Virus record (IMG/VR): IMGVR_UViG_3300027861_000011 | Span: 62,001 to 126,000 of that record | DNA from: a virus | Direction: 5' to 3' (one strand) | Length of the DNA stretch: 64,000 nt | Part shown: piece by piece, positions 1-64,000 of the stretch | Layout: every line of letters begins with the position of its first letter | Numbering within the stretch: position 1 is the stretch's first letter | Translations under genes and position numbers: made by a program | Notes under the pieces: model-generated | Database searches by the model: none | What the model was told of the DNA's origin: nothing | The model's input: only the letters and a program-made list of their open reading frames with translations

Positions 1-357
1 AGAAATGATGGAACAGAAATATTTAAATTATCTGGTGGTACAAACGTAACCTTATCTAACCCATCAACAAATCAGATTAAAATAGATGTCACCTCAATAA
101 GAGAAGTTACTGGTACAACTACCTTCGCAACGGCTAATGAAACTGTAAACTGTACATCTGGGACTTTTATAGTAAATCTACCAACAGCGGTAGGTATTCA
201 AGGAACTACTTACACATTAGTTAATAGTGGGACTGGAATAATAACATTAGACCCATCTGGGTCAGAAACAATAAATGGGTCATTAACAATTGACTTAAAA
301 CGACAATACATAAGTAGAACTGTACAATCAAATGGTTCTAACTGGATAGTCATATAA
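1..357 (+). CDS. C-terminal end of a virion structural (fibre-like) protein, partial
   Basis: The frame is open from base 1 and stops at TAA 355-357, giving the last 118 residues of a protein whose start lies outside the window. The visible part is rich in Thr, Ser, Gly and Asn with alternating hydrophobic residues, as in beta-structured phage fibre domains. It ends in a pattern (SNGSNWIVI) common at the end of fibre or head-decoration proteins. No enzyme motif is seen. It precedes another beta-rich structural gene in the same direction. Which structural protein it is cannot be told from this fragment. Confidence 0.6.
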   Translation, partial: RNDGTEIFKLSGGTNVTLSNPSTNQIKIDVTSIREVTGTTTFATANETVNCTSGTFIVNLPTAVGIQGTTYTLVNSGTGIITLDPSGSETINGSLTIDLKRQYISRTVQSNGSNWIVI

Positions 358-383
358 TAAAAAGAAATTAAAAATTAAATAAT

Positions 384-2525
384 ATGAGTTATACACCACC
401 ATTAGACGCTGAAGTAACAGCATTCAAAACAACAGCACTGTTAGCAAGTGGGGCAACTTACACCTCATCCGTAGATTGGGATGGGAATGTAGATGGGTAT
501 TCACAAGTTCAAACAGAAATATTGTCGTCACACGATGGGACAATTGCTATTGATTTTTGTGAAGATGCGGCATTTACTGATGTAGTTAGAAGTTTATCAA
601 TACCCTATGTAGGTGCAAATGGTTATCAGTTTTTTGCAGCACCCGCTTTTGGAAATTATATAAAGTATGAGTTTACTAGTACAACAACTGGTATGACTGA
701 TTTTTATTACACAACAAAACTTTTAACAACATCGATAAGTCCTCAATTACTTACAACGGATGCTTTTATTGCACCATCAATGGTAACTACTTTAGGTAGA
801 AATATACAGGTTGGTACTAACCCTAGCGGCACATTCTCTAATGCAAAGGTTGATGGTGTTGGTTTTCAAACAACAGATAATTTAGTAACTGGTGCCACTT
901 TTAGTTCTGATGTTATAGACGCACAAGGATATACGCAAGTACAAACACATATTGTAGCCGACCAAGATGGTACGTTAGGGTTTAAATTTTGTTCTACATC
1001 AGATTGTAGTGGAACTACTGTTGGTGTCGATGGGGTAGAAAGATATCTTTCCGTTCCATATACTTCTACCAACGGATTTCAACTCTTTGCAGCACCAGCA
1101 TTTACACCTTACGTTCAATACACTTTTGAAAATACAGGTACAGGGACAACAACACAATTATTTTATGAAACCAAATTATTAACTAAGGCTTTAAGTGGTC
1201 AATTATTGGGTCTTGATGCGTTCATATCTCCAGCGATGGTTGCTAACTTAGGTAGAAATGTTATTGTAGGAGAAAATGACGCTGGTAGTTTTAATAATGT
1301 TACATTAGATAATCAAAATCATTTGAAGGTTAATGTATCTAGCCCGAAAACATCGTATGAGGAATTGGTTATTGCAAATCTTACCCCACTTGCCCAAGTT
1401 ACGTTTCCATACAACATTAATTCTGATATTATTGAAACAACTTTATTAGGTTCGGGTACTGCAACACAGGACGATAATATGGCGGCTATCTCTACAAGTT
1501 CAGCAACAACTGCCACAGAGGGTGCCGCTATTGAAAGTATAAAAACCCTTACATTCAGAGCAGGTCAAGGTACATTAGTAAGGTTCTCATGTTTATTCAC
1601 AGATTTATCACCAAATGGCGCAACAAGTGTTCAAGGTGTTGGTGTTGGTGATTCTTCGGATGGTTATGGGTTTGCTTTTACAGGAGATTCGTTTGGAATC
1701 GATTATAGAACAAATGGGGTACAAACTCATATCCCACAAACGTCTTGGAATACAGATGTACTGGATGGAAGTGGTGGTTCGAACAACCCTTCGGGAATGT
1801 TATTAGACCCAACACAAGGAAATGTATACCAAATCTCTTATGGTAGTGGTTTTGGGTGTATTAATTTCTCAGTTGAATCACAAACAACTGGTGATATGGT
1901 GTTAGTACATATATTACGCTACGCTAATTTAAATATAGTGCCGTCAGCATATAACCCTACATTTCCTATGAGGGCAGAGGTTTTTAAAGATGGTACATCC
2001 GATAATGGTAATTATATTGTTAAGGTATCTGATATGAGTTCATTTATTGAGGGTAAAAATGTAATTACTGGACCACTTAATGCTCATTCAAATACATTAC
2101 TTACACAAGATGGTGATGGTGACCAAGAGTTTTTTACGTTATCTGGTAAAACCACATTTGCTGGTAAAGTGAATAAGGTTGAGTGTATATTAGAAACTAT
2201 TTCTGTTTCCCAGGATTCAAATGCTGGTGGAACATTATATGTTAGAGAAGATGCTACTGTAGCAAATCAGAACGCTTTTTCAGATATTTCAACAAATACT
2301 TCAGTAGTGGCAGTTGCTGATGGTGATGGTGTTGGTAATACTGTGAGTGGAGGAAAGTTGTTATGGGCTGGTGGAGTTGGGAAGGAAGCTGGTGCATCAT
2401 TTAATGTTCTAGATATTGGTATTAAATTAAGGCCTGGACATTCATTAACATTTAGTTTAGAGAAATTAGACTCAGCTAACGACAGAGAGAGTAACATTTC
2501 TGTTGTTTGGAAAGAAGATTTTTAA
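384..2525 (+). CDS. virion structural protein with an internal duplication, fibre or decoration type
   Basis: A 713-residue protein with no known enzyme motif. Residues about 10-145 and 165-300 form two copies of one domain: both carry a YxQVQT segment, a run ending in L-S-(I/V)-P-Y, an FFAAPAF or LFAAPAF segment, a YxTKLL/YETKLL strand and an LGRN(I/V)xVG strand. The remaining 400 residues are a different Gly/Ser/Thr-rich, beta-type region. It follows the end of another structural gene by 26 bases with an A-rich leader and no Shine-Dalgarno sequence. The composition and the position beside tail genes suggest a virion fibre or decoration protein, but the family was not recognised. Confidence 0.6.
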   Translation: MSYTPPLDAEVTAFKTTALLASGATYTSSVDWDGNVDGYSQVQTEILSSHDGTIAIDFCEDAAFTDVVRSLSIPYVGANGYQFFAAPAFGNYIKYEFTSTTTGMTDFYYTTKLLTTSISPQLLTTDAFIAPSMVTTLGRNIQVGTNPSGTFSNAKVDGVGFQTTDNLVTGATFSSDVIDAQGYTQVQTHIVADQDGTLGFKFCSTSDCSGTTVGVDGVERYLSVPYTSTNGFQLFAAPAFTPYVQYTFENTGTGTTTQLFYETKLLTKALSGQLLGLDAFISPAMVANLGRNVIVGENDAGSFNNVTLDNQNHLKVNVSSPKTSYEELVIANLTPLAQVTFPYNINSDIIETTLLGSGTATQDDNMAAISTSSATTATEGAAIESIKTLTFRAGQGTLVRFSCLFTDLSPNGATSVQGVGVGDSSDGYGFAFTGDSFGIDYRTNGVQTHIPQTSWNTDVLDGSGGSNNPSGMLLDPTQGNVYQISYGSGFGCINFSVESQTTGDMVLVHILRYANLNIVPSAYNPTFPMRAEVFKDGTSDNGNYIVKVSDMSSFIEGKNVITGPLNAHSNTLLTQDGDGDQEFFTLSGKTTFAGKVNKVECILETISVSQDSNAGGTLYVREDATVANQNAFSDISTNTSVVAVADGDGVGNTVSGGKLLWAGGVGKEAGASFNVLDIGIKLRPGHSLTFSLEKLDSANDRESNISVVWKEDF

Positions 2526-2539
2526 TATATGTGTGTGGT

Positions 2540-2680
2540 TTAATTAACCTCATCACCATAGATGTCTTTTTTAATTATACATCTTTCTTTTATGAGTTTT
2601 TCCACGTAGGCAAACATCTTTAACCCATTCTTTTCACAATACTCTTTTAATAGTTTATGTGTTTGTGGTGTTATTTTTAT
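2540..2680 (-). pseudogene. 5'-truncated copy of a small helical (ribbon-helix-helix-like) protein gene
   Basis: Read on the minus strand, this stretch encodes 46 residues beginning KITPQTHKLLKEYCEKNG and ending KKDIYGDEVN before TAA (2540-2542). About three quarters of the positions match the intact minus-strand gene at 3767-3919. The first residues (MKRTKN in the intact copy) are missing: an in-frame TAG (2681-2683) lies directly upstream, and the only ATG is internal. It therefore looks like a decayed or cut-off paralogue. A non-ATG start cannot be fully excluded. Confidence 0.65.
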
Positions 2681-2734
2681 CTATAGTATATTAAAATAGA
2701 TATATAATTTATATAATAAACCGAATTATTTAAG

Positions 2735-2748
2735 TATTTATAAGTAGT
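2735..2748 (+). promoter_or_regulatory. late-like promoter motif before the patatin-like gene
   Basis: TATTTATAAGTAGT begins 25 bases before the ATG at 2760. It matches the first eight bases of the motif shared by many genes in this window (best form TATTTATATATAAA). The second half matches poorly. Confidence 0.4.
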
Positions 2749-2759
2749 TACTTAGGTAT

Positions 2760-3770
2760 ATGAATAATAAAAAAAAACGTTGTATCGTTATTTCTGGAGG
2801 TGGGGCAAAGGGAGCTTTTGCTGGTGGAATAGTTGAATATCTTACTTTAGTGGAGAAACGGGATTATGATATGTATGTTTCTTCCTCCACTGGAACATTA
2901 GTGCAATTACTATCATCAACTGGGGATATACAAAAATTAAAGGAGGGTTATACAACGGTCACTAATAAGGACATATGGAAGATAAATCCATTTAAAGTTA
3001 CCAACAATAAAAATGGTAAAATTAAAGCTGAGATAAATTGGTGGAGTGTTATTAAGAATTTATTACCAAGATATAGATTAAAAAAAAGTGAAGGTTTTCC
3101 TTGGGTTAATATTGTTAATACTAAGGTTTCTATTTCTTTTGGTGATTCAAGTAATCTACTTGGGTTGATTAAAAGATTTATGAGTCAAAAGGAATACCTT
3201 AGAGTTAAAGAAGAATTAAATAAAGAATTAATTGTTTGCGTTGTTAATGCAACTCTTAAGAAGGTTGAATATAAATCTTCTAACGATTGGGGTTATGATG
3301 ATTTCTGTGAATGGACACAAGCATCATGTAGTGCTTATCCATTTATGAGTCCAGTACTAAAAAATGAATATCAATATGTAGATGGTAGTATATTGGAGTC
3401 AACTCCAATTCAAGAAGCGATTAATAGAGGTGCTAAGGAAATCGATGTAATTATACTTAAAGAAGAGAACCCTAAATTCGAAGTAGAATATATAAGAAAT
3501 TTAATTCATGGTATACTTACTGAAATTGATATTATGCATAATGAGTTATCAAAGGGTTCTGTTCAAATAGCTAAATTAAAAGTTAAGGATGAGGAAATAA
3601 TACTTAATTTTTATTACACACCTAGAAAATTAACTAATAATAGTCTTGTATTTGATAAGGACATTATGACTGAGTGGTGGAAAGAAGGTTATGAATATGC
3701 TAAGACAAGGGAATTTAAATCATATAAGATAATTAAGGGTAGAAAAGCTAAGTTAATCAATAAGGTTTAG
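2760..3770 (+). CDS. patatin-like phospholipase family protein
   Basis: A 336-residue protein with the layout of patatin-like lipid acyl hydrolases. The N-terminus holds the oxyanion-loop motif GGGAKGAF (residues 13-20). The nucleophile elbow is expected around residues 41-45 and reads S-S-S-T-G, so the first Gly of the usual G-x-S-x-G is replaced by Ser while the Ser nucleophile candidate (about S43) is kept. The partner Asp sits in YVDGS near residue 208, matching the D-G-(G/A) motif. There is no signal peptide, so the protein is probably cytoplasmic. It sits alone between structural genes and is flanked by two antisense copies of a small gene, which suggests an accessory insertion. Activity against host lipids is an inference; the altered elbow leaves catalysis uncertain. 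Confidence 0.75.
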   Translation: MNNKKKRCIVISGGGAKGAFAGGIVEYLTLVEKRDYDMYVSSSTGTLVQLLSSTGDIQKLKEGYTTVTNKDIWKINPFKVTNNKNGKIKAEINWWSVIKNLLPRYRLKKSEGFPWVNIVNTKVSISFGDSSNLLGLIKRFMSQKEYLRVKEELNKELIVCVVNATLKKVEYKSSNDWGYDDFCEWTQASCSAYPFMSPVLKNEYQYVDGSILESTPIQEAINRGAKEIDVIILKEENPKFEVEYIRNLIHGILTEIDIMHNELSKGSVQIAKLKVKDEEIILNFYYTPRKLTNNSLVFDKDIMTEWWKEGYEYAKTREFKSYKIIKGRKAKLINKV

Positions 3771-3919
3771 TTATCACCATATATATCTTTAGGCTTTTTA
3801 CACTTATCTTTAATTAACTTCTCAACAAATGCAAACATCTTTAGACCATTATCTTCACAATAATCTTTTAATATTTTATGTGTTGTTGGTGTTATTTTAA
3901 GGTTTTTAGTACGTTTCAT
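3767..3919 (-). CDS. small helical protein, possible ribbon-helix-helix-like regulator
   Basis: A 50-residue protein, too short for standard ORF cut-offs, starting ATG at 3919 and ending TAA at 3767-3769. It begins MKRTKNLKITPTTHKILKDY, continues with NGLKMFAFVEKLIKDKC, and ends KKPKDIYGDN. A short strand (KNLKITP) followed by two helices resembles small DNA-binding ribbon-helix-helix proteins. The stop overlaps that of the patatin-like gene by four bases (TTAG), end to end. A decayed paralogue lies on the other side of that gene at 2540-2680, and the conserved sequence of the pair argues that the ORF is real. Function is unknown. Confidence 0.6.
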   Translation of the reverse strand: MKRTKNLKITPTTHKILKDYCEDNGLKMFAFVEKLIKDKCKKPKDIYGDN

Positions 3920-3967
3920 CACTATTTATTATATAAGTATGTCGAAAGTAAGAAAAAAATCATACTA

Positions 3968-3991
3968 ATTATGGTGTATACACACCATAAT
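3968..3991. promoter_or_regulatory. 10-bp inverted repeat with 4-base loop
   Basis: ATTATGGTGT at 3968-3977 and ACACCATAAT at 3982-3991 form a perfect 10-bp palindrome around ATAC. It lies between the antisense small gene and the sheath gene. It could be an operator or a weak bidirectional terminator; a T-rich but interrupted stretch follows on both strands. Confidence 0.4.
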
Positions 3992-4015
3992 AATTTCTTT
4001 TGTATTTTTCACGCA

Positions 4016-4029
4016 TATTTATTATTAAA
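4016..4029 (+). promoter_or_regulatory. late-like promoter motif of the sheath gene
   Basis: TATTTATTATTAAA begins 50 bases before the ATG. Exactly the same 14 bases precede the tail tube gene (10440), another very highly expressed late protein. The leader after it is A-rich and has no Shine-Dalgarno sequence. Confidence 0.6.
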
Positions 4030-4065
4030 CAAATTAAAATAATAACTTTTTAAAAAAATTAATAA

Positions 4066-6909
4066 ATGGCTGATAAAGTATTCGTGAGTCCTGGTGTGTA
4101 CACATCGGAAAATGACTTAACATTCGTAACACGTCAAGTTGGTGTAACTACACTTGGGCTTGTTGGAGAAACAACACAAGGACCAGCGTTCCAACCAATA
4201 TTCGTAAGTAATTACGATGAGTTCACATCATTCTTTGGTGGACAAAACGCAACAAAAATAAAAGATACAGGGGCACCTAAGTATGAATTACCATATATTG
4301 CTAAATCTTATCTATCACAATCAAACCAATTATACGTAAGTAGAGTTCTTGGTTTTTCTGGTTATGATGCTGGTTTATCTTGGGGTATTACGCTTGACGC
4401 TGCTTTAGATAGTTCAACAACTGGTGTAACTGGTGGAATTTCTTCTGCTTCTTTAATTGAATATACCGCAGATACCACTACTGGAGTACTTACAACTATT
4501 GTATCAAGTGACCCATTGGTTCAATCTCTTTGGGATGATGGACTACTTACAAGTGAATTAGCCTATTTAGGAACTGCTGCTACTGCTAGTACACCAACAA
4601 ATATTGGTGTTGTTTGGGATAAGACTGGTGACACATTTAGTGGTGCATCAATTTCACATTATGTAACTAATACAGGTACATTTGGTAGTTCAACAACTGG
4701 TGTTACGAGTGGTGTAACTGTTCATTATACTGGTACTGGGTATTCAGATACAGAAAATAAATTAGTTTCACTTTTAAGAAGTAGAGGTTCTTATGCTGGT
4801 GAGGAAGTAATTAACTTTGAAGTTACAGGTTCTACTGATATAGGATTTAGTTCTACATTAGTTGATGCTGAAACAAACGGTAAAGGTACTTTCGGTATTA
4901 CTGGAACATCAACTGCAAGTGGAGCATTTAGTTATTCATTATCATTTGATAAGACTAAAAAGAATTATCTTACTAGAGTACTTGGTAGATATGCTGATGA
5001 CGGTAAGACTGCATTATTCGTTGAAGAATTATTTGATGGGATGTTTGAAGATTTATACGATGCTGATAAAATTAGAGGTATAAATATTGATTCACTTATT
5101 GATTATGATAATGACTTCGATAATTATAGACAGGAATATCAACCAGCAGTAACTCCATGGGTTGTTTCTGAACTTAGAGGTACAAACCTTTTAAGACTTT
5201 TCAGACTCCATACAATTTCTGATGGTAATGCTGCTAATAGTCAATTTAAAATATCTATACAAAATATTAAAATAACAGATAAAGAATTTGATGTTGTTAT
5301 AAGGTCATACTATGATAGTGATGCTAAACCAGTTATTCTTGAGAGATTCTCAAGATGTGACATGAACCCAACATCTAAAAACTTCGTTGGTAAGAGAATC
5401 GGTACAACTTCTGGTGAATTTGCTTCTAAATCTAACTTTGTATTAGTTGAGTTGGAAGAGGAGTCAGATACTTCGGATTCGTTTCCAGCTGGATTCTTAG
5501 GATTCCCAGTTAGAGATTACCAAGCGTTTAACAATGTAACGGTACAAGACCCAACAATTGAATATAAACAAACATATGGTGAATTCGAGAACAAGCGTAA
5601 ATTCTATTTAGGTCTTTCTGCTACTAAAGGTATTGACCAGGATTTCTTTGATTATAAAGGTGTACCAGAAAATGATGAGTTAAGTATGTGGACTGGTTTA
5701 ACTAATGGTTTCCACATGGATAAAGATGCAACTGGAGCAACAATTGATAATGTTGAAATAATTATCAACAATACAGGTGGTACTTATTCTCCAATTTTCT
5801 TATTTGATGTAGGAAATGCTGAATTTAGAACTGAAGCTGATGTTCAAGGTACTGATTATGAAAAAGTTTATGCTAGAAAATTCACATTCGCACCTTATGG
5901 TGGTTATGATGGATGGGATATTTATAGAACTGAAAGAACAAATGACGATAAATACTTAATTAACGGTACTAAAGGTCAATTAGGTCTTTTGACTGGTTCA
6001 TTCTCTAATAGAGCACTTTCTAATGGTGATAATGGTATTAATTCAGATTATTATGCTTACTTAGAAGCAATTTGGACATTCCAAAATCCAGAAGCAACAA
6101 ATATTAACGTATTCGCTACTCCTGGTATTGATACATTTAATAATTCTAACTTAATAGAGGAAGCTATTGAAATGGTAGAGCAAGATAGAGCTGATTCGCT
6201 TTATATTGTAACTACACCAGATACAGATGCTTCTGGAGATGTACTTTTAGCTGAAGATGTGATTGACCAATTAGATGGTGAATTTGATTCTAACTATACA
6301 GCTACATACTGGCCTTGGATTCAAATTAATGATGCTGAGAATAATCTTTATATCTACGTTCCACCTACAAGAGATGTTGTAAGGAACATTGCACTTACAG
6401 ATAATATTTCTTTCCCATGGTTCGCAGTAGCGGGTGTGCAAAGAGGTGATGTTAATGCAATTAAAGCTAGAAAGAAACTTACACAAACTGAAAGAGATAC
6501 ACTTTACGATGGTAGAGTTAACCCAATCGCAACTTTCGCTTCAGAAGGTATTAAGATTTGGGGTAACAAAACACTTCAAGTTAAAGATACTGCTCTTAAT
6601 AGAATTAACGTTAGAAGACTTTTATTACAGTCAAGAAAACTTATTTCTGCTGTTTCTATTAGATTATTATTCGAGCAAAATGATGATATCGTAAGAAACC
6701 AATTCTTATCACTTGTTAATCCTATCTTAGATAATATTAGAAGTGAAAGAGGTCTTACAGATTTCAGAGTTGTTTTAGATAGTGACCCAGAATCAATAGA
6801 TAGAAACGAACTTTGTGGTAGAATATTCCTTAAACCAACAAGAGCGTTAGAGTTTATTTGTGTTGAGTTCAATATAATGAACACTGGAGCAAGCTTCGAT
6901 GATATTTAA
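4066..6909 (+). CDS. contractile tail sheath protein (T4 gp18 type)
   Basis: A 947-residue protein that begins MADKVFVSPGVYTSE, the classic opening of phage tail sheath proteins, followed by GLVGETTQGPAFQP and a typical N-terminal domain. The C-terminal part has the other sheath landmarks: WPWIQI and YVPPTRDVVRNIAL, a conserved helix-strand region with KIWGNKTLQ, and a closing segment on inter-subunit contacts (RRLLLQSRKLI). T4 gp18 has 659 residues; the extra length is mainly a Ser/Thr/Gly-rich insertion at about residues 110-270 with repeated SSTTGVT motifs, probably an outward-facing domain. It assembles around the tube and contracts at infection. Product identity is secure. Confidence 0.95.
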   Translation: MADKVFVSPGVYTSENDLTFVTRQVGVTTLGLVGETTQGPAFQPIFVSNYDEFTSFFGGQNATKIKDTGAPKYELPYIAKSYLSQSNQLYVSRVLGFSGYDAGLSWGITLDAALDSSTTGVTGGISSASLIEYTADTTTGVLTTIVSSDPLVQSLWDDGLLTSELAYLGTAATASTPTNIGVVWDKTGDTFSGASISHYVTNTGTFGSSTTGVTSGVTVHYTGTGYSDTENKLVSLLRSRGSYAGEEVINFEVTGSTDIGFSSTLVDAETNGKGTFGITGTSTASGAFSYSLSFDKTKKNYLTRVLGRYADDGKTALFVEELFDGMFEDLYDADKIRGINIDSLIDYDNDFDNYRQEYQPAVTPWVVSELRGTNLLRLFRLHTISDGNAANSQFKISIQNIKITDKEFDVVIRSYYDSDAKPVILERFSRCDMNPTSKNFVGKRIGTTSGEFASKSNFVLVELEEESDTSDSFPAGFLGFPVRDYQAFNNVTVQDPTIEYKQTYGEFENKRKFYLGLSATKGIDQDFFDYKGVPENDELSMWTGLTNGFHMDKDATGATIDNVEIIINNTGGTYSPIFLFDVGNAEFRTEADVQGTDYEKVYARKFTFAPYGGYDGWDIYRTERTNDDKYLINGTKGQLGLLTGSFSNRALSNGDNGINSDYYAYLEAIWTFQNPEATNINVFATPGIDTFNNSNLIEEAIEMVEQDRADSLYIVTTPDTDASGDVLLAEDVIDQLDGEFDSNYTATYWPWIQINDAENNLYIYVPPTRDVVRNIALTDNISFPWFAVAGVQRGDVNAIKARKKLTQTERDTLYDGRVNPIATFASEGIKIWGNKTLQVKDTALNRINVRRLLLQSRKLISAVSIRLLFEQNDDIVRNQFLSLVNPILDNIRSERGLTDFRVVLDSDPESIDRNELCGRIFLKPTRALEFICVEFNIMNTGASFDDI

Positions 6910-6934
6910 ATCGATATAACTTATAAAATCAATT

Positions 6935-6959
6935 AAGTCCCTTCTAAGGGACTTTTTTG
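6935..6959 (+). terminator. intrinsic terminator after the sheath gene
   Basis: AAGTCCCT pairs with AGGGACTT around a TCTA loop, followed by a T-rich tract. It lies 26 bases after the sheath stop codon. Confidence 0.8.
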
Positions 6960-6970
6960 TTTTTTATGAG

Positions 6971-6984
6971 TATTTATATATAAA
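6971..6984 (+). promoter_or_regulatory. late-like promoter motif
   Basis: TATTTATATATAAA begins 22 bases before the ATG at 6993, directly after the sheath terminator. The identical 14-mer precedes the genes at 12683 and 16997. Confidence 0.65.
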
Positions 6985-6992
6985 CAAATAGT

Positions 6993-8105
6993 ATGGCTAA
7001 GAAACTAAAGATAAATGAGCAACAGTTAAGTGTTATCGTTGAATATATTAAAACAGGTGATGTAAAGCCTATTATAAAGGAAGAGCTATTAGAAGAGGGG
7101 AAATTAGCTAACTGGATGATGGCTGGTCTTGCTACATTAGCTAGTATGGGTGGTTCCGTACAAGCTCAAAGTGAAATAGATAATAGTGGTATTAATAATG
7201 TAGAAGCTTTAATATCGCAAGCACAAAAAGTTTCTAATGAATTAAAAAGTGATGGTGATAAGGCTAAATTATTTAGAGATGCGGCCAAAGAACTTAATAT
7301 TCAGAATATTGAAGATTTAAAACAAATAAACCCAAAAGATGATAAGATAATAAAATTATTTAAAACTAAAAATCTTAAGACTGCTGACAGTAAGGTAAAA
7401 CGAGGTGGGGTTGTAACGAGTATAGAGATTACTAGGGATACTACCTTTAGAGAGTTACCAGCACCGTTAATAGTTGATTCAACAATGGAAACTAATTTAA
7501 CTGGTAACTTATTTGTTACGGGTGCTTTTGACTTAAATGAAGATGTTGCTGAAGAATTAGCTACCTCATTAGAGGCAATTAAAATGCAAAATGGTACACT
7601 TAAAAATGTAAAGATTCATTCATCAACGGATAAAGAACCAATTAGTGATGAGTTATCAATAAGACTTGTTTCTGGTGGCTATACTGGTGATAATGAAGGT
7701 CTTTCTAAAGCTAGGAAAGATGGTATTTATAATTACTTAGTTAAAAAATTAGGAATAGATTCATCATTAATTAAATTAGATATACAATGGGAACAAGGTC
7801 CAGATGTATATTCATCATCAATGAGTAGTGCTGATAGAGCGTCAGCAAGAGATTTAGAAGGTACTAGTGAGGCTAGGGAAGTAGGTGTTACATGGGGTGC
7901 TACTTTTATAGTACAAGGTGATGACAATGATAAAGTTTATGATGTAACAGTTAGTGTATTAATTGGTATTAGTAGTGTTGAGACTCCACTTAAGGGTGGT
8001 TATAAACCAACTAAGAGTGGTAAAGGAAAAATGACAATTATGAAGATTGTTCCAGGTATGAAAAAATTGAAGTGTGATAATAAAAAATGTTTCTTCACTA
8101 ACTAA
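6993..8105 (+). CDS. OmpA-like domain protein, probably virion-associated
   Basis: A 370-residue protein. The N-terminus (MAKKLKINEQQLSVIVEY) resembles the repeated N-terminal motif of the 486-residue protein at 12683. A short hydrophobic stretch follows (MMAGLATLASMGGSVQA, about residues 42-58), like a misplaced signal or membrane segment. Residues about 170-320 resemble an OmpA-C peptidoglycan-binding fold: a V-x-I-x-S-S-T-D strand, LSKARKDGIYNYLVKKLGI, then a final strand. It is transcribed with the tail genes from its own late-like promoter. LEE-G at about residues 34-37 fits the (I/L)xE-(A/G) pattern of T4 gp21 protease sites, so processing inside a prohead is possible but unproven. Confidence 0.5.
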   Translation: MAKKLKINEQQLSVIVEYIKTGDVKPIIKEELLEEGKLANWMMAGLATLASMGGSVQAQSEIDNSGINNVEALISQAQKVSNELKSDGDKAKLFRDAAKELNIQNIEDLKQINPKDDKIIKLFKTKNLKTADSKVKRGGVVTSIEITRDTTFRELPAPLIVDSTMETNLTGNLFVTGAFDLNEDVAEELATSLEAIKMQNGTLKNVKIHSSTDKEPISDELSIRLVSGGYTGDNEGLSKARKDGIYNYLVKKLGIDSSLIKLDIQWEQGPDVYSSSMSSADRASARDLEGTSEAREVGVTWGATFIVQGDDNDKVYDVTVSVLIGISSVETPLKGGYKPTKSGKGKMTIMKIVPGMKKLKCDNKKCFFTN

Positions 8106-8755
8106 TTAGCGAAATTTTGTACACACACTCCACCTACAACTGATACAGAAATGAATCTAATATTATTATTTAAAAGATTTTTTCTGTGACCTCTATTTTG
8201 TATACCAGCATCAACTAAGAGTGATAATATAAGTGGTATTGGGTCATCCTTTGTGAATGTTCCAACAGAAACTAAATTTTCAGATACATTTAGATTAAAT
8301 AATTTAAATCTATCACTAGCTCGATTACCATTATAATCATAGTGACTAATCTTATTAGTATTATATAAGTATTCTGCATGCCCTTTAGTTATTGTATACA
8401 TGTCATAGTTAAACGCTAAAGTATCTAATGGTGTTATACTGTTTAATATAATTATTAATTCTTTAGCGGCTTTAATTCGTTCTAATATTACATCTTTACC
8501 ACTTATAGTTTTTGAATTACTTGTTTTATTAGACTTAGTAACACTTCCAGATGTTGATTTAATTTTCATTTTACCAGAATTAATACGTTCAATAAAATTA
8601 TTATTAAATTTAATATATACCTCAACATGAGGTATGAATGACTTAGGATTAGACCGTAACTCATTTATTTCAGTAACCATACTTATTTCTAAGTTAGTTT
8701 GTGTGAAAGCTAAGGCTGATATAAACACTAATAAAATTACTGTTAAATTCTTCAT
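8102..8755 (-). CDS. secreted CAP-domain (SCP/PR-1-like) protein
   Basis: A 217-residue protein starting at the ATG at 8755. The frame is open further upstream to a TTG, but that would lie inside the promoter. It opens with a clear signal peptide, MKNLTVILLVFISALAFTQ, so export is expected. The CAP-fold landmarks are visible: ITKGHAEYLY, SHYDYNGNRASDRF, VSENLV, and GHRKNLLNN near the end, supplying the usual His and Glu residues of the CAP cavity. It is antisense to the late genes, shares its stop codon region (CTAA) with the gene at 6993, and has its own host-type promoter. This suggests expression in the host outside the late programme. Role unknown; cell-surface modification or host interaction is an inference. 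Confidence 0.75.
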   Translation of the reverse strand: MKNLTVILLVFISALAFTQTNLEISMVTEINELRSNPKSFIPHVEVYIKFNNNFIERINSGKMKIKSTSGSVTKSNKTSNSKTISGKDVILERIKAAKELIIILNSITPLDTLAFNYDMYTITKGHAEYLYNTNKISHYDYNGNRASDRFKLFNLNVSENLVSVGTFTKDDPIPLILSLLVDAGIQNRGHRKNLLNNNIRFISVSVVGGVCVQNFAN

Positions 8756-8773
8756 AAATTTATAATTATAGTA

Positions 8774-8805
8774 CAAATGTACAAAAAAGTTTTCATTATA
8801 CCAAA
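8774..8805 (-). promoter_or_regulatory. Bacteroidota-type promoter of the CAP gene
   Basis: On the minus strand, TTTG (from 8805) is followed after 20 bases by TACATTTG (8781-8774). This matches the TTTG / TAnnTTTG pattern of Bacteroidota primary sigma factor promoters. The ATG is about 19 bases further on. Confidence 0.7.
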
Positions 8806-8811
8806 CATTTA

Positions 8812-10422
8812 TTACATTATTTTTTCATAAGTTATAGTACCACAATCATAAATTCTATAAATTTGTCGTTTAAGCATTATTTCATGTTCCGTTAATTTAG
8901 AGTCATAGCCATCACTAATTAGTATATCTTTTCTATATTTAAATCTATGTTCTCTCTTATTGTCAATTATGTAAAAATAATTAGGTTTTGAATTATTCAT
9001 ATACTTGAAATCTAATTTATCATATAAATTACCAGTGGACCATCTTCTGTCAGCGTAACTTATTATTCTAGTTGGGGTATATGTTTTAATAAAATATTTA
9101 AGTAATTTACTAGCACCACCTGTAACAGTTGTATTTAATTTATTACAGAACCTAATTAATTCATAATTATTATCTTTATGGTTCAACCCTAATACCTTCC
9201 TTAAATTACTAAAAGTCATTATGCTAACTAATTCATCATCGTAATATAGACCTATATTATATTTACTACCAACAGCACCTTGTATATGATTTTCATTAAG
9301 GAATATAGTTTTATCTTTTGTTTTAACTTCTTTTATCTCACATTTTCTACCATATATCCTTTCATCAGTTAACCCAAGTAAATTTTTAAGTCTTGATTTA
9401 ACTATATCTTGTTTATATAACCATTCATCTTCAAATATATGAATTAATTTAACATTAATATTATTACATAGTTCTGTTTTATTTAAATGATAACCATTAT
9501 CAACATACTTTTCAGAATGCCAATAAAGACCGTTAAACTCAATAGCTATATTTTTATCTGGAATATAAATATCTAACTCAAGAGGTGTGATAATATCTCT
9601 GGTATTACTTATTAAGTTTATACCAAGAGAGCTTATAAAATCAAAAACTTCAAGCTCACTTATAGATACCCCACTTTTTTTGGGGTGACATATCGTACAA
9701 GGGTTAGTTGTTATTTGGTATCTATGATATAGTACATTTCTGTTAATACTGTAATTATTATTACATAAACCACATTTTATTATAATATCATCTTTTATTA
9801 TATCTATTATATCTAACTCTTTATATTTTATAATAAAATCATTTTTTTTCTTATCATAACCTTTAACTCTATTCTTATTTATTAGTAATGGACTTGATAC
9901 ACCATACTTAGTAATATTAGTTTTTCGTATCTTATCCTTGACTGATGGTAATTTACTTATATGATTAATACCATGTTTATCAATAGTTTTTTCTTTGATA
10001 TATTCAGTATCCTTAAATATATTATCAACACCATATTTATTCAATGTAGTTTTCTTTATTTTATCTTTTACATCATCTGAATGTGATGGTGATACCCCAC
10101 CATATTTTTTTATATTAGTTTCCTTTACTAAATTAATATGTTTATCACTTTTATTAGTACAAGATATCGAGCAATATGTACCATAACCTTCTCTAAGTGA
10201 TTTTTTAAAGTTTAATTTAGTACCACATTCACATTGTGGTATGGAATTAATATCGTTAATATAATGCCATATTTTAACTTTAAATTGTATCGTAGATAAC
10301 TCACCATTACAGTAGTTAATAATACTATTATATAAGTTAATGTTATTATTGATAAGCCATTTTTCTCTAGTTCTATGACCAGATTTATTATCATCTATAA
10401 AATATTTTATTAAATTATTCAT
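8812..10422 (-). CDS. homing endonuclease-like protein (Vsr/EDxHD-type nuclease with zinc fingers)
   Basis: A 536-residue protein. The N-terminal part has a zinc-finger-like cluster (CECGTKLNF ... YGTYCSISC). About residues 95-190 carry four repeats with KYGV, KYGG or KHGI cores, typical of DNA-reading modules in phage homing nucleases. A second Cys cluster (CGLC ... CTIC) comes next. The nuclease core follows at about residues 255-345: ISELEVFDFI, then LELDIYIPDKNIAIEFNGLY and WHSE, and HIFEDEW, the pattern of Vsr-like nucleases. The C-terminal 190 residues form a further domain often found joined to these proteins. It is antisense between two tail genes, as expected for an inserted selfish gene. 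No intron or split gene is seen next to it, so it looks free-standing. Confidence 0.75.
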   Translation of the reverse strand: MNNLIKYFIDDNKSGHRTREKWLINNNINLYNSIINYCNGELSTIQFKVKIWHYINDINSIPQCECGTKLNFKKSLREGYGTYCSISCTNKSDKHINLVKETNIKKYGGVSPSHSDDVKDKIKKTTLNKYGVDNIFKDTEYIKEKTIDKHGINHISKLPSVKDKIRKTNITKYGVSSPLLINKNRVKGYDKKKNDFIIKYKELDIIDIIKDDIIIKCGLCNNNYSINRNVLYHRYQITTNPCTICHPKKSGVSISELEVFDFISSLGINLISNTRDIITPLELDIYIPDKNIAIEFNGLYWHSEKYVDNGYHLNKTELCNNINVKLIHIFEDEWLYKQDIVKSRLKNLLGLTDERIYGRKCEIKEVKTKDKTIFLNENHIQGAVGSKYNIGLYYDDELVSIMTFSNLRKVLGLNHKDNNYELIRFCNKLNTTVTGGASKLLKYFIKTYTPTRIISYADRRWSTGNLYDKLDFKYMNNSKPNYFYIIDNKREHRFKYRKDILISDGYDSKLTEHEIMLKRQIYRIYDCGTITYEKIM

Positions 10423-10430
10423 TTTTTTAT

Positions 10431-10461
10431 AAAGTTAGATATTTATTATTAAAGTTAGATA
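10431..10461 (+). repeat. direct repeat AAAGTTAGATA, two copies
   Basis: The 11-mer occurs at 10431-10441 and 10451-10461, exactly 20 bases apart and overlapping both ends of the tube gene's late-like promoter. The spacing puts the copies on the same DNA face, so a binding site is possible. Confidence 0.4.
10440..10453 (+). promoter_or_regulatory. late-like promoter motif of the tail tube gene
   Basis: TATTTATTATTAAA, identical to the sheath gene motif, begins 78 bases before the ATG. The leader ends in repeated AACAA blocks just before the start codon, with no Shine-Dalgarno sequence. Confidence 0.6.
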
Positions 10462-10517
10462 CATTTATCTAGCAAATATAATGATAAATATTAACAAAAA
10501 CAACAAAAACAACAATT

Positions 10518-11006
10518 ATGGCTGATTTATTAATGAAAATGCCTGTTCCTTACGAACCAAAGAAGAAGAACAGATGGCTTTTAAGATTCCCAGCGGATTT
10601 AGGAATTCAAGAGTGGTGGTTAGCGTCTGCTTCAAGACCATCTATAACACAAAATGAGGTTGAGATACCTTTCCTTAACACATCTACATGGGTAATTGGT
10701 AGATTTACATGGGAATCTATTTCAGTAACATTTAGAGACCCTATTGGACCTTCTGCTGCACAAGCAATTATGGAGTGGGTTAGACTTCAATCAGAGTCAA
10801 TTACAGGAAGACAAGGTTATGCAGCTGGATATAAGAAAGATGTAGAGCTTGAAATGCTTGACCCAACTGGTGTTGTGATTGAGAAGTGGGTACTACAAGG
10901 TACAATGCTTACAAATGTTAACTTCGGTGATTTATCAATGGATGATGATGCGATAGCTGATATCACTGCTGATTTAAGATTCGATAGAGCAATATTACTA
11001 TTTTAG
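10518..11006 (+). CDS. tail tube protein (T4 gp19 type)
   Basis: A 162-residue protein, matching the size of T4 gp19 (163 residues). It forms the stacked hexameric rings of the inner tail tube. The family pattern is visible: KKNRWLLRFP near the start, ASRPSITQNEVEIPFLN with the conserved aromatic-polar loop, TWESISVTFRDPIGPSAAQ, and a final LSMDDDAIADITADLRFD strand followed by the hydrophobic C-terminus. It sits downstream of the sheath gene, from which it is separated by the OmpA-like gene and the antisense CAP/homing endonuclease insertion. The usual sheath-tube pair has thus been split. Strong late expression is expected from its own promoter and terminator. Confidence 0.93.
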   Translation: MADLLMKMPVPYEPKKKNRWLLRFPADLGIQEWWLASASRPSITQNEVEIPFLNTSTWVIGRFTWESISVTFRDPIGPSAAQAIMEWVRLQSESITGRQGYAAGYKKDVELEMLDPTGVVIEKWVLQGTMLTNVNFGDLSMDDDAIADITADLRFDRAILLF

Positions 11007-11057
11007 TAAATATTTAATTTTAAGACACTTATTAAAATATACGGACTTAGGACCGTT

Positions 11058-11071
11058 ATAGCTTCGGCTAT
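11058..11071 (+). other. UUCG tetraloop hairpin
   Basis: ATAGC and GCTAT pair around TTCG. This very stable tetraloop hairpin lies just before the terminator and may protect the tube transcript's 3' end. Confidence 0.45.
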
Positions 11072-11073
11072 TT

Positions 11074-11112
11074 AAAACACTCATACATATCGCTATCTAT
11101 GAGTGTTTTTTT
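11074..11112 (+). terminator. intrinsic terminator after the tail tube gene
   Basis: AAAACACTCATA (11074-11085) pairs with TATGAGTGTTTT (11098-11109), leaving a 12-base loop and a T-tract. Confidence 0.85.
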
Positions 11113-11152
11113 ATGCTTTAAATTTTAATTTTTTGTAAAACTTTACTTCATA

Positions 11153-11166
11153 TATTTATTTAGTAA
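11153..11166 (+). promoter_or_regulatory. late-like promoter motif
   Basis: TATTTATTTAGTAA begins 53 bases before the ATG at 11206, just after the tube terminator. Confidence 0.5.
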
Positions 11167-11205
11167 ATTAATAACATAAATAATTTTATAAAAAAACGTT
11201 TTAAA

Positions 11206-12372
11206 ATGAGTAATAAAAAACCAAGTGTATTTCCTACGCAAGACCAAATTTCTTATGCTAATGAAACTGGTGAATTAATTTCAAATCAGTTAGAGGAAGA
11301 AAATGTTGTACAGTCAACATCTGGAAGTGATGCTGAAGCAATGGCTGCCGCTGAAATGAAAAAAAGAACTGATGACCAATTAAGGATGAGAGAAGAGAAT
11401 CTTAAAAAGAATGAAGAGATTTCTAGACAGATAGATAATAAAAGAGAGAATCAGATGAGTGAGAAACAACCTTATAATTGGGATAAAGAATCTAAAGAGC
11501 TTCCAACAGAAGGTAATAATAATAATAATCATAATTACTATGGTGGTAATGGTAATGACGGTGGTAATAATAATAATACAGGTATGAATAGTGAACAACC
11601 AAAAAGTAATCATAATGTTTATATTGAACAATTAAGTAAACCTCAAATGAATCAACCATTTGACCTTATTCCTTTACCATCTGAAGGTAAAATGTATCCA
11701 GGAGTTAAAAAGAATATTAAAGTTGCATTTCTTACAACTGCTGATGAAAATATTCTTACATCTCCTAATCTAGTTGAGAGTGGTGAGTTTTTAGAAATAC
11801 TTATTAATAGAAAATTACTTGAACCAAATTTAAGATATAGAGATTTATTACCAGGTGATAGAGATGCTATTATGATTTGGCTTAGAGCAACTGGTTATGG
11901 TGAAATGTATCCAGTTACATTATATGATAATAAAAATGAAACATTCGATACTGAAGTTAATCTTTCAGAATTAAAAACTATTAATCTTAATGTTAATCCA
12001 GGTACTGATGGTTTGTTTGATTTTGAGTTACCATTATCTAAGAATAAGCTTAAACTTAAATTACTTACAGTTGGTGATGTAGAGGATTTACAAGAAATTG
12101 TTAAAGAAAATGAAGATAATCTAATTAATGAAGAACAAACACTTATACTTGAGAATCGAATTGTTTCGGTTAATGGTAATAAGGATAGAATATTTATTAA
12201 AGAATTTGCGGCTAATATGAGGGTTATTGACGCACAAAAATTAAGAGAATTTATGTCTAAAATAGAATGTGGCGTTGATATGACAATCGAGGTTAGGTCT
12301 CCTGGGGGTGAGACCATAAAAACGTTTCTTCCCCTTACAACAAAGTTTTTTTGGCCTAACTCAGAGTTATAA
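11206..12372 (+). CDS. tail assembly chaperone / T4_baseplate (gp26-like) protein, zero-frame product
   Basis: A 388-residue protein. The first 150 residues are charged and low in complexity, including an Asn-rich tract (about residues 104-124). The folded part begins at PFDLIPLPSEGKMYPG, the LPS-x-G-x-x-Y signature of the T4 baseplate hub assembly (gp26-type) family, and continues with AFLTTADENILTSPNL, RDLLPGDRDAIMIWLRAT and LKLLTVGDVEDLQ. It lies between the tube and tape measure genes, where tail assembly chaperones are usually encoded. Near its 3' end, codons TTT-TTT-T (12346-12352) form a T7 run after which another frame stays open to 12625. A longer fused product is therefore likely; see the next entries. 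Confidence 0.65.
   Translation: MSNKKPSVFPTQDQISYANETGELISNQLEEENVVQSTSGSDAEAMAAAEMKKRTDDQLRMREENLKKNEEISRQIDNKRENQMSEKQPYNWDKESKELPTEGNNNNNHNYYGGNGNDGGNNNNTGMNSEQPKSNHNVYIEQLSKPQMNQPFDLIPLPSEGKMYPGVKKNIKVAFLTTADENILTSPNLVESGEFLEILINRKLLEPNLRYRDLLPGDRDAIMIWLRATGYGEMYPVTLYDNKNETFDTEVNLSELKTINLNVNPGTDGLFDFELPLSKNKLKLKLLTVGDVEDLQEIVKENEDNLINEEQTLILENRIVSVNGNKDRIFIKEFAANMRVIDAQKLREFMSKIECGVDMTIEVRSPGGETIKTFLPLTTKFFWPNSEL
12346..12352 (+). promoter_or_regulatory. probable programmed frameshift site (T7 run)
   Basis: Seven T residues lie in phase as TTT TTT T in the zero frame, followed by GGC. Zero-frame reading gives FFWPNSEL and stops at 12370-12372. A +1 slip (or -2) gives FFGLTQSYKEKLLEEIYVC and continues in frame into the gene at 12419 without a stop. 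A -1 slip ends at once (TAA 12357-12359). tRNA-Phe could re-pair perfectly after either slip. A one-base error in the T run would also explain the break. Confidence 0.6.
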
Positions 12373-12625
12373 AGAAAAACTATTAGAAGAAATATATGTT
12401 TGCATTAAACATTTAGGTATGACTTATCAAGATGTTTTAGCAGCACCGACTTATGAGAGACGTTTCTTTCTTTTATCTTTTATTAATGAAGGGGAAAAGA
12501 AAAAACAGAAATACGAAGAAGAAAGAGATGCGGCTACTAATAGTAATGCTAAAGGGAGTAGAACCACAAGAGTGAGTGGTGACCAATTAAAATCAAAATT
12601 AAAGAGTGGAGAGATACCTGGCTAA
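12353..12625 (+). CDS. downstream (shifted-frame) part of the tail chaperone gene
   Basis: The shifted frame is open from the T run to TAA 12623-12625 and gives 90 residues: GLTQSYKEKLLEEIYVCIKH, LGMTYQDVLAAPTYERRFFL, then a charged tail ending KLKSGEIPG. The EEIY ... MTYQDVL ... PTYERRFF pattern resembles the short second part of tail assembly or baseplate chaperones in T4-like phages. Its coding character runs through the stretch before the first ATG (12419), so the biologically relevant start is probably the frameshift rather than that ATG. Translation from 12419 alone would give a 68-residue protein. The fused product would have about 472 residues. Confidence 0.6.
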   Translation, partial: GLTQSYKEKLLEEIYVCIKHLGMTYQDVLAAPTYERRFFLLSFINEGEKKKQKYEEERDAATNSNAKGSRTTRVSGDQLKSKLKSGEIPG

Positions 12626-12645
12626 TTATTTAGTTAGGTATTTTT
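12614..12645 (+). terminator. intrinsic terminator
   Basis: ATACCTGGCTAA (12614-12625) pairs with TTAGTTAGGTAT (12630-12641), including two G-T pairs, around TTAT, followed by a T5 tract. The left arm overlaps the preceding stop codon. Confidence 0.75.
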
Positions 12646-12657
12646 CGTTCTAGGAGA

Positions 12658-12671
12658 TATTTATATATAAA
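12658..12671 (+). promoter_or_regulatory. late-like promoter motif
   Basis: TATTTATATATAAA, identical to the motifs at 6971 and 16973, begins 25 bases before the ATG at 12683. Confidence 0.65.
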
Positions 12672-12682
12672 ACAATCTTAAT

Positions 12683-12838
12683 ATGAAGGTAGTAATCAAT
12701 GAATCGCAGTATAATAAACTATTTAATAAAACTAAAACTAAGTTAGTAATAGATGAATCTCAATATAATAGACTTTTTAATAAGACTAAAACTAAGTTAG
12801 TAATAACTGAAAGTCAGTTCAATACCCTTATGGTTGAG
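12683..12838 (+). repeat. tandem repeat coding the N-terminal motif (about 2.5 copies of a 63-base unit)
   Basis: The unit encodes K(V/L)VI(N/D/T)ESQ(Y/F)N followed by LFNKTKTK. Copies start near 12686, 12740 and 12803. The AATAARACTAAAACTAAGTT segment is conserved at base level between the first two junctions. Confidence 0.6.
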
Positions 12839-14143
12839 GCTGAGATATCAAAATCACTAAAAAATGTTAAAACAGGTGATTTATTACAAATAACTAAAGA
12901 AAATGGTAGCGTATATCATTTTAAGGTTGTTGAATCTGTTATGGGTGGTTCAATTTATATGGTTAGTACTGATAATGGAACTTTAAAAGGTTTCTATATT
13001 CTTATAAATGGTGCTACTAGTTTTCAAAATAAAGAATTAAGATATCAATTTAAAAAAATAGATGAAATAGAAGACGAATCTAAAATATATAAGGAATCCC
13101 CTAGTTGGAAATTTTCAACTATTAAAGCTATAACAAAATTTGAAGTGTTTAATTCAAATCAATCCCCTAAATTTAATGTTGATATTAAAACGGGTGAACC
13201 TAAAAAACCTAAAGAAGAGAAAGAAAAATTTAAAGGTAGTGAGTCTACACCAGAAAAAGAAGAGTTAATGAAGTATTTAATGAATATGACAGAGGGTAAG
13301 GATTACACTTTTAAGTTAAAAAATGGTAAAGAATTAGCTTTTAATGTTCAGACTGTTGAGCTTAAGAATATTGGTATGGAATTAATGAGTGCTGATGGTG
13401 ATTATAGTTTTGATGTTGGTAAAACTTTTAATCTAGAAGTTAAGAATGAAAATATTTTTTTTAAAAGTGATGGTGATTATGATATTCAATTAACAATGTA
13501 TTTAGGTGGTGAAGAAGAAGGTGCTGATGTAATTGATTCTAAGAGTAAAAAGGTAGAAATTAAAGGTATTTATGATATTGAAGAAAAGGGTGTTAATAAG
13601 GAAGAAGAAGAAGATGATACCTTTGATTATGAAGAATTAAAGGCTAGAATGGAAGATGACCAAGTATTAAAAGATATTATTCAAACAAGACCAAGTGCTG
13701 CATTAGAACTTATTCGTGTGTCTAGGAAATTGGGAGTTATACCAGCAAGTGATAGACTTGCTAAATGGGGGTTAGGCGTTAATAATGATACACTTAGTTA
13801 CAATGGTAAGAAATTCTTAGCTAATAAAAAATTAATAATAAAATTTATTGGTGATGGAAAGATAAAAGATACTAAAAATCAAGAAATATTAAATGATTTT
13901 AAAAATAAATTATTATCAAAAAATAGTGAGGTTGGTGTTAAGGTTGCACCATATAGACAGGGTGATAAACATACAACATTAAATGGTGGAATTGATAAAT
14001 TAGTATATAAATTAGAAGTTCAAAGTGAAGTGGAGGATAAAAAAGATACTTATATAGTTAATGTAAAGTTAACTAATAAAGATACTAAAGTACCATTTAT
14101 ATTAGCTTCTTATGAAATAAAAGTTGAGAATTATAACGCATAA
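12683..14143 (+). CDS. protein with three N-terminal ESQ(Y/F)N repeats, probably virion-associated, unknown function
   Basis: A 486-residue, Lys- and Glu-rich protein. Residues 1-52 are nearly three tandem copies of a 21-residue unit with cores VVINESQYNKLFNKTKTK, LVIDESQYNRLFNKTKTK and LVITESQFNTLM. The next part (about 55-180) looks like a small beta domain, followed by a charged linker (KKPKEEKEKFKGSE) and a second beta-rich region. Residues about 320-385 include RPSAALELIRVSRKLGV. No enzyme motif was recognised. Its position just before the tape measure and its late-like promoter suggest a virion or assembly role. The INEQQ start of the protein at 6993 resembles one repeat unit. Confidence 0.55.
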   Translation: MKVVINESQYNKLFNKTKTKLVIDESQYNRLFNKTKTKLVITESQFNTLMVEAEISKSLKNVKTGDLLQITKENGSVYHFKVVESVMGGSIYMVSTDNGTLKGFYILINGATSFQNKELRYQFKKIDEIEDESKIYKESPSWKFSTIKAITKFEVFNSNQSPKFNVDIKTGEPKKPKEEKEKFKGSESTPEKEELMKYLMNMTEGKDYTFKLKNGKELAFNVQTVELKNIGMELMSADGDYSFDVGKTFNLEVKNENIFFKSDGDYDIQLTMYLGGEEEGADVIDSKSKKVEIKGIYDIEEKGVNKEEEEDDTFDYEELKARMEDDQVLKDIIQTRPSAALELIRVSRKLGVIPASDRLAKWGLGVNNDTLSYNGKKFLANKKLIIKFIGDGKIKDTKNQEILNDFKNKLLSKNSEVGVKVAPYRQGDKHTTLNGGIDKLVYKLEVQSEVEDKKDTYIVNVKLTNKDTKVPFILASYEIKVENYNA

Positions 14144-14163
14144 AAAAAATTAAACTATAAGTA

Positions 14164-16689
14164 ATGGCGAAGGAAGATGACATGAAGAACATATGGGATG
14201 GAATGAAAGCGGAGCAGCGTAAGATTAATGCTGCCGCTAAAGAGCTTGAAAAAGGACTTGGTAAGCAAGTCGAGATGCAACGTGATATCCTTAGAACTAA
14301 ACAAGACATTGCACATATAGCTAAGAAAAATGCAGTAATTGAAGAGCAATTAGCAGAAGACTTAAAAGAAAGAAAAGTTTTACAAGATAAAATGTTAGTA
14401 GCTCAACAAAATGGTGATAAGAAGGCTAAAAAGGCTGCACATGATAGACTTATATTACTTAGAAAAGAAATTAAATTAAAAAAAGAAAGTTTAGGAGTAG
14501 GTAAAGAAGAATTAAAAGACGCTGAAAAAGGTCTTGAATTAATGCAAAAAAGCGTTAAACAAAGTAATTTACTTAAGTCTAGTGCTAGGTCAGTAGGTAA
14601 GGCTATGAAGACTTGGGGTTGGGATAAACTTAAGTCTTGGGGTGTGTTTGAAATGGATAAAGCTATCCGTGATAGTGCTAAAAGTATGGGTGTTGGCGCT
14701 AAGGGTTTTGAATCTTTCTCTAGTAGTATAAGTGTTGCTTCTGAGAAAACTATAATGATGGGTGCTGGGATAAAGGACTTAGCTAAAATGCAAGGTGGTT
14801 ACAGTAAGGAGATTGGGAGGTCAGTTCGATTAACTGAAGAAGGTATGATAGCTATGGCTGAAATGGCTGAAGGTACTGGTCTTGGTGCGGAATATGCTAT
14901 AGGTATGGCTGCTGGTATGGATGATTTTGGTGCTAGTGTTGAAACATCAAGAGATTTAGTACAGGAAACTCTTGATATTTCTGGTGAAATGGGGGTTAAT
15001 AGTGCAGCAGCTGCTGAAGGTCTTAAAAAGAGTCTTAAATTAGCTCAAAGGTTCCACTTTAAGGGTGGTGTAAAAGGACTTGCTAAAATGGCTAACGAGG
15101 CCGCTAGACTTAAGTTAGATATGGATGGTATTGCTGGTCTTGCTGAAAAGGTGTTTAGACCAGAGGGAGCTGTTGAAATGGCAGCTAAGTTACAAACTAT
15201 GGGTGGAGCGTTTGCTCAAATGGCTGACCCTATGCAATTAATGTTTAAAGCTAGAAATGATTTTGAAGGATTTTCTAAAGATATTGGTAAGGCTACATCT
15301 GAATTTGTTGAATTTAATAAAGAACAGGGTATATTTGAGGTTAAAGGTGGTTTAGCTGCGGATAGAATGAGGGAGATATCAACTATTACTGGTATTGGTG
15401 TTGAAAAGTTACAAGAAATGGCTGTTCAACAAAAGAAAATTGAAGCTATTGGTTCTATATCACCATTTAATTTTGATAAAGATGAAAAAGCATTAGTGGC
15501 TGGTATGGCTGATATGAAGGATGGTGAATGGCAAGTTAGTATTGATGGTCATGCTAAACTAGTTAAAGATTTAAATAATAATGATTTGAAAAAACTTAGA
15601 TTAGAACAACAAAATCTTGATGAGAGAGCTGAACAATCTAGAACATTTCAAGATGTAATGATGGATGTATGGGAACAAATACAAAGTATTTTATTACCAT
15701 TCGCTCAAGCACTTAAGAAAAATCTTGGTGGGCCAATACAAGATTTTATTAAAACGTTATCTGATGGTGGTAAAGATAGTTTTATTGGTAGTATTAAGTC
15801 GTGGGTTAAATCAATTGCTGAATTAGTTACTAGTGTAGGTAAATGGATTATGGATAACCCTATAAAAAGTGTATTAGCTGTTGCGTTATTTAAAACGGCT
15901 GGGTGGATAGCTAATGGTTTAGCTTTAGCTACTGGATTTAACTTAGGTGCTAGAATGGGTGGTGGTATGGGTATGGGTCGTGGTATGACGGGGCCTGGTG
16001 CTGGGTTTGGTGCAGCAAGGTCTAGAGCTGGAATTACAAGAGGTGTTAATGGACAAATGGTTAGAGGTAGACCAGGTATGAGTACTGGTGCAAAAATGGG
16101 AGCTGGTCTAGGATTAGGTATAGCTGGGATGGGCTTAGATTATGCTAGAAGCACTATGGATGACCAAGAAAGTAGAGGTGCTAAGGCTTTAGGTGTTGGT
16201 TCTTCTGCATTGACGGGCGCAGCATTTGGTATGATGTTAGGGCCTGTTGGTGCTTTAGTTGGTGGTTTAGCTGGAGCTGCTTATGGTGCTTTTAAGGAAT
16301 ATGGTGGGGGCGATGGTTTTGAAGAAACAGATAATACTACTGCTGATATGAGTTCATTATATAGTAAAACTAGTGAAGTTAACGATGCTATTATAAAGTT
16401 TAACCCAAGAGATAAGTTCACAACAGTTAACGATGCGATTATAGCTTCAACAAGTCAGAATCAATTAAATACTGCCACTAAAAAACTTACTGGAGGTGAT
16501 AGTAATAGTGAAACTAAAGTTAAGATTGATGATGTTAAGGCTGATTTTAACTTTAACTTTAATGGTATTGATAATGAAATAGGTAAAATGTTATTAGCTA
16601 ATAACCAATGGGTAAATAAATTAAATACAGTACTACATGAAGTTAGTAGGACTTCTTTATCATATAAATTAAGTCCACAACCTATATAA
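14164..16689 (+). CDS. tail tape measure protein (T4 gp29-like role)
   Basis: An 841-residue protein. Residues 1-145 are strongly charged, helical and coiled-coil-like. A long helical region follows with Gly/Ala/Met-rich segments such as MAEMAEGTGLGAEYAIGMAA. A hydrophobic stretch near residues 555-585 (NPIKSVLAVALFKTAGWIAN) leads into a Gly/Met-rich segment (ARMGGGMGMGRGMTGPG) and a glycine-zipper-like stretch (AAFGMMLGPVGALVGGLAGA). This mix of long helices and membrane-active glycine-rich segments is typical of tape measure proteins, which set tail length and help DNA entry. It sits after the tube and chaperone-like genes, as expected. No peptidase or lysozyme motif was seen within it. Confidence 0.7.
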   Translation: MAKEDDMKNIWDGMKAEQRKINAAAKELEKGLGKQVEMQRDILRTKQDIAHIAKKNAVIEEQLAEDLKERKVLQDKMLVAQQNGDKKAKKAAHDRLILLRKEIKLKKESLGVGKEELKDAEKGLELMQKSVKQSNLLKSSARSVGKAMKTWGWDKLKSWGVFEMDKAIRDSAKSMGVGAKGFESFSSSISVASEKTIMMGAGIKDLAKMQGGYSKEIGRSVRLTEEGMIAMAEMAEGTGLGAEYAIGMAAGMDDFGASVETSRDLVQETLDISGEMGVNSAAAAEGLKKSLKLAQRFHFKGGVKGLAKMANEAARLKLDMDGIAGLAEKVFRPEGAVEMAAKLQTMGGAFAQMADPMQLMFKARNDFEGFSKDIGKATSEFVEFNKEQGIFEVKGGLAADRMREISTITGIGVEKLQEMAVQQKKIEAIGSISPFNFDKDEKALVAGMADMKDGEWQVSIDGHAKLVKDLNNNDLKKLRLEQQNLDERAEQSRTFQDVMMDVWEQIQSILLPFAQALKKNLGGPIQDFIKTLSDGGKDSFIGSIKSWVKSIAELVTSVGKWIMDNPIKSVLAVALFKTAGWIANGLALATGFNLGARMGGGMGMGRGMTGPGAGFGAARSRAGITRGVNGQMVRGRPGMSTGAKMGAGLGLGIAGMGLDYARSTMDDQESRGAKALGVGSSALTGAAFGMMLGPVGALVGGLAGAAYGAFKEYGGGDGFEETDNTTADMSSLYSKTSEVNDAIIKFNPRDKFTTVNDAIIASTSQNQLNTATKKLTGGDSNSETKVKIDDVKADFNFNFNGIDNEIGKMLLANNQWVNKLNTVLHEVSRTSLSYKLSPQPI

Positions 16690-16723
16690 TTTATTATTAT
16701 TTAAAAAATAAATTATATAAATC

Positions 16724-16754
16724 TTGACTTTATAATTTTAAAATAGTATTTTTG
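16724..16754 (+). promoter_or_regulatory. Bacteroidota-type promoter upstream of the AT repeats
   Basis: TTG (16724-16726) and TATTTTTG (16747-16754) are separated by exactly 20 bases, fitting TTG-n20-TAnnTTTG. The predicted leader of about 240 bases would include the whole repeat tract. Confidence 0.55.
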
Positions 16755-16782
16755 ACTTATATATATAAACAGAGGATTGAAA

Positions 16783-16890
16783 GTATAATACATATATAAT
16801 AGATATATAATAGATATAATACATATATAATAGATATATAATAGATATATAATAGATATAATAGATATAATAGATTATATATAATATATA
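16783..16890. repeat. AT-rich tandem repeats, units TATATAATAGA / TATAATAGA
   Basis: About 108 bases are built from 9- and 11-base units (TATAATAGA, TATATAATAGA, and a TATATAATACA variant). At a larger scale, a block of about 31 bases beginning CATATATAATAGATATATAA occurs twice in a row. The tract would melt easily. It could be an origin or unwinding element, a protein-binding array, or simple slippage product. Confidence 0.75.
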
Positions 16891-16972
16891 TAGTAATTTT
16901 AGTAATTTAGTATATATTCCCCTAATTCCAAGACTACAAGTATTTATTTTATTATAATTTTGATTAGCATAG

Positions 16973-16986
16973 TATTTATATATAAA
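16973..16986 (+). promoter_or_regulatory. late-like promoter motif
   Basis: TATTTATATATAAA begins 24 bases before the ATG at 16997, identical to the motifs at 6971 and 12658. Confidence 0.65.
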
Positions 16987-16996
16987 AAGAGTTACT

Positions 16997-19900
16997 ATGC
17001 CAAATTCTATAAATTCGTTATCACCAGATTTAAGAGATTATTTACTAAATAGAAATATTATTAGTGATACTATAACTTCTAGTGGTTTAGATACTCTTCT
17101 TCAAGGTATTGGTATACCTTCAGAAATTAGCCATTCCCCAGAATCTGTACAACCATCAGAGAATATTGAGGTTGATGGTGTATTCTATAAAGATTTAAAT
17201 GTAATCATAAATAAATACCAAGGTTCTGATGATGATTATGAAAAAGTAAGTATAAATTATTTACCAGGTAACACTAACTCAACATGGGCTGGTATTCCTT
17301 TTAATCATGAGTCATATAAACCTGGTGTAGCACAGTTATTCGATTATACAGAGACTAATGTTCCAGCTAATGGACCATTCCAAGGTGGGAACATTAGAGA
17401 ATTTAATACAACTAAGAACAATTTTTTAGATGTAAGTAAACAAACTAAGATAGATTTTAATACTCAACCTGTTCCATCGTATCAAATTGGTTCTTATTTA
17501 GATGAATATGGAGCACTTAATGTAGGTGGTGCTGATACTCAAACATTAGATGTTCTTGGTAGTATTTTAAATGGTGGTGGTGTAGGTTTTGACCCTAATG
17601 GGGGTGGAGTTGTTCCAGATTTTGATGTTAGGTCTTCATTAGTTGGTAGAGCTCTTAACGCTGGTGGTGCAATCAATGATACAAAATTAGGTACATTAGC
17701 TGTTAAGTATTTAGCAGCATCAATTGGTAATAGTGTCGCAATGAATCTTCAAGAGGAAACAATTGGTAGAATAAACCTTAATCCATTAAGTCTTTTAAAA
17801 GGAAATAATATTATAGTTCCAAATTATAATATTACGGTAGCTAAAGGTACACTAGGTAAGATTTTAGATTTAGGTGAAAGAATGCTTGGTTTTGAAACGC
17901 CAGTTAGTCTTTTAGGGCCAGGCTCATCAATATTTAGTAAAGAAAACCCAGTAGGAAATATTGAGAGAGCTCAATCAATGATTTTAAATACTGGTAAAGG
18001 GCAAGTATTAGCTCTTATAGCTAGTCTTGACCAAAACTTATATAAACCACAAATATCAGATGATAGAAAGAAAGAAGGAACAGCACCAACTGGTGAAGAT
18101 GGTACAAATGGTACTCTTTATGCTTTTAACAATGGTGATGGTGGTGTAGTTGATTTATTAAATAGTTCAAATATAGAAGGAGTTACCCCAGCATTTTTAC
18201 CAAATGGATTACCAGACCCTACTTTTATAGCTCAAGTTTCTAACGCTGGTGCTTTCGAATCTGAACATGGTAAGATAACAAGTGAGTTAAATGGTGGATT
18301 TAATGATGAATTTGGTAATTTAACGCATGCTAATTCAAGAAATGATAGTGAAGCTAAATTTATGTGGGCTGATAAAGGAAGTAATAAAACTAACTCTGAA
18401 GGTGCTAGTACGGGTCTTCAAGCATTTGAAGATTTAGGTGTTAAGAAAAGTTTACTAAGTAAAACAAAAGAATTATTTAATAGTAATAAAATGAGAACAC
18501 TTACCTCTGGTCATTATGTTAAAGATGAGAAAATTAGTGAAATTCAAAGTGGTATGCATACCAAATTTTCTGCATCTGGTAAACTATCAAAAGGTAGTGG
18601 TGTATTATCTAAAGGGGTATTAAAAGGTACTGCAACTGATGGTGATAAAATATTTTGTAGAACATGGTCAACATATGATAAATACTCTAGTGTTAATGAT
18701 TTAGTAAGACATAGTGGTTTAAAAAAGAATTTAATGATAAATCCACACGCTAATGTTGATGCATCTGTTTTAGATAAACAAGGATTTCCTCAAATAGGAC
18801 CATATAATGATAGAGTTAATACATCAGTAGATGCTAACGGTAAAAAAGTAAACGTTGAGAATTATATGTTCTCAATTGAGAACTTAGCTTGGTATGGTTC
18901 AGATATGATGAGCTTTTTACCAGATTGTGAAATAGGTCCTGGTGACCCAGTAACAGGTCGTAATGGTAGAATAATGTGGTTCCCACCATATGACATTTCA
19001 TTTAATGAAACAACATCAGTTAGTTTAGAAAGAAATAATTTTATAGGTAGAGGTGAGCCAATATATACATATAATAATACTGAAAGAATGGGAACACTTT
19101 CATGGAAGATTATTATTGACCACCCTAATTATATGAATTTTTTCCCAGAAAATTGGGGTGATAATGAAATAGCTTCATTTTATGCTGGATGTTTAGAAGA
19201 TGAAAAAATAGTAAGAAAAGTATTTACTAGTAATGAAAGAAATGAAATTGAATTAGCCGAGAAACCAATTGTTAAAGAAGTTGTAGATGAAGCTGAACCT
19301 GGAGAACTCACATTTATTGTATATTTTAAAAATGATACGACAGATATATCTACATTATATGAAAATGGTAAAAGAAATAATGCTCCAGACGGAGACCCAA
19401 ATGGTTACATTGAAGATACCGATATAATGGGTTGTTATAAATCAAAACTTAATGATGAAGGAACTGCTTTAGAATGTATTGCTGGATATGGTTTAGGTAC
19501 AACAATAGGTGAAGGTATTGTTGGTTCAAAAGGTAAAGTATATAATGATTTAACTAATTTTGGTCTTAATGGTCAAGACCAACCAATATCATTTAAAGGT
19601 AAAACTCACAGAGGTTGGATGGATGATGATTTTCTCCCAAACTTAAGTGACTATATTTCTAATGAATGTAAATATTGTAAAATAACAATTGAAGGTTATG
19701 CTAGTTCCCAAGGCGCTTCATCTAAGAATCAAAAACTTTCACAAAAAAGAGCTGATAATGTTAAATCTTGGTTAATTAGTAATGTAGTACCTAAAAATGA
19801 TACTGTTAGTCCTGAAAAAAGAGTTGTAATTTCAGAACCAACTGGTAAAGGTGAAACTGAAACTGGATGTACTGGTGAAGGTGGTCAAGATAGAGGAGCT

Positions 19901-21169
19901 TGTAAATTAGGTAGAAAGACAATAGTTACAATTAAATATGATGCTGACTTAAAACCAGCACCACCACCACCAGTAGTAGATAAGAAAGTAGAACCCCCTA
20001 TTCAAAGTAAACAAAATCTTGCGATGAACCCTAGTAGATTCTTTTCTGAATGTGATTATTTCACAAGATTAGAAGAAACATCACCAATAGTATATGATGA
20101 GATTAAAAGAAAAATCCCTTACTTTCACCCTAGTTTTCACTCTACAACACCAGAAGGATTTAATTCTAGACTTACATTCTTACAACAATGCACAAGGCAA
20201 GGACCAACACTTTCATCTGATAAAAGTAACCCAAGTAATTTAGCATTTGGTAGACCACCAGTATGTATACTTAGAATTGGTGATTTTTATCACACAAAAA
20301 TAATGATGGAGAGTCTTACAATAGATTATGACCCACTTGTATGGGATTTAAATCCAGAAGGTGTTGGTGTACAACCAATGATTGCTAATGTTACAGTTAG
20401 TTTCGTATTTATTGGTGGGTCAAGTCTTAAAGGTCCAATTAATAAATTACAAAATGCAGTATCATTCAATTACTTTGCTAATACCGAATTATATGATGTT
20501 AGAGCAGACGTTGTTAAAGAAGATGGTACTGTCGGGAATTATATTAATGAAGCTGCTGAAAGTGAAAAACAAAAAGATAAAAATACAGAACCAATTGTTG
20601 AAGACCAAGAAGTGGTTGCTAAGGAAATAGTTGAAGAAGAACCACCAGAACCAGAAGAAAGTGATGCTGTTAAAGCATTAAAAAACGCTCAGTTGAATGG
20701 ATGGACTGATGATGATAGTGGACTTGTTACAGTGGGAGTTTGGACTGATGGAGCATTTAATGATAAAGACTGGAATTACAATATCACAGTATTTCAAAAT
20801 AACCAAAGAGTTAAAATAGATACAGGTACACTTGATTTGGAAAAATTCGATGATGATAATAGATTTGAAATAGTTGTATCTAAATTAACAAGAAGTTTTG
20901 TTGGTAAAGTAACTCGTGAAGTAGATACTGGTCGTAAATATAGTAAATATGGTCCTAACTGTTTTAGTGCTAGTACAGACACAGTTATAGTTGATGAGAT
21001 ACCCATCGGAGTTGAATTTTGGAAAGATGGTGAAGAAACAATTCAACGTGGTTTAGCTCCTTATGTGTTAGGATGTGATGATTTAGATAATGAGCAAACT
21101 AGAGGTGATTTAGTTCCTGGTACAGATAACGCTGTATTTAATTTAATGCGATGTATAAGTTGTCCTTAA
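16997..21169 (+). CDS. large baseplate or tail structural protein with an embedded OmpA-like domain
   Basis: A 1390-residue protein in three parts. Residues 1-770 include a phage structural region near 640-730 (MWFPPYDISFNETTSVSLER, then GRGEPIYTYNNTERMGTLSW). Residues about 770-985 form an OmpA-C-like domain: FIVYFKNDTTDI, CKITIEGYASSQG, NQKLSQKRADNVKSWL and a final RKTIVTIKYD strand, the pattern that binds peptidoglycan in OmpA-like proteins. After a Pro-rich linker (PAPPPPVVD) the structural part resumes with VCILRIGDFYHTKIMMESLT, typical of tail or baseplate proteins with LysM-like neighbours. It is followed closely by the gp53-like and hub genes. A role at the baseplate, with the OmpA-like domain touching the cell wall, is an inference. 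Confidence 0.65.
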   Translation: MPNSINSLSPDLRDYLLNRNIISDTITSSGLDTLLQGIGIPSEISHSPESVQPSENIEVDGVFYKDLNVIINKYQGSDDDYEKVSINYLPGNTNSTWAGIPFNHESYKPGVAQLFDYTETNVPANGPFQGGNIREFNTTKNNFLDVSKQTKIDFNTQPVPSYQIGSYLDEYGALNVGGADTQTLDVLGSILNGGGVGFDPNGGGVVPDFDVRSSLVGRALNAGGAINDTKLGTLAVKYLAASIGNSVAMNLQEETIGRINLNPLSLLKGNNIIVPNYNITVAKGTLGKILDLGERMLGFETPVSLLGPGSSIFSKENPVGNIERAQSMILNTGKGQVLALIASLDQNLYKPQISDDRKKEGTAPTGEDGTNGTLYAFNNGDGGVVDLLNSSNIEGVTPAFLPNGLPDPTFIAQVSNAGAFESEHGKITSELNGGFNDEFGNLTHANSRNDSEAKFMWADKGSNKTNSEGASTGLQAFEDLGVKKSLLSKTKELFNSNKMRTLTSGHYVKDEKISEIQSGMHTKFSASGKLSKGSGVLSKGVLKGTATDGDKIFCRTWSTYDKYSSVNDLVRHSGLKKNLMINPHANVDASVLDKQGFPQIGPYNDRVNTSVDANGKKVNVENYMFSIENLAWYGSDMMSFLPDCEIGPGDPVTGRNGRIMWFPPYDISFNETTSVSLERNNFIGRGEPIYTYNNTERMGTLSWKIIIDHPNYMNFFPENWGDNEIASFYAGCLEDEKIVRKVFTSNERNEIELAEKPIVKEVVDEAEPGELTFIVYFKNDTTDISTLYENGKRNNAPDGDPNGYIEDTDIMGCYKSKLNDEGTALECIAGYGLGTTIGEGIVGSKGKVYNDLTNFGLNGQDQPISFKGKTHRGWMDDDFLPNLSDYISNECKYCKITIEGYASSQGASSKNQKLSQKRADNVKSWLISNVVPKNDTVSPEKRVVISEPTGKGETETGCTGEGGQDRGACKLGRKTIVTIKYDADLKPAPPPPVVDKKVEPPIQSKQNLAMNPSRFFSECDYFTRLEETSPIVYDEIKRKIPYFHPSFHSTTPEGFNSRLTFLQQCTRQGPTLSSDKSNPSNLAFGRPPVCILRIGDFYHTKIMMESLTIDYDPLVWDLNPEGVGVQPMIANVTVSFVFIGGSSLKGPINKLQNAVSFNYFANTELYDVRADVVKEDGTVGNYINEAAESEKQKDKNTEPIVEDQEVVAKEIVEEEPPEPEESDAVKALKNAQLNGWTDDDSGLVTVGVWTDGAFNDKDWNYNITVFQNNQRVKIDTGTLDLEKFDDDNRFEIVVSKLTRSFVGKVTREVDTGRKYSKYGPNCFSASTDTVIVDEIPIGVEFWKDGEETIQRGLAPYVLGCDDLDNEQTRGDLVPGTDNAVFNLMRCISCP

Positions 21170-21205
21170 TAAATTAAATATAATAAGATGTTAAAAAAAT
21201 AGATT

Positions 21206-21523
21206 ATGGCACAATACTTCGATAGATATGAAAAATTTAAAATAAACGGTGTAATGACACCAATTCCTGGATTAAAGATTCCAATAGACACAAGAGATAA
21301 AACAATTGTTTACAAATTAGGTGACACAAGACTTGACATTGTGAGTCAAAAGTATTATAATAGTCCATATTATGGGTTTTTAATTATGTTAGCAAATCCA
21401 GAATATGGTGGATTAGAATTTAACATTAAAGATAGAGATATTATTAGAATACCTTTCCCATATGAATCGGCAATTGAAAGGTACTTAAACCAGATAGAAA
21501 TTTATAAAGCATTATATGGCTGA
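21206..21523 (+). CDS. baseplate wedge protein, gp53-like (LysM-like fold)
   Basis: A 105-residue protein. The core reads TIVYKLGDTRLDIVSQKYYN, then SPYYGFLIMLANPEYGGLEF and DIIRIPFPYE. This is the LysM-like pattern (short strand, GDT, helix, then N/IxIP) of T4 gp53-type baseplate wedge proteins. T4 gp53 is longer (196 residues), so this is a compact version. It ends eight bases inside the next gene, which indicates translational coupling with the hub-like protein and supports a baseplate role. LysM-like tail proteins in other phages can look similar, so the exact T4 counterpart is less certain than the location. Confidence 0.75.
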   Translation: MAQYFDRYEKFKINGVMTPIPGLKIPIDTRDKTIVYKLGDTRLDIVSQKYYNSPYYGFLIMLANPEYGGLEFNIKDRDIIRIPFPYESAIERYLNQIEIYKALYG

Positions 21524-24500
21524 AGAAAAAAAAGACCAAGTTGAAAAGTTATTATTATTTGAACCAAACCCATACGATAATGCTTTAATTCCAAATGAGA
21601 ATTTAACTATTTCAGTTGATTTAAAAACAACTAGAAAGGGAAGAAGTGTAATTTCTATTCCAGCAACAGGTGTTGGTAAAATAACAAATAATAATAACGG
21701 TAAAAGGTCTACTACTATAGGTTTTATTGACGGTACCCCAATTGGTAAAGATAAAAGAGCTTTAACAACTAATTATACTGAAGCTAATAGTAGCTTAACA
21801 GTTGAAGGTGAGAATGATTTAGAAAGTCTTGGTATTGAGAGTATTAATATTGAATTTGATACTGCTTATACACCAATGATTAAGATTAAATTTATTGATA
21901 TAAGAGGTCAATCTGTTTTTCAACAAGGGGTTAATTCAAAATATAAAATGTTTTTTGAATTACCTTACCCAATATTTGATTTAACTGTTAAAGGTTTTTT
22001 TGGTAAACCAGTTAAGTATTGCCTTCACTTAATTAAGTGGAATTCTGCTTTTAATTCAAATACTGGTAATTTCGAGATTGAAGCTGAATTTATAGGGTAT
22101 ACATATGCCTTATTAACTGATTTACTAATGGGTCTTATAAGAGCTGTAGTTTATACACCAGAAGGAAAACCAATTTTCGATGAATTTAAAGAAGAATGGG
22201 CTAAAAATGGTAGGACATTAACAACAATTGATGATATGTTAACAAGTATTGGTCAATTGGGTGATGAATTCGACAAGATAAAAGAAACTGATAAGAGTAT
22301 ACAACAAATAAATGATAGTACTGTAATATATGATTCAATAGACTTAATAGAAAGTAATTTAAATGAGTTAAATAAGAATATTGTCTCTGACCCAAGCACT
22401 TGGTTCGTACATGATAATGGCATTTTATGTACTGATAAAGCCAGAGCAGATACTAATTTCGTTGAAACAGCTTTAAAAACATTTAAAGAAAAAGTTAGAA
22501 CTGATTTAGAAAGACTAAATGAGACCATATCTACACAATATTCTAATTTAAAATTGGATGAACTTGAGATTAATGATATAAGAATTACTAGAGGTATTAC
22601 TGTAGATGATTTAAAAAATAAATCTACTGGTGTAAAAGCAATGTTTGACGCATCTAAAGCAGTAACTTCCCCATCTTTATATGATGAAACGGCTGAAACT
22701 ACAAGTGGGTCAAATAGCTTTGACTATGTTGGGGAAATGATAACTACAGTTATAGCTAATGTACCAAATATATCTACCCTTCCATCTAGCGAGGAAATTG
22801 TTATATATGACACAAGACCAGCCTTAATAGAATTAAATAGAGTTAAAAAGGAATTAAAAGATACTAATAGAACTTTAAGGAACGAAACTGGTGAAAAGTT
22901 AAGAAAAATTGCAAAAGAACAATTAAATTTCGACCCAACAATATATAATATATTCTCAATACTTACTGTTCATTGTGAAGTATTATTAAAAACAATTAGT
23001 AAAGTATCTAAAGCTGCTGAAAATAGCAGTAGTAGATATGGTGTATTAACTAAATTAACTAAGTATTTAAATAGTACAGACACTAATAATACTATATTTG
23101 CTTGGCCAGAATATAGAAAAGCAGAAAAAAATGGTTATCAAGAAACATGGTTAGGTACTGATTTAACAGATGGTGAAGCATTAAAAGTTAATGAAATAGT
23201 ATTTATTGAACATTTATTAGAAGAATTAATGAAGCTTGTAGAAAGGGATGATGAACTTGGTGATGAAATTGGTAATGAAAAAGCACAGTTCTGGCCAATA
23301 TCGACACTTGATATCCCCATGAGTGATAACTCATTTATCACTCAATCACCCTACACTGAAGCGTTAACTGGACCTACTTCGAAAACAACACCACAAGAAG
23401 CAACTAGATGTCTATTAATGAGAGCGTTTCTAGGTCTTTCGATAACCACAAACACCTTAACCAGAAATGTACGCAATGTGACTTTTTCCAAAATAGCTGG
23501 AATGACTGACAATGATGTAAAGTTCAAAGGTATATTCGAGGCTGAAAATCTTTATCGTACTATTTTAGTAGACATTGATAGAATTCGTGCTAGAGATATT
23601 ATAAATGGTATTATAGGATTAGGTTACGGAACAGAAGAAGGTAGTGAATTTGATGCTTCAATTGCTTCAAAGAAATTAATAGAAGAATGGGGTGTCGGTT
23701 ACGAAACGGAAGTTATAAATCCGCACGAAGGTCTCGTACCCCTACTTTATGACTACGGTGGGAGTGTCGGTTATAACTACATCTATAACACTAATGGTGA
23801 TGGAAGGTCGTATCTACCAATTAGCGGTAATTTTAGCGGTCAAGGATTCTATGAATCACCAGGAATCCTTAAATCTCAAAAGGAGATTAGTTACCTAGGT
23901 AATAAATATCTATTCACTGGTGGGGGATGTAATGATGCTCTGAATAGTGAAGCTAACGAAGAAGCTACTTATAAGTATCCAAATGATGGAGCTATTTATT
24001 TAAAAATATTATCAAAAGATGAATTTGAAAAAGGCTATAAAACCCAACCACAATACGGTGCTGATTCTCTAGCAATATATAGAACAGTAATTGCTGAAAA
24101 TTCTCCTATATCACAGAATACTTTATCTAACCCACTATACAATGTAGTACCTGATTTAAGTAATGATACTGGTATAGGTACTATTGATAGATACGGTGAT
24201 AGATTTTTAGCACCTACTTTCAAAAAAATACTTTATAATGGCCCTGGTGGTGACAAATTAACAGATACACTTCATTATTTACTGGATAATAGTAACGATT
24301 ATATGTTAGGTAATATATTATGTTCGTATTGGAATGGTGATATGAAAAGAGGAGAGTCAGAACCCCGACATTGGTCTGGTAATTATTTAGCTAAATCACC
24401 TGAACCAAGGACCTCCAATAATCAAGAAATTGATTGGGATGATGATGACCAATGGATTTATGGAAATAACTCAACATATAACGTCCTTAGAAGTGATATA

Positions 24501-27089
24501 CCAGATTTATATGGTAATACTAGAGATTTAATAGGTCATTTATACGGTGATATTAAGGGTGGTTCTCAGAGTAAAGTATTTTTACCATATATTGAATTTT
24601 CTGTTTCTAATGCTGAAGATTATGCCAACCATCATTTTAGTCTTTTTGGTAGTAAATGGTATTACCAACAAATAGAGCCAGAATCAAAAGCATTTTTATT
24701 TCTACATTCTTTCCCATGGCAAGGGTATATAGGTGATATAGGTGGTACACAAACAAAATATGACCAGTTAAATTGTAGTTTATTTGATATTTGGGAAAAT
24801 ATGTCCCCAGGTAGTGATGATACATATACAGTTAAAAGTTTATATAGAAATAATGGTGCATTTGTTAAAGCACCTAAGTTATGGGTTTTATTTATTGGGT
24901 CATTACTATATAGAGAACGATGGTTACATGGATATGGTGGACCTAATGCAGAAATGCCTAATTTCGGAACATATTCTCCGTCAAATACACCTAGCGGTTG
25001 GTGGAATTTTTCTTCTTCATTTGCTTGGCAAGATAGCGCATCCTACCTCCCAACAGGAAATAATATTGGTGGAAGAAATTACTTTAGAATGATGTACGAT
25101 ACTAGAGCCCAATCTCCATGTGGAATGAATTTTGTAATGGATGGTAATGATGAGAGCTCTGGTGGTATTAGAGATGATGAAGTGGAGAATCAGCGTTATG
25201 CTATGGTAGAGTATACAATTTCTGGATTGCCGCAACAAGTAAAGGAGGAATTTATAAACCAATTTGAAGACTTTGTTTACGATGAAAATGGATTCATTGC
25301 AATTCAAAAAAACTTTGAATTAGTTGACAATCCCCAAGAACTTGAAGAAAAATGGAATGAATTACACGCTTTACAAGAACCCGTATCGGAGAATGTAAAC
25401 AACTATGGGTTTGATGGATATATTTTAGACAATATTCGAACTTTATTTTACCCACCAACTCAAAAAACTTTAAGCCATGGATTTATGGATACATTAGAAT
25501 ATGAAAAAAATTGGGTAACCGTCAAGTCTTTAAAACAAGTGTTTCCAGATAAACTAGATGTATTAAAAAATTACGAGTTTGTGATGGCTGCTAGTGACTT
25601 TCCTTGGAATTCAGATTCGGAAGGAGTTAAAACAGGTAAAATATCGCAATTTAACTTAAAAAATAAATCTAGTGGCCCTGGTCAAAATTTACTTAGAAAA
25701 TTAATGAGTGAATATGTATATATTAATAATGCTAAACCTGAAGTATTTGATAGTTTCCTGAGATACGGTACTTTCGGACATAAAACAGACCCTGGTGGTG
25801 TTGGCGCTACTGGTAATGCCCCTAATACATTTAACGCTAATATTCTAGATGGCGAACCATTTAGGGAAATTAACGTTAAAAAAAGCGTGATGATTTCGTT
25901 CTTAGATGAATTTTTTAAAAGATTTAAAAAATTAACAGATGATTGGAGTGCGAATAATGACACCAAGGATGATGAAATACAAAACCGTCTTTTTAATACT
26001 ATTGATGATGATACTATAAAATTAAATCTTTACAGAACGATTGGTTCAATTCATAATAAATGGGTAGCTGGTACTGATAACCCATTTTATAATTGTGGTT
26101 TTAGTAATGATTATGATAAAAAAGTAGCTAAAAATAAAAGAAGTTCGTCTAATACTCACTTAATCGATTCATTTAGATTCTTAGATAGAGCGTTCAATGA
26201 TATAGGTGATGAATTCATAATAAACCCATTAGCTATATCAAATATGCTTGTTGGTAATTATAATCAAAGTTTTTTTGATATAGCTAATAAAATACTTATT
26301 GATAATAACTTTAATTTCATCGCATTACCAACATATGTTAATTTTAAAGACGAAAATGAATTGGCTGACATGTTTAAACCATATGCATATAAAGACGTTA
26401 ATTCAGCTTCTGGACCATCATTCGTATGTGTATATGTTGGTCAAACATCAAAACATTTAGATTTAGGTGTTGACTCAGACTATGATAATGATGGTATTAT
26501 AATTAATGTTGACAGTGAAGGTAAATATATTAATGGAGCGCCACCAGATTTTACTTTTAAAAAAAAGGATGACGGAAGCCTTAATATACCCTACTTTTTG
26601 GTTAGTTACGGACATTCTAATCAAAGTTTTTTTAAAGATATTAAATTAGACCAAAAAGAATTCGTTGAAACGGCTGAATCACTTCAAATAATTGAAGATA
26701 TATCTCAGCAAGCAGATAATAGAAAACCTAATTCTAATGGTCAAAACCTTTTTAATGTTTATCAAACAAGGTCATATTCAGCTGAAGTTGAGATGATGGG
26801 TAACGCCATGATTCAACCAATGATGTATTTCCAATTAAATAATATACCAATGTTTAGAGGTGCTTACATGATTATTAAAACATCACATAATATTACGGCA
26901 CATAATATGGTTACTAAATTTACTGGTGTAAGAGTTAAAAGAACCAAAACACCACTAGTTGAGGCATCAACAATATTTATGAACATTCTAGGTTCTTTAA
27001 CTAGCAGTGAAAGTGAAGAACAGGCTCGTGGCGGGAGAGATGTTCCGTTTGCATCACAACCAAACCCAGGTGGTATAGTAATAAGTTAA
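21516..27089 (+). CDS. very large baseplate hub protein
   Basis: A 1857-residue protein, one of the largest here. The first 230 residues resemble a hub N-terminal domain (SLGIESINIEFDTAYTPMIK, IKFIDIRGQSVFQQG, LPYPIFDLTVKGFFGKPVKY). The C-terminus has the hub-type strand pattern SAEVEMMGNAMIQPMMYFQL, NNIPMFRGAYMIIKTSHNIT and HNMVTKFTGVRVKR, which resembles the gp27/late-control-D-like tail hub fold. The middle 1400 residues are a mosaic, including a helical region (about 250-560) and an aromatic-rich region. It overlaps the gp53-like gene by eight bases and precedes an amidase gene. It probably forms the tube-adjacent hub. Its size compared with T4 gp27 (391 residues) suggests fused domains of unknown roles. 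Confidence 0.65.
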   Translation: MAEEKKDQVEKLLLFEPNPYDNALIPNENLTISVDLKTTRKGRSVISIPATGVGKITNNNNGKRSTTIGFIDGTPIGKDKRALTTNYTEANSSLTVEGENDLESLGIESINIEFDTAYTPMIKIKFIDIRGQSVFQQGVNSKYKMFFELPYPIFDLTVKGFFGKPVKYCLHLIKWNSAFNSNTGNFEIEAEFIGYTYALLTDLLMGLIRAVVYTPEGKPIFDEFKEEWAKNGRTLTTIDDMLTSIGQLGDEFDKIKETDKSIQQINDSTVIYDSIDLIESNLNELNKNIVSDPSTWFVHDNGILCTDKARADTNFVETALKTFKEKVRTDLERLNETISTQYSNLKLDELEINDIRITRGITVDDLKNKSTGVKAMFDASKAVTSPSLYDETAETTSGSNSFDYVGEMITTVIANVPNISTLPSSEEIVIYDTRPALIELNRVKKELKDTNRTLRNETGEKLRKIAKEQLNFDPTIYNIFSILTVHCEVLLKTISKVSKAAENSSSRYGVLTKLTKYLNSTDTNNTIFAWPEYRKAEKNGYQETWLGTDLTDGEALKVNEIVFIEHLLEELMKLVERDDELGDEIGNEKAQFWPISTLDIPMSDNSFITQSPYTEALTGPTSKTTPQEATRCLLMRAFLGLSITTNTLTRNVRNVTFSKIAGMTDNDVKFKGIFEAENLYRTILVDIDRIRARDIINGIIGLGYGTEEGSEFDASIASKKLIEEWGVGYETEVINPHEGLVPLLYDYGGSVGYNYIYNTNGDGRSYLPISGNFSGQGFYESPGILKSQKEISYLGNKYLFTGGGCNDALNSEANEEATYKYPNDGAIYLKILSKDEFEKGYKTQPQYGADSLAIYRTVIAENSPISQNTLSNPLYNVVPDLSNDTGIGTIDRYGDRFLAPTFKKILYNGPGGDKLTDTLHYLLDNSNDYMLGNILCSYWNGDMKRGESEPRHWSGNYLAKSPEPRTSNNQEIDWDDDDQWIYGNNSTYNVLRSDIPDLYGNTRDLIGHLYGDIKGGSQSKVFLPYIEFSVSNAEDYANHHFSLFGSKWYYQQIEPESKAFLFLHSFPWQGYIGDIGGTQTKYDQLNCSLFDIWENMSPGSDDTYTVKSLYRNNGAFVKAPKLWVLFIGSLLYRERWLHGYGGPNAEMPNFGTYSPSNTPSGWWNFSSSFAWQDSASYLPTGNNIGGRNYFRMMYDTRAQSPCGMNFVMDGNDESSGGIRDDEVENQRYAMVEYTISGLPQQVKEEFINQFEDFVYDENGFIAIQKNFELVDNPQELEEKWNELHALQEPVSENVNNYGFDGYILDNIRTLFYPPTQKTLSHGFMDTLEYEKNWVTVKSLKQVFPDKLDVLKNYEFVMAASDFPWNSDSEGVKTGKISQFNLKNKSSGPGQNLLRKLMSEYVYINNAKPEVFDSFLRYGTFGHKTDPGGVGATGNAPNTFNANILDGEPFREINVKKSVMISFLDEFFKRFKKLTDDWSANNDTKDDEIQNRLFNTIDDDTIKLNLYRTIGSIHNKWVAGTDNPFYNCGFSNDYDKKVAKNKRSSSNTHLIDSFRFLDRAFNDIGDEFIINPLAISNMLVGNYNQSFFDIANKILIDNNFNFIALPTYVNFKDENELADMFKPYAYKDVNSASGPSFVCVYVGQTSKHLDLGVDSDYDNDGIIINVDSEGKYINGAPPDFTFKKKDDGSLNIPYFLVSYGHSNQSFFKDIKLDQKEFVETAESLQIIEDISQQADNRKPNSNGQNLFNVYQTRSYSAEVEMMGNAMIQPMMYFQLNNIPMFRGAYMIIKTSHNITAHNMVTKFTGVRVKRTKTPLVEASTIFMNILGSLTSSESEEQARGGRDVPFASQPNPGGIVIS

Positions 27090-27110
27090 TAAGTTAATAA
27101 AATAATAATT

Positions 27111-27857
27111 ATGGCAGAACAAAGTTTTATAAATGTTAAAGAGAAAAAATATCAAATATTAGTACCATGGTTCCAATACAAAAGAACACTGAGTCTTGAT
27201 AAAATAACTACAGTAGTTTTACATTGGACTGCTGGAAGTAGTGTAGGAAGTGATTACAAAACACTTCAAAAAAAGGGTTATGGGTATCATTTTATAGTAG
27301 ATAAAGAAGGTAATATATTCCAAGGAGCTCCACTAGACGCTAGGCTTAGTCATGCTGGTAATTCATATGGACCTAAAGGTACAGGTACTAATAACTATAG
27401 TCTTGGTATTTCATTTTCAACACGAGGTGATGAAGATAAAGAAGTCGGTAGTACTAAATTTAATACGCAACAAATAGAATCAGTAGTAAGGATTCTATCA
27501 GATTGTAAAGTTGCTTTACCTAATTTAAAATATATAAGTGGACATCACTGGGTTTCACCTGGAAGAAAGATTGACCCATGGACATTTCCATTTGACAGAT
27601 TAATGAAGTACCCAATTAGTACGGTAGACTCAGTAGAGCAAAATCTAACAAGTTTAGGTTTTGAATTATGGAAAACTGGTTACCTACCATTTCCAGAAGG
27701 CTTAAGTGATTGTAAATGTATTGAAAAATATTCTGATGGTAATTGTAAAAAATCAACGGGTGACTGTATAGGTCAAGGTAAATATAGCTATTCTGAAAGA
27801 AAGTTATCAACTGTTGTTACTGATGCATCATTCCAATCAGATTTAGATTCAGCATAA
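27111..27857 (+). CDS. N-acetylmuramoyl-L-alanine amidase (Amidase_2 type)
   Basis: A 248-residue zinc amidase that should cut the bond between MurNAc and the peptide stem of peptidoglycan. The catalytic domain spans about residues 20-170: TTVVLHWTAGSS with the first zinc His, GYGYHFIVDKEGNIFQGAP, LDARLSHAGNSYGP, NNYSLGISFSTRG, then YISGHHWVSPGRKIDPW with the second His and the Asp-type third ligand position. The last 50 residues contain four to five Cys and look like an extra small domain. There is no signal peptide. It directly follows the hub gene (21 bases), so it may be a tail-associated lysin as well as, or instead of, the endolysin. Confidence 0.88.
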   Translation: MAEQSFINVKEKKYQILVPWFQYKRTLSLDKITTVVLHWTAGSSVGSDYKTLQKKGYGYHFIVDKEGNIFQGAPLDARLSHAGNSYGPKGTGTNNYSLGISFSTRGDEDKEVGSTKFNTQQIESVVRILSDCKVALPNLKYISGHHWVSPGRKIDPWTFPFDRLMKYPISTVDSVEQNLTSLGFELWKTGYLPFPEGLSDCKCIEKYSDGNCKKSTGDCIGQGKYSYSERKLSTVVTDASFQSDLDSA

Positions 27858-27882
27858 ATTAGAATAATTAATTTAATTACCG

Positions 27883-27890
27883 TATATTTG
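27883..27890 (+). promoter_or_regulatory. possible promoter, TATATTTG element
   Basis: TATATTTG fits the Bacteroidota TAnnTTTG element and has the same GTATATTT core as the motifs at 28902 and 29967. No good TTG is found 19-21 bases upstream, and it ends only six bases before the likely ATG, so a leaderless transcript would be needed. Confidence 0.35.
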
Positions 27891-27896
27891 TATTAT

Positions 27897-28496
27897 ATGC
27901 AAATAGGTAACATAATAATAGATGATTATATTAAACTTGATGATAAGTTTAATATAACCAATTCATTAGATGATATAGTATCTGATATTCCTACATTAGT
28001 AATTGGTTTAGATAACGCTAAAAAACTAGGTGTAAATCTTAATTACTTAGATAGAAAGATTGATGATAATACATTCTGGACATTTAATAAAAAAGAAAAG
28101 AGAGTATTATTTGAGGAAGATTTATTTTATTTTATAGAACATTCTTATACTTTATTTAGAAAAAAAATATGTTTTAAATTTATAGACCTAATACTATCTA
28201 CTTCACAAGAAGTTAATAATATTTTTAATGATATTAAAGAATCTGATAATGTTATATCGTTTATTCATATCGATATGGTTTATATTTTTATAGATAAAAC
28301 CATATATGGTTTCGATTTAAGACAGATTAAATTCATAGGAAAGAATAAAATTACATTTATAGAGTTAATAAAGAATTTATCTGATGTCTTTTTGGATAAT
28401 GATAAGATACTTATAGAATATAAGAATGAGTTAAGTATGTTTAATGATGAGATTAAATATACCCCTTTAATCTATTCTATAAGAAACAATGACTAA
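27897..28496 (+). CDS. protein of unknown function
   Basis: A 199-residue protein starting at the ATG at 27897; an upstream TTG start would lie inside the promoter-like element. It begins MQIGNIIIDDYIKLDDKFNI and has an Asp/Ile/Lys-rich, mixed alpha-beta composition, with no signal peptide, membrane segment, Cys motif or known catalytic motif. It overlaps the next gene by eight bases, so the two are probably translated together. Neither family was recognised. The pair lies between the amidase and small acidic proteins. Confidence 0.5.
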   Translation: MQIGNIIIDDYIKLDDKFNITNSLDDIVSDIPTLVIGLDNAKKLGVNLNYLDRKIDDNTFWTFNKKEKRVLFEEDLFYFIEHSYTLFRKKICFKFIDLILSTSQEVNNIFNDIKESDNVISFIHIDMVYIFIDKTIYGFDLRQIKFIGKNKITFIELIKNLSDVFLDNDKILIEYKNELSMFNDEIKYTPLIYSIRNND

Positions 28497-28890
28497 AAAC
28501 ATATTATTAGCTTCATTTATCTTCCCAGAAAGACTAGACTGGTTTCTAGGACACCTAGAAGATAAATTTAATATACCTAAAGAAAAGGTATTTATATTCC
28601 AAAACTTAGATGACGAATCTAAAGTAATAGTAACATTCAAGTTTGTAATCTCAAAAGATAAGAGAGTAAACTTTAATAGTTTGTTTCCAAATACTATTCT
28701 TATTCACAAAAAAGGTAATGCAATATACACTATAAACGCATTAAATAAATTGATTGAAGAAATTTCAGATGGTTCAATAGGTAATATTGATTATAAATCA
28801 GTAAAAATCAATTGGAAAGATTACCAAGATAAAATACTACTAATAAACAATAATAAGTTAAAGATATCTAATATAAAGCGTATTTTTTAA
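28489..28890 (+). CDS. conserved-looking protein of unknown function
   Basis: A 133-residue protein beginning MTKNILLASFIFPERLDWFL. It has a regular alternation of helices and strands (KEKVFIFQNLDDESKVIVTF, then FNSLFPNTILIHKKGNAIYT and INALNKLIEE). This reads like a compact globular cytoplasmic protein. No catalytic motif or metal site was recognised. It starts eight bases inside the preceding gene, which implies coupled expression. The strong secondary structure pattern and the coupling make a real gene likely, but no function is proposed. Confidence 0.55.
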   Translation: MTKNILLASFIFPERLDWFLGHLEDKFNIPKEKVFIFQNLDDESKVIVTFKFVISKDKRVNFNSLFPNTILIHKKGNAIYTINALNKLIEEISDGSIGNIDYKSVKINWKDYQDKILLINNNKLKISNIKRIF

Positions 28891-28901
28891 CAATTTCCGT
28901 A

Positions 28902-28915
28902 TATTTATTAATATA
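28902..28915 (+). promoter_or_regulatory. late-like promoter motif
   Basis: TATTTATTAATATA, preceded by CCGTA, begins 36 bases before the ATG at 28938. The upstream context CCGTATATTT is shared with 27881-27889. Confidence 0.5.
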
Positions 28916-28937
28916 ATAAAGATAAAAAATAATCATT

Positions 28938-29123
28938 ATGAATAATAAAGATAATAAGTTACAAGATGGAATAAACAACTTTCTTAGTGATGACGAAAAA
29001 CAATCTGACCAAGCCAATATGGACTGTAGTTCTGGTGTTTGTGTTATAAAGGGTGATAAAAGCTTAGTTGAAAGAATCAACAAAAAAATAATAACAGAAG
29101 ATGGTAGAGAATTACTTACCTAA
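28938..29123 (+). CDS. small protein of unknown function
   Basis: A 61-residue protein with an acidic, polar N-terminal half and the segment MDCSSGVCVIKGDKSLVERI followed by NKKIITEDGRELL. The CxxxxC pair and the closing TEDGRELL give it a distinctive pattern. It is followed after 15 bases by an acidic gene in the same direction and preceded by a late-like promoter motif. It may be a scaffold or core-type small protein, but that is only a guess from company and size. Confidence 0.5.
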   Translation: MNNKDNKLQDGINNFLSDDEKQSDQANMDCSSGVCVIKGDKSLVERINKKIITEDGRELLT

Positions 29124-29138
29124 TAAAATCATACAAAG

Positions 29139-29876
29139 ATGAATAAAAATAACAATAAAGATTTACTTAATGAAGAGATTAAGAAATTTAATTTATTATC
29201 AGAATATGCTTTTTATACAGAAGATAGAGCTGGAGATAAATTAGATAATTCAGATTTAATACTTGGTGTTGCTGAAGCTGAAGAAGAAGAACCAGCGTTT
29301 GGTGATGAAGAACCTTTAGATGAACCAGAAGGAGAATCTTCTCCAGAAGGTGGAGAGGAAGAACCAGCAGAAGGTGGTTTTGGTGATGAGGAAGTTGGAG
29401 ATGAATTTGACTTCGGTAATGGGGAAGATTCAATGGAAGAACCAGACCCGATGGATGATGCGGTAGAATTAGATGTAACTGAATTAGTTAAAGGTTCTGA
29501 AGAAGCAAAAGCATCAGCTGATTCAGCTAATATGAAAATAGACCAATTATTAGGAATGGTTAATAAATTAGAAGGTCAATTAGATGGTATGTCAAAAATA
29601 TCACAAAAGATTGATAGTCTTGAAACTGAAATTGAAAAGAGAAACCCAACTGAAGATGAAAAAATTGAGATGCGTTCTTTAGATTCTTATCCTTATAATC
29701 TTAAGTTAACTGATTTCTGGTCAACCCAAGAAGGACAATACGATATAATGGGTACAGGAAATGAAGAAGAAGAAGAGGAATATGAATTAAATAAAGACTC
29801 AATTAATAGTGATTATGTTGAATCAGATATTAAACATTCATTTGATGAAGATGATTTTACTGAAGAAGAGATATAA
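29139..29876 (+). CDS. highly acidic protein with coiled coil, unknown function
   Basis: A 245-residue, strongly acidic protein. It starts MNKNNNKDLLNEEIKKFNLL, a helical head. Residues about 45-125 are an almost unbroken Glu/Asp/Gly/Pro tract. Residues about 125-170 form a heptad-like coiled coil (KIDQLLGMVNKLEGQLDGMS). A conserved-looking segment EMRSLDSYPYNLKLTDFWST follows, then another acidic tail. The composition resembles scaffold or internal core proteins of T4-like heads, or an acidic anti-host protein. The position before the SSB gene does not decide between them. It is followed by a terminator. Confidence 0.55.
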   Translation: MNKNNNKDLLNEEIKKFNLLSEYAFYTEDRAGDKLDNSDLILGVAEAEEEEPAFGDEEPLDEPEGESSPEGGEEEPAEGGFGDEEVGDEFDFGNGEDSMEEPDPMDDAVELDVTELVKGSEEAKASADSANMKIDQLLGMVNKLEGQLDGMSKISQKIDSLETEIEKRNPTEDEKIEMRSLDSYPYNLKLTDFWSTQEGQYDIMGTGNEEEEEEYELNKDSINSDYVESDIKHSFDEDDFTEEEI

Positions 29877-29896
29877 GATATTATATAATTTTAATT

Positions 29897-29934
29897 AAAA
29901 ATGAGACGGTTGAAAAATCTTCTCATTTTTTTTG
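29897..29934 (+). terminator. intrinsic terminator before the SSB gene
   Basis: AAAAATGAGA (29897-29906) pairs with TCTCATTTTT (29921-29930), with a 14-base loop and a run of T residues. It ends the amidase-to-acidic-protein unit. Confidence 0.75.
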
Positions 29935-29943
29935 TTTAAAGGG

Positions 29944-29974
29944 TTGTGTAATTAAAAAAAATATAGTATATTTG
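29944..29974 (+). promoter_or_regulatory. Bacteroidota-type promoter of the replication cluster
   Basis: TTG (29944-29946) is followed after 20 bases by TATATTTG (29967-29974), matching the host-type TTG / TAnnTTTG arrangement. It lies just after a terminator and about 160 bases before the SSB start, so host RNA polymerase probably transcribes this cluster early. Confidence 0.7.
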
Positions 29975-30086
29975 TAGAAATAATAGTTATAAAAAATAAC
30001 TCAAAATAGTTTACTTTTTAATATTTTTCTTTATATATATTATAAACGAAATTACCTTTAAAAGTATTTTCTATACTATAGCAAAT

Positions 30087-30117
30087 AACAAATAATAATA
30101 ACAAATAATAATAACAA
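30087..30117 (+). repeat. unstructured leader repeat AACAAATAATAAT before the SSB gene
   Basis: The 13-base unit occurs at 30087-30099 and 30100-30112, with a partial third copy. The last 60 bases of the leader contain almost no G, so it should be single-stranded in RNA and could be a self-regulatory binding site for the SSB, as in T4 gene 32. Confidence 0.5.
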
Positions 30118-30136
30118 TAGCAAATTAAAAACAATT

Positions 30137-31078
30137 ATGAGCGAACAAAAGAAGAATGACGAGTACGAAAAAATGATGAAAGCGTATGAAGAGTCACACC
30201 AGCCTAAGATGGCAACAGTAAAAAAGTACGAATTAAAGAATTATTTCAGTACTCACCTAGATAAAAATACCACCAAAGCTTCAAAAACAATTAGAATATT
30301 ACCACCACTAGAAGGTAGTAGTACTTTCTACGAAGTATTATGGGGTCATAAGATTGAATTAGATGGTTCTTGGAAAACATTTCCATGTCTTCAACATGAA
30401 GAAGATAAACCATGTCCATTTTGTGAAGCTAAACAAGCCCTTTACGCAAGTGGTACTGATAGCGATAAAGAATTAGCGAAAAAATACAACGCTAAGAAAA
30501 TGTATGTAGTTAGAGTTATTGAAAGAGGTAACGAAGAAGAAGGGGTTAAGTTTTGGAGATTTAACTACTCTTGGACTAAAGATGGTACTCTTGATAAGAT
30601 AATGACAGCAATGAAAGCAGTTGCTCACGACATCACTAACCCGAATACTGGTAGAGATTTAACACTTGAAATTAACAGGAACCAATTTGGTATTCCAGTT
30701 GTTAATTCTATAACATATCCATTAGAATCTACTACATTAACTAGTAATGTGGAACAAGGTAAAGAATGGTTAGGTGACACTAGAACTTGGAGAGATGTTT
30801 ACAGTACCAGAGATTATGATTACTTGAAAATTGTTGTTAGAGGTGATGTTCCAGTATACGATAAAACACAAGAAAAATTCGTAGGTAGAAAAGAACAGGA
30901 AGCTGCTAAGGCAGCTGATACTGTTGAGGATAAATTTGATTCTGAATTAACTATGGAAAATCCAGTAGCTACAGAAACTACTACCCCAGTAGCAGAAAGT
31001 ACTCAATTAGCTACAGAAACTGCTACCCCAGTATCAGAAACTGCAACAGCTGAAGAGGACGATGATTTACCATTTTAA
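30137..31078 (+). CDS. single-stranded DNA-binding protein (T4 gp32 type)
   Basis: A 313-residue protein, close to T4 gp32 (301 residues). It coats single-stranded DNA during replication and recombination. The OB-fold part starts near residue 35 (YFSTHLDKNTTKASKTIRIL) and includes the gp32-type zinc motif CLQHEEDKPCPFC (about residues 88-100). After residue 260 the chain becomes disordered, with Thr/Glu repeats (ATETATPVSETAT). It ends EEDDDLPF, a tip very like that of bacterial SSB (DDDIPF), which recruits other DNA enzymes. It has its own host-type promoter, an unusual G-poor leader and a terminator, and heads the replication genes. Confidence 0.88.
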   Translation: MSEQKKNDEYEKMMKAYEESHQPKMATVKKYELKNYFSTHLDKNTTKASKTIRILPPLEGSSTFYEVLWGHKIELDGSWKTFPCLQHEEDKPCPFCEAKQALYASGTDSDKELAKKYNAKKMYVVRVIERGNEEEGVKFWRFNYSWTKDGTLDKIMTAMKAVAHDITNPNTGRDLTLEINRNQFGIPVVNSITYPLESTTLTSNVEQGKEWLGDTRTWRDVYSTRDYDYLKIVVRGDVPVYDKTQEKFVGRKEQEAAKAADTVEDKFDSELTMENPVATETTTPVAESTQLATETATPVSETATAEEDDDLPF

Positions 31079-31100
31079 AATAATTACAATATAATAAAAC

Positions 31101-31128
31101 AATGGGCGGTGGAAACTGCCCATTTGTT
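31101..31128 (+). terminator. intrinsic terminator after the SSB gene
   Basis: AATGGGCGGT pairs with ACTGCCCATT (one G-T pair) around a GGAA tetraloop, followed by TGTTTC. The short U-tract suggests partial read-through into the recombinase gene. Confidence 0.7.
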
Positions 31129-31157
31129 TCTAACAGTTTTAATAAATAAAAAGTAAT

Positions 31158-32258
31158 ATGGCAAAAACACCTAAAAAACCAATTAGTAAAAAGACATTCG
31201 ATTTAAGTTCTTTTAAAAAGAAGAACGGGATGGATATAACAGTAAAAGACAAAGATTTAACTTGGATACCTTTATCAGATTCATTTCATGAAGCACTTAA
31301 GATTCCTGGATTAGCTAGAGGTTATTTCACTAGTTTTAGAGGTTACTCAAACACAGGAAAGTCAACCGCAATATATGAAGCGGCTGCTGGAGCTCAAAAG
31401 ATTGGCGATTTGCCAGTTATAATTGAAACAGAAACAAACTGGTCATGGGAACACGCTAGAAATATTGGGTTACAATTCGAAGAAGTAGTTGACCCAGAAA
31501 CTGGAGAGGTTATAGATTACGAAGGAGATTTTATTTTTCTTAGTGGTGATGACCTTTTAAGTAGATATGAGTGTGTAGATTATTCAAATGGTAAAGAAGG
31601 AACAAAGGTTTTAAGAAGTGAACCGATAATTGAAGACGTTGCAAGACTTATAACGGAATTACTTGACCAGCAAGCAGAAGGAGAATTAGATAGAAATTTA
31701 TGTTTTCTTTGGGATTCAGTAGGTTCCTTAAATGGATTCCAATCAGTAATGTCTAAATCCAATAATAACCAATGGAATGCTGGTTCAATGGAAACGGCAT
31801 TTAAATCACTAGTTAATCATAGAATACCAGCATCTAGGAGAATGGGTAAACCATTTATTAATACTTTTGCTGTTGTTCAAAAGATTTGGTTAGATAATAT
31901 GAATACAGTTATCAAGCACAAAGGTGGAGAAGCATTCTTCTATTCACCAAGAGTTATTGTTCACTTCGGTGGTATATTAACTCACTCAACTGTTAAGTTG
32001 AAAGCAACGTCTGGTGGTGAGACATACCAATTTGGTATTGAAACTAAAGTTAGATGTGAAAAGAATCAAGTTAACGGTGTTGAAGAACATGGTAAGTTAG
32101 CATCAACTCCACATGGCTATTGGAATCCAGCAAAGATTGATGATTATAAAAAGAAACATAAGGATTATATCCTTGAAAGACTTAATACTAATATTGATGA
32201 TTTCATAATTGAAAGAGAAGTCGTAGAAGATTTAAGTCTTGACGATTCGAAAGCGTAG
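31158..32258 (+). CDS. RecA/UvsX-type recombinase
   Basis: A 366-residue protein, close in size to T4 UvsX (391 residues). It should form filaments on single-stranded DNA and drive strand exchange for recombination-dependent replication. The Walker A loop reads GYSNTGKST (residues 62-70). The catalytic Glu region follows as LPVIIETETNW. Walker B is LCFLWDSVGSL (about 181-191). A mobile DNA-binding loop region contains SKSNNNQWNAGSMETAFKSL. The C-terminal part is short and charged. It follows the SSB gene and precedes the 5'-3' exonuclease gene, both partners in T4-like replication. Confidence 0.88.
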   Translation: MAKTPKKPISKKTFDLSSFKKKNGMDITVKDKDLTWIPLSDSFHEALKIPGLARGYFTSFRGYSNTGKSTAIYEAAAGAQKIGDLPVIIETETNWSWEHARNIGLQFEEVVDPETGEVIDYEGDFIFLSGDDLLSRYECVDYSNGKEGTKVLRSEPIIEDVARLITELLDQQAEGELDRNLCFLWDSVGSLNGFQSVMSKSNNNQWNAGSMETAFKSLVNHRIPASRRMGKPFINTFAVVQKIWLDNMNTVIKHKGGEAFFYSPRVIVHFGGILTHSTVKLKATSGGETYQFGIETKVRCEKNQVNGVEEHGKLASTPHGYWNPAKIDDYKKKHKDYILERLNTNIDDFIIEREVVEDLSLDDSKA

Positions 32259-32291
32259 TAATAGATTGTTTAACCCTTTAAATGGGCTTAT

Positions 32292-33344
32292 ATGAAAAGG
32301 ACACCACCTAGAAATGGGAATGCAACACATAAACAAAATACTTTACTAGTAGATGGTAATGCCCTTTATAAAAGGGGTTTTATCGGAGCTAGAAATGAGT
32401 ATAATAGAGCTGGCCACCATATTGGCGGTGTTTATCAATTCTTAACCGTACTTAGAAAACTAATTAATGAAGACCTATATCATAAGGTCTTTGTTTTCTG
32501 GGATGGTGAATTTTCTGGTAAATTAAGATGGGATATATATAAAGATTATAAGAGTGGTAGAGGTAAAGATTATATAAATGGGACTAAACCAGATGACTTA
32601 GAGGAAGTTGCACAAAGAGGGGTAGTATTCAACTACCTTGAAGAATTATTTATTAGACAATTAGTTGACGATAAGGTTGAAAGTGACGATTTTATAGCGT
32701 ACTATTGTAATGTGAAGAAGGATGTAGAAAATATTACAGTAGTTACTAGTGATAGAGACCTTACTCAATTAGTTGATGATAATGTCAGAATGTACATGCT
32801 TGATTTAAAAAAGTATATTAACAAGTCTAATTTTAAAGAACAATTTAAATACCATTATGAAAACGTAGCTATAATAAAAATACTTTGTGGAGATGCTAGT
32901 GATAGTATAAAAGGTGTTAAAAGACTTGGTGATACAACACTAATAAAACACTTCCCACAATTAAAGGAAAGAAAGGTTAATTTAGATGAAATTCTTGAAG
33001 GAGCCAAAGTCCAACAACAAGAAAGATTAGATAGTGGTAAAAAGCCATTACAAGTTCTAACCAATATAGTTGATGGTATAACCGATGGTGTACAAGGTAA
33101 TAACTTATACGAAATCAATAAGAGGCTTGTAGACCTCACAATTCCATTATTAACTACAGAAGCTATAGAAGATGTAAATAGTCTCATAGATTCACCCTTA
33201 AGTGATGACAGAACGATTAAGAACGCTTATAAGATGCTTAAAGATGATGGAATAGATATAATGCTAGGTGAAAGCCGATATAATGAATATCTTTTACCTT
33301 TCAAAAAATTAATGGAAAGAGAAAAGAAGAATAATATTTTATAA
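32292..33344 (+). CDS. 5'-3' exonuclease / RNase H (FEN-like, T4 Rnh type)
   Basis: A 350-residue PIN/FEN-type nuclease that should remove RNA primers and 5' flaps. Metal-binding acidic residues appear in order: LLVDGNALYKRG near residue 20, FVFWDGEFSGKLRWDIYKDY near 80, DDKVESDDFIAYY near 125, and VVTSDRDLTQLVDDN near 150. A helix-hairpin-helix-like segment, ILCGDASDSIKGVKRLGD, follows near 195 and binds duplex DNA. The overall order matches T4 RNase H (305 residues). It lies between the recombinase and the helicase. Confidence 0.85.
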   Translation: MKRTPPRNGNATHKQNTLLVDGNALYKRGFIGARNEYNRAGHHIGGVYQFLTVLRKLINEDLYHKVFVFWDGEFSGKLRWDIYKDYKSGRGKDYINGTKPDDLEEVAQRGVVFNYLEELFIRQLVDDKVESDDFIAYYCNVKKDVENITVVTSDRDLTQLVDDNVRMYMLDLKKYINKSNFKEQFKYHYENVAIIKILCGDASDSIKGVKRLGDTTLIKHFPQLKERKVNLDEILEGAKVQQQERLDSGKKPLQVLTNIVDGITDGVQGNNLYEINKRLVDLTIPLLTTEAIEDVNSLIDSPLSDDRTIKNAYKMLKDDGIDIMLGESRYNEYLLPFKKLMEREKKNNIL

Positions 33345-33356
33345 AAAAAAATAACT

Positions 33357-33914
33357 ATGAGTAATTACAAAGTAAAAAAGAAGAATTTTTGGGATAATTT
33401 CAGATTTGAATTTGTCCTTTACATTAATGAGCAAGTTAAAAGAGAAGATGGTAGAAACCGACCAATAATATGTCAAAGGTTATTTGATGTAAAGGGGTTT
33501 AATGAAGATTCATTAAACTCTATTGAGTTGAAAGAGTTAATGGATGAATTAACATCTATTACAAGTCCAGGAATGGGTGTTATACCGAAGTTTCTTAAAG
33601 CTACATCTAAAAAACATTGTTGGGCAACTTATAAACCATGGAGTGTTGTTGATAATAATGATATAACTAATATTTTTGAAGATGAAGATATATTCACGTT
33701 CGAAATTAAGGTTGATAAAAGAGTAGTGGCTAAAAGTCAATTCTCTGGTAATTGGTTTCAAAGAGATGTTAGATATAACGTAAATATTAGGGATATTATT
33801 CCAGCAGTTATAAGTGAAATTGAAGAATATCTTAGTAGAGATGAATATACAAGTACGTATGAAGGATATGATTTAAAAAATGTCATGGCAGACCATGATT
33901 TTGGTAGAGTGTAG
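33357..33914 (+). CDS. protein of unknown function in the replication cluster
   Basis: A 185-residue protein beginning MSNYKVKKKNFWDNFRFEFV, with a mixed alpha-beta composition and several aromatic residues (KHCWATYKPWSVVDNN, FSGNWFQRDVRYNVNIRDII). No nuclease, helicase or zinc motif was recognised. It starts 12 bases after the exonuclease gene and lies just before the helicase gene. By position it could be a helicase loader or a replication accessory protein (T4 gp59 sits in a comparable role), but no sequence motif supports that. Only the location is firm. Confidence 0.5.
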   Translation: MSNYKVKKKNFWDNFRFEFVLYINEQVKREDGRNRPIICQRLFDVKGFNEDSLNSIELKELMDELTSITSPGMGVIPKFLKATSKKHCWATYKPWSVVDNNDITNIFEDEDIFTFEIKVDKRVVAKSQFSGNWFQRDVRYNVNIRDIIPAVISEIEEYLSRDEYTSTYEGYDLKNVMADHDFGRV

Positions 33915-33916
33915 TA

Positions 33917-33930
33917 TATTTATTTAAAAG
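33917..33930 (+). promoter_or_regulatory. late-like promoter motif before the helicase gene
   Basis: TATTTATTTAAAAG begins 27 bases before the ATG at 33944 and starts three bases after the previous stop codon. It is the only good copy inside the replication cluster, so it may be a middle or late booster. Confidence 0.5.
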
Positions 33931-33943
33931 AGTTTCAATTATA

Positions 33944-35368
33944 ATGGGTAAAATTAGTAAAGATAGTTTAGGGTATTTAGGGTTAGATTTTCAGTATCGA
34001 CTTATACAACAAATGTTAGTTGACCGAAAGTTCGGTGAGTCAATAATGGATATTCTAAAACCTAATTACTTTGAAGATAGTTTCTTAAGGACTACTTCAG
34101 CGAAAATAAAAGATAATTACGATAAATATGAGTCGATTCCAGATGTAAATAATCTAGAATCTACAATATTAGGTGCTGTATCTGACGATATTGATAAACA
34201 AATGTATTTAGAACAGTTCAATAGAATAAAAAATGCTGAATTGAACAATGGATTGCAAATCCAAGATACAGCAATGAAATTTTGTAAACAACAAGAATTA
34301 AAAAAATCAGTTAGAGACATTCAACAAATCATAGATAAAGGAGATTTAGAAGATTATCATATGTGTGAAGAAATCCTTAAAAAAGCCCTAGAAGTTGGTA
34401 ATACAAAGGATGATGGTATTGATGTATTTCATGATATCGAGAATGTAATGTCTGAAGATTTCAGAAGCCCAATTCCTACTGGAATTAATGGGTTAGATGC
34501 CTATATGGATGGTGGTCTATCTAAGGGTGAGTTAGCTGTTATCTTAGCTCCTTTTGGGGTTGGTAAGACAACTATCATGACTAAGATAGGTAACAACGCT
34601 AAGAATGTAGGAAATAACGTCTTACAGATATTTTTCGAAGACAACCCAAAGGTAATCCAAAGAAAACATTTAACATGTTGGATGGATGGTAAATATTCAC
34701 TTAATGAGTTATCTGAAAATAATGTAGAAATTCTTGCTAACGCCACAATTAAACAATCGCAACCAGGTAAGATTCAATTAAAGAAGTTTCCTAGTGATGG
34801 AACTACAATACCAATGATAAAACAATATATAAAGAAATTAATATCTCAAGGTTTTAGACCAGATATAGTTTTATTAGATTATATTGATTGTGTAGTACCA
34901 ACTAAAACATTCAAAGATGAATATGCTGGTGAAGGAAATGTAATGAGACAATTCGAAACAATGCTTGATGAGTTAGATATTGCTGGTTGGACTGCCGTAC
35001 AAGGTAATAGAAGTTCTATTAACGCTGAAACAGTTGATGCAAGTATGATTGGTGGTTCTATTAAGAAAGGTCAAATTGGACACTTTATACTTTCAATAGC
35101 TAAATCATTAGACCAAAAAGAAAATGGTCGTGCTAATATGGCAATTCTTAAATCTAGATTTGGTAAAGATGGGATTGTATTCGAAGATATAGTATTTGAT
35201 AACGGCACTTTAGTTATTGACATTACCGAGAATGAACAAAGAGGTAAAACATTCTTACAAGCTGAAGAAGTTAAGGTTGAGAGAAATCAAAACAGAGTTA
35301 CTGAAGTTTTTGATGCAATGCAAAAAAAGAAAGATGAAGATTATCAAAGCGGTATAACTAATAATTAA
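33944..35368 (+). CDS. replicative DNA helicase (DnaB / T4 gp41 type)
   Basis: A 474-residue hexameric helicase, close to T4 gp41 (475 residues). Residues 1-150 form the helical N-terminal domain. The RecA-like motor begins at GINGLDAYMDGGLSKGELAV and has Walker A LAPFGVGKTTIM (about residues 199-210). Further DnaB-family motifs follow: VLQIFFEDNPKVIQRKHL, DIVLLDYIDCVVPT (Walker B, about 306-319), and WTAVQGNRSS with the conserved Gln. The C-terminus is charged and probably flexible. It moves along the lagging strand template and would work with a primase not encoded in this window. Confidence 0.9.
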   Translation: MGKISKDSLGYLGLDFQYRLIQQMLVDRKFGESIMDILKPNYFEDSFLRTTSAKIKDNYDKYESIPDVNNLESTILGAVSDDIDKQMYLEQFNRIKNAELNNGLQIQDTAMKFCKQQELKKSVRDIQQIIDKGDLEDYHMCEEILKKALEVGNTKDDGIDVFHDIENVMSEDFRSPIPTGINGLDAYMDGGLSKGELAVILAPFGVGKTTIMTKIGNNAKNVGNNVLQIFFEDNPKVIQRKHLTCWMDGKYSLNELSENNVEILANATIKQSQPGKIQLKKFPSDGTTIPMIKQYIKKLISQGFRPDIVLLDYIDCVVPTKTFKDEYAGEGNVMRQFETMLDELDIAGWTAVQGNRSSINAETVDASMIGGSIKKGQIGHFILSIAKSLDQKENGRANMAILKSRFGKDGIVFEDIVFDNGTLVIDITENEQRGKTFLQAEEVKVERNQNRVTEVFDAMQKKKDEDYQSGITNN

Positions 35369-35394
35369 GTAATTAAGTAATTAAATAATTAAAT

Positions 35395-36354
35395 ATGTAT
35401 TTAAAAAATTCAGATACGGAAAAGAGATATTCTATTTTTCCAATTAAAAATCAAGATTTATGGGATGCTTATAAAGCAGCTGAAAAACAAACTTGGGTAG
35501 CAGAGGAGATAGATTTAGCGCAAGATAAATATGAGGATTTAAATGATGATGAAAAATTTTATTTAAAGAATATATTAGCCTTTTTTACTATTTCAGATGG
35601 TTTAGTTATAGATAATCTTTGTGATAATGTAATCGACAATATAGATATTTCAGAAGCTAAATATTATTATAATCACCAAATGTTTATTGAGCAAGTACAT
35701 GCTAATGGATATTCTCTATTAATCGATACGTATATCAAAGACAATAAAGAGAAAGAAGATTTATTTAATTCTATGATAACTAACGATGCTGTAAGGGCTA
35801 AAGCGTCATGGGCTGAGAATTGGTTAAACAATGGAACATTTGTAGAAAAGTTAATTGCTTTTGCTTGTGTTGAAGGTATTGCATTTTCATCAGTATTTGC
35901 TGGAGTTTTTTGGTTTAGAAGTAGAAATAAAATGCCAGGTTTAGGTGAAATGAACGAACTCATCTTAAGAGATGAATCTTTTCATTATGAATTTGCATTA
36001 CAAATGTTTAATAATTATGTTAAGGATGATTATAAACCTTCTAAAGAAAAAATTAAGGAAGTAATTTTATCTTGTTTTGAAACTGAGAGAAAGTTTGTTG
36101 AAGAGAGCTTACCAGATGGTCTACAAGGAATGAGTAAAGATATGATGATGGGATATGTTGAGTTTGTTACTGATATTGTATTAAATGATTTTATAGGTGA
36201 AACTAAATTTAATACTAAGAACCCCCTTGATTTTATGAAAAAGATAGGTCTATCATCTAAGAATAACTTTTTCGAAAGAAGAACTGGAGGTGGATACACC
36301 AGAGTTGACATACCAACAACTAATGATGGAATTTTTGATGATGACGATTTTTAA
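35395..36354 (+). CDS. nrdB: ribonucleotide reductase class Ia small (beta) subunit
   Basis: A 319-residue protein that should house the diiron-tyrosyl radical for deoxynucleotide synthesis. Key residues are in place: AEEIDLAQDKYEDL (first Asp ligand), MFIEQVHANGYSLL with Glu, His three residues later and the radical Tyr four after that, FACVEGIAFSSVFA (Glu), and ILRDESFHYEFALQ (Glu and His). The length is below that of E. coli NrdB (376 residues) but normal for phage versions. It lies 24 bases before the large subunit gene, so beta precedes alpha, the reverse of the T4 order. Confidence 0.93.
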   Translation: MYLKNSDTEKRYSIFPIKNQDLWDAYKAAEKQTWVAEEIDLAQDKYEDLNDDEKFYLKNILAFFTISDGLVIDNLCDNVIDNIDISEAKYYYNHQMFIEQVHANGYSLLIDTYIKDNKEKEDLFNSMITNDAVRAKASWAENWLNNGTFVEKLIAFACVEGIAFSSVFAGVFWFRSRNKMPGLGEMNELILRDESFHYEFALQMFNNYVKDDYKPSKEKIKEVILSCFETERKFVEESLPDGLQGMSKDMMMGYVEFVTDIVLNDFIGETKFNTKNPLDFMKKIGLSSKNNFFERRTGGGYTRVDIPTTNDGIFDDDDF

Positions 36355-36378
36355 ATATAAAGATAAAAAAAGAAAGAT

Positions 36379-38547
36379 ATGAAAATTATAAAAAGAGACG
36401 GAAGTAAACAATCTTTCATGCCAAATAAAATACTCGTTAGGTTAAGGCAACAATCTAAAGATTTAAATGTTAAACCCGATAAGTTATTTCAGAAAGTTAT
36501 ACCACATATAAAGGATGGAATGACAGCTACTGATATAGATGAAATAATTGCATTTCAATCAGCTGATTTACAAATCGAACATCCAGATTACGCTATATTA
36601 GGTGGTAGAATTCTTATATCTAGACAAGCTAAGATATTAGAAGTTGAAACTAAAGAAGTTGATGAGAAGTTTGATTCATTTGCCGCATCTACATTTTTAA
36701 AGAAATATTCTGAAAAGGATGATAAAGGGGTTCCAATTGAGATTCCATCTATGATGCATAACAGAGTAGCAAATCATCTTTACCCAGATTCATTTAAAGA
36801 TAGAAGAAAACTTTTAAATGAACTATATGAAAAGAAAATTAATTTTGCTACACCGATATTAAGTAATTCTGGTATTGAGGGTAGAAACGGTCTTATTAGT
36901 TGTAATCTAACAACTCTTATGGATGATAGTATTGAAGGTATTAATGAGACACTAGATAAAATCTCACATGGTTCAAAAGAAGGTTCTGGAATAGGACTTT
37001 GTATTGATAGATTAAGAAGTTCTAGTAGTTTAGTTAGTAGCTTCAAAGGTTACGCTGGTGGTGTAATTAGATTTGCTGATATGGTACAGTCTCACATGAG
37101 ATTTTATAAGCAAGGTAATAGGTCTGGTAGTTGTGCTTTATATTTATCTACTTGGCATAAGGATATATTATCATTTTTAGAATTAAGACTCCCAATTGGT
37201 GAAGAATTAAATAGAGCTAGGGATTTATTTACAGCTGTAACTATTGATGATGTATTTATGGATGCTTTAACAAATGAAACACCGTATTACTTATTTTGTC
37301 CTAACGATTTAAAGAAAGCTGGATTAAAACCATTATATGAGATACATGGTGAAGAATTTAAAGATGTTTACAATGAAGCTATTGAATTAGGTTTAGGTGA
37401 TAAAGTTGAACCTAAGAAAATATGGGATGCCATTATACGTTCACAAGTTGAAAGTGGTACACCATATGTATTCTATAAGGATAACGCAAATAAGGTTAAT
37501 ATGCAAGATAATATCGGTATAATTAACCAGTCTAATTTATGTATAGAAATTATGCAAGCTAGTAAACCAACATACACACCACAATGTACTTTAGCTTCAG
37601 TTAATTTATCCGAACATGAGACATTAAAGAGTATTGGTAAATCAACTAAGGTTTTAGTTAGAGCTCTAAACAAAGTTATTGATAATAATAAATGGTCTGA
37701 CGATTGGAGTAAAAATGCTGGGGTAGACCAAAGAGCTATTGCTATTGGTGTTGCTGGGTTAGCTGATTTCTTTGCTAAGAAGAAGATATCTTTTGAAAGT
37801 GATGAAGCGAAGAAATGGAATGAAGACATTTTTGAAATAATGTATAAATCTGCACTTGAAGAAAGTAGTTTATTAGCTATTGAAGAAGATGAAAATTATC
37901 CAGCTTGGGAAGGTAGTAAATATAGTAGAGGTGAGACTTATATAGAAGGATGGTCACCAGTAGAACCTGGAGAACCAATTCCAATGCGTAACTCATTATT
38001 AATAGCTTTAATGCCTACAGCTTCAAGCGCAATCTTATTAGGTGCTTTTGAATGTTTCGAACCAGTAACTTCTAACGTATTTACTAGGATGGTTGGTGAT
38101 GGTGAGTTTATTGTCGTAAACAAATATCTAGTAAGAGAATTAGTTGAGTTAGATTTATGGAATGAAGAGATACGTGATGCTATTATTTCTAACGAAGGTA
38201 GTATTCAAGACATACAAATAATACCAGAAGATATTAGATATCGTTATAAAACTGTTTGGGAAGTACCTCAAAAAGTATTATTAGAATTAGCTATAATTAG
38301 AAATAAATTTGTAGACCAATCACAAAGCATGAATGTATATCATAGAGATGCTAAATATAGTAAAATATCTAGTGCTTTAGTATTTGCTTGGAAGAATGGT
38401 TTAAAAACTGGTTCTTATTATACCAGAACTGAATCTAAGTTAGGTAAAAACAAAAAATTATCCGCATCTGATAATATATCAGCTAATCTAGTTAAAAAGC
38501 CAGAGAACTCAATGTTTAGTTGTGAAGGTGGTGGTTGCGATGCTTAG
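36379..38547 (+). CDS. nrdA: ribonucleotide reductase class Ia large (alpha) subunit
   Basis: A 722-residue catalytic subunit that reduces ribonucleoside diphosphates. Residues 1-90 form an ATP-cone (MKIIKRDGSKQSFMPNKILV), so allosteric activity control is likely kept. The active-site landmarks are visible: NGLISCNLTTL (first redox Cys), NQSNLCIEIMQ (Asn, radical Cys and Glu), TPQCTLASVNL (second redox Cys), and PTASSAILLGAFECFEP. The C-terminus ends SCEGGGCDA, giving the mobile Cys pair that exchanges electrons with thioredoxin or glutaredoxin. No such reductant is encoded nearby. A strong terminator follows. Confidence 0.94.
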   Translation: MKIIKRDGSKQSFMPNKILVRLRQQSKDLNVKPDKLFQKVIPHIKDGMTATDIDEIIAFQSADLQIEHPDYAILGGRILISRQAKILEVETKEVDEKFDSFAASTFLKKYSEKDDKGVPIEIPSMMHNRVANHLYPDSFKDRRKLLNELYEKKINFATPILSNSGIEGRNGLISCNLTTLMDDSIEGINETLDKISHGSKEGSGIGLCIDRLRSSSSLVSSFKGYAGGVIRFADMVQSHMRFYKQGNRSGSCALYLSTWHKDILSFLELRLPIGEELNRARDLFTAVTIDDVFMDALTNETPYYLFCPNDLKKAGLKPLYEIHGEEFKDVYNEAIELGLGDKVEPKKIWDAIIRSQVESGTPYVFYKDNANKVNMQDNIGIINQSNLCIEIMQASKPTYTPQCTLASVNLSEHETLKSIGKSTKVLVRALNKVIDNNKWSDDWSKNAGVDQRAIAIGVAGLADFFAKKKISFESDEAKKWNEDIFEIMYKSALEESSLLAIEEDENYPAWEGSKYSRGETYIEGWSPVEPGEPIPMRNSLLIALMPTASSAILLGAFECFEPVTSNVFTRMVGDGEFIVVNKYLVRELVELDLWNEEIRDAIISNEGSIQDIQIIPEDIRYRYKTVWEVPQKVLLELAIIRNKFVDQSQSMNVYHRDAKYSKISSALVFAWKNGLKTGSYYTRTESKLGKNKKLSASDNISANLVKKPENSMFSCEGGGCDA

Positions 38548-38580
38548 GGTGTGATACTTAAATAGAGAATTAATTTAAAT

Positions 38581-38614
38581 AAAAAAGGGGATTTCGAAAG
38601 ATTTCCCCTTTTTT
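38581..38614 (+). terminator. intrinsic terminator after nrdA
   Basis: AAAAAAGGGGA pairs with TCCCCTTTTTT, closing a loop of about 12 bases and followed by ATTTAC. The A and T runs suggest it could work on both strands. It ends the replication and nucleotide cluster. Confidence 0.85.
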
Positions 38615-38651
38615 ATTTACACTATTTATTTTCGAAAAAGATTTATTATAA

Positions 38652-38665
38652 TATTTATCTAATAA
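38652..38665 (+). promoter_or_regulatory. late-like promoter motif of the baseplate wedge genes
   Basis: TATTTATCTAATAA begins 24 bases before the ATG at 38676, directly after the nrdA terminator. Confidence 0.55.
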
Positions 38666-38675
38666 AGAAAGTAAT

Positions 38676-39065
38676 ATGGCTGGTAATGGTAAATTTATAA
38701 ATATTGCGTTTCCGTTTAAGGAAAGTAGTAGAGGTGACTTTTTAGAACTTAATAATATCGATAAATACGCAATTAAATCTGATTTATTACATTTACTATT
38801 AACCAGGAAGGGTGAACGACTATATTTACCAGATTTTGGTACAGACCTCATTAAATACATTTTTGAATTAAATGATGAAACTACTAAAAATAATATGAAA
38901 AAAGATATTAGCGCAACTGTTATAAAATATTTACCTAATTTACAAATAGATGAAATAACTGTAAAAGAAAATGAACTAAGTGAATATGGTGTTACAGTTA
39001 AAATTGATTATACAATAACAGAAGATGTGTTTAAAGAAACTGACTTCGTAATTATAGAATTATAA
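38676..39065 (+). CDS. baseplate wedge protein, gp25 type (lysozyme-like wedge family)
   Basis: A 129-residue protein, close to T4 gp25 (132 residues). The family pattern is clear: an N-terminal strand region, AIKSDLLHLLLTRKGERLYL with the conserved helix, then PDFGTDLIKYIFE, the hallmark (P-x-F-G-x-x-L) of the GPW/gp25 family, and a C-terminal beta part. It sits in the inner wedge and is the sheath-start platform. The gp6-like gene follows after ten bases, as expected for core baseplate wedge genes. Confidence 0.92.
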   Translation: MAGNGKFINIAFPFKESSRGDFLELNNIDKYAIKSDLLHLLLTRKGERLYLPDFGTDLIKYIFELNDETTKNNMKKDISATVIKYLPNLQIDEITVKENELSEYGVTVKIDYTITEDVFKETDFVIIEL

Positions 39066-39075
39066 AAAAAATATT

Positions 39076-40893
39076 ATGGCACAAAAAATAAATTACTATT
39101 CTAGGAACTTTGCAGATGTAAGGTCAGAATTAATTAATTACGTAAGAGAATATTATCCAGATATTTTTAACGATTTTAATGATGCCTCTGTTGGTATGAT
39201 GCTTTTAGAACTTAACGCTGCCGTTGGGGATATGCTTTCGTTTCAAACGGACAGAATGTTCCAAGAAACTCAAATTGATTTCGCACAAGAAAGAAGCTCC
39301 ATCTTATCAATGGCTAGAACATTCGGACTTAAAATACCAGGTAAAAGACCTTCTGTTACGTTATGTGATTTTTCAGTTGTTGTACCAGTGTTTGGTGATA
39401 CTTTTAATATTCAATACGCACCAATTATTAGAAGAGGAGCACAAGTTAGTGGTTCAGGGAAAGTATTTGAAGCTTTAGATGAAATTGATTTTTCATCACC
39501 ATTTAATAATAGTGGAGTCCCAAATCAATTAGTAGTTCCAAATTTAGATTCTAATGGTACAATAATTAATTATACCCTAACTAAAAGGGAATTAGTTACT
39601 AACGGTACAACAAAAATAATGAAAAGAATTACTAATAGTAGTGATGTTAGACCATTCTTAGAAGTATTACTCCCAGAAGATAATGTATTATCGATTAACT
39701 CAATAATCATGCTTGAGGGTACTAATTATTCAACAAATCCACCTACTGGTCAATTCTATAACGAAAACTTAAGGTGGTTTGAAGTTAATGCATTAGCTGA
39801 TGACATTGTTTTTATTAAAGATAATACCATAATTAGTGACGATTCAGCAGTAAGTCCAGGTAAATTTAAAAAAATAAATCAAAGGTTTATCAGAGAATAT
39901 ACAGATAAAGGGTTTACTAAAATTATATTTGGTGGAGGTTCCCAAGATATAAGTGAGTTATGCGAATTTGACGTTAATAAATCACTTGTTAATCGAGTAG
40001 GTGATTTTATCAATAACCTTTCATTAGGTATTACACCATCAGCCAATCAAACAATGTTTATTTCTTATAGAATTGGTGGTGGAGCTTCAACTAATATTGG
40101 TCCCAATGTAATTAAAACAGTTTCAACTGTTGACATGGTGGTTAATGGTCCTAATAACTTAGTAAATCAAAAAGTAATTAATTCTCTTTCAGTTAATAAT
40201 CCAATACCAGCATTAGGCGGTAAAGATGAACCCTCTATTGAAGAATTAAGAAATCTTGTTAGATATAATTTTGCATCACAAGAAAGGTGTGTAACGATTG
40301 AAGATTATAAAGTTAGAATAGGACTTATGCCAGGTGAATTTGGTATTCCATTTAGAAATAATGTAATGGAGATTCAAAATAAGATTAAAATTTTCATACT
40401 TACACTTGATGAGAATGGTCAACTAAGTACTAATACAACTACAACACTTAAAGATAATATAACAACATATTTATCTGACTACAGAATGCTTAATGATTAT
40501 GTTGAAGTATCTAACGGAAAAGTGTATAATTTAGGTTTTGAAGTAGATTTATTTACTGATTCACAGTTTTCAAAATCAGAAATTATGACACAAGTCATTA
40601 CAACAATTACAAGTTATTTTGATATTAATAAATGGGGTATGGGTGAAAATATATACATGGCCCAATTAATTGAATTAGTTAATAATGTACCAGGTGTATT
40701 AAATGTAACTGACTTAAGAATTTATAATAAGGTTGGTCAAGGTAAGTATTCATCTAATGAAATACCACAACCATATATCGATGAAGCAACAAGACAAATT
40801 GACTTATTAGGTGACTATACACTTTTCGGTGACCCAGTAGGTATGTTTGAGATTAAGTTTCCAGATACAGATATTAAAGTAAGGGTGAAGTAA
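39076..40893 (+). CDS. baseplate wedge protein, gp6 / baseplate J type
   Basis: A 605-residue protein, close to T4 gp6 (660 residues). It begins with the typical NYYSRNFADVRSELINYVRE and DASVGMMLLELNAAVGDMLS, FQTDRMFQETQI segments of gp6/gpJ-type proteins. The C-terminal half has the conserved baseplate-J signature around SIEELRNLVRYNFASQERCV and TIEDYKV, and ends with a beta domain near MFEIKFPDTDIKVRV. Pairs of gp6 form the continuous inner baseplate ring that changes shape when the tail contracts. It is translated just after the gp25-like gene, and the pair belongs to one late unit. Confidence 0.9.
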   Translation: MAQKINYYSRNFADVRSELINYVREYYPDIFNDFNDASVGMMLLELNAAVGDMLSFQTDRMFQETQIDFAQERSSILSMARTFGLKIPGKRPSVTLCDFSVVVPVFGDTFNIQYAPIIRRGAQVSGSGKVFEALDEIDFSSPFNNSGVPNQLVVPNLDSNGTIINYTLTKRELVTNGTTKIMKRITNSSDVRPFLEVLLPEDNVLSINSIIMLEGTNYSTNPPTGQFYNENLRWFEVNALADDIVFIKDNTIISDDSAVSPGKFKKINQRFIREYTDKGFTKIIFGGGSQDISELCEFDVNKSLVNRVGDFINNLSLGITPSANQTMFISYRIGGGASTNIGPNVIKTVSTVDMVVNGPNNLVNQKVINSLSVNNPIPALGGKDEPSIEELRNLVRYNFASQERCVTIEDYKVRIGLMPGEFGIPFRNNVMEIQNKIKIFILTLDENGQLSTNTTTTLKDNITTYLSDYRMLNDYVEVSNGKVYNLGFEVDLFTDSQFSKSEIMTQVITTITSYFDINKWGMGENIYMAQLIELVNNVPGVLNVTDLRIYNKVGQGKYSSNEIPQPYIDEATRQIDLLGDYTLFGDPVGMFEIKFPDTDIKVRVK

Positions 40894-40904
40894 CCTTCAC
40901 TTTA
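40885..40904 (+). terminator. weak hairpin overlapping the gp6-like stop codon
   Basis: GTGAAG (40885-40890) pairs with CTTCAC (40895-40900) around TAAC, followed by TTTATC. The six-base stem and poor T-tract make it at best a leaky terminator. Confidence 0.3.
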
Positions 40905-40920
40905 TCATAAATTTTTATTA

Positions 40921-40934
40921 TATTTAAATAAAAA
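40921..40934 (+). promoter_or_regulatory. possible late-like promoter motif
   Basis: TATTTAAATAAAAA begins 18 bases before the ATG at 40939. It differs from the consensus at the seventh and eighth bases and is very close to the start. Confidence 0.3.
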
Positions 40935-40938
40935 AAAT

Positions 40939-41307
40939 ATGAGTTGTAATAGTTGTAAAAATAGTAGTAATGTTACTAATCTTGGTGGGCTCTCCATACC
41001 AACAGATAATAGTGAAAAAAGTGTTGGGGTTAAAATATTAATATTTACAGTTAAGATTATGTTATTCTTAATAGCTTCAGTTATCTTAATAATAACTGTA
41101 ATCCCCTTTAGTATTTATTTATTAGTAAAGGTAATTTTCTTTGATGGTAGATTAGATATTGGAAGTTTTATAGGTATGATAAGTAATCATTTTAAAAATA
41201 AAAGAGAAGAAAAGAAATATAAAAAAGAGTCAATAAATGAAAATGATGATGAAGATGATGAAGACGATTATGAGGATGATTATAGTGATATTGATGAAAT
41301 AAAATAG
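40939..41307 (+). CDS. small membrane protein with acidic tail, possible holin
   Basis: A 122-residue protein. It begins MSCNSCKNSS, with a CxxC pair. Residues about 30-75 are hydrophobic (VKILIFTVKIMLFLIASVIL, then IITVIPFSIYLLVKVIFF) and could form one long or two short membrane helices. A basic stretch (KNKREEKKYKKES) follows, and the last 25 residues are almost all Asp and Glu. Holins often have this size and a charged tail, but usually a basic one, and the place between two baseplate genes fits a tail or assembly role just as well. Call left open. Confidence 0.5.
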   Translation: MSCNSCKNSSNVTNLGGLSIPTDNSEKSVGVKILIFTVKIMLFLIASVILIITVIPFSIYLLVKVIFFDGRLDIGSFIGMISNHFKNKREEKKYKKESINENDDEDDEDDYEDDYSDIDEIK

Positions 41308-41327
41308 GAATAAAGATAGTTATATGT

Positions 41328-44300
41328 ATGTCTGATAACATTAGAATAAGAACTACACCTGGTGATGGAATTAAGAGTGTAAATATTAATATAAATCAAA
41401 AATTTGATTTTATTGAGATTCTTTCACTTAAGATTTCGCAAGATGAAGCTTATAGAAGTTTTTGTTCTGATTATGGTGCAGTAGTAGGTAGAGTTATTGT
41501 TAATAACGGTGTAGGAGTACCAAACGCAAAGGTATCTATTTTCATACCTATTGATGATAACGATGCTATTGACCCAGAAATTCTTGGGTTATACCCATTT
41601 GAAGTAGTTACTGGAAAAGACTACAACGGAATAGGTTACAACTTATTACCAAGGAACGCAAGAGGTAAAGGTGATTGTTTTACACCTATCGGAACATTTC
41701 CATCAAAAAGAGAAATACAAGATAACCCAGAAGTTAGTTATATATATTGTAAGTATTATAAATATTCGACAACAACAAATAACTCTGGTGATTTCATGTT
41801 ATTTGGTGTTCCAGTAGGACCAAACTTTTTACATTGTGATGTTGATTTATCTGATATAGGTATACTTTCACAAAAACCTTATGAATTAATTAATGATGGT
41901 GCTAGTGAAAATTCATTTGCATCTCCAACCGAGTTTAGAAGTCGTGATGAAACTGTAAATTTAAACCAATTAAAAACAATATCACCTATAAGTGTTGATG
42001 TAGTACCATTTTGGGGTGATAAAGAACAATGCCAAGTTGGAATTAGTAGGGTTGATGTTGACTTAAAAACACAAATTATATCTACCGCAATATTTATGGG
42101 TTCTATTTTTAGCGATACTGAGAATGCCAGTATTAACAAGAGATGTAGACCTAAAAAAGCAATGGGTAATCAAGCTAAATTAGTTGCTGGCCCAGGTACA
42201 ATTGAAATGATTCGTAAAAGTTCTACGGGTCAAATATCAAGATATGATATAAATGGAGGTCAAAATATTGACGATGACGGGACATGGAGTTATTTAGTAC
42301 CAATGAACTTAGATTATAAGGTTACTTCTGAAGATGGCACAATGATACCATCAGATGACCCAACAATAGGTATTGCAACTAGAGCGAATGTTAGATTTAG
42401 AATTTCAATGGGTAGTAATGGTGCAGAAGGAAAACTAAGAAGTAGAGCAAAATATCTTGTACCTAATAACCCAGAACATCAAAATGATGTTGATTATAAT
42501 TTTGATGGAAGTACTAAACCAGAAAGTTTTGTTGATTTTTATTGGAATAAAATTTATACAGTTAAGAATTATATAGCCAGAGTCCAACCAAATAAATCTG
42601 TTGAAAATAGAAACTTTATAGGTATAAAGGATGTAGATGAAGGAGCGAACTCTCCGTTCCCATTTAATAGAATGGATAATTCAGTAAACCCAATTATTGG
42701 GGTTTTGTGTCTTATGTTTAGTATATTTTCGATGATAATATGTGCAATTAATAGTGTGTTAATAAATATTCTTAATCTAGTTCTTCTAATACTTAATGTA
42801 GTATTAGGGATTATTTGTGTTGTTTTAGCTGCTATTAGTGTTCTAGTTTGTGGTTTAGCTCATTTATTTTCGGAAGCTAAACGAAAATCATGTAGGTGTA
42901 GATTGTGTCTTGGACAACCCTGTACTAATGGTGATTGTTTTGGTGCCTGTTTAGATGGTATTCTACCCTATATACCATATATATCAGTAAGTTGCCCAGG
43001 TGACCCAGATGGGATGAATTACGCACCTTGTGGCTTTAAACTTCCTGGTTCTTGGCAAGCTACGGAAGACCTTTCCCAACAAAATAATGGAACTAGCTTT
43101 CATTATCCATTTGATGGCCACCCTGGTCATGATAACCCTACGGCTGGATGGATAGATTGTATGATGCTTGGACTCATGGAAGCCTGGAACGCATTCAAGT
43201 TTGATTTTTATAATGATTGGGTTAATGGTACACTATACTCCTTCTTATTTAAAGTTAAAAAAAGGAAGAAAGGTAAAGGTAAAATGAGATTCTGTGACAC
43301 TGATTGTGAAGACAATATTTTAGGTGTTGATAATAATGAAGATGGTCAAGCAGATACGACATGTCGTAAAAATTACGTTCTTGATTCTTGTACTAAAGTA
43401 CAACCAGACTCTTATACTGATAGTAGTGGAGATAAAAAAGGGGTTAATACTAAAACATATTATCAACTTAGAGAAGGATATATAAAGTTATATAAGGGTG
43501 AATTTTATTATTCGGCCATTTCTAAAAAAACTGGCGTGAGACTTTTTGCTACAGATATAGTTAATCTTGGTTCAATGGTTGATTGTGATTGGCAAGGAAT
43601 ACCTAAGTTTCAACAATATCTTATAGATACAACCCACAATAAACCACCATTACTTGCTGAGTATGATGGAGATGTAGTACCAACCGACCCAGCAAATATC
43701 GATGTGACTGGTTATGATACTAAATTACCTGGTGGAACTGGTGATGATAAGTTAATTGGAAATGTATGGTGTATAATTATGCATGCATCTATGGGGACAA
43801 CACCACAAACATGTATTAATGTGAGAAGGTTTTCAGAACTAGGTGTTGGTTTAGATGAAAATAGAAGTGAGGATATTCCTGGTGATTACGTTGATAATAA
43901 AATTACAAATAATGATGTTGATAATGCATTTGTTAGAGGTGCATTTCTTAATGCCAACACCCCCACCTCAACAAGTATACCTTTAGTTTATTTCGATGGT
44001 ATGACACCACCAGCTAATTACCCTACTAATAATTTTGGTTATGATGATGAGATAAATTATTCAGAATTCAGAGACCGAAAAATTGTAAAAAATTTAAAAG
44101 AACATGAAAATTCATTTTACTTTTATTTTGGTCTTAAACCTGGAAAAACTGCTTTAACAAAAATGAATAATCAATACTTTACGGAATGTATTCCATTTGA
44201 TGATAGGGATTTCTTTATTACTGGTACCATTGATACACCAGATAATGAAGACCCTCTAGGTCAAGGTCAATTAACTATTGAAATGATTAATGGTAAGCCA

Positions 44301-45635
44301 CCATTCCAGATTGAATGGGTAGGTCCAACAATTAGTGGAACCCTATATACAAACTCCCAATCTGGATATAATTCTATTACACAAACATTAAGTAATCTTT
44401 ATGTTGGTAGTTATAATGTAACGGTGGTAGATGATTTAGGTAATACAGCTCAGGGGGTGTTTTATGTTCCAGGTCCAGAACCTACAACATGTAATATACA
44501 ACCAACACCAGCATCTGCTAATGGTGTTTCTGATGGAACAATAAGTGTAAATATAAGTGGTGGTCAAATTCCGTTCACGATAAATATATATGAATCTGAC
44601 CCAGCTATACCAGGTGGTTTTGTTACAACTCCAACTGATACAGCTTCAATCACCTCAACTTCACATGTATTTAGTAATTTACCAGGTGATAATTATTATG
44701 TTGAGGTGATTGATTCTGGAACGCCAATAACAGAATGTAGTAATGATGTAGAAATAACAGAACCAAATGCTTTAATTGTAAGTATTAGTGGTAGTTCATC
44801 ACCATGTTACGGTGAGAATGCTGGTACTGCGACTTCATCAGTAAACGGTGGTACTACACCATATACAGTAGAATGGACAGATTCAAATAATAATAATGTT
44901 AGTAGTAATTTTACTGCTAGTAATTTAGGACCAGGCACTTATACTGCCTCAGTTACTGACTCTAGTAATCAAACTGGTGGAGGAACTTGGGTTGTAACCG
45001 AACCAGGAGACTTGACGTTTACTACTGGTTCTGATGATGTCACCTGTTTTAATCAAAATGATGGTATAATAGGTATTGGTTCCGTATTTTCAGATAATAC
45101 TGTTGAAATTACTGTTGAGGGTGGTGGTACTAACACTTACCAGGTAAATTCACCTGGTACTGGTAGCGACCACCTTTTTTATAATTTAATTGCTGACACT
45201 TACCAAATTAAACTTAGAGATATTATAACTGAATGTGAAAAGATAACTTCTTTAGTAATTAATGAACCAACATCTGAACTGACCGTTAGTATTATAGAGA
45301 CAGTTAACTCATTAACCGCTACAATAGTTGGTGGTTGGGGAAATGAACCAGGTGGTGAATATATTACAGAATGGCAAGTAAGTAATACCCAATATGGAAG
45401 TTATAGCGCACCAAATCTAAATATGTTAGACCCCTCTGTTTCAGCTTCCATAGCTGGGGAAGATGTGCCCCCTTATAGTAATAAAGTAAATTTAAGTCCT
45501 ACCGCTTACGTTCCAGTCGTCTTCCCCAAATGGTGGAGACTTAAAGTAACTGCAAAAAATCAAACTCACGAGACTAATGAGGGATGTACTAAATATAGTA
45601 GTCCAGTTGAACTAGTTGGAGCTTATGTTCCATAA
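41328..45635 (+). CDS. large baseplate/tail protein with hydrophobic segment, Cys cluster and SprB-like repeats
   Basis: A 1435-residue tail protein, several domains long. The N-terminus resembles a carboxypeptidase-regulatory-like beta domain (VVGRVIVNNGVGVPNAKVSI). Residues about 454-514 are strongly hydrophobic (LCLMFSIFSMIICAINSVLI, then LNLVLLILNVVLGIICVVLA), enough for two membrane helices. They are followed by a Cys-rich segment (CRCRLCLGQPCTNGDCFGAC). From about residue 985 to 1315 lie three to four Ig-like repeats with GGTTPYTVEW, LGPGTYTASVTDSSNQ and VTEP/INEP endings, matching SprB repeats of Bacteroidota surface proteins. It lies among baseplate wedge genes. Attachment or membrane contact is an inference. 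Confidence 0.65.
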   Translation: MSDNIRIRTTPGDGIKSVNININQKFDFIEILSLKISQDEAYRSFCSDYGAVVGRVIVNNGVGVPNAKVSIFIPIDDNDAIDPEILGLYPFEVVTGKDYNGIGYNLLPRNARGKGDCFTPIGTFPSKREIQDNPEVSYIYCKYYKYSTTTNNSGDFMLFGVPVGPNFLHCDVDLSDIGILSQKPYELINDGASENSFASPTEFRSRDETVNLNQLKTISPISVDVVPFWGDKEQCQVGISRVDVDLKTQIISTAIFMGSIFSDTENASINKRCRPKKAMGNQAKLVAGPGTIEMIRKSSTGQISRYDINGGQNIDDDGTWSYLVPMNLDYKVTSEDGTMIPSDDPTIGIATRANVRFRISMGSNGAEGKLRSRAKYLVPNNPEHQNDVDYNFDGSTKPESFVDFYWNKIYTVKNYIARVQPNKSVENRNFIGIKDVDEGANSPFPFNRMDNSVNPIIGVLCLMFSIFSMIICAINSVLINILNLVLLILNVVLGIICVVLAAISVLVCGLAHLFSEAKRKSCRCRLCLGQPCTNGDCFGACLDGILPYIPYISVSCPGDPDGMNYAPCGFKLPGSWQATEDLSQQNNGTSFHYPFDGHPGHDNPTAGWIDCMMLGLMEAWNAFKFDFYNDWVNGTLYSFLFKVKKRKKGKGKMRFCDTDCEDNILGVDNNEDGQADTTCRKNYVLDSCTKVQPDSYTDSSGDKKGVNTKTYYQLREGYIKLYKGEFYYSAISKKTGVRLFATDIVNLGSMVDCDWQGIPKFQQYLIDTTHNKPPLLAEYDGDVVPTDPANIDVTGYDTKLPGGTGDDKLIGNVWCIIMHASMGTTPQTCINVRRFSELGVGLDENRSEDIPGDYVDNKITNNDVDNAFVRGAFLNANTPTSTSIPLVYFDGMTPPANYPTNNFGYDDEINYSEFRDRKIVKNLKEHENSFYFYFGLKPGKTALTKMNNQYFTECIPFDDRDFFITGTIDTPDNEDPLGQGQLTIEMINGKPPFQIEWVGPTISGTLYTNSQSGYNSITQTLSNLYVGSYNVTVVDDLGNTAQGVFYVPGPEPTTCNIQPTPASANGVSDGTISVNISGGQIPFTINIYESDPAIPGGFVTTPTDTASITSTSHVFSNLPGDNYYVEVIDSGTPITECSNDVEITEPNALIVSISGSSSPCYGENAGTATSSVNGGTTPYTVEWTDSNNNNVSSNFTASNLGPGTYTASVTDSSNQTGGGTWVVTEPGDLTFTTGSDDVTCFNQNDGIIGIGSVFSDNTVEITVEGGGTNTYQVNSPGTGSDHLFYNLIADTYQIKLRDIITECEKITSLVINEPTSELTVSIIETVNSLTATIVGGWGNEPGGEYITEWQVSNTQYGSYSAPNLNMLDPSVSASIAGEDVPPYSNKVNLSPTAYVPVVFPKWWRLKVTAKNQTHETNEGCTKYSSPVELVGAYVP

Positions 45636-45642
45636 TAAAAAT

Positions 45643-47364
45643 ATGAAAAGGTTAAAACATAAATTAAATGAATTTAAATCAAAATCTGACGTAAATAAAG
45701 AAATTTTTACTAAGGTTGATTTTTTTGGTGAACAAATGCTTTTACCACCAGGAGAGATTAATCATATAGTAGACGTTGGTAAAGAATTCGAAAAGGAACG
45801 TAAGGAATCAAGTATTTATAGGATTAAAGGTACGATAACACCCCTATTCAGTAATCCATTAATGAATATGAACACAGACCCAGAACCAACAGGCATCTTT
45901 GGTTCAAGTTTTATTTCTAATTCTGGAAATGGTTTAGATATTTTTAATAATGACTTATTTAAATTAGACCCAAATGATAATGACTTTGTTGGTAAACCAA
46001 CCCTAACATATGCAGAATCTTATGAAAATAAATTAGCTGAATCTGACGGTTGGTTCGGATTTTATGAACCAGACATAACCAAGTTAGGTATATGTAGATT
46101 TTATGATATCGAACCAACTAGAGAAAGATTCGATTTAAGCTCATATAAAGAAAAGAATTGGGATATAACCATCACATACCCACACAGAAAAAATAATACC
46201 CATACGATAGTCCAAGATGGGTTATTAGTTATAGGTTCTGTTGAGGTCGAAGTTGGAGGTGTACCTATGACAGCAATTGCGACCTCAACATATCACGGTT
46301 TAAATAATGGTGATAAAGTCAGACTTACCAATATGCCAAATATACCTTATAATGGTGAATTCACAGTAGTTAGACGTGGATTAGATAATGGTGATTTAAA
46401 AGATAATTACTTTGTAATAAGACTTGACCCTTCAGTAGTTCCAATTGGTCCTTTGACTGGTAGAATGAAAAGAGTTGTAAATGGACAAGAATCTGAATAT
46501 TATATAAGGATGTTTAAAAAGTTATTAGAAATAGATGGGGATTATGAGATGTACCAATTAGCATTTAGTATTAATGTATTTAATGACCCTAATTATCAAT
46601 TTATAATTAATGAAGATATAGATATTGAGGGGTTAGTTGATAATTTAGGTAGACCACTTAGTGAGTTATATCTTACACTTATTAAAACTGATAGTGGTGG
46701 GGTTTTCCATAAGACTCAATCTGGATTTGATTTAGAATTTATTGCTGGAAATATTATTAATGATGTCTCAAATTCTAGACAAATAACATATGATACATCT
46801 ACCACACAAACACCACTAGAAAATAATATTATACCTGGTCCTGGTACGACTGAATTTTACGGTGATATTGTGGAGTATAATAAATTTGAATTAAGAGAAA
46901 AAATACTTTCAGACGTACTACATAGATTCAACACAACCAATAGAGAGATTAATTACACTAATGGTCTTGCAGATGGACCTAGAAGAGAAGGGTATTTATA
47001 CAACCCACATCATATAATTAAAATAAGAGAATTTTCATTATATATAGAACAAGGTGATATAAATACTATAGGTATTCCAGATTACGCTGAAGATTTAGGT
47101 GATGGTAGATGGCTTTGGAGAGATTTATTAGATATTGGTATATATGACGGAGAAGGTGACTTTTTAGATTACCCATTTACGAATGGGGTTCATTATTTGC
47201 ACCAAAATTATTGTTTTAAAACAATGAGGCAAGACCCATTTACATCATATGACCTATATTATGGTGGGTCATCATTAAGTGACCCCACATTTAACCCACG
47301 AGACCCAATAGGGGACCCAATAACGGATAGGTTTACAGTAAAACGAAGCGATAATGTTTGTTAA
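45643..47364 (+). CDS. baseplate or tail structural protein, unknown family
   Basis: A protein of 573 residues from the ATG at 45643. The frame is also open to a TTG at 45616, but that would overlap the previous gene, and the ATG at 45643 lies eight bases after its stop. It starts with a basic helical head (MKRLKHKLNEFKSK). The rest is beta-rich with aromatic segments (WFGFYEPDITKLGICRFYDI, KNWDITITYPHRKNNTH). The order and strand pattern fit a tail or baseplate protein, but no T4 counterpart was recognised. It overlaps the next gene by 11 bases, which supports joint translation with it. Confidence 0.55.
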   Translation: MKRLKHKLNEFKSKSDVNKEIFTKVDFFGEQMLLPPGEINHIVDVGKEFEKERKESSIYRIKGTITPLFSNPLMNMNTDPEPTGIFGSSFISNSGNGLDIFNNDLFKLDPNDNDFVGKPTLTYAESYENKLAESDGWFGFYEPDITKLGICRFYDIEPTRERFDLSSYKEKNWDITITYPHRKNNTHTIVQDGLLVIGSVEVEVGGVPMTAIATSTYHGLNNGDKVRLTNMPNIPYNGEFTVVRRGLDNGDLKDNYFVIRLDPSVVPIGPLTGRMKRVVNGQESEYYIRMFKKLLEIDGDYEMYQLAFSINVFNDPNYQFIINEDIDIEGLVDNLGRPLSELYLTLIKTDSGGVFHKTQSGFDLEFIAGNIINDVSNSRQITYDTSTTQTPLENNIIPGPGTTEFYGDIVEYNKFELREKILSDVLHRFNTTNREINYTNGLADGPRREGYLYNPHHIIKIREFSLYIEQGDINTIGIPDYAEDLGDGRWLWRDLLDIGIYDGEGDFLDYPFTNGVHYLHQNYCFKTMRQDPFTSYDLYYGGSSLSDPTFNPRDPIGDPITDRFTVKRSDNVC

Positions 47365-48172
47365 TAATTATAAAATAAGAAGACCACATTTAAGTGGTAC
47401 AACTGAGATAAGTATTAATGTTCCATTTGGTCAAACACCATGGTTAGTTGACCAAACGGATATTATTAACAATAAATTTGTGAATGTTGAGGTTGAGAAT
47501 TCTATTAACCCTATACTTGATTATGAAAATGTTAGGTTTGTACCCATCATTACTATCAACAATAGTAACATACCTTGCGATACTGTTAACTATAAGTTAA
47601 ACATGTTAAGTAATGGTAGTTACCCATCTAACACCTATTGGAGTGATGTTGACTTTACACTTAATGACCTTGCATTAAAGAAAAATTCATATGTTAAAAC
47701 ATTTTTAAGGTTAGATTTTTATGACACTGATATCGGGACAAATCAAAGACTTTTATTTTTTAAAACTATTTTTCCAGAAATAGTAAATCTACCAAACCCC
47801 ACTATCTTTAATTTGTCATTTAATACGGGTAATACTCTTATAGATAGAAATTTAAGAGGTGAAGGATTTTTCCTTTATTATTTTAAAGAAGATGTACTAC
47901 CTACAGTACCTAAATATTTATATATGAAAGCTACATTTCTTAATGCTAAAAATGGTTCACAAACAAGCTTTATGTCATCAAACATAACGAATAACCCAAT
48001 TGATGAATTAGTTCAAGAAGGTAGTGGTTTATTATATACTAGATATATATTAAAGAGAGAAGTTGAAGGGTATTATTATGAGATTGATGACACCTACTCA
48101 CAGAACATAACTAAATTAACTAGTAGTGAAATTAATTATACAGTTAATTTATATGAAATAAGTGTATTATAA
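47354..48172 (+). CDS. tail structural protein, unknown family
   Basis: A 272-residue beta-rich protein (MFVNNYKIRRPHLSGTTEIS, NVPFGQTPWLVDQTDIINNK). It shows no enzyme or metal-binding motif. Many Tyr, Asn and Thr residues and regular strands are as expected for a phage baseplate or fibre-connector protein. Its start overlaps the preceding gene by 11 bases and its stop overlaps the next start (TAATG), so it is part of a tightly coupled tail gene chain. Confidence 0.5.
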   Translation: MFVNNYKIRRPHLSGTTEISINVPFGQTPWLVDQTDIINNKFVNVEVENSINPILDYENVRFVPIITINNSNIPCDTVNYKLNMLSNGSYPSNTYWSDVDFTLNDLALKKNSYVKTFLRLDFYDTDIGTNQRLLFFKTIFPEIVNLPNPTIFNLSFNTGNTLIDRNLRGEGFFLYYFKEDVLPTVPKYLYMKATFLNAKNGSQTSFMSSNITNNPIDELVQEGSGLLYTRYILKREVEGYYYEIDDTYSQNITKLTSSEINYTVNLYEISVL

Positions 48173-49035
48173 TGGAGATAATAAAGAGAAAAATACTTTT
48201 AGAAGACTACACTAGTAGAGAGCAAGGTAGTTGGGGAGAACTAACCGCTTCAGCTTTCACTATGAATGTGTTCTTTACCCAAGATGCTGATGATATGGGT
48301 ATTTCAACAAACCTACCTTTCATAGCTAAAGATGGTACGTTACCAACATATCAACCACTACTTGATAAATTAAATTCTTCTGGATATTCATTTAATTTCA
48401 TGGCTGGTGCCACAACAAACATAATTGAAGATGGTACTTCACCAAACACAAGATATCCAGGTAAACTTAAGAATGCTTATTTTATAAATGGAATAAGGGT
48501 AACTGGTCTTACAGAAGATAAACTTTTTACGGTACAATCATATAATAATACAATGCCATATATCCCACTATTTAATATTACTGAAGGGAGTTATTTAGAT
48601 TTTGAGGGTAATCCTTACCAGGGCGGTACAAGAGTAATACAAAATAGTAATGAAAACCCGATATCTTATATTATTGATGGTGATGTTACTGAAATTATTA
48701 ATCTTAATAACCCATATCCAGATTTAGGTATTTTATATAAGAGCTATAGTGGTTTAACAAGAACGGATTATCTGTATGCATTAAACGGGTCTATGCCAAT
48801 AACTGAATTATATTACAAATCTCAAGGATTTAATAATACAAATACCATTCTATCAGCTGAAACAAAAGAGGAATATCTATTTGGTATAACCTCATCACCT
48901 ACAGTTGAAAGTGATTTATTCATTGATAGAGGTATAACCAGTGTTATTCAGAGTCATATGCAATTAGGTGAGGTAGTAACTATGAGGGAATTAATAAATT
49001 ATGGTAATGGATATTATGAAATACAAATTACTTAA
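48172..49035 (+). CDS. tail structural protein, unknown family
   Basis: A 287-residue protein. It starts in a TAATG overlap with the previous gene. The sequence has many short strands, with Gly, Asn and Tyr (YSFNFMAGATTNIIEDGTSP, FINGIRVTGLTEDKLFTVQS), and no helix-rich or catalytic region. It probably forms part of the baseplate periphery with its neighbours. The first residues, MEIIKRKILLEDYTSREQGS, are more helical and could be a docking segment. No family match was recognised. Confidence 0.5.
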   Translation: MEIIKRKILLEDYTSREQGSWGELTASAFTMNVFFTQDADDMGISTNLPFIAKDGTLPTYQPLLDKLNSSGYSFNFMAGATTNIIEDGTSPNTRYPGKLKNAYFINGIRVTGLTEDKLFTVQSYNNTMPYIPLFNITEGSYLDFEGNPYQGGTRVIQNSNENPISYIIDGDVTEIINLNNPYPDLGILYKSYSGLTRTDYLYALNGSMPITELYYKSQGFNNTNTILSAETKEEYLFGITSSPTVESDLFIDRGITSVIQSHMQLGEVVTMRELINYGNGYYEIQIT

Positions 49036-49070
49036 TACTTATATAGAAAGAAAATTATATAAAATTATAG

Positions 49071-49084
49071 TATTTATAAAATAA
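49071..49084 (+). promoter_or_regulatory. late-like promoter motif
   Basis: TATTTATAAAATAA begins 59 bases before the ATG at 49130, in the only sizeable gap within this part of the tail cluster. Confidence 0.5.
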
Positions 49085-49129
49085 GAATTAAATATTCTAT
49101 AACAATAAAAGAATTAAAAAGAATTAATT

Positions 49130-50041
49130 ATGGCAAGTGGAACATACGGTACAGTAAGACCAGCAGATTTATCACCAAGTGATGTTGAGATAACAGTGTT
49201 TTATTCACAAAATAGAGAAACTGAGAACACAAATGTATTTAAATTACCTTCATCTAATTTAACTTCAATTAACAACCCATCTAATACTAACGGATTTGAG
49301 ACGTTTGGTGGTCTTTATACTCTTAGATTACCCATTACTGATTTTAGTTCTAAAGGAATTTACACTATTGTATTTAAACCACTTGAGATAAGAACTAAGG
49401 TCATTGATTGCGGTGTATTAGCTGCATATCCAGATATTAAGGGAATTCTTTTCGATACTTCAGACCCAGGACTAGCCACTGTTGCGGATAAATTCGAAAA
49501 TAATAACCTTACAGGGTATAGAGTAGAGTATTTAGATACTAATAGTGGGGCCATTGACAAAAAGATGAAAAATCTTTTTAGACTTATCACATCTAACAAT
49601 AGAGCTGAACCAGTTAGTCAAAATCTTACAAATACAAATCAAAAAGCTATTAGATATAGATTTAACGATAATTCTACACTTGTGTTTTGTACAATGACAC
49701 CATCATCATCTACTAATGTTAAACCAAACGTTTTACCATTTATTGGTGTACCAAATCAAGACGTAATTATAACAAATACGCTTTTCACACCATTCGTTAT
49801 GGAGATTGAATTAGTTGAGTACGATATTGAAACACTTGCCATTGGTATGTTCGGTAATCAAGCGAAGGGTCTTGAAAATGGAGTTTACACAGTTTATAAC
49901 TTTAACTCCGATATTTATAAACAATATAATCTTTATGAGATTAAAGATAGGTTTACTGGTAAACCATTATTTGAGATTAAAGAAAACAGGAACAATAATA
50001 TTGACTTTTCACAAAATTTTAATGACATATCAAACGTATAA
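49130..50041 (+). CDS. tail or baseplate structural protein, unknown family
   Basis: A 303-residue beta-rich protein. It opens MASGTYGTVRPADLSPSDVE, followed by a strand-rich first half and a region FTPFVMEIELVEYDIETLAI. A single copy of a helix-capped segment near the C-terminus (NLYEIKDRFTGKPLFEIKEN) follows. Position between a promoter motif and the gpI-like gene (only three bases away) indicates a virion part made with the baseplate. No T4 counterpart was recognised. Confidence 0.5.
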   Translation: MASGTYGTVRPADLSPSDVEITVFYSQNRETENTNVFKLPSSNLTSINNPSNTNGFETFGGLYTLRLPITDFSSKGIYTIVFKPLEIRTKVIDCGVLAAYPDIKGILFDTSDPGLATVADKFENNNLTGYRVEYLDTNSGAIDKKMKNLFRLITSNNRAEPVSQNLTNTNQKAIRYRFNDNSTLVFCTMTPSSSTNVKPNVLPFIGVPNQDVIITNTLFTPFVMEIELVEYDIETLAIGMFGNQAKGLENGVYTVYNFNSDIYKQYNLYEIKDRFTGKPLFEIKENRNNNIDFSQNFNDISNV

Positions 50042-50044
50042 TAA

Positions 50045-52786
50045 ATGGCTGAAAGTAATAAAATAAAGGTAATAGGTTATGCACAAAGAGTATTCTATAA
50101 CGATGGTATCGAGTATAGAAATTTTAGTGATGATTTAGTAGGTAATCAACAGACTAATAATGGAGATGGTGGTAGCTCTGTTTTTACCTTTGGTAATTTT
50201 GTTACAACAACAAATTACGAAGGAAAAGTAAGTAGATTATATAGTACTAAAAAATTCGGTGATTTTTATTGTCTTGAAAACATGGAGCTAAATCTAGAAA
50301 GGGCTCAGTTGTTACTTAATAATAATGTTAATGTAACATTAAACTTAGATAATACTAACTTATGTAATTTTGCTTATTTTGGTTCATCTACTGAATTCGT
50401 TAGAGTTAGTCTTGAAAATATAATTACTAATTGGCCAGCATCACTTTATCTAACCCCTACTAGAGAAACAGATTTAAATACTCTTGTTGGTGATACCGTA
50501 ATAGATTATTCTTACGACAATAACTTTAATAAAGGAACATTCAAAGTTGATACGGATTTTATTGATAATAAGTTCGACATTAATTATAAAAAAAATGGTG
50601 AAATAATTGATACATTTAATGAGGGTAATGATTTAAGAAACCTTACAGTTAATTTTAGTAATTATGTTATATTATTTAATGAAACAGAATACCCAATAAT
50701 TGGGTTCACTGCATCTACATACGAAAGAAATGATTTCATAAGCTTTGAAGTTATTGGTAATCCATTTACAAATATTAATAGTGGCTCAACTAAATCAATT
50801 TATCACATTAAACCCAAGAAGGAATTAGAAGAACAATTCTTCAATTCACTTGCCCCATTTGAAAATAACCTTTTAAGTAGACTTACTTCTCCTAAGTATA
50901 CCTCTAAGTACGAATATAAACAAGAATCTGATAGTGGAGTAATTAATAATAAACGACAAGTACTTACCTGGCCAGTTACCGATGGTTATAATATTGATTT
51001 CGATACTACTAATTACATTACCTACGTTACATCTTTACTTGATATAACTACAGCAAAGGATGGGACTGAAACTGACCTTATAACTAGATTCCTTACATCT
51101 GAATCTATATCCGATTTTGATACAGTACCAATATGTGATGGAACAGAAGAAGAACATGCTGGACAGAAAATGAATAAAACTCTTAAGATTTATGGTAGGG
51201 AGTTTGATGAAATTAAAAAATACATTGATGGTATCTCATTTGCTAATGTAGTATCTTACGATAAGAAGGAAAACACACCAGACCAACTAGTTAAATACTT
51301 AGCTAGAATACTAGGTTGGGGGTTAACATCATCAATAGTTGATAATGGACTTATTAGCACATATTTAAATGTTAGCTCAAGAACGTATCCAGGTTATAGT
51401 AGAGGTCTCACATCAAATGAAGCTGAAATAGAGCTTTGGAGAAGGCTTATCCTTAATTCTGCGTGGATTTGGAAGTCTAAAGGTACTAGGAAGTCTATTG
51501 AGTTCTTTTTTAACCTTATAGGGACTCCAGATGGTCTTATTAACTTCCAGGAATATGTTTATGTGGCTGATGAACCTATTGATATGGATTTATTCTATAG
51601 TGTTTTAGAATATAATCAACTTAAAGATGATTTAAATCTTTATAATGTGGATTCTGACGGATACCCTAAGTTTTTTAGAGACACCTCAGACATGTACTTT
51701 CAAAAAGGTGGTCAATGGTATAGACAAACTGCTGGAAGTGGTGCAACACAATACGTTCTAGAAGGTAATAATCCACATGTTGGACCTTATGACGGTGGTA
51801 AAGAGTATATTGCACAATTAGAAAATATTATCCCTAATTTTAGTGCTTTTACAATTACATCAACAACTATTACTACTGGAACAACACAAATTTTCACAAA
51901 TTATAATAGTGGTTTATTCAATCAATATACTGGTGATACATATGTTGATTTACAAAACGATAATGGTATTGATTTAACGGATATTGTATCACTTAATGTT
52001 AGCATAATAGATGACCCATGCCCCATGGTCGAAAAAACAGAATGTGGATGTGATATTCCAGAAGATGATGAAGCACTTTTAATTTATGTAATTGCAGATG
52101 ATTTATCACAATTGCAATTAGGAGAAAAATGTGATGATTTATTCTCTAATTATAGTTACAACGGTAAATATGGTTTTTGGGTTTTTGATTATATATTATA
52201 CGACCAATACGGTGTCGAATCTATTAATGTTAAAAAAACACCTTTCGTATCTCAAGAATGTTGCGATACACTTGTGGGTGGACATTCATATTACGCTGAA
52301 GATTACACCAGCATTCCACCAAAAGTTGAAGGTGAAGAGTCAACGTGGGAATTATATAATTCTGGTTATTTTTGTTGTGAATCACTAGGTATAACTAAAG
52401 ATTTTAGCAAAGAAGGTTGTGGATGCTCAATATCATGTCAATGGATTTTAGCTGGGCCTAGTCTTGCTGATATGTGGATTGACACCGCAGATAACTACGC
52501 ACCTTATTTAAAGTTTATTGACCCAGCTGGAAATGAAAGAGTAGTTAATAAAGCTGATTCCTGTTTCTGTCCATTAAATTATTCAGTACCATCTATTATT
52601 ACAGACCCCTTTACTGGTGAAGAAGGTTATGGATGTAAAATGAATGATGAAGCTGTAGCGGTTATGGTAAATACCCCAGTAATTACTAATGGACTTTATC
52701 AAATATTTTTACAAAGAGCTTATGGACAGATTGATTGTAAATCAGATGTTGCACAGCCAGTCAGTGACCTAGAGAGTGGAAATTAG
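50045..52786 (+). CDS. baseplate protein with a P2 gpI-like tail segment and Cys-rich C-terminus
   Basis: A 913-residue protein. Residues about 415-495 resemble P2 gpI-type baseplate proteins (YLARILGWGL, then WRRLILNSAWIWKSKGTRKS and IEFFFNLIG): a helical section ending in a conserved Trp-Lys-x-Lys-Gly segment that docks to the gp6/gpJ ring. The last 250 residues are rich in Cys pairs (ECGCD, ECCDT, FCCESLG, CGCSISCQW), unusual for a phage protein. It follows the preceding tail gene by three bases. By analogy with gpI and T4 gp7, it may carry the wedge-to-fibre link; the Cys-rich part could be stabilised by metal or disulphides. Confidence 0.6.
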   Translation: MAESNKIKVIGYAQRVFYNDGIEYRNFSDDLVGNQQTNNGDGGSSVFTFGNFVTTTNYEGKVSRLYSTKKFGDFYCLENMELNLERAQLLLNNNVNVTLNLDNTNLCNFAYFGSSTEFVRVSLENIITNWPASLYLTPTRETDLNTLVGDTVIDYSYDNNFNKGTFKVDTDFIDNKFDINYKKNGEIIDTFNEGNDLRNLTVNFSNYVILFNETEYPIIGFTASTYERNDFISFEVIGNPFTNINSGSTKSIYHIKPKKELEEQFFNSLAPFENNLLSRLTSPKYTSKYEYKQESDSGVINNKRQVLTWPVTDGYNIDFDTTNYITYVTSLLDITTAKDGTETDLITRFLTSESISDFDTVPICDGTEEEHAGQKMNKTLKIYGREFDEIKKYIDGISFANVVSYDKKENTPDQLVKYLARILGWGLTSSIVDNGLISTYLNVSSRTYPGYSRGLTSNEAEIELWRRLILNSAWIWKSKGTRKSIEFFFNLIGTPDGLINFQEYVYVADEPIDMDLFYSVLEYNQLKDDLNLYNVDSDGYPKFFRDTSDMYFQKGGQWYRQTAGSGATQYVLEGNNPHVGPYDGGKEYIAQLENIIPNFSAFTITSTTITTGTTQIFTNYNSGLFNQYTGDTYVDLQNDNGIDLTDIVSLNVSIIDDPCPMVEKTECGCDIPEDDEALLIYVIADDLSQLQLGEKCDDLFSNYSYNGKYGFWVFDYILYDQYGVESINVKKTPFVSQECCDTLVGGHSYYAEDYTSIPPKVEGEESTWELYNSGYFCCESLGITKDFSKEGCGCSISCQWILAGPSLADMWIDTADNYAPYLKFIDPAGNERVVNKADSCFCPLNYSVPSIITDPFTGEEGYGCKMNDEAVAVMVNTPVITNGLYQIFLQRAYGQIDCKSDVAQPVSDLESGN

Positions 52787-52879
52787 TTTTTCAAGTGGAA
52801 TATGAATGATATAAATTAATAAATTATTGACTATTAAATAAAATAAACTATATTAAAATAATTATAATAAAATAAATAA

Positions 52880-55800
52880 ATGTTAGTAGATTACGGAATA
52901 GGTTGTATGACCAAACAACAATACATTGATGATGGGTTTCAAGTTTTTGAGAATCCTGATGGTACTATAAGTATATTTGACCAACATCAAAACCCGATTA
53001 CAGCTCATGAAACTACGTCATGTTGTTCAGTTTTAGGTAATGGTGTTATTGGTACAACTGATAGTTTAGGTTATTTTTTTGATATTGAAACTCAAAAGTG
53101 TAGGTGGAGTAACCCTATTGTTTCTGATGAATTATTTAGTATAATACTTAACCCTGAAGGTAATTCAAGTACTTTATTTGATGTAGAGGAAAACGAAACG
53201 TGTTGTATTGATATCTCATTCGATTATTTATTCAAGTTTGATTGTGAATCACTTAACAATGTAATAAACCCAATTCATGATAGTGGTAGTGAAAGTTTGG
53301 TTGGAACAGTAGACACATCTTCATTACAACTAGAACTTTTAACAGAGCAATTAAATTCTCAACAAACAGAATGTATTGAAATACAAAATCAAATAAATAA
53401 CTTACCCTTCGTACCCTATGTTTTATTATGTAAAGAAAATAACTTTTGTTTAACAGATGCTGGGTTAGCTGCCTGGAGATTAGAAATTGGTGACCAAGAT
53501 TACAGTCAGTGGTTAACGAATAATGGTACAAACACCAGTTTATATAGTTGTACAGATGTTGAAAATTTTGTATCCCACGAACCAAATCCAGGTGATTGGT
53601 ATAATTCACCTTGTAACTATACTATTTGGGATACTGAGATATACTATGAAACACTTTCAAGCCTTGAATCTAAGCTTGAGGAATGTGATAATAAATTGGA
53701 ATCTATTCAAGCGGAAATTGATGCTCTACCACAAGAAGTAATTAAATGTGCATCTTTAATTGATATATTTGAAACTTTTAATGTATGTTTTACTCTTGAG
53801 GTATATAATCAAACTACTGGAGCATTAGAAACTGTTTATGAGGAAACTCTTTTTAATATTGGTAGTGGTAATCTTTATGATTATATTGACGCTTCATCTG
53901 GAAATACTGGTATTATAATTAGTGGTGCCACAAGTTCAGTGTCGGGTAATAAGTCTTTACCCGAAAATCAACAAAACTCATGTGATAGGTTAATAAATAC
54001 TATGTTAAATGAGCTGTATGCGGACCAATATTTAATTGATAATGAACCCCCAGCAAGTAAATCTGAAGAAGAGGCTTTAGTAACACAACTTAAGGGGTGG
54101 TATAATTCATGTTGGTTACATTATGAACGTAAGATTTGTGACCCAGATATAATTTCGTTAATTGAAAATGAAAAAATTAATTTATCAATTTCAGTAAAAG
54201 ATTCCTGTAGTGATTTCTCAATACTTCTTGATAGAATTAAAATGTATAAGAATTGTGAGAAGGTAGATAATTTTGAAACATTTATATCTGAACCACCAAA
54301 GTTCACACTTAGGAAAGTAGCGGATAATAAAAAATCATGGCTTAGTAATACTTCTCCAGATAATAGAGATTTTGAATTAAAATATAGAGATACTGAATAT
54401 AATACCAATCACCATAGATTAGTAATAAACACAAAGGAAGTTGATTTAAATCTTTCACCAGCAAGAGCTGTTGAGCAAGATGTTTGGTGTTACATAAATG
54501 ATAATAACTGTATACTTGAGGGGTGCTTAGGTGATGATAGTTTTAGTGCTTTTACGTGTCCATCTGGATACACAATGACATCTGATGGTAATGTATGTCA
54601 AGAATTAATATTAACAGCGTCAACAAGTGCTGTTACACAATATACAGTTGGTACTGGAAATATAGTTAGAACTTCAGAAACGTTCAACTTAAGTAGAGGA
54701 ACTATATTTGTTAATAATATTGATGGTAAAGATTTACCAATATACTGGACTGGAACACCTAGCGAAAGTTGGGTTGGGCCTTACTATAATAGTGATTATT
54801 TAGTAGATTCATCTGGGCAATTTATAACTCATAGTGGATTTGGTGAAAAATATAATATTGATGGTTCATTAAAATGGTCATCACCAGAAGCGTTTAGTGG
54901 TATTCATAGTGTATTTGGTACAAATAATAATACATTTATAGGTACTACATTAAACCCCAACATATTATGGGGTGGTAGTAATAGTGGTAACTCTGGTAGA
55001 CTTAGAAAAACAGCCGTATGGGCTTCACCATCAACATTAGCGGAACAAGAATGGATTGGGTTTGCTTCATGTTTCGAACTAGAAGAAACTAAAGTTTATA
55101 GAATTGGATTTGCTGCTGATAATATGATTAGACTTAAACTTAATGGTGAATATATATTTAATAATGCAATTACACCAGAGTTTGATGAATTAACCAACGG
55201 TCAGTGGAGTCCTTCATTATCAAGAGATATACAAGCATGGCTTGTAATTGCGATAACAATTCCATCTGGTAAGAACATTATTGAAATGGAAGGGTGGAAT
55301 TCAGTATCAAATAGTGCTGTAGGTTTCGGTCTTGAAGTATACGATGCCACTGAAGAACAACTTAAAAATATGACAACTGAAAGTGAGTTAGCTTCAGTTA
55401 CGTTATTTAATACAAATGATGAAGTAGGTAATACTTTCCAATTAGGTGAAAATAGTGGTTTCTCATGCCCAACTGGATATGCTTTAGATACATGTATAAC
55501 ATCACCATATCAATGTGTTAAGATTGATAAAATTAGAAGGGATGAAATACAAGATAATTGCTGTTGTGAAGGTTTCCCAATACAAGCAATAACTTATGAT
55601 AACTCAACGGTAGAGTTACCACTTACAGGTTCAACTGGAACTACACTTGATTGTAATGAGATACAAACATTAATAAATAATTTTAACGGTACAACGATAT
55701 TTGAATCAATTAAAACACGTAAATGTGGTAATATAAACTCTATAGGTGCACCTATTAATACTAAAATATGTGATATAAATGGTCTTTCTTATACTAATAT

Positions 55801-57988
55801 ATTTACTGCAACAACAGAATGTTTCACAAGTAACGCTTTATCTGGCGCTTGCTTTAATAGTGTAACCTGGACAACTAATCTTTATGAAGATAATGTGTTA
55901 GTTGGTAGTGATTTATTTTACACTTCCACAAGTATGGGTGATGCGTTGCCAAGTAACATTGAACTTAGCGGTTCTGTTGTATCATTATTTGATTCCATGG
56001 GTTATGATTATGCATTTAATGGTACAGAATTTACAATAATAGAAAATGGGTTTAATGAAATAAGGTTAGATGTTAACACAAGTCTTAGTTATGATTCTAA
56101 TTGTACAGTTACTGGTAATACTACAGGTGATACATTTTGTAGTTGCCCTATTGGTACAACAGCTACAACAGCTAATGATTCCTGTCAAGGATTTCTATAT
56201 ACAGCAGCTACTTTTAATGGTAGTGGTTCAACTATCGTTGCTGGTACCATAAGCTCTTCTTACGGTGAGTTTGGTACTTTCTTTTACCCAGATATAACCG
56301 ATATAACCGACTTACCACTTACAAGGACTAGTAATACATATCATATGGTTACTCAATCTGGAGGTACCGTAACTGCAACTAATATCTCTAATAATATGTT
56401 TTGGGATTCTAATGGTTCATCATCAAAAGGTAGACTTAATAATGTAGGTATTTCAGCTTCAACTACAGAATGGGTTGGTTTTTCGGAATGCATTGATATT
56501 CCTACTAGTGGCACATATTATATAGGTGTGGGTGCTGATAACTTCATTAGATTTAGTGTTGATGGTACCCTAGTTGTATCAATCGAACCACCTACCACTT
56601 ACGATAAAAACCATAAGATGTGGCATGTATTTCCATATTTTTTAACGTCTGGTAAACACGTCATAGAGATGGAGGGTCGAAATGATTTACCTGGTTCTAC
56701 AGCATTCGGTGCGGAGATTTATTACCCAACCGATTTCGCAACGCTTACAGGTGCAACAACCACTGGTGATACTGGACTAATATTCTCTACAGTGAGTAAG
56801 GTAGGTGATACTTTTGATTTAGGTGATACTATGGGTTACTCATGCCCTAGTGATTATACATATGATTCATGTAGTACTAGTGGTACATGTGTTCAAATTA
56901 TAAATGAAGATATTAGCTGTATTTACAGTGGCTCATGTACTGGCGGCACAACCGAAGAAATATGTGATATATCTTTTACTGGTCTTACAAGTGGTTCTAC
57001 TTATCCGCTTAGTAGTTTTGATGGTTTCTGGTTTGTAGAAGAAAATGATGGAACAATTGGGGTTTATATGGTAGATTATATTTCTGGTCTAACTCAAACA
57101 TATGAAAATGTATCAGACCAAGTAACTATTGAATGTTGCGAAATTATAAATGATTCATTTCAAACATATAGTGATATGTTTGAACAAGGTATAAATAGTT
57201 ATGTAAATGTATCTTGGGACCCCAACAAAGGAAGATGTGTATATAGAAAATGTGGTGATGATGGTTGTATTAATATTGATACAATGCTTACCACTGAATT
57301 AAATACTATAGATACAGTTAAAGAATTTGAAGTGATATTAAGTTCTGAATTAATTGATGTTAAGAATAGACAAACTATAGGTTCTTACCCAACACTCAGA
57401 ATGCTTTATGATAGGTACAATAATCATGCGTTAGATTATTGTGAAGTTGATAGCTCAAGATTTGATTATTTCGATATGGATAATTTTGGACAAACAGTAG
57501 GTAATTATTGGATTGACCTTATTGAACAAGTTGTTCCAGCTACAACAATATGGGCTTCAACATATACTTATAAGAATACTATATTTGATGCCCAGAAATA
57601 TAATTATAAGAGAAATAATTTATTTACTTGTGAAGACCCACCAAACGATTTCCCATGGTCACCCATAGGTAGTTATTACGGAGTTGATGTTATTTTAGAA
57701 ACACTATTCAATCCAAACGAGAATGATGAAGTTATTATTTCTGGAAGTACTACGGGAAGTACTACGGGAAGTACTAATGAAGAGAAAGCCTTGTTAAAAA
57801 GGGGAAGACCACTCATAGTTACCGAACTAGATGATGGAACTAGAATCTGTAGTGGTGTTTGGGCTATGCAACACACTTGTGGTTCTGAATTCATAGGAAC
57901 AGTAAAAACAATAGAGACGAATGCTTTAAGTGGTGACACCAGTGGCGTATTCGGACCAGGACATGGACTACCCCCATCTGGCCCATAA
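52880..57988 (+). CDS. giant tail fibre or adhesin protein with PA14-like modules
   Basis: A 1702-residue protein. The first 550 residues are Cys-rich with a long helical segment (SSLESKLEECDNKLESIQAE). Two modules, at about residues 560-870 and 1088-1345, look like PA14-type carbohydrate-binding domains: each has a Cys head (CPSGYT or CPIGTT), a W(I/V)GF(A/S) strand, YRIGFAADNMIRLKLNGEY or YYIGVGADNFIRFSVDG, and IIEMEGWN or VIEMEGRN. A further module at about 962-1088 (ICDINGLSYTNIFTATTECF) precedes the second. The same modules recur in the gene at 58288. The C-terminal part is helical and Cys-poor. A receptor-binding role is likely from domain type and position. Confidence 0.65.
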   Translation: MLVDYGIGCMTKQQYIDDGFQVFENPDGTISIFDQHQNPITAHETTSCCSVLGNGVIGTTDSLGYFFDIETQKCRWSNPIVSDELFSIILNPEGNSSTLFDVEENETCCIDISFDYLFKFDCESLNNVINPIHDSGSESLVGTVDTSSLQLELLTEQLNSQQTECIEIQNQINNLPFVPYVLLCKENNFCLTDAGLAAWRLEIGDQDYSQWLTNNGTNTSLYSCTDVENFVSHEPNPGDWYNSPCNYTIWDTEIYYETLSSLESKLEECDNKLESIQAEIDALPQEVIKCASLIDIFETFNVCFTLEVYNQTTGALETVYEETLFNIGSGNLYDYIDASSGNTGIIISGATSSVSGNKSLPENQQNSCDRLINTMLNELYADQYLIDNEPPASKSEEEALVTQLKGWYNSCWLHYERKICDPDIISLIENEKINLSISVKDSCSDFSILLDRIKMYKNCEKVDNFETFISEPPKFTLRKVADNKKSWLSNTSPDNRDFELKYRDTEYNTNHHRLVINTKEVDLNLSPARAVEQDVWCYINDNNCILEGCLGDDSFSAFTCPSGYTMTSDGNVCQELILTASTSAVTQYTVGTGNIVRTSETFNLSRGTIFVNNIDGKDLPIYWTGTPSESWVGPYYNSDYLVDSSGQFITHSGFGEKYNIDGSLKWSSPEAFSGIHSVFGTNNNTFIGTTLNPNILWGGSNSGNSGRLRKTAVWASPSTLAEQEWIGFASCFELEETKVYRIGFAADNMIRLKLNGEYIFNNAITPEFDELTNGQWSPSLSRDIQAWLVIAITIPSGKNIIEMEGWNSVSNSAVGFGLEVYDATEEQLKNMTTESELASVTLFNTNDEVGNTFQLGENSGFSCPTGYALDTCITSPYQCVKIDKIRRDEIQDNCCCEGFPIQAITYDNSTVELPLTGSTGTTLDCNEIQTLINNFNGTTIFESIKTRKCGNINSIGAPINTKICDINGLSYTNIFTATTECFTSNALSGACFNSVTWTTNLYEDNVLVGSDLFYTSTSMGDALPSNIELSGSVVSLFDSMGYDYAFNGTEFTIIENGFNEIRLDVNTSLSYDSNCTVTGNTTGDTFCSCPIGTTATTANDSCQGFLYTAATFNGSGSTIVAGTISSSYGEFGTFFYPDITDITDLPLTRTSNTYHMVTQSGGTVTATNISNNMFWDSNGSSSKGRLNNVGISASTTEWVGFSECIDIPTSGTYYIGVGADNFIRFSVDGTLVVSIEPPTTYDKNHKMWHVFPYFLTSGKHVIEMEGRNDLPGSTAFGAEIYYPTDFATLTGATTTGDTGLIFSTVSKVGDTFDLGDTMGYSCPSDYTYDSCSTSGTCVQIINEDISCIYSGSCTGGTTEEICDISFTGLTSGSTYPLSSFDGFWFVEENDGTIGVYMVDYISGLTQTYENVSDQVTIECCEIINDSFQTYSDMFEQGINSYVNVSWDPNKGRCVYRKCGDDGCINIDTMLTTELNTIDTVKEFEVILSSELIDVKNRQTIGSYPTLRMLYDRYNNHALDYCEVDSSRFDYFDMDNFGQTVGNYWIDLIEQVVPATTIWASTYTYKNTIFDAQKYNYKRNNLFTCEDPPNDFPWSPIGSYYGVDVILETLFNPNENDEVIISGSTTGSTTGSTNEEKALLKRGRPLIVTELDDGTRICSGVWAMQHTCGSEFIGTVKTIETNALSGDTSGVFGPGHGLPPSGP
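56699..56830 (+). repeat. 132-base direct repeat, copy 1 (within the 1702-residue fibre gene)
   Basis: It matches 59368-59499 at 131 of 132 bases, while the surrounding module is clearly more diverged. It encodes FGAEIYYPTDFATLTGATTT and the following DTFDLGDT segment. Confidence 0.9.
57742..57775 (+). repeat. 12-base tandem repeat (GGAAGTACTACG), three copies
   Basis: Three near-identical units encode SGSTTGSTTGST near the C-terminus of the giant fibre-like protein. Such a short in-frame repeat can change length by slippage, possibly altering a flexible linker. Confidence 0.6.
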
Positions 57989-58045
57989 TTAAACGAAAAA
58001 AAAAATAAATAAAAATTAAATAAAAATTGAATACTATTTATATAT

Positions 58046-58288
58046 ATGCCAATATTAATACAAAACATAACCGCAAGTTTATCAGATGACATCTCTAATG
58101 ATGTTAGTGCTATTAAATTCGTTAAAGCTAATTTTGGATATAAAGATTGGTTTAAGATTGGGTATTTAGAAGTTTTCTTACAAAACTACAAACAAGTAAC
58201 CCAACTTACCGATTTAAATAAAATAAAAGACCTTGGGTTACTTGTAAATTATGGTAAACCATTCACTGAAATAAAGATATCATATTAA
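58046..58288 (+). CDS. small protein of unknown function, between two fibre genes
   Basis: An 80-residue protein beginning MPILIQNITASLSDDISNDV, mixed helix and strand, with no Cys, signal peptide or known motif (FGYKDWFKIGYLEVFLQNYK in the middle). Its stop overlaps the start of the next gene (TAATG), implying coupled translation with the fibre-like protein there. A tail fibre assembly chaperone or small fibre subunit would fit this place, but no sequence motif supports either. A late-like motif (TATTTATATATATG, 58035) runs into the start codon and is too close to be a normal promoter. Confidence 0.5.
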   Translation: MPILIQNITASLSDDISNDVSAIKFVKANFGYKDWFKIGYLEVFLQNYKQVTQLTDLNKIKDLGLLVNYGKPFTEIKISY

Positions 58289-60975
58289 TGAGTCACCAAG
58301 ACCCAATATATAATCAAAATGGTAACTGCGATAGAAATCAAACAGTACCAGTTGTAAACACTAGTTCTGACATCTGTGTGTTCACTATACCTTTCTTTAC
58401 AATGAGTGGTGGAAGTAAAATTAACTGTAGTGAGAAAATCTGTTCAATTAGTGGTGTTTCCTATGATAATATACTCACAGCTACAACAGAATGCTTTACA
58501 AGTAACGCTTTATCGGGCTCTTGTTTCAACAGTATTAATTGGACTACTAATATCTATGAAGACAATAACTTAGTTTCATCAAACATGTTCTACACATCAA
58601 CAAATATAAATGACGTAGCAACAGAAATTGATTTTAGTGATTCAGTAATAACTTCATTCAATACATTAGGTTATGATTATTCATTTAGTGGTACACAATA
58701 CACAATAACAGAAAATGGCTTTAATACGCTAAGAGTAGATATCGACACATTACTTAGTTATGACGATAACTGTCTAGTCACTGGTAACACTACAGGTGAT
58801 ACATCATGTTCATGTCCATCTGGATACACACTTACTATTGGTAGAGATTCATGTTTATTTAGCGCCACAACTGCGGCAACATATAATGGTAGTGGCGCAA
58901 CAATTACTGCTGGTGATACTAATGCTGATTTTTCTACTTTGGGCGCATATTTTTATACTAATGAAACAAATAATGAATCATTACCATTATATAGAATTGG
59001 TAGTAATAATTATTTAACAGACCAATCTGGTAACACTATTAACATTACCAATACCTCGGATAATTCTAACCCATTCTGGGATTCAATGGGTTCAGTAATG
59101 AATGGTAGACTTAATAATGTTGGTTTATCTGCAACAACTACAGAATGGCGTGGTTTCTCACACTGTTTAGACCTTAATGTTTCTGGCACATACTATATTG
59201 GTATTGCTGCTGATAATTACTGTAGATTCAGTATTGATGGTGAATTATTTTTAGAATTAAATACTTTTATTGATAAAAATCATAAAATATGGCATGTATT
59301 ACCATATGATTTCACTTCTGGACTTCATATTATAGAAATGGAAGGTAGAAATGCTGGTTTATCTCCAACAGCATTCGGTGCGGAGATTTATTACCCAACC
59401 GATTTCGCAACGCTTACAGGTGCAACAACCACTGGTGATACTGGACTAATATTCTCTACAGTGAGTAAGATAGGTGATACTTTTGATTTAGGTGATACTG
59501 CTGGTTACACATGCCCACCTGGCTATTCACTTGACCTTTGTGGCGGTTCAGATTGTGTACAATTAAATTATACTTCGAGTACCTGTACTTATAGTGGAGA
59601 CTGTTCTGGTAGTACAAGTGAAATAATATGTGATTTAGATTTCCCTGGTCTTACAAGTGGCTCTACAAATGTTTACCCTCTTACTGGTCAAACCAACATT
59701 GATGTTGAATTTACTTTTACAGCTAACACTTCAAATCTTAATAGTGATAGTATATTTAGGTTCGAAATATATAAATATAATAACACTATTGGTATATTTG
59801 AAGAACCGTACAGATACCAATCAAGTGGTTATACTTGGGATTCATTTAGTGGTACAAGTGCGTTTACAGCCACAATACCAGTTACTAATCTAAATGTAGA
59901 TGGTGATTATTTAGTTAAAGGATATTACGTTCACGATGTTTGTACTGAATTTGGTGGTTTATTAGGTAATAAATTTAGTACTTCTTCATTTAAAACAGGT
60001 AATAATTACGGGCTTTACCAAGAAGATAGAGATTCATATTTTGTAGCATTTACTTCTGCTGACAAACCACTACTTAATATAGGTGATACTTTGCTTGAAC
60101 CAGCTGGTACGTTACTTACAAATAGTATTCTATTAGATGGTACTGAGTTAACGTTTGTCTTACCAAGTTCAAGTCTAGGTGGTAGTCACATGGTTGCATT
60201 AAATGGTTTAACACTTTCTGAAAATTATGATTATAGTTTAACTTCTGAAGAGGTTACTACTATATTTACTGCCACATCAGAAACAGTAATACTTAAGTTA
60301 AGTGGCGAAACTTTTTCTGGTGATATACTCACATATGTTTATATCAACTCTACTACTGATTCAGCATTTAGGTATGATACTATCGACATAATTACTACTA
60401 TCGCAAGTGGCTCTACTAACAGTCAAGGGTCGAATGACGTTTATTATAATACAACAGAAGGTAAATATGAAATTTACACTTCATTAATACCAGCCGAACT
60501 AAATAATATGGTGGTAACACTTAATGGTGTCACCCTAGCCAATAATATTGACTACTATCAGTCAATTACAAATCCAAAAAGAATTATTCTTGAAGGTGTT
60601 TTAGCTGTTGGTGATTTAATTACTATATATTATGTAACAAGTGTTGCATTCCAAGGAAACATAACGACAACTAATATAAATTTTTCTTGGGGTATTACAA
60701 ATCAACCACAAACAACAAATGGATTATTTACTGTTGAAATTGCTTCTGATAATTTATTTACTACAATAGTTGGGACAGGTACAACAGAATATATAATTGG
60801 GGTAACTAATTATTCACTACAACTACCAACTATTGGTGAAGTTGGTGATGTATTATATTATAGAATAAAGAATGATAAAAATTATGTAAATTTATGTGGT
60901 AGTATAATAAATACAACCGCATATAGTGAAATAATTGATATAAGAATACAAACAAATGCAACTAATTCATACTAA
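58288..60975 (+). CDS. tail fibre or adhesin protein sharing modules with the gene at 52880
   Basis: An 895-residue protein. Residues about 50-174 (ICSISGVSYDNILTATTECF) and 174-425 (CSCPSGYTLTIGRDSCLF, YYIGIAADNYCRFSIDGELF, IIEMEGRN) repeat, in order, two modules of the 1702-residue protein. Part of the second is almost identical at the base level. Residues about 440-895 are new: several Ig- or fibronectin-like beta modules (for example FTFTANTSNLNSDSIFRFEI and SLGGSHMVALNGLTLSENYD). It is probably a second fibre or an alternative receptor-binding protein. Its coupled start (TAATG) links it to the small protein upstream. Confidence 0.65.
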   Translation: MSHQDPIYNQNGNCDRNQTVPVVNTSSDICVFTIPFFTMSGGSKINCSEKICSISGVSYDNILTATTECFTSNALSGSCFNSINWTTNIYEDNNLVSSNMFYTSTNINDVATEIDFSDSVITSFNTLGYDYSFSGTQYTITENGFNTLRVDIDTLLSYDDNCLVTGNTTGDTSCSCPSGYTLTIGRDSCLFSATTAATYNGSGATITAGDTNADFSTLGAYFYTNETNNESLPLYRIGSNNYLTDQSGNTINITNTSDNSNPFWDSMGSVMNGRLNNVGLSATTTEWRGFSHCLDLNVSGTYYIGIAADNYCRFSIDGELFLELNTFIDKNHKIWHVLPYDFTSGLHIIEMEGRNAGLSPTAFGAEIYYPTDFATLTGATTTGDTGLIFSTVSKIGDTFDLGDTAGYTCPPGYSLDLCGGSDCVQLNYTSSTCTYSGDCSGSTSEIICDLDFPGLTSGSTNVYPLTGQTNIDVEFTFTANTSNLNSDSIFRFEIYKYNNTIGIFEEPYRYQSSGYTWDSFSGTSAFTATIPVTNLNVDGDYLVKGYYVHDVCTEFGGLLGNKFSTSSFKTGNNYGLYQEDRDSYFVAFTSADKPLLNIGDTLLEPAGTLLTNSILLDGTELTFVLPSSSLGGSHMVALNGLTLSENYDYSLTSEEVTTIFTATSETVILKLSGETFSGDILTYVYINSTTDSAFRYDTIDIITTIASGSTNSQGSNDVYYNTTEGKYEIYTSLIPAELNNMVVTLNGVTLANNIDYYQSITNPKRIILEGVLAVGDLITIYYVTSVAFQGNITTTNINFSWGITNQPQTTNGLFTVEIASDNLFTTIVGTGTTEYIIGVTNYSLQLPTIGEVGDVLYYRIKNDKNYVNLCGSIINTTAYSEIIDIRIQTNATNSY
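59368..59499 (+). repeat. 132-base direct repeat, copy 2 (within the 895-residue fibre gene)
   Basis: The partner of 56699-56830; the single difference is G to A (AAGGTAGG against AAGATAGG), changing Val to Ile. Confidence 0.9.
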
Positions 60976-60990
60976 TTATTTATTTTTTAG

Positions 60991-61004
60991 TATTTATTAG
61001 TAAT
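60991..61004 (+). promoter_or_regulatory. late-like promoter motif
   Basis: TATTTATTAGTAAT begins 39 bases before the ATG at 61030. Confidence 0.5.
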
Positions 61005-61029
61005 ATAATAAGAAAAGATATTTTAAAAT

Positions 61030-63192
61030 ATGAGCTATTTAATTAACAGTACAGATGCTTTCGTTAATATTAAATTAACCCAAGCTGGAAGAGAAAAGTT
61101 AGCCCAAGGGCAATTAAACTTTACATCTTGGGGTATAGGTGATTCAGAAATCAACTATGATAGAGAAACCATACACAATAATAACATTACTGATGTAAGG
61201 TTGTCTGGTACTAGTAAAGTATTAAGGCCAGTAGATAATCAACCAGACATTAAGACTTTCATTACCGCTACAAGTAATGGTAATGTTAATTTAAACCCCC
61301 TTAATGCCTCTCAAATTACCACTATTAAAGCGATTGTAAATAATCAAGCTACTGAAAGAGGATTCTTTAGTGGTGATGGCACAACCTATATAACCTATAC
61401 AGGTGATACTTATATTCAAGCTCAAGGTACAGTTGTCGGTTCTTCAATTACTGGTGGAACGTCACTTGTAATTGGTACTGGTTATACATATAATAGCGGT
61501 GACTTTATTCTCCTTAAATTAGGTAATGATACTATTGGTTCTTTAACTAACAACCAAAACACAATACCAGTACCTCAGTTATGGTATAAAATTAATTCAA
61601 TAACAACGACTACCAACTTAAATGACACTATAATAGTAGATAGAGATTTACCAAGTAATATTGCAACAACCGCAACAACACAATGGATTATTTACACTAG
61701 TGATGAAGTTTATGGTGGTTTTGGTTTTCAAGAAACAACACCTTATTGGAATACGAATACACTTGCTTTTGCTGGGTGTTGTGACATAACCTGTGGAGAT
61801 GTTCCAGTTTGGAATATGAATAACGTGTGGTGTGAGAATATGGTAGGTATGAGCGGTACTGGTGTCAACAACATACCAGCAACTCCTTATCAAAGCTTCG
61901 AAAAATTTGGTTCTAACGCTTATTTAGGTCAAAAATATCCTTACTTTGATTATTCTTGTAATGAAGGTCTTATAACAGATATTGATATTTGTGGTAATCC
62001 AGGAGAATCAAGTCTTGATGGAACTAAGAAATCAATATCTATAATTCATTATACAAATAATACTATTTCTAATTTCTATGGAGAGTATTTCTTTATAGAT
62101 GGAGCAAATAATAAAGAAGTTAGACTTACATTACCAGACCTTATGTATCATAGAAGAAACTATTCCACTGGAACAGGTACAACAATGGGTATGGATTTTA
62201 TAGCTACGGGTACAACTAAACTTATAGGTACGTCAGATATTCAGTATGTCGATTTAATTGAAGACCCAACTATGGTTAGTAATGGTCCTAATGTAGTTGG
62301 TAAAGTATTTCCACAACTAAAGACTATTCTATTTGATGATGATGAAATTGTTGCTGCAATGTCTTATAAATCAAATAGAAACTGGACACTACCTCCCTTA
62401 AGTGCTAATATGGTATCATCATCTAATGGAGTAACAGGTGGTATATTAGACATAGCCAAAACAATGTATTTAACATATTCATTTGAGAATTCGACTGGAA
62501 CTGGTCTTACAACTACACTACCATGTCAATATTACACTAAGATAACAAATAATACATCAAACACTAAAGATATTCAATTCAAAATTGGTGATATTGATTT
62601 ATTACCCTACATGCGAAAAGAAGAGAAAGTAACTTACGATGGAATGGGATTCTCAGCTAGAGAATTTAAAGTATTATATCAAATAGTTAATGATGCTGAT
62701 GATAGACCATTGGCTGATGCTTGGAAAGAATATGATTTCACAAGTACTGCTATTACATCTGTTACTGGTGAAACAATTGACCCATTACTTTTAGAGGTAC
62801 AGAACCCAATATCAACTGGATTCCTTATTGATAGTAATGTAAATTCTTCTGCCACTACGTTTAGTATTATGTCATCCCTTAACATGATGACAAATTCAAA
62901 TAATAATGGTTTGCAGTTTGGTGATGAGAGATTCTTCTATGGTAATTTAGAAACGTATATTGGTGCTACCATATATAAAACAGTATTTAACCTTAATATA
63001 TCGGCAGATGATTTTAAAACCACATCAAACCCAACAAGACTAAATAGTAGTACTAACCCACCAGATATTGAAGTAACTGAAGTTGGTATATATGATACTA
63101 CTGGAGTTTTAGTTATGATAGGTAAATTAAGTGCGCCAGTTAAGTTATCATCAGGTAATACTATTATGGTGGAGCTTGCGATGGATTTTTAA
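61030..63192 (+). CDS. virion structural protein (fibre-type) with a shared N-terminal anchoring domain
   Basis: A 720-residue protein. The N-terminus reads STDAFVNIKLTQAGREKLAQ, then GQLNFTSWGIGDSEINYD; the next gene starts with a related pattern (TAKLTPQGRIKL, FSLGDSDAYY). The KLTxxGRxKL and GDS segments probably form a virion anchoring or docking domain. Central residues include a Cys-containing part (CCDITCGDVPVWNMNNVWCE), and the C-terminal domain is a beta fold (ATTFSIMSSLNMMTNSNNNG, NPPDIEVTEVGIYDTTGVLV) like a jelly roll. It is preceded by a late-like promoter. Function beyond a structural or fibre role was not recognised. Confidence 0.6.
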   Translation: MSYLINSTDAFVNIKLTQAGREKLAQGQLNFTSWGIGDSEINYDRETIHNNNITDVRLSGTSKVLRPVDNQPDIKTFITATSNGNVNLNPLNASQITTIKAIVNNQATERGFFSGDGTTYITYTGDTYIQAQGTVVGSSITGGTSLVIGTGYTYNSGDFILLKLGNDTIGSLTNNQNTIPVPQLWYKINSITTTTNLNDTIIVDRDLPSNIATTATTQWIIYTSDEVYGGFGFQETTPYWNTNTLAFAGCCDITCGDVPVWNMNNVWCENMVGMSGTGVNNIPATPYQSFEKFGSNAYLGQKYPYFDYSCNEGLITDIDICGNPGESSLDGTKKSISIIHYTNNTISNFYGEYFFIDGANNKEVRLTLPDLMYHRRNYSTGTGTTMGMDFIATGTTKLIGTSDIQYVDLIEDPTMVSNGPNVVGKVFPQLKTILFDDDEIVAAMSYKSNRNWTLPPLSANMVSSSNGVTGGILDIAKTMYLTYSFENSTGTGLTTTLPCQYYTKITNNTSNTKDIQFKIGDIDLLPYMRKEEKVTYDGMGFSAREFKVLYQIVNDADDRPLADAWKEYDFTSTAITSVTGETIDPLLLEVQNPISTGFLIDSNVNSSATTFSIMSSLNMMTNSNNNGLQFGDERFFYGNLETYIGATIYKTVFNLNISADDFKTTSNPTRLNSSTNPPDIEVTEVGIYDTTGVLVMIGKLSAPVKLSSGNTIMVELAMDF

Positions 63193-63237
63193 CATATAAG
63201 TAGTAAAAGAAATATAATAGTAATGGAATTTTAAGAT

Positions 63238-64000
63238 ATGGGATATTTAGACAACACATCGGGGTATGAGTTAACAGCAAAGTTAACACCTCAAGGAAGA
63301 ATAAAGTTAATAACAAACACTAATAACTTAATCACGCAATTTAGTCTAGGTGATTCAGATGCGTATTATGGTGCTTATACTGGCCTTACAGGAGGTCAAG
63401 TACCAGCAATTTCTGGTGACAATGAAGGTATCGATGTTAATAACGGTGGGGTTAATTATATATTTAAAAGTAGATTGAATTATAAAGGTTCTGTAGGTAA
63501 TAAATCAGTAGAACTTGGTTCGATAAGTGTTAACTCAAATTATGCGTTTATAGGTTATCAGAACATTCAGTATAGTGGTGGTAATATTACACAAAATGTT
63601 ATTAATATTAATAATTTAACAACTGACCCACTTACAAATCTTTATTACTCATTTGGTTTACCAATTACCTCTCCCCAAATAAATGAATTTACTGGAAAAA
63701 CAGTATCAGTTGGTGGTTGGTCAGATACTGCATTAAGTGGAATTGCCCAAACTAATATACTTGTAATTGGTATTGATAATTCTAAATATTCAGAACTTAT
63801 TGATGGTAAGAGTATTAAGTTAGAGATGGAGACTAGTGCCTCAACATATAATATTTACGGAACATACGAAAATAAAGGTGGCTCACTTACTACTGAAGAT
63901 TCAATGATTTATGATAGCTCTGGTAATATTATGCAGTTCGGTCCAAATAGAACTCTTTTATTCTCTGATGACATCCTTAAACCTAATGGTGGTGATGTTA
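63238..64000 (+). CDS. virion structural protein, paralogue of the preceding gene, 3' end cut off
   Basis: The ATG at 63238 opens a frame that runs past base 64000, giving the first 254 residues. It begins MGYLDNTSGYELTAKLTPQG, then RIKLITNTNNLITQFSLGDS. The KLTxQGRxKL and GDSD pattern matches the N-terminus of the 720-residue protein 45 bases upstream, so the two look like tandem relatives sharing one docking domain. The rest so far is a beta-rich Gly/Asn/Ser sequence. The start is supported by the A-rich leader and the domain match. Confidence 0.65.
   Translation, partial: MGYLDNTSGYELTAKLTPQGRIKLITNTNNLITQFSLGDSDAYYGAYTGLTGGQVPAISGDNEGIDVNNGGVNYIFKSRLNYKGSVGNKSVELGSISVNSNYAFIGYQNIQYSGGNITQNVININNLTTDPLTNLYYSFGLPITSPQINEFTGKTVSVGGWSDTALSGIAQTNILVIGIDNSKYSELIDGKSIKLEMETSASTYNIYGTYENKGGSLTTEDSMIYDSSGNIMQFGPNRTLLFSDDILKPNGGDV

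Follow-up and report, generated by a model that had tools for sequence, protein, structure and literature searches.

Frameshifted tail assembly chaperones are a known kind of phage protein, with T4 as an exception (PMC5009743; for lambda, Xu, Hendrix and Duda 2004). In lambda, the G/GT gene is located between the tube and tape-measure genes, it gives rise to a short form and a C-terminally extended form, and a conserved slippery site lies near its 3' end. Regarding the T4-like phages, PMC12846349, citing Vladimirov et al. 2022, reports -1 poly-T sites, and PMC10274946, citing Vladimirov, Gautam and Davidson 2022, describes some phages as having a short gene together with a longer, fused one. 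Here we describe a gene in a 64,000-nucleotide stretch of viral DNA (the window), taken from a virus record of 193,838 bases, that has the same position, the same short and extended layout and likewise a conserved slippery site near its 3' end; lambda is compared by layout only. This is very probably a T4-like tail chaperone gene with a +1 programmed ribosomal slip that produces short and long forms. A sequence-only reading of the window had proposed that a T4-like phage uses frameshifting at this gene; the general idea holds, and it had already been published, as a -1 shift, in the first of these two papers.

The window includes the tail region of a T4-like phage. The tail sheath gene (gp18-like; 4066..6909, plus strand) served as the syntenic anchor and was recognized by its tblastn matches to gp18 in 2,581 phage records. 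On the same strand, the tail tube gene (gp19-like; 10518..11006; phrog_4542 tail tube, E 4e-28) is directly upstream of the chaperone gene, which begins at 11206, and a probable tape-measure gene (14164..16689, plus strand) is downstream; the latter matches phrog_28, tail length tape measure, at E 1.2e-4, and the gene order is that of the isolates. The chaperone gene is therefore positioned between the tube and tape-measure genes.

Several other features of this region may be mentioned. An ORF of no known family (12683-14143, 486 aa) separates the chaperone gene from the tape-measure gene; it has no significant Pfam or PHROG match and starts with three near-copies of a (V/I)xxESQ(Y/F)Nx(L/F) motif. 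The intergenic stretch 12628-12677, just past the chaperone gene, has copies that are 78-86% identical at C1:167530 and C1:160585 of the same phage record, and it is possibly a promoter or a terminator that is repeated. An ORF on the minus strand amid the tail genes (8812-10422) has DUF7487, Mom-like and weak MTES_1575 endonuclease-like matches; it may be a mobile gene, or one for DNA modification, that has inserted among the tail genes. Two tail-region proteins have OmpA-like domain matches; that of 6993-8105 is below the curated cutoff, and that of 16997-21169 is in a 1390-aa protein encoded after the tape measure. No tRNA genes were found in the window.

The zero frame of the chaperone gene (11206..12372, plus strand) encodes a 388-aa protein, the predicted short form (TAC-N, T4 gp26-like), in which a low-complexity N-terminal extension precedes a conserved core (about 11620-12369). 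Database matches and a structure model support its assignment as a T4 gp26-type tail assembly chaperone of the PF12322/phrog_150 family. The protein matches phrog_150, 'baseplate hub', at E 6e-9, and all 36 aligned relatives match PF12322 (T4_baseplate) at E <= 0.01 (best 6e-12); the window protein's own PF12322 score, 23.3 bits, is slightly below the 24.5 cutoff. The core was modelled by AlphaFold with a pLDDT of 88, and a Foldseek search with this model returned the SP-15 baseplate hub subunit (E 5.5e-18) and Gp26 of Aeromonas phage 25 (E 6.5e-4). Sequence and fold searches of solved structures gave no meaningful match. The tie to T4 is made through PF12322 and the folds because single-sequence alignments to gp26 and gp51 were not significant. 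The chaperone identity proposed from the letters is thus backed by the family matches, by the Foldseek hits to T4-type baseplate hub proteins and by the gene order.

Near its 3' end the gene is read in two frames. A run of seven T (12346-12352) is read in the zero frame as the codons TTT TTT TGG (12346..12354, plus strand), after which this frame ends ...TTK FFWPNSEL* with the stop codon at 12370-12372. From 12353 the +1 frame reads GLTQSYKEKLLEEIY...PTYERRFF...GEIPG* and is open to 12625, and the -1 frame stops immediately past the run. The +1 frame encodes a 90-aa C-terminal extension (TAC-C, T-like domain; 12353..12625, plus strand), which would be part of the long form only (about 472 aa). 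The rest of the zero-frame tail, WPNSEL*, is read in both frames (overlap 12353..12372, plus strand). The sequence-only reading had described the sequence and its coordinates exactly, and its two-frame interpretation of the gene agrees with what follows: the layout is far beyond chance, and the relatives keep the same relative frame.

As a single-sequence query, the 388-aa protein found no matches among the viral contigs, and the relatives were obtained via the sheath protein first and then by a profile search. The relatives from viral contigs span about 77% down to 30% identity, and the layout is kept throughout with one clear exception. In the first set (n = 38 covering the junction, 40-77% protein identity), the extension is in the +1 frame in all and the site is TTT TTT TGG in all; tblastn found the downstream frame to be homologous in the relatives, in the same relative frame each time. 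The profile search added 80 loci, with the extension in the +1 frame in 77 of the 77 that had a readable junction. A scan for the exact DNA pattern led to 117 loci that were read, and in every one of these the zero frame meets a stop within 12 codons. In 113 of them the +1 frame stays open for at least 60 codons, and in the other four it runs into the end of the contig; no locus has 60 open codons in the -1 frame (0/117). These three sets overlap. The homologues with the same two-frame layout that the sequence-only reading had asked for are therefore present at 38 of 38, 77 of 77 readable and 117 of 117 pattern loci, and two overlapping frames are conserved with an invariant slippery site, as in the lambda G/GT type.

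Homopolymer indels are common artefacts, and the reading from the letters had kept as an alternative that a sequencing or assembly indel in the T run splits a gene that is truly one continuous frame. That candidate was tried and rejected: at least 120 contig stretches have exactly seven T, none in the pattern scan has six or eight, and the same layout occurs at interrupted runs. We consider its probability to be practically nil.

Among more distant loci covered by a third scan, the +1 frame is the sole long alternative frame in 62 of 70; seven are ambiguous by length, one of which (L298) shows homology in the +1 frame when read by eye, and one is the exception (L293), where the C-terminal domain is in an ATG-started ORF of its own in another frame. 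The latter locus (3150-3520) belongs to a close relative of Flavobacterium phage immuto, its domain ORF lies directly past the stop of the short form, and from its sequence it is a possible split version of the chaperone gene. The layout is also kept in isolates infecting Flavobacterium, Microcystis, Bacillus and Listeria (Mel-JY01, immuto, LIS04 and SP-15). A search of the phage records by tblastn with the 90-aa extension gave no matches. The genome collection contained one distant relative, located in a Bacteroidaceae MAG and lacking a clear frameshift extension, and no DUF6760 match was found there.

The separate ORF in L293 brings up the possibility that the downstream ORF is translated from its own start, without a fusion; a separate protein is possible at least there, and the chaperone gene of Mel-JY01 is annotated as two overlapping CDS, both 'hypothetical proteins'. 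However, only seven of 65 non-redundant relatives have an in-frame ATG between the preceding stop and the junction, at no fixed position, so that the downstream ORF does not have the conserved ATG of its own that would have spoken against the sequence-only reading. In addition, the conserved coding region starts at the run, and the bases of the shift site are conserved beyond what the amino acids require. Separate translation thus has only a very slight chance of being the general explanation.

The pattern of changes between the relatives indicates that purifying selection switches frame at the T run. Upstream of the run, 50% of the changes fall at zero-frame third positions; downstream, the third positions of the +1 frame take 64% of the changes in the overlap, where selection follows the +1 frame, and 56% beyond it. 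Synonymous constraint per column is strongest beside the shift site.

The run is not always of seven T, and this bears on how the two frames could be joined. A tree of 87 representatives has the sites TTT TTT TGG, TTT TTT CGN, TTT CTT TGG and TTC TTT TGG in clustered lineages, and nearly all relatives have TGG or CGN as the A-site codon, which would make YUU_YGN the best reading of the usual site from the sequences. The site is all-U in the window, as had been noted, but an all-U site is not a requirement. There are also outliers, such as a degenerate shift site in one relative (L165) and the TTT TTT AGT of Listeria phage LIS04, an exception to the site rule at which the slip would be needed one codon earlier. 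Transcriptional slippage, in which some mRNAs would have six U and so join both parts in one frame, fits the seven-T run of the window and of many relatives, since homopolymer slippage yields the correct frame. Seven T is short for efficient polymerase slippage, and the same layout occurs in relatives with T3-C-T3, T4 or T6 runs; because their runs are interrupted, slippage on a homopolymer transcript is ruled out as the common cause, and we regard it as very improbable.

We infer instead that the slip is ribosomal, and its direction has to be taken from the relatives, since the +1 and -2 shifts give one and the same frame in the window and both are chemically possible on seven U. Programmed -2 frameshifting on the U-rich site would add the same C-terminal domain with one extra Phe; it has precedents in arteriviruses and in phage Mu, for which a -2 shift is reported in the tail chaperone. 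TTT TTT TGG and TTT TTT CGN would let the P-site tRNA-Phe re-pair on UUU two bases back, and the first codon is TTT, not TTC, in nearly all relatives, as a -2 shift needs. However, four relatives (L300-L303) have TTC TTT TGG, where -2 puts tRNA-Phe on UCU and +1 keeps it from UUU to UUU, and a huge-phage record (LR756508) has TTT CTA TTC, where the only good fit is UUU_C slipping +1 to UUC. A -2 shift fails at both of these sites, and a switch of mechanism within a lineage could reconcile it with them. In addition, CTT_U is found more than once, in lineages that are separate from each other; CUU_U is the classic +1 form (PMC10274946), and the PRFect authors note that, after CUU, UUU is one of the codons most prone to +1 slippage (PMC10274946). 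The frame proposed as '+1 or -2' is therefore correct, and +1 is the likelier direction because some relatives have sites that are unusable for -2; this choice rests on the relatives and on the logic of re-pairing, and a -2 shift is unlikely.

With +1 slippage as the preferred reading, the events would be as follows. Most ribosomes would reach the zero-frame stop and produce the 388-aa short form. A minority would slip +1 while the peptidyl-tRNA is on the second Phe codon of TTT TTT TGG, the P-site tRNA re-pairing from UUU (12349-12351) to the overlapping UUU (12350-12352), and translation would then enter the 90-aa helical domain and end with the long form. If the two forms act as in lambda G/GT, the tape-measure protein would presumably be coated by the short form and linked to the tube subunits by the long form. 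The two directions predict different products: at the window site, +1 would give the tryptic junction peptide FFGLTQSYK and -2 would give FFFGLTQSYK; in immuto, +1 at CUU would give ...GVSFLGLTPEYR, +1 at the first UUU ...GVSFFGLTPEYR and -2 ...GVSFLFGLTPEYR. At least two cultured phages, immuto and Mel-JY01, have the layout, and so the prediction is directly testable.

Some of the codons upstream of the site are more constrained than their amino acids would require and look like cis-acting signals; from their sequences we consider them to be candidate stimulators. In the TTTTTTTGG lineage the candidate is the upstream element TTT CTT CCC (12325..12333, plus strand), proposed on the basis of codon constraint. 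Its Leu codon is CTT in 58 of 58 versus a background of 23%, few codons of the gene are under stronger synonymous constraint than its Leu and Pro codons, and unusual TCC and CCC codons occur 13-36 nt upstream of the site. In the CGN lineage, of the 20 codons that precede the site, a Gly codon 9 nt upstream is the most constrained and is GGG in 50 of 55. The constrained sequence is thus a GGGG in this lineage, 9 nt ahead of the TTT, and a pyrimidine-rich element in the lineage of the window.

RNA structure contributes less to this picture. In the window, GGGGGTGAGA and TTTCTTCCCC could pair as a hairpin just upstream of the shift site (12304..12334, plus strand), where the MFE over -60..0 is -14.9 kcal/mol. 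Compared with synonymous recodings, the excess is modest (z -0.87 +/- 0.13), and own and swapped partners barely differ; the folding energy gives the hairpin weak support, it is poorly supported across relatives, and we do not claim it. RNAalifold returned 0 kcal/mol for all regions, with or without T-to-U conversion, and was uninformative on downstream structure.

The extension itself is predicted to form four helices, with a pLDDT of about 95 over residues 11-50, and in its sequence it weakly but consistently resembles DUF6760 (PF20546). Seventeen of 20 members match PF20546 at E <= 0.1 (best E 1.6e-5); the window extension scores 20.1 bits, below the curated cutoff of 27, and is the sole PF20546-like match in the whole phage record. 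Only the analogy with lambda T suggests that it would link the tape measure to the tube subunits.

How, then, does this gene compare with the systems that have been described? Lambda-type sites are -1, and a -1 shift at an X_XXY_YYZ heptamer is not what the window has; its extension is in the +1 (= -2) frame, and the window group would shift +1 at YUU_YGN, where the A-site codon is a sense codon. The bacterial prfB (RF2) gene likewise shifts +1, with a YUU codon moving onto the overlapping UUU (CUU_U in some relatives of the window), and its Shine-Dalgarno-like element lies close upstream of the shift site. However, the A-site codon of prfB is a stop codon, accompanied by this Shine-Dalgarno-like stimulator (PMC10274946), whereas the A site here holds no stop codon and in the window group is UGG or CGN. 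The tail chaperone of the archaeal virus HSTV-2, where +1 was called 'very likely', and the capsid and tail genes of Listeria phage PSA are also reported or likely +1 cases, although PSA slips at CCC in structural proteins and HSTV-2 is a single archaeal case; both are compared by description only (PMC5009743). In the literature surveyed, +1 shifts in tail assembly genes are rare. With its sense A-site codon, its conservation and its hundreds of natural variants, a +1 site of this kind would amount to a natural experiment on the forward slippage of bacterial ribosomes.

The sequences tentatively suggest, with somewhat less than even chances, that there is a widespread phage +1 class: YUU_YGN with a sense A-site codon and lineage-specific upstream stimulators, retained by T4-like phages whose hosts are Bacteroidota, Cyanobacteria and Firmicutes, alongside -1 (cyanophage) and two-gene (T4) relatives. 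If so, its candidate stimulators would be the pyrimidine tract 13-21 nt upstream in one lineage and the GGGG 9 nt upstream in another. The long form is absent from the current annotations of Mel-JY01, immuto and LIS04, and the last two records do not show the +1 extension as a fusion.

The nearest comparisons are within the chaperone family itself. T4 gp26 and gp51 belong to PF12322, as does the family of the window protein, but T4 makes its short and long forms from two genes (26 and 51), whereas the window phage would use one gene and a frameshift. Work by Vladimirov et al. in 2022 is said to have identified gp26 and gp51 as the short and long tail assembly chaperones. Gp51 is longer than gp26, and its extra C-terminal stretch aligns with the +1-frame domain (hhalign E 0.055), a homology that is only suggestive. 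The gp26-like gene of Prochlorococcus phage Syn33 (L178, record 5760-6607) likewise encodes a phrog_150 protein whose C-terminal part follows in a different frame close to a T run; unlike in the window, this frame is -1 and the site is a canonical T_TTT_TTC. Judging from these sites, the direction of the shift differs within one chaperone family, and the window group appears to be a +1 variant of a known frameshift device that had been reported in T4-like phages as -1. To make few long and many short chaperones, one family would then have arrived at three solutions: a -1 shift in cyanophage, two genes in T4 and a +1 shift here.
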